Assembly (NCBI GenBank): GCA_018064545.1
Contig: JAGHUY010000337.1
Span: forward strand, 1-10,260
Source of the DNA: Candidatus Apopatosoma intestinale
GTDB taxonomy: Bacteria; Bacillota; Clostridia; Oscillospirales; CAG-272
Length of the DNA: 10,260 bases
Direction of reading: 5' to 3'
The position numbers were made by a program, and so were the translations under genes. The notes below the pieces were generated by a model. That model ran no database searches. It saw only the letters and a program-made list of their open reading frames with translations, and was not told where the DNA came from. The number at the start of each line of letters is the position of its first letter. Within the stretch, counting starts at the first letter, position 1. Positions 1 through 10,260 of this stretch are shown here, in pieces.

Positions 1-714
1 AATGTGCCGTTTCCGAACGGCACAGTCCGATCTTGCAGCATTGCTCCAAAATTTCAACGGTCTTTTCATATTCCACGACGTGTTTTTCGCCATATACGCC
101 GCCGTAAAGTTTCCCGCGCAGTCCGCAGAATGAATGAAATACAGGATTTTCATGGCGTCCGGATCGGCGAGAAACGTGAGAAGACCGGCGATCTGCTCTT
201 GCGCTTCTTTCTCCGCAAGCCAGCCGAAATTTGAGCGGTTTTGCAGTTGAACGACCGCAAGGTTCACGTCGTCTGAGCAGACGAAAAAATGAAATAATTC
301 CTTTACGGCGATCATGCTTCTGGGTGCTTTGTCCGTTCGCGGCGGGATCGCGTCCGCGCCGTCGCCGGTGTCCTTGATCCCCGCACCCGCGGCATAGAAG
401 CACGGGATGATTGTTTCTTTCAGGATTTCAAAGAGTTTCAGAGAGGCTTGCCGCCTGTCAAGCCCCTTGAATTCTTCCGCGATCCGTCCGGCTTCGTCCC
501 GGGATTCGCTTTTCAGCCCAAGCAGACGATCCGTGCTGACCCCGTAGTATTTTGCCAACTCCGCCAGCGCCGAAATGTCGGGAGAAGAATCTCCGTTTTC
601 CCATTTGGAAACGGTTTTGTTGGAAACCGAAAGCGCGGCGGCTACTTCTTCCTGTGTTGCGCCTTTTGCCGCGCGCAGTTCGGATAACGTTTTTCCCAAA
701 TTGATTTCTGTCAT
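1..714 (-). CDS. XRE-family transcriptional regulator, 3' end outside window, probable frameshift
   Basis: The reading frame starts with ATG at 714 and stays open to the left edge. Residues 1-65 form a Cro/C1-type helix-turn-helix: the start resembles MTEINLGKTLSELRAAKG, followed by QEEVA, SNKTVSKWENG and the usual DISALAELAKYYGVSTDRLLG. GGAGGG lies 7 bases before the ATG, and a strong promoter lies further upstream. The remainder, about 140 residues, has no domain I can name but looks like a regulator with a small C-terminal winged-helix-like segment. From about residue 209 the frame turns unnatural (AGA codons, NMKRPLKFWSNAARS), while the frame one base over reads VEYEKTVEILEQCCKIGLC, typical of such proteins. 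One missing base, most simply in the five-T run at 83-87, would join the two. The gene is therefore a pseudogene, has an assembly error, or ends differently. The DNA-binding role is secure; the regulated target is unknown, with autoregulation plausible. Confidence 0.8.
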   Translation of the reverse strand, partial: MTEINLGKTLSELRAAKGATQEEVAAALSVSNKTVSKWENGDSSPDISALAELAKYYGVSTDRLLGLKSESRDEAGRIAEEFKGLDRRQASLKLFEILKETIIPCFYAAGAGIKDTGDGADAIPPRTDKAPRSMIAVKELFHFFVCSDDVNLAVVQLQNRSNFGWLAEKEAQEQIAGLLTFLADPDAMKILYFIHSADCAGNFTAAYMAKNTSWNMKRPLKFWSNAARSDCAVRKRHI

Positions 715-757
715 ACGTTTGCCCTCCAAAAAATCAAGTTCCGGACCTTGTAGCCCC

Positions 758-786
758 ATTATACGGGAAACCGTCGGTGGAGTCAA
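758..786 (-). promoter_or_regulatory. Sigma-A promoter of the XRE regulator gene
   Basis: Read on the minus strand, TTGACT (781-786) and a perfect TATAAT (758-763) are separated by exactly 17 bases. Transcription would start near 751, giving a leader of about 37 nt with a GGAGGG ribosome site before the ATG at 714. Confidence 0.85.
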
Positions 787-802
787 CGGATCAAAAATTT
801 AC

Positions 803-825
803 AAATTCTCCGAATCGGAGAATTT
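803..825. promoter_or_regulatory. 23-bp near-perfect palindrome, operator candidate
   Basis: AAATTCTCCGA and TCGGAGAATTT are perfect 11-base inverted arms around a single central A. The site ends 17 bases upstream of the -35 box of the regulator promoter, the usual place for an activator or autoregulatory site. On the minus strand it is followed by TGTAAATTTTTG, so a weak terminator is a possible but less likely reading; the pfkA terminator lies upstream at 870-903. Binding by the neighbouring XRE protein is inference. Confidence 0.6.
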
Positions 826-869
826 TTGGAGAGAAAACATCTATCGGTATCGGTAAAACGAGGGAGTGG

Positions 870-903
870 AAAAAAAGACGGCGGCGCCGGATGGCGTCGC
901 CGC
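870..903 (-). terminator. Intrinsic terminator downstream of pfkA
   Basis: On the minus strand an 11-position GC-rich stem (893-903 with 878-888; one A-C mismatch and one G-T pair) closes a 4-base loop (889-892). It is followed by C and seven T (870-876). It lies about 70 bases past the pfkA stop codon. Confidence 0.85.
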
Positions 904-918
904 AAGTAGAGTTTTCGC

Positions 919-963
919 CCGCCTTTTGCAAAAGGCGGCGCAGTCAAGGGCGCGGAGCCCTTG
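919..963. repeat. Pair of stem-loops in the pfkA 3' region
   Basis: Positions 919-938 form a perfect 20-bp palindrome (CCGCCTTTTG/CAAAAGGCGG). Positions 945-951 and 957-963 form a second hairpin (CAAGGGC/GCCCTTG) with a 5-base loop. Both lie between the pfkA stop codon (970-972) and its terminator (870-903), so the pfkA mRNA would end in three successive hairpins. The paired layout resembles dispersed extragenic palindromes, but no second copy is in the window. Confidence 0.6.
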
Positions 964-969
964 CAGCGC

Positions 970-2034
970 TTATTTTATTTCATCCGCTACATAGTAGAGC
1001 CGTTTCATGCCGTCGAGAACCTTTTGGCAACGGGCTTCTGCCCATGCGCGGTCCTCGGGGGACAGAGCGGCGATCTCCTCGTCGGAGAGTTTCTTTTTGA
1101 ACATCTTATCGACCATCAGCGCCTTGCCGATCGGGAAATCGCAGATCTCGTTATCGACCTTGCAGACGACGATGTCGGATTTGCCCTCAAACAGTTTTTC
1201 CACGGCGTAAACGCCCATTTCGGAGGCGGTCAGACGGTCGAGCAGCGTCGGCGATCCGCCGCGCTGAACGTGTGCGAGGCGGGCAAACTTGGTCTCCACG
1301 CCGGTGCGCTCCTGAATGGTCTTGGCAAGCGTCTCGGCGTAGCCGGGAAGCCCCTCGGACACGATGACGATGAAACTGCGCTTGCCGTTCTTCTTCTGCG
1401 CGATGATATCGTTGATCGCCTTTTCCTCATCAAACGGGATTTCGGCAACGGCGATGGCGGAAGCACCCGTGGCAATGCCGGTGCGGATGGCGATGTGCCC
1501 TGCCCAACGACCCATGACCTCTACTACGTCGCAACGGGCGTGGGATTCGCAGGTGTCGCGCAGACGGTCCACCATACTGATGACGGTGTTCATGGCCGTA
1601 TCGAAGCCGATGGTGTAGTCGGTGGAGGTGATGTCGTTGTCGATGGTGCCGGGGATGCCGATGGTCGGCATACCGAGGCGGGACAGGTCGGTCGCGCCGC
1701 GGAACGTGCCGTCGCCGCCGATGGCGATGATCCCGTCGATCTTATTCTCCTTGCAGACTTCGAGGGCTTTTTGCTGATACTCTTTTTCCTTGAACTCCAC
1801 GCAACGGTCGGAGTAGAGCACGGTGCCGCTCCGGGTGATGATGCCGGAAAGCTCGGTGGGGTTGGAGATCAGTTTCATGTTGTTGTAGATCAGACCCTTG
1901 TACCCCTCGTAGATGGCGTAAACCTCCACGCCGTGAGCCAGTGCTTCACGGGCGGCCGCGCGGACGGCCGCGTTCATACCGGGGGCATCGCCGCCCGACG
2001 TCAAAATGCCGATTCTTCTGAATTTGTTGTTCAT
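970..2034 (-). CDS. pfkA: ATP-dependent 6-phosphofructokinase
   Basis: Phosphorylates fructose 6-phosphate to fructose 1,6-bisphosphate with ATP, the committed step of glycolysis, in the cytoplasm. The 354-residue product has the whole family pattern: SGGDAPGMN (13-21) for nucleotide binding, GGDGTFRGA (106-114), PGTIDND (128-134) with the catalytic Asp, MGRWAGH (174-180) and HVQRGG (255-260). Gly109 in GGDGT and Gly129 in PGTID are the ATP-type residues; pyrophosphate-dependent enzymes usually have Asp and Lys there. It is about 35 residues longer than the Bacillus enzyme, mainly through a charged C-terminal tail (about 316-354). The ATG at 2034 is preceded by AGAGG at a good distance. It stands alone, with a 234-base gap upstream containing a dispersed hairpin repeat and its own terminator downstream. 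I could not pick a convincing promoter in the gap, so read-through from the upstream unit is possible. Confidence 0.97.
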   Translation of the reverse strand: MNNKFRRIGILTSGGDAPGMNAAVRAAAREALAHGVEVYAIYEGYKGLIYNNMKLISNPTELSGIITRSGTVLYSDRCVEFKEKEYQQKALEVCKENKIDGIIAIGGDGTFRGATDLSRLGMPTIGIPGTIDNDITSTDYTIGFDTAMNTVISMVDRLRDTCESHARCDVVEVMGRWAGHIAIRTGIATGASAIAVAEIPFDEEKAINDIIAQKKNGKRSFIVIVSEGLPGYAETLAKTIQERTGVETKFARLAHVQRGGSPTLLDRLTASEMGVYAVEKLFEGKSDIVVCKVDNEICDFPIGKALMVDKMFKKKLSDEEIAALSPEDRAWAEARCQKVLDGMKRLYYVADEIK

Positions 2035-2115
2035 TGTCTTTATCCTCTTTTCTTTTTTGGCACCTCTTCAAATTCTCCTGCATTCATTTTGCTGGATCTT
2101 TTTCCGTCATACATT

Positions 2116-2177
2116 GCCAAAATGCTCGGAAATACACAAAGTATTCCCTGTGCTTTTGGCTTCCTCTGACGAAAAAA
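2116..2177 (+). repeat. Dispersed hairpin repeat, copy 1 (upstream of pfkA)
   Basis: This segment closely matches 9905-9967 without gaps over its first 50 or so bases, sharing AATACACAAAGTATTC and CTGTG, then TTTTG. It folds as an outer stem GCCAAAA (2116-2122) with TTTTGGC (2154-2160) and an inner stem 2128-2135 with 2141-2148 around the loop ACAAA. It lies in the gap between the DUF6062 gene and pfkA, where it would be part of the pfkA leader or upstream region. The strand is given as for the other copy. The rest of the gap (2035-2115 and 2178-2268) is AT-rich and shows no gene. Confidence 0.75.
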
Positions 2178-2268
2178 ATCTCTGCGCAAACTGAACACAT
2201 CGACTTTTCAGAGGATGCCTATTAATTGTCTGTCTTTTTATGCTTTAATGATGACCAGTATTTTTGCT

Positions 2269-2982
2269 TTACTGATTATCTGAATTTTTCCCGCCGGCGA
2301 GAAAATGAATGGCTCTCGGCACGGCATCCTTGGCATTGTACCACGGCTCCGCGTCATAGCGGTAGTCGAATTTTTTGCAGAACCACGAAACGTCGCCGCC
2401 GAGTTCGGAGACGGCGTGTTTCTCGATGCCGGAAACGGTTTTATAAAAGGAAGCAAAATCCTTTTTGGCAAGCACCTCACGCGCCGCGTGACAGAATGCG
2501 GCGTAATGCGGCAGGCAGAAGACTTTCTGCGAGGCGGTCTTGTCCCGAAATTCCTCTTCGTGCTCCCACAGCCACACGGCCGTATCGAGCATTTTTCCGA
2601 ATTTATCGCCGATCCGATGACAGACGTAGCAGTCGTCATCGAGAGCGTGAAGTTTGGCTTCCTCTTTCGTGCCCGCGCCGTCAAGGAGCGAGCCGCCGGT
2701 CAGCAGTTCCTTTTCGATATGGGTGAGGTGGCTTTCCAGCATCAGGGCAAGGCCGAGGCGGTTGCCGGCCGCCATCATTTTTGTAAAATGATCCCGGCAG
2801 AAACCGCGCTTGTTCGTCTCAATGCGGATATCCGGCTCCATCATGGAGGCCCCGAGGATCAGATCGAGTTCCGTTTTTTCAAGCATATCGTGTAGCAGGC
2901 AGAACGGACATTCGTCCTTTTCGCTTGCCAGCGCCCCGTCAAACGCTTCGTTTACGGGAATCGTATAAATCTGTTCCGCCAT
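2269..2982 (-). CDS. DUF6062 family protein, probable zinc-binding
   Basis: A 237-residue protein that I recognise as the DUF6062 family, whose function is not known. Its opening (IYTIPVNEAF), the CPFC motif and the stretch ASMMEPDIRIETNKRGFCRDHF are typical. It contains two similar metal-ligand modules: C25-x2-C28 with C62-x2-H65, and C118-x2-C121 with C156-x2-H159. No signal peptide or membrane segment is visible, so it should be cytoplasmic. The ATG at 2980-2982 is only one base after the stop codon of the hydrolase gene, with a weak GGAAAA ribosome site inside that gene's end, so translational coupling is likely. It is the last gene of the five-gene unit. No clear terminator follows, so some transcripts may run into pfkA. 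Confidence 0.85.
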   Translation of the reverse strand: MAEQIYTIPVNEAFDGALASEKDECPFCLLHDMLEKTELDLILGASMMEPDIRIETNKRGFCRDHFTKMMAAGNRLGLALMLESHLTHIEKELLTGGSLLDGAGTKEEAKLHALDDDCYVCHRIGDKFGKMLDTAVWLWEHEEEFRDKTASQKVFCLPHYAAFCHAAREVLAKKDFASFYKTVSGIEKHAVSELGGDVSWFCKKFDYRYDAEPWYNAKDAVPRAIHFLAGGKNSDNQ

Positions 2983-2983
2983 T

Positions 2984-3751
2984 TTACTTTTCCAACGTGA
3001 CGCGATAGGGTTTGTGGTCGGATGCGTGACGGTCGACGACCTCGGGGGTGCCGATCTTCCAATCGTTGGAAACGAAAATGTAGTCGATCAACTGTTTTTG
3101 ATACGGCTCAAATGTGCCGTCGCGGTGCTTTGCCATCACGCCGTCGTGCGACGGGAATGAGTATGTGCCGGCGGGCAGCAGATCGTCCGTGCAACGGAGG
3201 ATCGTGCGGATCGGATCGAGCAGCGGATTATCCGGCAGGACGTTGAAGTCGCCCATCAGAACGATGGGATACTTCGCGTTTCTCACCAGATTGAAAATGG
3301 TGACGACCGAGTTTGCCTGTTCGAGTTTGGCAAGGCCGAAATGCGTGACGAAAACGTCGATTTTCGTTTCCGGCGCGTCCACGACGGCGTGAAGCACACA
3401 CCGCGTCTCAAAATAGACCGGCTCGCTCCGGTCGCCGGGGTCGGGAACGAGGATCGTTTCCGCCGACAGGATCGGATAGCGGGACAGAAAGGCGTTGCCG
3501 TACAGGCCGGGCGCCCAGCAGACGGCGGGCGCGAAATAGGAGTAGTAGCCCAGCGCATCGCCGAGGTATTTGGCGAGTTTCATCTTTTCGGAGCGGGGGA
3601 GGTTATAATCCACCTCGTTCAGCCCCACGATGTCCGGGTTCAGTTCCCGGATGACGGAAAGACACGCGTCGGGGTTAAAAACGGCTTTTTCCGGGGCGTT
3701 ATTATAGTCGCGGCCGCCGGCGATGTTATAGGTAAGAACATTCAGTTTCAT
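2984..3751 (-). CDS. Endonuclease/exonuclease/phosphatase family hydrolase
   Basis: A 255-residue metal-dependent phosphodiesterase or phosphatase of the DNase I-like (EEP) fold. The key residues are all present: Asn8 in LTYNIAGG, Glu46 in GLNEVD (metal ligand), His137 in VTHFGL, Asp168 and Asn170 in GDFNVLP, Asp223 in LIDYIF, and Asp245-His246 in ASDHKPY. No signal peptide is seen, which points to a cytoplasmic enzyme. The fold covers DNases, sphingomyelinase-like and inositol-phosphate phosphatases, so the substrate cannot be named. I chose the ATG at 3751 because AAGGAG sits at ideal distance before it. An in-frame ATG at 3775 would overlap the upstream gene and has no such site. The ribosome site overlaps the end of the corrinoid gene 11 bases upstream, so the two are cotranscribed. 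Confidence 0.9.
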   Translation of the reverse strand: MKLNVLTYNIAGGRDYNNAPEKAVFNPDACLSVIRELNPDIVGLNEVDYNLPRSEKMKLAKYLGDALGYYSYFAPAVCWAPGLYGNAFLSRYPILSAETILVPDPGDRSEPVYFETRCVLHAVVDAPETKIDVFVTHFGLAKLEQANSVVTIFNLVRNAKYPIVLMGDFNVLPDNPLLDPIRTILRCTDDLLPAGTYSFPSHDGVMAKHRDGTFEPYQKQLIDYIFVSNDWKIGTPEVVDRHASDHKPYRVTLEK

Positions 3752-3762
3752 AGTCTTCTCCT

Positions 3763-4398
3763 TTACGCTTGACAAAAACGGAGGGCGGTCTCGGAGCAGG
3801 TCGCGGCGTCAGACGTATAGGCGTCCGCGCCGATCTCCTTGCAGTACGCGTCGGTGATGGGGGCGCCGCCGATCATGATCTTCACCTGATCGCGGATGCC
3901 CTCGGCCTCACAGAGAGCGACGACGTCTTTCATCACGCCCATGGTCGTGGTCAGCAGAGCGGAACAGCAGATGACTTTTGCCCCGCTCTCCTTGGCGGCG
4001 GCAACAAACGCCTCGGGAGCGACGTCCACGCCGAGGTCGATGACTTCCAGTCCCTTGCCTTCGAGCATCATTTTGACGAGGTTTTTGCCGATGTCGTGCA
4101 GGTCGCCTTTGACCGTGCCGAGTACGACTTTGCCGGCGGCAGTCACGTTTTCGGAGACCAGATACGGTTTTAAAATCTCCGCGCCGACTTTCATCGCGCG
4201 GGCGGCGATCAGGACTTCGGGCACGAACACCTCGTTATTTTTGAATTTTTCGCCGACGACGCTCATCCCGGCGAGCAGACCCTCGTTTAAAATCTGCGCG
4301 GCGGAAAGACCCTCTTCCAGTGCCTGCGGAACGAGAACTTTGATCTCCTTGGCTTTGCCGGCTTGCAGTTTTTCGGAAATTTCGGTTAAAGTAGACAT
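3763..4398 (-). CDS. Corrinoid (B12-binding) methyltransferase protein, MtbC/MttC type
   Basis: A 211-residue corrinoid protein that carries a methyl group on cobalt between a substrate methyltransferase and a second methyltransferase. Residues 1-85 form the helical cap domain (with NNEVFVPEVL). Residues 88-211 form the Rossmann-like B12 domain, with GDLHDIGKN (His101 the expected lower cobalt ligand), CSALLTT (145-151) and GGAP (177-180). The length is normal for stand-alone proteins of the mono-, di- or trimethylamine and methanol systems. The ATG has AGGAG upstream. The substrate cannot be told from this protein alone, and neither methyltransferase partner nor a reductive activator (RamA type) is in the window. 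It lies directly downstream of an AraC-type regulator of the class usually linked to such systems, and upstream of the EEP hydrolase in the same transcription unit. Confidence 0.92.
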   Translation of the reverse strand: MSTLTEISEKLQAGKAKEIKVLVPQALEEGLSAAQILNEGLLAGMSVVGEKFKNNEVFVPEVLIAARAMKVGAEILKPYLVSENVTAAGKVVLGTVKGDLHDIGKNLVKMMLEGKGLEVIDLGVDVAPEAFVAAAKESGAKVICCSALLTTTMGVMKDVVALCEAEGIRDQVKIMIGGAPITDAYCKEIGADAYTSDAATCSETALRFCQA

Positions 4399-4416
4399 CG
4401 TGTTTTCTCCTGTTTG

Positions 4417-5172
4417 TTAAATTTCCCCGTTTTGTTCCCGGAAGATTTTCGGGGTAACTCCCGTATTTTTTTTGAATACCTTATTAAAATAACTCTGATC
4501 GCCGAACCCGACGAGTTCGGAAATCTCCGCAATGGAAAGGTTGCCGGAAAGAAGCAGAATTTTGCTCTTTTCCACGCGCACGTCGGCGAGATAGGCGTTG
4601 AAACTGGTCTGCATCTCTTCGCGGAAAATTTTACTGAGATACGACGGGGACAGATAGACGCGCCCCGCCACGTCTTCGAGCGTGATCTTGTGCATATAGT
4701 TGTTGCGGATGAACGAGACCGCCCGCGCCATGACGGCGGGATGCTTGCCCTCGGCGGCGTGAAACGTCTCGGCCGCAAAACTTTTGAGAATCTCGGAAAG
4801 GGCGTCGCAGATGTCGTCGATGGTATCGAGCGCGAAAAACGCGGAAATATACTGCGGACTCATCTGATAGATGCCGGCGGCGTCCGCCCCGCCGTCCAGT
4901 GCCGCCCGGGACATCAGTACGGTCAGTTCGAACGCCCGGAGTTTGATGGAATCCATGTTGTCGGCCGAGGCGAAGAAAATGTGGCCGAGAATCTCGTTGA
5001 GCAGCCGTTTGGCCTCGGGAATATCGCCGGTCCGGATGGCGTGAAGAAGCAGTTTTTCTTTATCGTAAGGATAGGGAGCGTCGGCATCCGGCCCCAAAAG
5101 CAGGCGGCCTTTGATGGCGTTGACATAGCTGTCAATAGAGAGGGGAGAAAGGGATTTGTTTGTTTCCGGCAA
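4417..5172 (-). CDS. AraC-family regulator lacking the PocR sensor domain
   Basis: A 251-residue transcription factor. Residues 148-247 are an AraC/XylS double helix-turn-helix: ITLEDVAGRVYLSPSYLSKIF, then LSIAEISELVGFGDQSYFNKVFKKNTGVTPKIFR. Residues 34-135, with YPYDKEKLLLHAIRTGD, AKRLLNEILGHIFF and ELTVLMSRAALDGG, match what I know as the helical linker between the PocR sensory domain and the DNA-binding domain in PocR-AraC proteins. Those are usually 400 residues or more, and nothing PocR-like lies upstream here. The start is TTG at 5172, read as Met, chosen because AAAGGAGGG lies 6 bases upstream and no in-frame ATG is suitable. It begins 21 bases after the SLOG gene and ends 18 bases before the corrinoid gene, so it probably controls its own unit. 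The effector is unknown. Confidence 0.9.
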   Translation of the reverse strand: MPETNKSLSPLSIDSYVNAIKGRLLLGPDADAPYPYDKEKLLLHAIRTGDIPEAKRLLNEILGHIFFASADNMDSIKLRAFELTVLMSRAALDGGADAAGIYQMSPQYISAFFALDTIDDICDALSEILKSFAAETFHAAEGKHPAVMARAVSFIRNNYMHKITLEDVAGRVYLSPSYLSKIFREEMQTSFNAYLADVRVEKSKILLLSGNLSIAEISELVGFGDQSYFNKVFKKNTGVTPKIFREQNGEI

Positions 5173-5193
5173 AACGCACCCTCCTTTCGCCGG

Positions 5194-5547
5194 TTATAAA
5201 CGGATGATTTTGACCGGAACGCCCTCCGTGACGGCAAAGGAGACGGTGTGGGCCGTGCCGCGGGACTTCCCGTCCCAGAACGCAAGGACGTAATCGGCCG
5301 CTTTCACGATCTGCTCGTTACGGACAAGCGGCGCACGCCTTCCGTGCGTCTCATAATCCGGCAGAAAAACGGTTTTCCGCAGATGATGGAGGTCGGCGTA
5401 CCGTTCGGCCAGTTTGTCCGCCCCGACGGCTCCGCCGCTGACGATTTCGGTGGCGTTGACGGGAATATAGCGTTCCAGATAGGCAAACACCGTTTCCTGC
5501 ATCCGGTCGTAGGCAATACTGCGGGAACCGATCACGGCAATTTTCAT
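5194..5547 (-). CDS. Small SLOG-superfamily (DUF2493/YAcAr-like) nucleotide-binding protein
   Basis: A 117-residue Rossmann-like protein. It shows MKIAVIGSRS at the N-terminus, SGGAVGADKLAERYA (37-51) as the glycine-rich loop, RNEQIVKAADYVLAFWDGKSRGT (76-98), and a short final strand VKIIRL. This is the pattern of the SLOG/DUF2493 group, related to the DprA and LOG folds, which are thought to bind nucleotides or nucleotide-derived ligands. No enzyme activity can be assigned. GGAGG precedes the ATG at 5547 by 5-6 bases. It is the first gene of the five-gene unit, directly under the promoter at 5577-5605. No membrane segments are present. Confidence 0.85.
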   Translation of the reverse strand: MKIAVIGSRSIAYDRMQETVFAYLERYIPVNATEIVSGGAVGADKLAERYADLHHLRKTVFLPDYETHGRRAPLVRNEQIVKAADYVLAFWDGKSRGTAHTVSFAVTEGVPVKIIRL

Positions 5548-5576
5548 CGCATCCTCCGAAAAATCATTTCTTTTAT

Positions 5577-5605
5577 AGTATAGCAGATTGTTTTTATATT
5601 TTCAA
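5577..5605 (-). promoter_or_regulatory. Sigma-A promoter of the SLOG-AraC-corrinoid-EEP-DUF6062 unit
   Basis: On the minus strand TTGAAA (5600-5605) and TATACT (5577-5582) are 17 bases apart in a very AT-rich stretch. The start would be near 5570, giving a leader of about 23 nt with GGAGG before the first ATG. All five downstream genes are spaced by 21 bases or less, so this can serve the whole unit. Confidence 0.82.
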
Positions 5606-5747
5606 TTATTTCGTCAGAAAAAATAAATGGATAGATGCAAAAAAATTGTTACTCATAAATCCGCCTTTTCGTCGCAAATTAAAAAGGCACAGCAATGTGC
5701 GAACTCATCATGAGACAGCAAAAAGAAAAACACAGGAAGCGGAAAAA
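5606..5747 (+). other. Upstream region of spoIVB with small hairpins
   Basis: Between the divergent promoter and spoIVB the plus strand holds GCCTTTT with AAAAGGC arms (about 5662-5688), a 5-bp hairpin with a GCAA tetraloop (5687-5700) and the short palindrome CTCATCATGAG (5704-5714). No confident sigma-A, sigma-F or sigma-G promoter was found by eye. The frame is open from an ATG at 5646, but nothing before 5748 looks like SpoIVB. Confidence 0.35.
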
Positions 5748-6830
5748 ATGGCAAAATCGAAAAACAAATCGGCAAATTCGTTTTTTGTGCTTGCGCTTAC
5801 GGCATTGTTTTTTCTGACGACAACAGCGGAAAGCAGTGAAAATCAAAACCGCCTCACCTCCTATGACAGCATTCCCGTTCTGGCGGCGGGAGAGCAGGTG
5901 ATCGCGGGCGGGATCCCGTTCGGTGTGCGGCTCCACACGGACGGGGTGCTGGTTCTGAACGTATGCGACGTTTGGAACGGAAAAGAAAACAAACGTCCGG
6001 CCTCGGACGCCGGGGTTCGCCGCGGCGATCTTGTCACGACGGTCAACGGTGAAAAAATACGCGACGCGTCCCATTTCTGCGATCTGTGCGGAAAATCGGG
6101 CGGTGCGGGACTGAAACTCGGCATTCTCCGGGACGGGAAACCGAAGACGGTGATTGTCCGGCCGGAGCCGAATCCGGACGGGGACTATAAACTGGGTATG
6201 TGGGTCAAGGACAGCGCGGCCGGTATCGGGACCGTCACGTTCATCGATCCCGAAACCGGGGTGTTCGGGGGACTGGGACACGGCATCACGGAAGCCTCGA
6301 CGGGAGAACTGCTCCCACTGGCCTACGGAACCTCGGAAAACGTCGCTCTGACCGGCATCCATGCGGGCAGAGCCGGTGTGCCGGGCGAACTGCAAGGCCG
6401 CTTTACGGGAGAAAAAAGCGGAAAACTGTTAAAAAATACCGAGACGGGCGTTTACGGACTGTTTTCCGAAATTCCCTCTTCCGTTTCGGGAGAGCGGTTT
6501 CCGATCGGAAAAGCCGAGGACGTCCACGAGGGAAAAGCCGTCATGATCACCTCGGTAGCCGATGGAAAACGCGAATGTTATGAGATCTTGATCTCGGAAC
6601 TCTGCACGTCGGCAAAGCAGAAAAACTTTACCGTGACGGTGACGGATGAACGTCTGCTCGCGGAGACGGGCGGGATCGTTCAGGGCATGAGCGGCAGTCC
6701 GATCATTCAGGACGGCAAACTCATCGGCGCGGTCACACACGTGCTCATCGGCGACCCGCGGAGCGGCTACGGGATTTTCATCGGCAATATGCTTGCCGAA
6801 CTGGAATCCTTTGACAGCGCCGCCGCATAG
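5748..6830 (+). CDS. spoIVB: SpoIVB serine peptidase (S55 family, PDZ domain)
   Basis: In Bacillus SpoIVB is made in the forespore, crosses the inner membrane and cleaves SpoIVFA, releasing the SpoIVFB protease that processes pro-sigma-K. The 360-residue product has one N-terminal hydrophobic segment (about 10-27), a PDZ domain (about 45-140, with DAGVRRGDLVTTVNGEKI) and the S55 peptidase domain. The expected triad is His178 in GGLGHGI, Asp300 in TVTDERLL and Ser315 in VQGMSGSPI; the Asp-Ser spacing of 15 equals that recalled for Asp363/Ser378 of B. subtilis. VTHVLIGDPRSGYGIFIGNML follows as usual. The start at 5748 is chosen for AGGAAGCGG just upstream; the earlier in-frame ATG at 5646 would add unrelated residues. 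It is slightly shorter than the Bacillus protein. The stop codon TAG is also the first three bases of a dispersed inverted-repeat sequence. spoIIE follows, not spo0A, the common neighbour. Confidence 0.95.
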   Translation: MAKSKNKSANSFFVLALTALFFLTTTAESSENQNRLTSYDSIPVLAAGEQVIAGGIPFGVRLHTDGVLVLNVCDVWNGKENKRPASDAGVRRGDLVTTVNGEKIRDASHFCDLCGKSGGAGLKLGILRDGKPKTVIVRPEPNPDGDYKLGMWVKDSAAGIGTVTFIDPETGVFGGLGHGITEASTGELLPLAYGTSENVALTGIHAGRAGVPGELQGRFTGEKSGKLLKNTETGVYGLFSEIPSSVSGERFPIGKAEDVHEGKAVMITSVADGKRECYEILISELCTSAKQKNFTVTVTDERLLAETGGIVQGMSGSPIIQDGKLIGAVTHVLIGDPRSGYGIFIGNMLAELESFDSAAA

Positions 6831-6883
6831 CCTGACAGGACTCATCCGCCTGCAAAACCCGGTTCGGATTGGTTTCGTCGGGC
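6828..6883 (+). repeat. Stem-loop abutting the spoIVB stop, related to the 9847-10122 element ends
   Basis: TAGCCTGACAGGA (6828-6840), including the spoIVB stop codon, is identical to the ends of the element at 9847-10122. It also shares ATCCG three bases further on. Positions 6830-6848 pair with 6865-6883 as 13 Watson-Crick and 4 G-U pairs with 2 mismatches, around a 16-base loop. The right arm resembles a degenerate right end of the same element (14 of 20 matches). No T-run follows, so it is not a standard terminator; a 3' mRNA stabiliser or an element remnant is more likely. Confidence 0.65.
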
Positions 6884-6937
6884 GATAATCGAACGCAAAA
6901 ACCTTCAAAAACCCCCATAAGCCATAAGCTCTCACCA

Positions 6938-7008
6938 CGGTACGTGCCGACACGGGAAAATGGACGGAAAGAATGCAAAAACCGCCCTCCCGTTCTCGAC
7001 ACGTACCG
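6938..7008 (+). promoter_or_regulatory. Long inverted repeat upstream of spoIIE
   Basis: CGGTACGTG (6938-6946) and CACGTACCG (7000-7008) are perfect 9-base arms. Inside them ACGGGA (6952-6957) pairs with TCCCGT (6988-6993). CGACACG occurs in direct orientation in both halves (6948-6954 and 6997-7003). CTCGACA (6995-7001) differs by one base from TTCGACA, the complement of the Spo0A box, so Spo0A control of spoIIE as in Bacillus is possible. The rest of the 6884-7092 gap shows no gene. Confidence 0.5.
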
Positions 7009-7033
7009 CGTTTTCGTTGTGATACAGTATCTC

Positions 7034-7060
7034 TTGAAAACCGCTTTTTGCTTGTATCAT
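7034..7060 (+). promoter_or_regulatory. Candidate spoIIE promoter (weak)
   Basis: TTGAAA (7034-7039) and TATCAT (7055-7060) are 15 bases apart, shorter than ideal. In Bacillus the spoIIE promoter is also a non-canonical sigma-A promoter needing Spo0A, so an odd spacing is not disqualifying. The start would be near 7067, with AAAGGAAG before the ATG at 7093. Confidence 0.35.
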
Positions 7061-7092
7061 TTTGTCCTCGCGGGCGGGAAAGGAAGAAAAAC

Positions 7093-9510
7093 ATGACGAA
7101 AGAAAAAATGGGTTCCACAGTGTCTTCGATGACGGTGCCGACAGGAAAGACGGGAAAGGCGGTACAGCGCTTCATGCTTTTCCTGGAAGCCGCCGCCTAC
7201 ATAGCGGCCGGTTTCTTCTTCTGCACGGCCGAATTGCCTTTTGGGGCAAGGGTTTTGGGCGTTTCCCTCGTGTGCGCCGTCTCACGCGGGGCGCCGTTCG
7301 TTCTTCTCGGGGTCCTCGGCCGGTCGATCACGGAGTACGTGTTTGTGCAGGACTTGTCTCTTTTGATCTTTGCCTTTGCCGCCCTACTCGCCTGTGCCGC
7401 CAGAGTCATTTTCAGCATGGCGTTCTGGCATCCCCGCGATTTCGGCGGATTCGTGATGCGGGACGGATTGGCGGGACGGATTCTCCTCTCCTCCTTCGTG
7501 ACGGCCACGGCCTCCGCCGTGCTCCTGTTTCTCGGGGAATATTCGTTCTCTCTGCTGCTCGACGGCATTTTTGCCACCGTCTGCGCCGCTATGTTCACGT
7601 TTCTTTTCAGTCTGGTTTTTGAAAAGAATTACAAATATACGACGTTTTTTGACACGGGCATGGCCGCGTTTCTGTTTGCGGCGGTGCTGTCTCTTTCGGG
7701 CATTGAGGTGCTCGGCATTACCGTCGAACTCTGCGCGGCGTTTGCGGCGACTTTGTACATCGGGTATTTCGGGCAGGCGGCGCGCGGGTGCGCGACCGGA
7801 CTGCTGATCGGGATCGCCTGCGGCGGGCCGTATATCCCGCTTTTCGCCGTGGCGGGACTGGCGGCCGGCGTTTTCTATCGGATCGGGGTGCTTGCCGGGT
7901 CGCTTCTCTCCGTCGGCGTCTTCGTCTGCGGGTCCATGCTGACCGAGACGGGGATCGCCTATGAGACGTATTTGCCCGAAATCCTGATCGGTGCGGCACT
8001 GGTCACGATCCCCGCCCTGATCGGCGGACTGCCCGATCTGTGTCTGTACGGAAGAGATACGCCGGACGGCATGACGGTAAGCGACATCATCGTGCGCAGG
8101 CGCGAGGAGGAAAACCGGAAGCGGATGGAGGGCCTTTCGCAGACGATGTGTTCGGTTTCCGACGTTCTCCGGGAACTTTCGGACAAGTTCCGCACGCCGG
8201 ATCGCGGATCGGTGGAAAAAATGTGCCGCGACATCTGGCGGAGCCACTGTGCCGAGTGCGGGGGCGGGTGCTCCCCGTTGGAACTCTGCCGGGGAGACGG
8301 ATCGTTTTTGGAAAAATTCACGGCGCGTCTCATGCGGGACGGAAAACTCTCCGCCGATCAGATCGAGGACTTGGTGGGAACCGAATGCGGCCATCTGAAC
8401 GCCATTCTCGGCGACGTGAACGCCTGTGCCGCCAAGATGATCGGGGAGGCGATCGCGCGGGATAAAACGCAGATCTTCGCCTATGATTATGACGCCACGG
8501 CGCAGATTTTGGCGGATGCGGTCGCGTATGCCGACGGGAATTACCGGCCGGATCGTGTGCTGACGGAACGGCTGAAACGCGCGTTTTTGGCCTCCGGAAT
8601 CGCTGCGGAAAATCTGGTCGTTTGCGGAGATCGCAAAAAAGTGATCGTCGCCTGCGGCGGGGAACTGACCCGCGCCGTCCTCGGGGTGGAGGACGTCCGC
8701 AGACTGTGCGAAAAAGTATGCGGCGTTTCGCTGGCTCCGCCGGAATTTCTGATGGAGGGAGACCGTGTCGCCATGATGCTCGAATCCTCCTGCCGGTTCC
8801 GTGTGGAGCACGCCGGGAAACAGGCCGTCAAACCCGGGGAGGAGTACTGCGGAGACGCGATTTCGGTCGTGCAGAATAAGGACGGCTATTTCTACTGCTT
8901 TATCTGCGACGGCATGGGAAGCGGCAGGGACGCCGCGCTGACGGCCCGGATCTGCCGCGTCTTTCTGGAAAAGATGCTCGCCTGCGGCAACAAAAAGTCC
9001 ACGGCGCTCGAAATGCTGAACACCATCATCCGCTGTAAAAGCACCGAATGTTTTGCCACGGTCGATCTGCTGGAAATCGATCTGATGCTCGGAACGGCTT
9101 CCTTTATTAAAAGCGGGGCGACGCCGTCCTATGTGATCCGGGACGGGAAACTGTTCAAGATCGCCAGTTCCACGGCTCCGATCGGCATTTTGCCGCAGAT
9201 GCAGGCCGAGGTGACGGAATTCGATCTTCTGGAAAACGACATCATCGTGCTCTCCTCCGACGGGATCGCCTATGACGACGAGCTGTTCCGGGCCGATGAC
9301 ACGGCGTGGTTTGCCGAAATGCTGGAAACCGAATGCGGAGACGATCTGCCCGCGATGGCGCAGAAGATCGTCTCCATGGCCTCCCGGCAGAACACCCGAT
9401 CCGACGACATGACGGTGGAACTGATCCGGGTGCGGAAAGCGCAGGTCGATGCCGCCGTCGTGCCCCTGCCGGAATACACCCCCGAATCCGTCGCCGAACC
9501 CGTCCTGTGA
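7093..9510 (+). CDS. spoIIE: Stage II sporulation protein E (membrane PP2C phosphatase)
   Basis: SpoIIE dephosphorylates SpoIIAA and so turns on sigma-F in the forespore; it also works with FtsZ at the polar septum. The 805-residue product has a polytopic membrane region (about 20-310, many hydrophobic helices), a central regulatory domain (about 320-575), and a C-terminal PP2C-type phosphatase domain. Phosphatase metal ligands and motifs visible are Asp588 (EYCGDAIS), Asp606 (FICDGMGSG), Asp723 (VLSSDGIAYDD) and Asp771-Asp772 (NTRSDDMTVELI). A Cys cluster (about 378-401, CRDIWRSHC, CAECGGGC, then LC) opens the regulatory part. About 25 residues follow the catalytic core. The ATG at 7093 is chosen because AAAGGAAG sits at good distance. 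An upstream in-frame ATG at 6973 would add 40 unrelated, Arg-rich residues. Length is close to the 827 residues of B. subtilis. Its usual flanking genes are absent; it sits downstream of spoIVB after a 262-base gap. Confidence 0.96.
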   Translation: MTKEKMGSTVSSMTVPTGKTGKAVQRFMLFLEAAAYIAAGFFFCTAELPFGARVLGVSLVCAVSRGAPFVLLGVLGRSITEYVFVQDLSLLIFAFAALLACAARVIFSMAFWHPRDFGGFVMRDGLAGRILLSSFVTATASAVLLFLGEYSFSLLLDGIFATVCAAMFTFLFSLVFEKNYKYTTFFDTGMAAFLFAAVLSLSGIEVLGITVELCAAFAATLYIGYFGQAARGCATGLLIGIACGGPYIPLFAVAGLAAGVFYRIGVLAGSLLSVGVFVCGSMLTETGIAYETYLPEILIGAALVTIPALIGGLPDLCLYGRDTPDGMTVSDIIVRRREEENRKRMEGLSQTMCSVSDVLRELSDKFRTPDRGSVEKMCRDIWRSHCAECGGGCSPLELCRGDGSFLEKFTARLMRDGKLSADQIEDLVGTECGHLNAILGDVNACAAKMIGEAIARDKTQIFAYDYDATAQILADAVAYADGNYRPDRVLTERLKRAFLASGIAAENLVVCGDRKKVIVACGGELTRAVLGVEDVRRLCEKVCGVSLAPPEFLMEGDRVAMMLESSCRFRVEHAGKQAVKPGEEYCGDAISVVQNKDGYFYCFICDGMGSGRDAALTARICRVFLEKMLACGNKKSTALEMLNTIIRCKSTECFATVDLLEIDLMLGTASFIKSGATPSYVIRDGKLFKIASSTAPIGILPQMQAEVTEFDLLENDIIVLSSDGIAYDDELFRADDTAWFAEMLETECGDDLPAMAQKIVSMASRQNTRSDDMTVELIRVRKAQVDAAVVPLPEYTPESVAEPVL

Positions 9511-9659
9511 TCCCCCGACAAAACCGGAGGTTTTCGGAGAAAAACAGAGAATAACGGAGCAAATCGGTGATTTTCAACAATTAACCCCCGCTTTTTCATG
9601 GCTCTTCATAGTTAATTCCGATTAAATCCGATTTTTTCCGAAAATTTTTGAAAAAAATA
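9511..9659. other. AT-rich spacer after spoIIE
   Basis: No gene is seen. Positions 9514-9536 can form a bulged hairpin (CCG, AAAACC pairing with GGTTTTCGG) just past the spoIIE stop, but no T-run follows, so it is a poor terminator. ATCCGATT-like words recur around 9615-9645. Confidence 0.4.
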
Positions 9660-9688
9660 TTGCATTTTGAAAACGTATCTGTTATAAT
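9660..9688 (+). promoter_or_regulatory. Orphan sigma-A promoter
   Basis: TTGCAT (9660-9665) and a perfect TATAAT (9683-9688) are separated by 17 bases. The start would be near 9695. No protein gene with a ribosome site follows within 400 bases; an intrinsic terminator follows after about 100 bases. Confidence 0.8.
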
Positions 9689-9694
9689 GCACGT

Positions 9695-9797
9695 ATGAAT
9701 AAAAGGGGCGGCAGATTACGCCCCCGGCGTTCGGTATTTTTTAATATTGTTCACGGCACTTTTTTTGCACGGAAAGTTTTCTTTTCGTGCATTTTTT
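9695..9797 (+). ncRNA. Candidate small RNA or leader RNA of about 100 nt
   Basis: The segment is bounded by a strong promoter (TATAAT ending at 9688) and an intrinsic terminator (9766-9797). It can form GGGGCG/CGCCCC around an 8-base loop (about 9705-9724), a weak AT-rich hairpin near 9733-9750, and the terminator stem. A 34-codon frame beginning with ATG exactly at the predicted start and ending in the terminator T-run has no ribosome site and is very basic, so I treat it as chance. It matches no RNA family I recognise: 6S, SRP, tmRNA and RNase P do not fit. It could be a trans-acting RNA or the attenuated leader of the downstream transporter operon. Confidence 0.55.
9766..9797 (+). terminator. 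Intrinsic terminator of the orphan transcript
   Basis: An 11-bp stem (9766-9776 with 9781-9791, one G-U pair; TGCACGGAAAG and CTTTTCGTGCA) closes a TTTT loop and is followed by six T (9792-9797). Confidence 0.85.
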
Positions 9798-9846
9798 GAA
9801 GCTTGATGCGAAAACCGTCGTTTTTTCGGGTTGGCATCCGTGTGCG

Positions 9847-10122
9847 TAGCCTGACAGGAGTCATCCGAACCCGGTTACCGGGGGCGGATTCTCCGCCATG
9901 CTGTGTTAAAATACTCGTGAATACACAAAGTATTCACTGTGTTTTTGCCTTGCCTACCGAAGAATCCGCTCCCCGGAAACTCTGCGACCCGAAAAGGATG
10001 AATTTGCGAGAAGATTTTCGAGTTTGAGAGCGCAGGCGGGCTGTCGCCCGGGGGGAGCGAAAAGCGGAAAGATTCCGCAAAGGCGCCTTTTCGGGCGGGG
10101 TCGGATTATTCCTGTCAGGCTA
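9847..10122. mobile_element. MITE-like element with terminal inverted repeats
   Basis: The ends are inverted copies: TAGCCTGACAGGA at 9847-9859 and its exact complement at 10110-10122. The match extends to about 26 bases with four mismatches (ATCCGA then CCC shared). Each end begins with TA, as expected for a TA target of Tc1/mariner or IS630-type transposition. No transposase is encoded. The interior is highly structured: CCCGGT/ACCGGG (9870-9882), GGCGGA/TCCGCC (9883-9897), a hairpin repeat (9905-9967), GCGGAA/TTCCGC near 10065-10079 and AAAGGCGCCTTT near 10079-10090. It lies between the orphan terminator and the ABC transporter gene. TGTGCG and CGCACA outside the ends (9841-9846, 10142-10147) form a further inverted pair. 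An RNA-acting palindromic repeat is an alternative reading. Confidence 0.65.
9905..9967 (+). repeat. Dispersed hairpin repeat, copy 2 (inside the MITE-like element)
   Basis: Second copy of the segment at 2116-2177. Its inner stem is perfect: GTGAATAC (9917-9924) and GTATTCAC (9930-9937) around the loop ACAAA, the same loop as in copy 1. The outer stem is weaker here (GTTAAAA with TTTTGCC). The arms differ between copies, and one T-A pair here is a G-C pair in copy 1. Confidence 0.75.
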
Positions 10123-10178
10123 AGCGAGCAGGGCTGGTGGGCGCACAAAAAATTTTTTAAAAAAAGTGAGTGGGGAAA

Positions 10179-10260
10179 ATGGACAAGGAAAAAGTTATCA
10201 TTCGGTTGACAAACGTTTCCAAAAGCTTCGACGACGAACAGGTCTTAAAAAATATTGACC
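10179..10260 (+). CDS. potA: ABC transporter ATP-binding subunit, first 27 codons (PotA-like)
   Basis: The window ends after 27 codons. The visible sequence MDKEKVIIRLTNVSKSFDDE followed by QVLKNID is the standard N-terminus of an ABC ATPase (beta strands before the Walker A motif). It most resembles PotA, the ATPase of the spermidine/putrescine importer; other import ATPases of that subfamily are possible. Walker motifs are beyond the edge. The ATG at 10179 has only a weak ribosome site (GTGAG and GGGG at 10166-10175) and follows an A-T-A run (about 10147-10165) that is likely curved DNA. Expression could come from the promoter at 9660-9688 by read-through of the terminator, or from a promoter in the MITE-like element. 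Confidence 0.7.
   Translation, partial: MDKEKVIIRLTNVSKSFDDEQVLKNID

Follow-up and report, generated by a model that had tools for sequence, protein, structure and literature searches.

The 276-bp non-coding repeat in our window (the whole stretch of 10,260 nucleotides that was analysed) is probably a non-autonomous, MITE-like DNA transposon that belongs to a class-wide superfamily, keeps a selected folded interior and would be mobilised in trans. On the best reading of the evidence, it is MITE-like by anatomy and mobility, is not derived from IS630 by the tests that we made, and belongs to a superfamily that is old. We found that its Y-shaped fold, in which a closing stem formed by the end repeats carries arm 1 and arm 2, is held by compensatory changes despite unlike ends. 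Over many families the interior structure and the length outlast the end sequences, unlike in the bacterial MITEs met in those parts of the literature that we consulted.

A short element in the leader of a polyamine transporter gene

The element starts with TAGCCTGACAGGAGTCATCCGAACCC and ends with GGTCGGATTATTCCTGTCAGGCTA (Table 1), and both its borders and its length of about 276 bp are exactly those of the original prediction. Its terminal inverted repeats, expected of a MITE and foreseen to start with TA, form a 30-nt inverted repeat with an 87% match (9844-9873 paired with 10096-10125). Within the window, exact matches to the 12-mer AGCCTGACAGGA lie at 6829, 9848 and 10110 (reverse); when up to two mismatches are allowed, 0.35 matches are expected by chance. 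At 6829 it forms the stop codon (GCC GCA TAG) of a SpoIVB peptidase ORF (NCBIfam), which verifies the earlier remark that the end sequence recurs at the spoIVB stop codon, the TAG being supplied by the solo end from 6828. The element is non-coding: the mechanical frames that overlap it span 74, 64 and 61 aa and none is transposase-sized, in agreement with the predicted lack of a transposase inside it.

Table 1. Positions of the element, its parts and related features in the window
Feature	Positions	Strand	Remarks
Complete element, TA...TA	9847..10122	+	276 bp; full copies 276-278 bp in four genomes
Left terminal inverted repeat	9847..9869	+	Consensus columns 2-24; its TA would be one copy of the TA duplication
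Right terminal inverted repeat	10100..10122	-	Consensus columns 257-279
Arm 1	9873..9981	+	More conserved of the two arms; source of covariance model R1
Arm-1 conserved core	9905..9952	+	GTTAAAATACTCG, then hairpin 9917-9937, then CTGTGTTTTTGCCTTG
Arm 2	9985..10097	+	Consensus columns 141-254
Decayed solo left end with a bit of arm 1	6828..6870	+	Right edge approximate, by eye
Terminator-like hairpin, potA leader	9766..9791	+	Upstream of the element; also in the orthologous element-free leader

The element was correctly placed, by the original prediction, between a terminator and a transporter gene: it follows the terminator-like hairpin and precedes a potA-type gene that starts at 10179 and runs past the window end. 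The ortholog of this gene in a related genome (G411) is a polyamine (spermidine/putrescine) ABC transporter ATP-binding protein (NCBIfam), and the hairpin, which G411 keeps, suggests a putative attenuator upstream of polyamine transport genes. The further idea that the element supplies a promoter is unsupported, as a sigma-70 consensus scan returned no promoter site in 9600-10260. The arm-1 hairpin was scored as terminator-like on both strands in a scan of the window. A second repeat, at 2100-2225 upstream of the minus-strand ORF 970-2034, has the arm-1 hairpin core in common with the element (79% over 63 bases, 2100-2162) between different flanks, and similar stretches were seen at two other loci (L016 and L042).

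The repeat is also dispersed through its own genome (G000; 371 contigs, 91.8% complete), where 21 pieces match the element, a count that includes end-to-end cross-matches, fragments of one copy and the repeat at 2100-2162. The pieces include a further full copy (L002, 91% identity), a 190-bp deletion copy (L003), several copies that are partial (L004, L005, L006, L008 and L009), half copies, solo ends and a 59-bp derivative with little beyond the two ends (L010). The repeat family that had been proposed is thus real, and the element is far from a one-off: it is short, free of protein-coding content and present in many dispersed copies, as MITEs are. Two half copies (L005 1501-1582 and L006 1501-1582) stop, by eye, in the arm-1 apical loop, as though the tip of the hairpin had snapped.

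One fold with many ends

Folded as RNA, the element reaches -148.1 kcal/mol on the plus strand and -132.2 kcal/mol on the minus strand, and none of 200 dinucleotide shuffles was as low on either strand (z = -9.26 and -9.76, respectively, part of which is due to the inverted repeats themselves). The consensus from ten full copies in four genomes contains nine helices, of which one is the closing stem, three lie in arm 1 and five in arm 2. When copies were folded and tested for covariation, as had been proposed, 34 of the 88 consensus pairs had both partners altered in one or more sequences, compensatory changes that a structured RNA would also display. The covariation score was 0.380 (0.151 when shuffled, 0.055-0.107 when slid), and four of the five covariation measures exceeded all 500 shuffles, which do not preserve relatedness; the fifth, further pair types, was equalled by 47 of the 500. 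For two more alignments, each with a structure predicted from the alignment itself, double-changed pairs numbered 64 of 98 and 48 of 95. In a 49-row alignment, the entropy was higher in the outer ends (1.09) than in arm 2 (0.95) or arm 1 (0.65), and of all the groups measured the unpaired positions of arm 1 were the least variable (0.56) and those of arm 2 the most (1.27). The arm-1 core follows the pattern GTTAAAATACTCG - hairpin - CTGCGTTTTTGCCTTG, and the position of CTGTGTTTTTGCCTTG reads CTGCG in most copies.

Mispairs bear on the molecule in which the fold is maintained. We counted G-U and A-C mispair events at 98:80, 53:73 and 24:29, counts that share ancestry, and in the first alignment the two arms leaned in opposite directions (34 A-C and 16 G-U in arm 1, 16 A-C and 38 G-U in arm 2). 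Because the two kinds of mispair are about equal, with no strand-specific tolerance of G-U, selection as RNA on one strand is not supported. The balance favours either maintenance at the DNA level or RNA selection on both strands.

It is a point of scale that the original prediction did not foresee: the family proved multi-copy as proposed, and it is spread through the class. At E<=0.001, a covariance model of arm 1 (R1, 130 positions) matched 92 of the 394 order-level genomes, and at E<=1e-5 it matched 67 of the 391 class-level ones, 60 of these 67 lying outside the order; copy numbers per genome are lower bounds (at least 8 in the best-supplied genomes). Element ends were located by pairing in two sets, one at the order level (including G000 and G411) and one at the class level, and the end finder passed 89 of 97 and 54 of 59 matches, respectively. 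Although it could return lengths from about 160 to 400, 73 of the 89 and 51 of the 54 copies measured 270-284 bp, in total 124 of the 143 accepted. The ends read TA...TA in 67 of 89 and 44 of 54 copies, shares somewhat inflated by a bonus that the finder gave for TA, and the third base was a purine at 219 of 222 TA ends. Strict TA targeting is not universal, since 22 of 89 and 10 of 54 copies have no TA pair by the rule used and one genus (G038, G062 and G081; loci L078, L205 and L206) has ends without TA. By eye, the flanks of these three loci look like 2-bp repeats, for example AA...AA or GT...GT.

The end sequences are very unlike between copies, yet each matches its partner (TAGCCTGACAGG, TAGGGTAGAGCGAA, TAAGGTGACAAG, TAAGCAAACACG, TAGCCAAAGCATT, TAGCCGAAAGAG and others). 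The ends of some subfamilies (L067, L083, L211-L213 and L196-L200) resemble a tRNA T-arm and acceptor strand (GGGTTCGACTCCC); ends reading GGGTTCGANTCCC also look tRNA-like, and the inner end motif GGTTCGGATT of other subfamilies is close to GGGTTCGACTCCC. We dropped the idea of mosaic ends, raised by a locus that resembled a within-genome end swap (L050), because end types mostly follow the interior clades: a tree of 55 interiors required 13 end-type changes (minimum 11, shuffled mean 37.6).

Mobility and insertion context

Presence and absence at orthologous sites point to movement. G411, the genome that contains L053, has an orthologous potA leader without the element, and this leader keeps both the potA start and the terminator-like hairpin. 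By reading, it also keeps an upstream promoter-like stretch, where the window scan found none. The element of our window and that of G411 are identical at 264 of 276 positions, whereas matching gene stretches of the two genomes reach only 63-80%; strong conservation, as an alternative to transfer, might account for this 96% identity. We compared joined flanks with empty loci, the check put forward in the original prediction, and found the expected single TA in two of seven comparisons (L064/L142 and L063/L155, the latter with a 1-base gap beside the TA), consistent with the target-site duplication of a MITE. The other five gave no clean junction: four loci were element-free with a diverged or gapped junction, and one aligned a single flank only.

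Insertions avoid coding sequence. By mechanical ORF calls, 15 of 59 insertions (first set) and 7 of 42 (second set) lie in ORFs, whereas among control TAs the figures are 5159 of 7128 and 4658 of 6337, respectively. There is a hint of a preference for the TA of stop codons, which took 13 of 44 non-coding insertions in the first set (89 of 1969 control TAs, p=9e-8) and 3 of 35 in the second (62 of 1679, p=0.14). In addition, a ribosome-binding site and start codon on the minus strand adjoin the left end more often than the right (26 vs 7, n=89, p=0.001), a side bias that we predicted in writing ahead of the second-set analysis and that was repeated there (11 vs 1, n=54, p=0.006). A bias towards both neighbours being antisense (33:15, or 30:14 by a later rule, in the first set) was not repeated in the second (17:15) and was discarded; together with the stop-codon preference, it makes two predicted context signals that failed in the second set.

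We propose that a trans-acting DNA transposase or recombinase would cut at the element ends, and that insertion would duplicate 2 bp, mostly TA. The folded interior, above all the arm-1 tip, may be retained for helping the element to move or to be tolerated, probably acting as DNA in the form of a hairpin or cruciform. Since the ends have the sequence TAR, an element that entered a TAA or TAG stop codon at its TA would leave a stop codon in place, and such insertions may therefore be harmless. The copy in our window was inserted into the leader of the potA-type gene, downstream of the terminator-like hairpin and ahead of the start codon. More tentatively, and at well under even odds, we consider that this may be an ancient, class-wide and gene-less family whose folded DNA interior, rather than its end sequence, is read by a host-encoded or orphan recombinase, with ends that drift while they stay paired and copies that settle preferentially beside ribosome-binding sites and stop codons.

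The side bias is not predicted for a symmetric DNA element, and it is one of several observations that would suit a functional structured RNA, cis-regulatory or processed, that is merely repeated, with a fold selected in transcripts and ends that form an RNase III-type stem like that of Correia/NEMIS. The minus strand, on which the adjoining ribosome-binding sites lie, is the sense strand there, and such a reading would also account for the strong covariation, the low variability of the unpaired arm-1 positions and an arm-1 hairpin that is terminator-like on both strands. We nevertheless regard it as unlikely: the element is present or absent at orthologous sites, the antisense bias of neighbours failed to repeat, and no overall excess of G-U over A-C is seen, although selection on two strands would give the same result. 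Searches against Rfam yielded no match at the gathering threshold in 12 loci and none in the window element at E<=1, where RAGATH-25, which lies outside the element and scored 15.4 of 49 bits, was the only hit within 9500-10260.

Alternatively, the arms might be unselected and their complementarity kept by arm-to-arm template switching, with covariation as a mutational by-product. The near-equal G-U and A-C mispairs fit such DNA-level correction, but the strong conservation of the unpaired arm-1 core and a length close to 276 bp in the large majority of accepted copies make this account improbable.

Candidate mobilisers and relation to known repeats

The original prediction had suggested an IS630 or Tc1/mariner-type partner with the same ends, and this is not supported by our searches. 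Among 12-mer end pairs in the own genome, no transposase-bearing pair was found, and the only wider inward pair runs from 6829 to 10121 and spans spoIIE. Across six genomes, searched with one end type that is numerous in only three of them, there were no IS-sized end pairs, and sites like TAGGGTRGARCRAA paired at 157-279 bp only. The autonomous relative expected of a MITE was hence not seen in either search. Longer copies were rejected as autonomous forms (332, 357 and 358 bp, too short for a transposase), and 19 odd copies, re-examined, had no right end at IS distance in the available flank (fewer than 80 bases in five of them).

A classical IS630/Tc1-mariner MITE, whose IS630 transposase either persists or was lost recently, would explain the TA target and duplication, seen here with exceptions in one genus, and TA-type elements in other bacteria (RUP, Correia and ERIC), of which RUP shares the ends of IS630-Spn1, are described in the sections of a review that we consulted (PMC2229807). 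Transposase association, which we limited to PF13358 and PF01797, speaks against this. PF13358 (IS630) was found in 22 of 394 genomes (E<=1e-6), without enrichment among genomes with the element (8 of 92, vs 14 of 302 others, p=0.19), and in none of the 21 genomes with at least 8 element matches, so we give this origin little credence.

We give still less to the view that the element resembles REP/REPIN repeats and is moved by a RAYT-type (Y1) transposase encoded in a single copy. The hairpin structure, the lack of a visible autonomous partner and the one Y1 gene in the own genome fit it, but PF01797 (Y1), at a threshold of 1e-6 that would miss strongly diverged RAYTs, is not enriched (34 of 92 genomes with the element vs 92 of 302 others, p=0.25) and occurs in only 8 of those 21 genomes; to our knowledge, a TA duplication is not expected of the REP/RAYT mechanism.

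Carriage of the element by phages or plasmids was considered and rejected, as only core fragments and no element were matched. Viral contigs searched with core patterns gave one match and then none, the one being, by eye, 20 bases without the remaining element. When the window copy was run through blastn, four plasmid records from Subdoligranulum and a single phage record matched, and only over 39-62 nt of the core; on inspection, three of these five belong to another repeat with different ends, and there was no match for one G045 copy in plasmids or one G381 copy in phages. This third repeat (L114, L115 and L116; faecal phage and Subdoligranulum records) has the arm-1 hairpin core between ends like GGCAACACCGCACAATTC, and the core motif is therefore common to several repeat families.

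As a rule, a bacterial MITE is known from one genus and is identified by the ends that it has in common with an IS. The bcr1 repeat of the Bacillus cereus group is likewise a mobile repeat with a predicted RNA structure, for which we know of no partner, as with the 276-bp element; unlike it, bcr1 has a 5-bp duplication and is known from a single species group. In the descriptions that we consulted, the Correia/NEMIS elements are similarly small and non-coding, with 24-bp inverted ends, target duplication, TA termini and a foldable transcript, and RNase III cleavage at their ends is reported (PMC2229807, PMC10969869); those descriptions set them apart as repeats of Neisseria, whereas here one structure extends over many families with many unlike ends. 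According to the same review, RUP of Streptococcus pneumoniae is also small, intergenic and TA-targeted, but its ends are common with IS630-Spn1, and no such partner was seen for our element (PMC2229807). ERIC of enterobacteria has inverted ends, target duplication and TA termini, and differs in its 7-bp ends, its length of about 127 bp and its one 5'-to-3' stem-loop in place of two arms on a closing stem (PMC2229807). CIR of Caulobacter/Brucella comes close in having two linker-joined arms and a conserved motif in the arm tip, but is without a 5'-to-3' closing stem in the review's account, while the ends of the 276-bp element pair (PMC2229807). Within a literature sample that included, in part, PMC10969869, PMC2229807, PMC3049150 and PMC2267715, and that left subscription journals mostly outside its scope, we found no description of a 276-bp hairpin repeat family.

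The 276-bp family reverses the usual MITE pattern: its ends are unlike, whereas a single interior structure and a single length recur across many families in the class. Should recognition depend on the interior, an undescribed mechanism of mobilisation would be indicated. The family would also put a name to a repeat that adjoins many ribosome-binding sites in these genomes.
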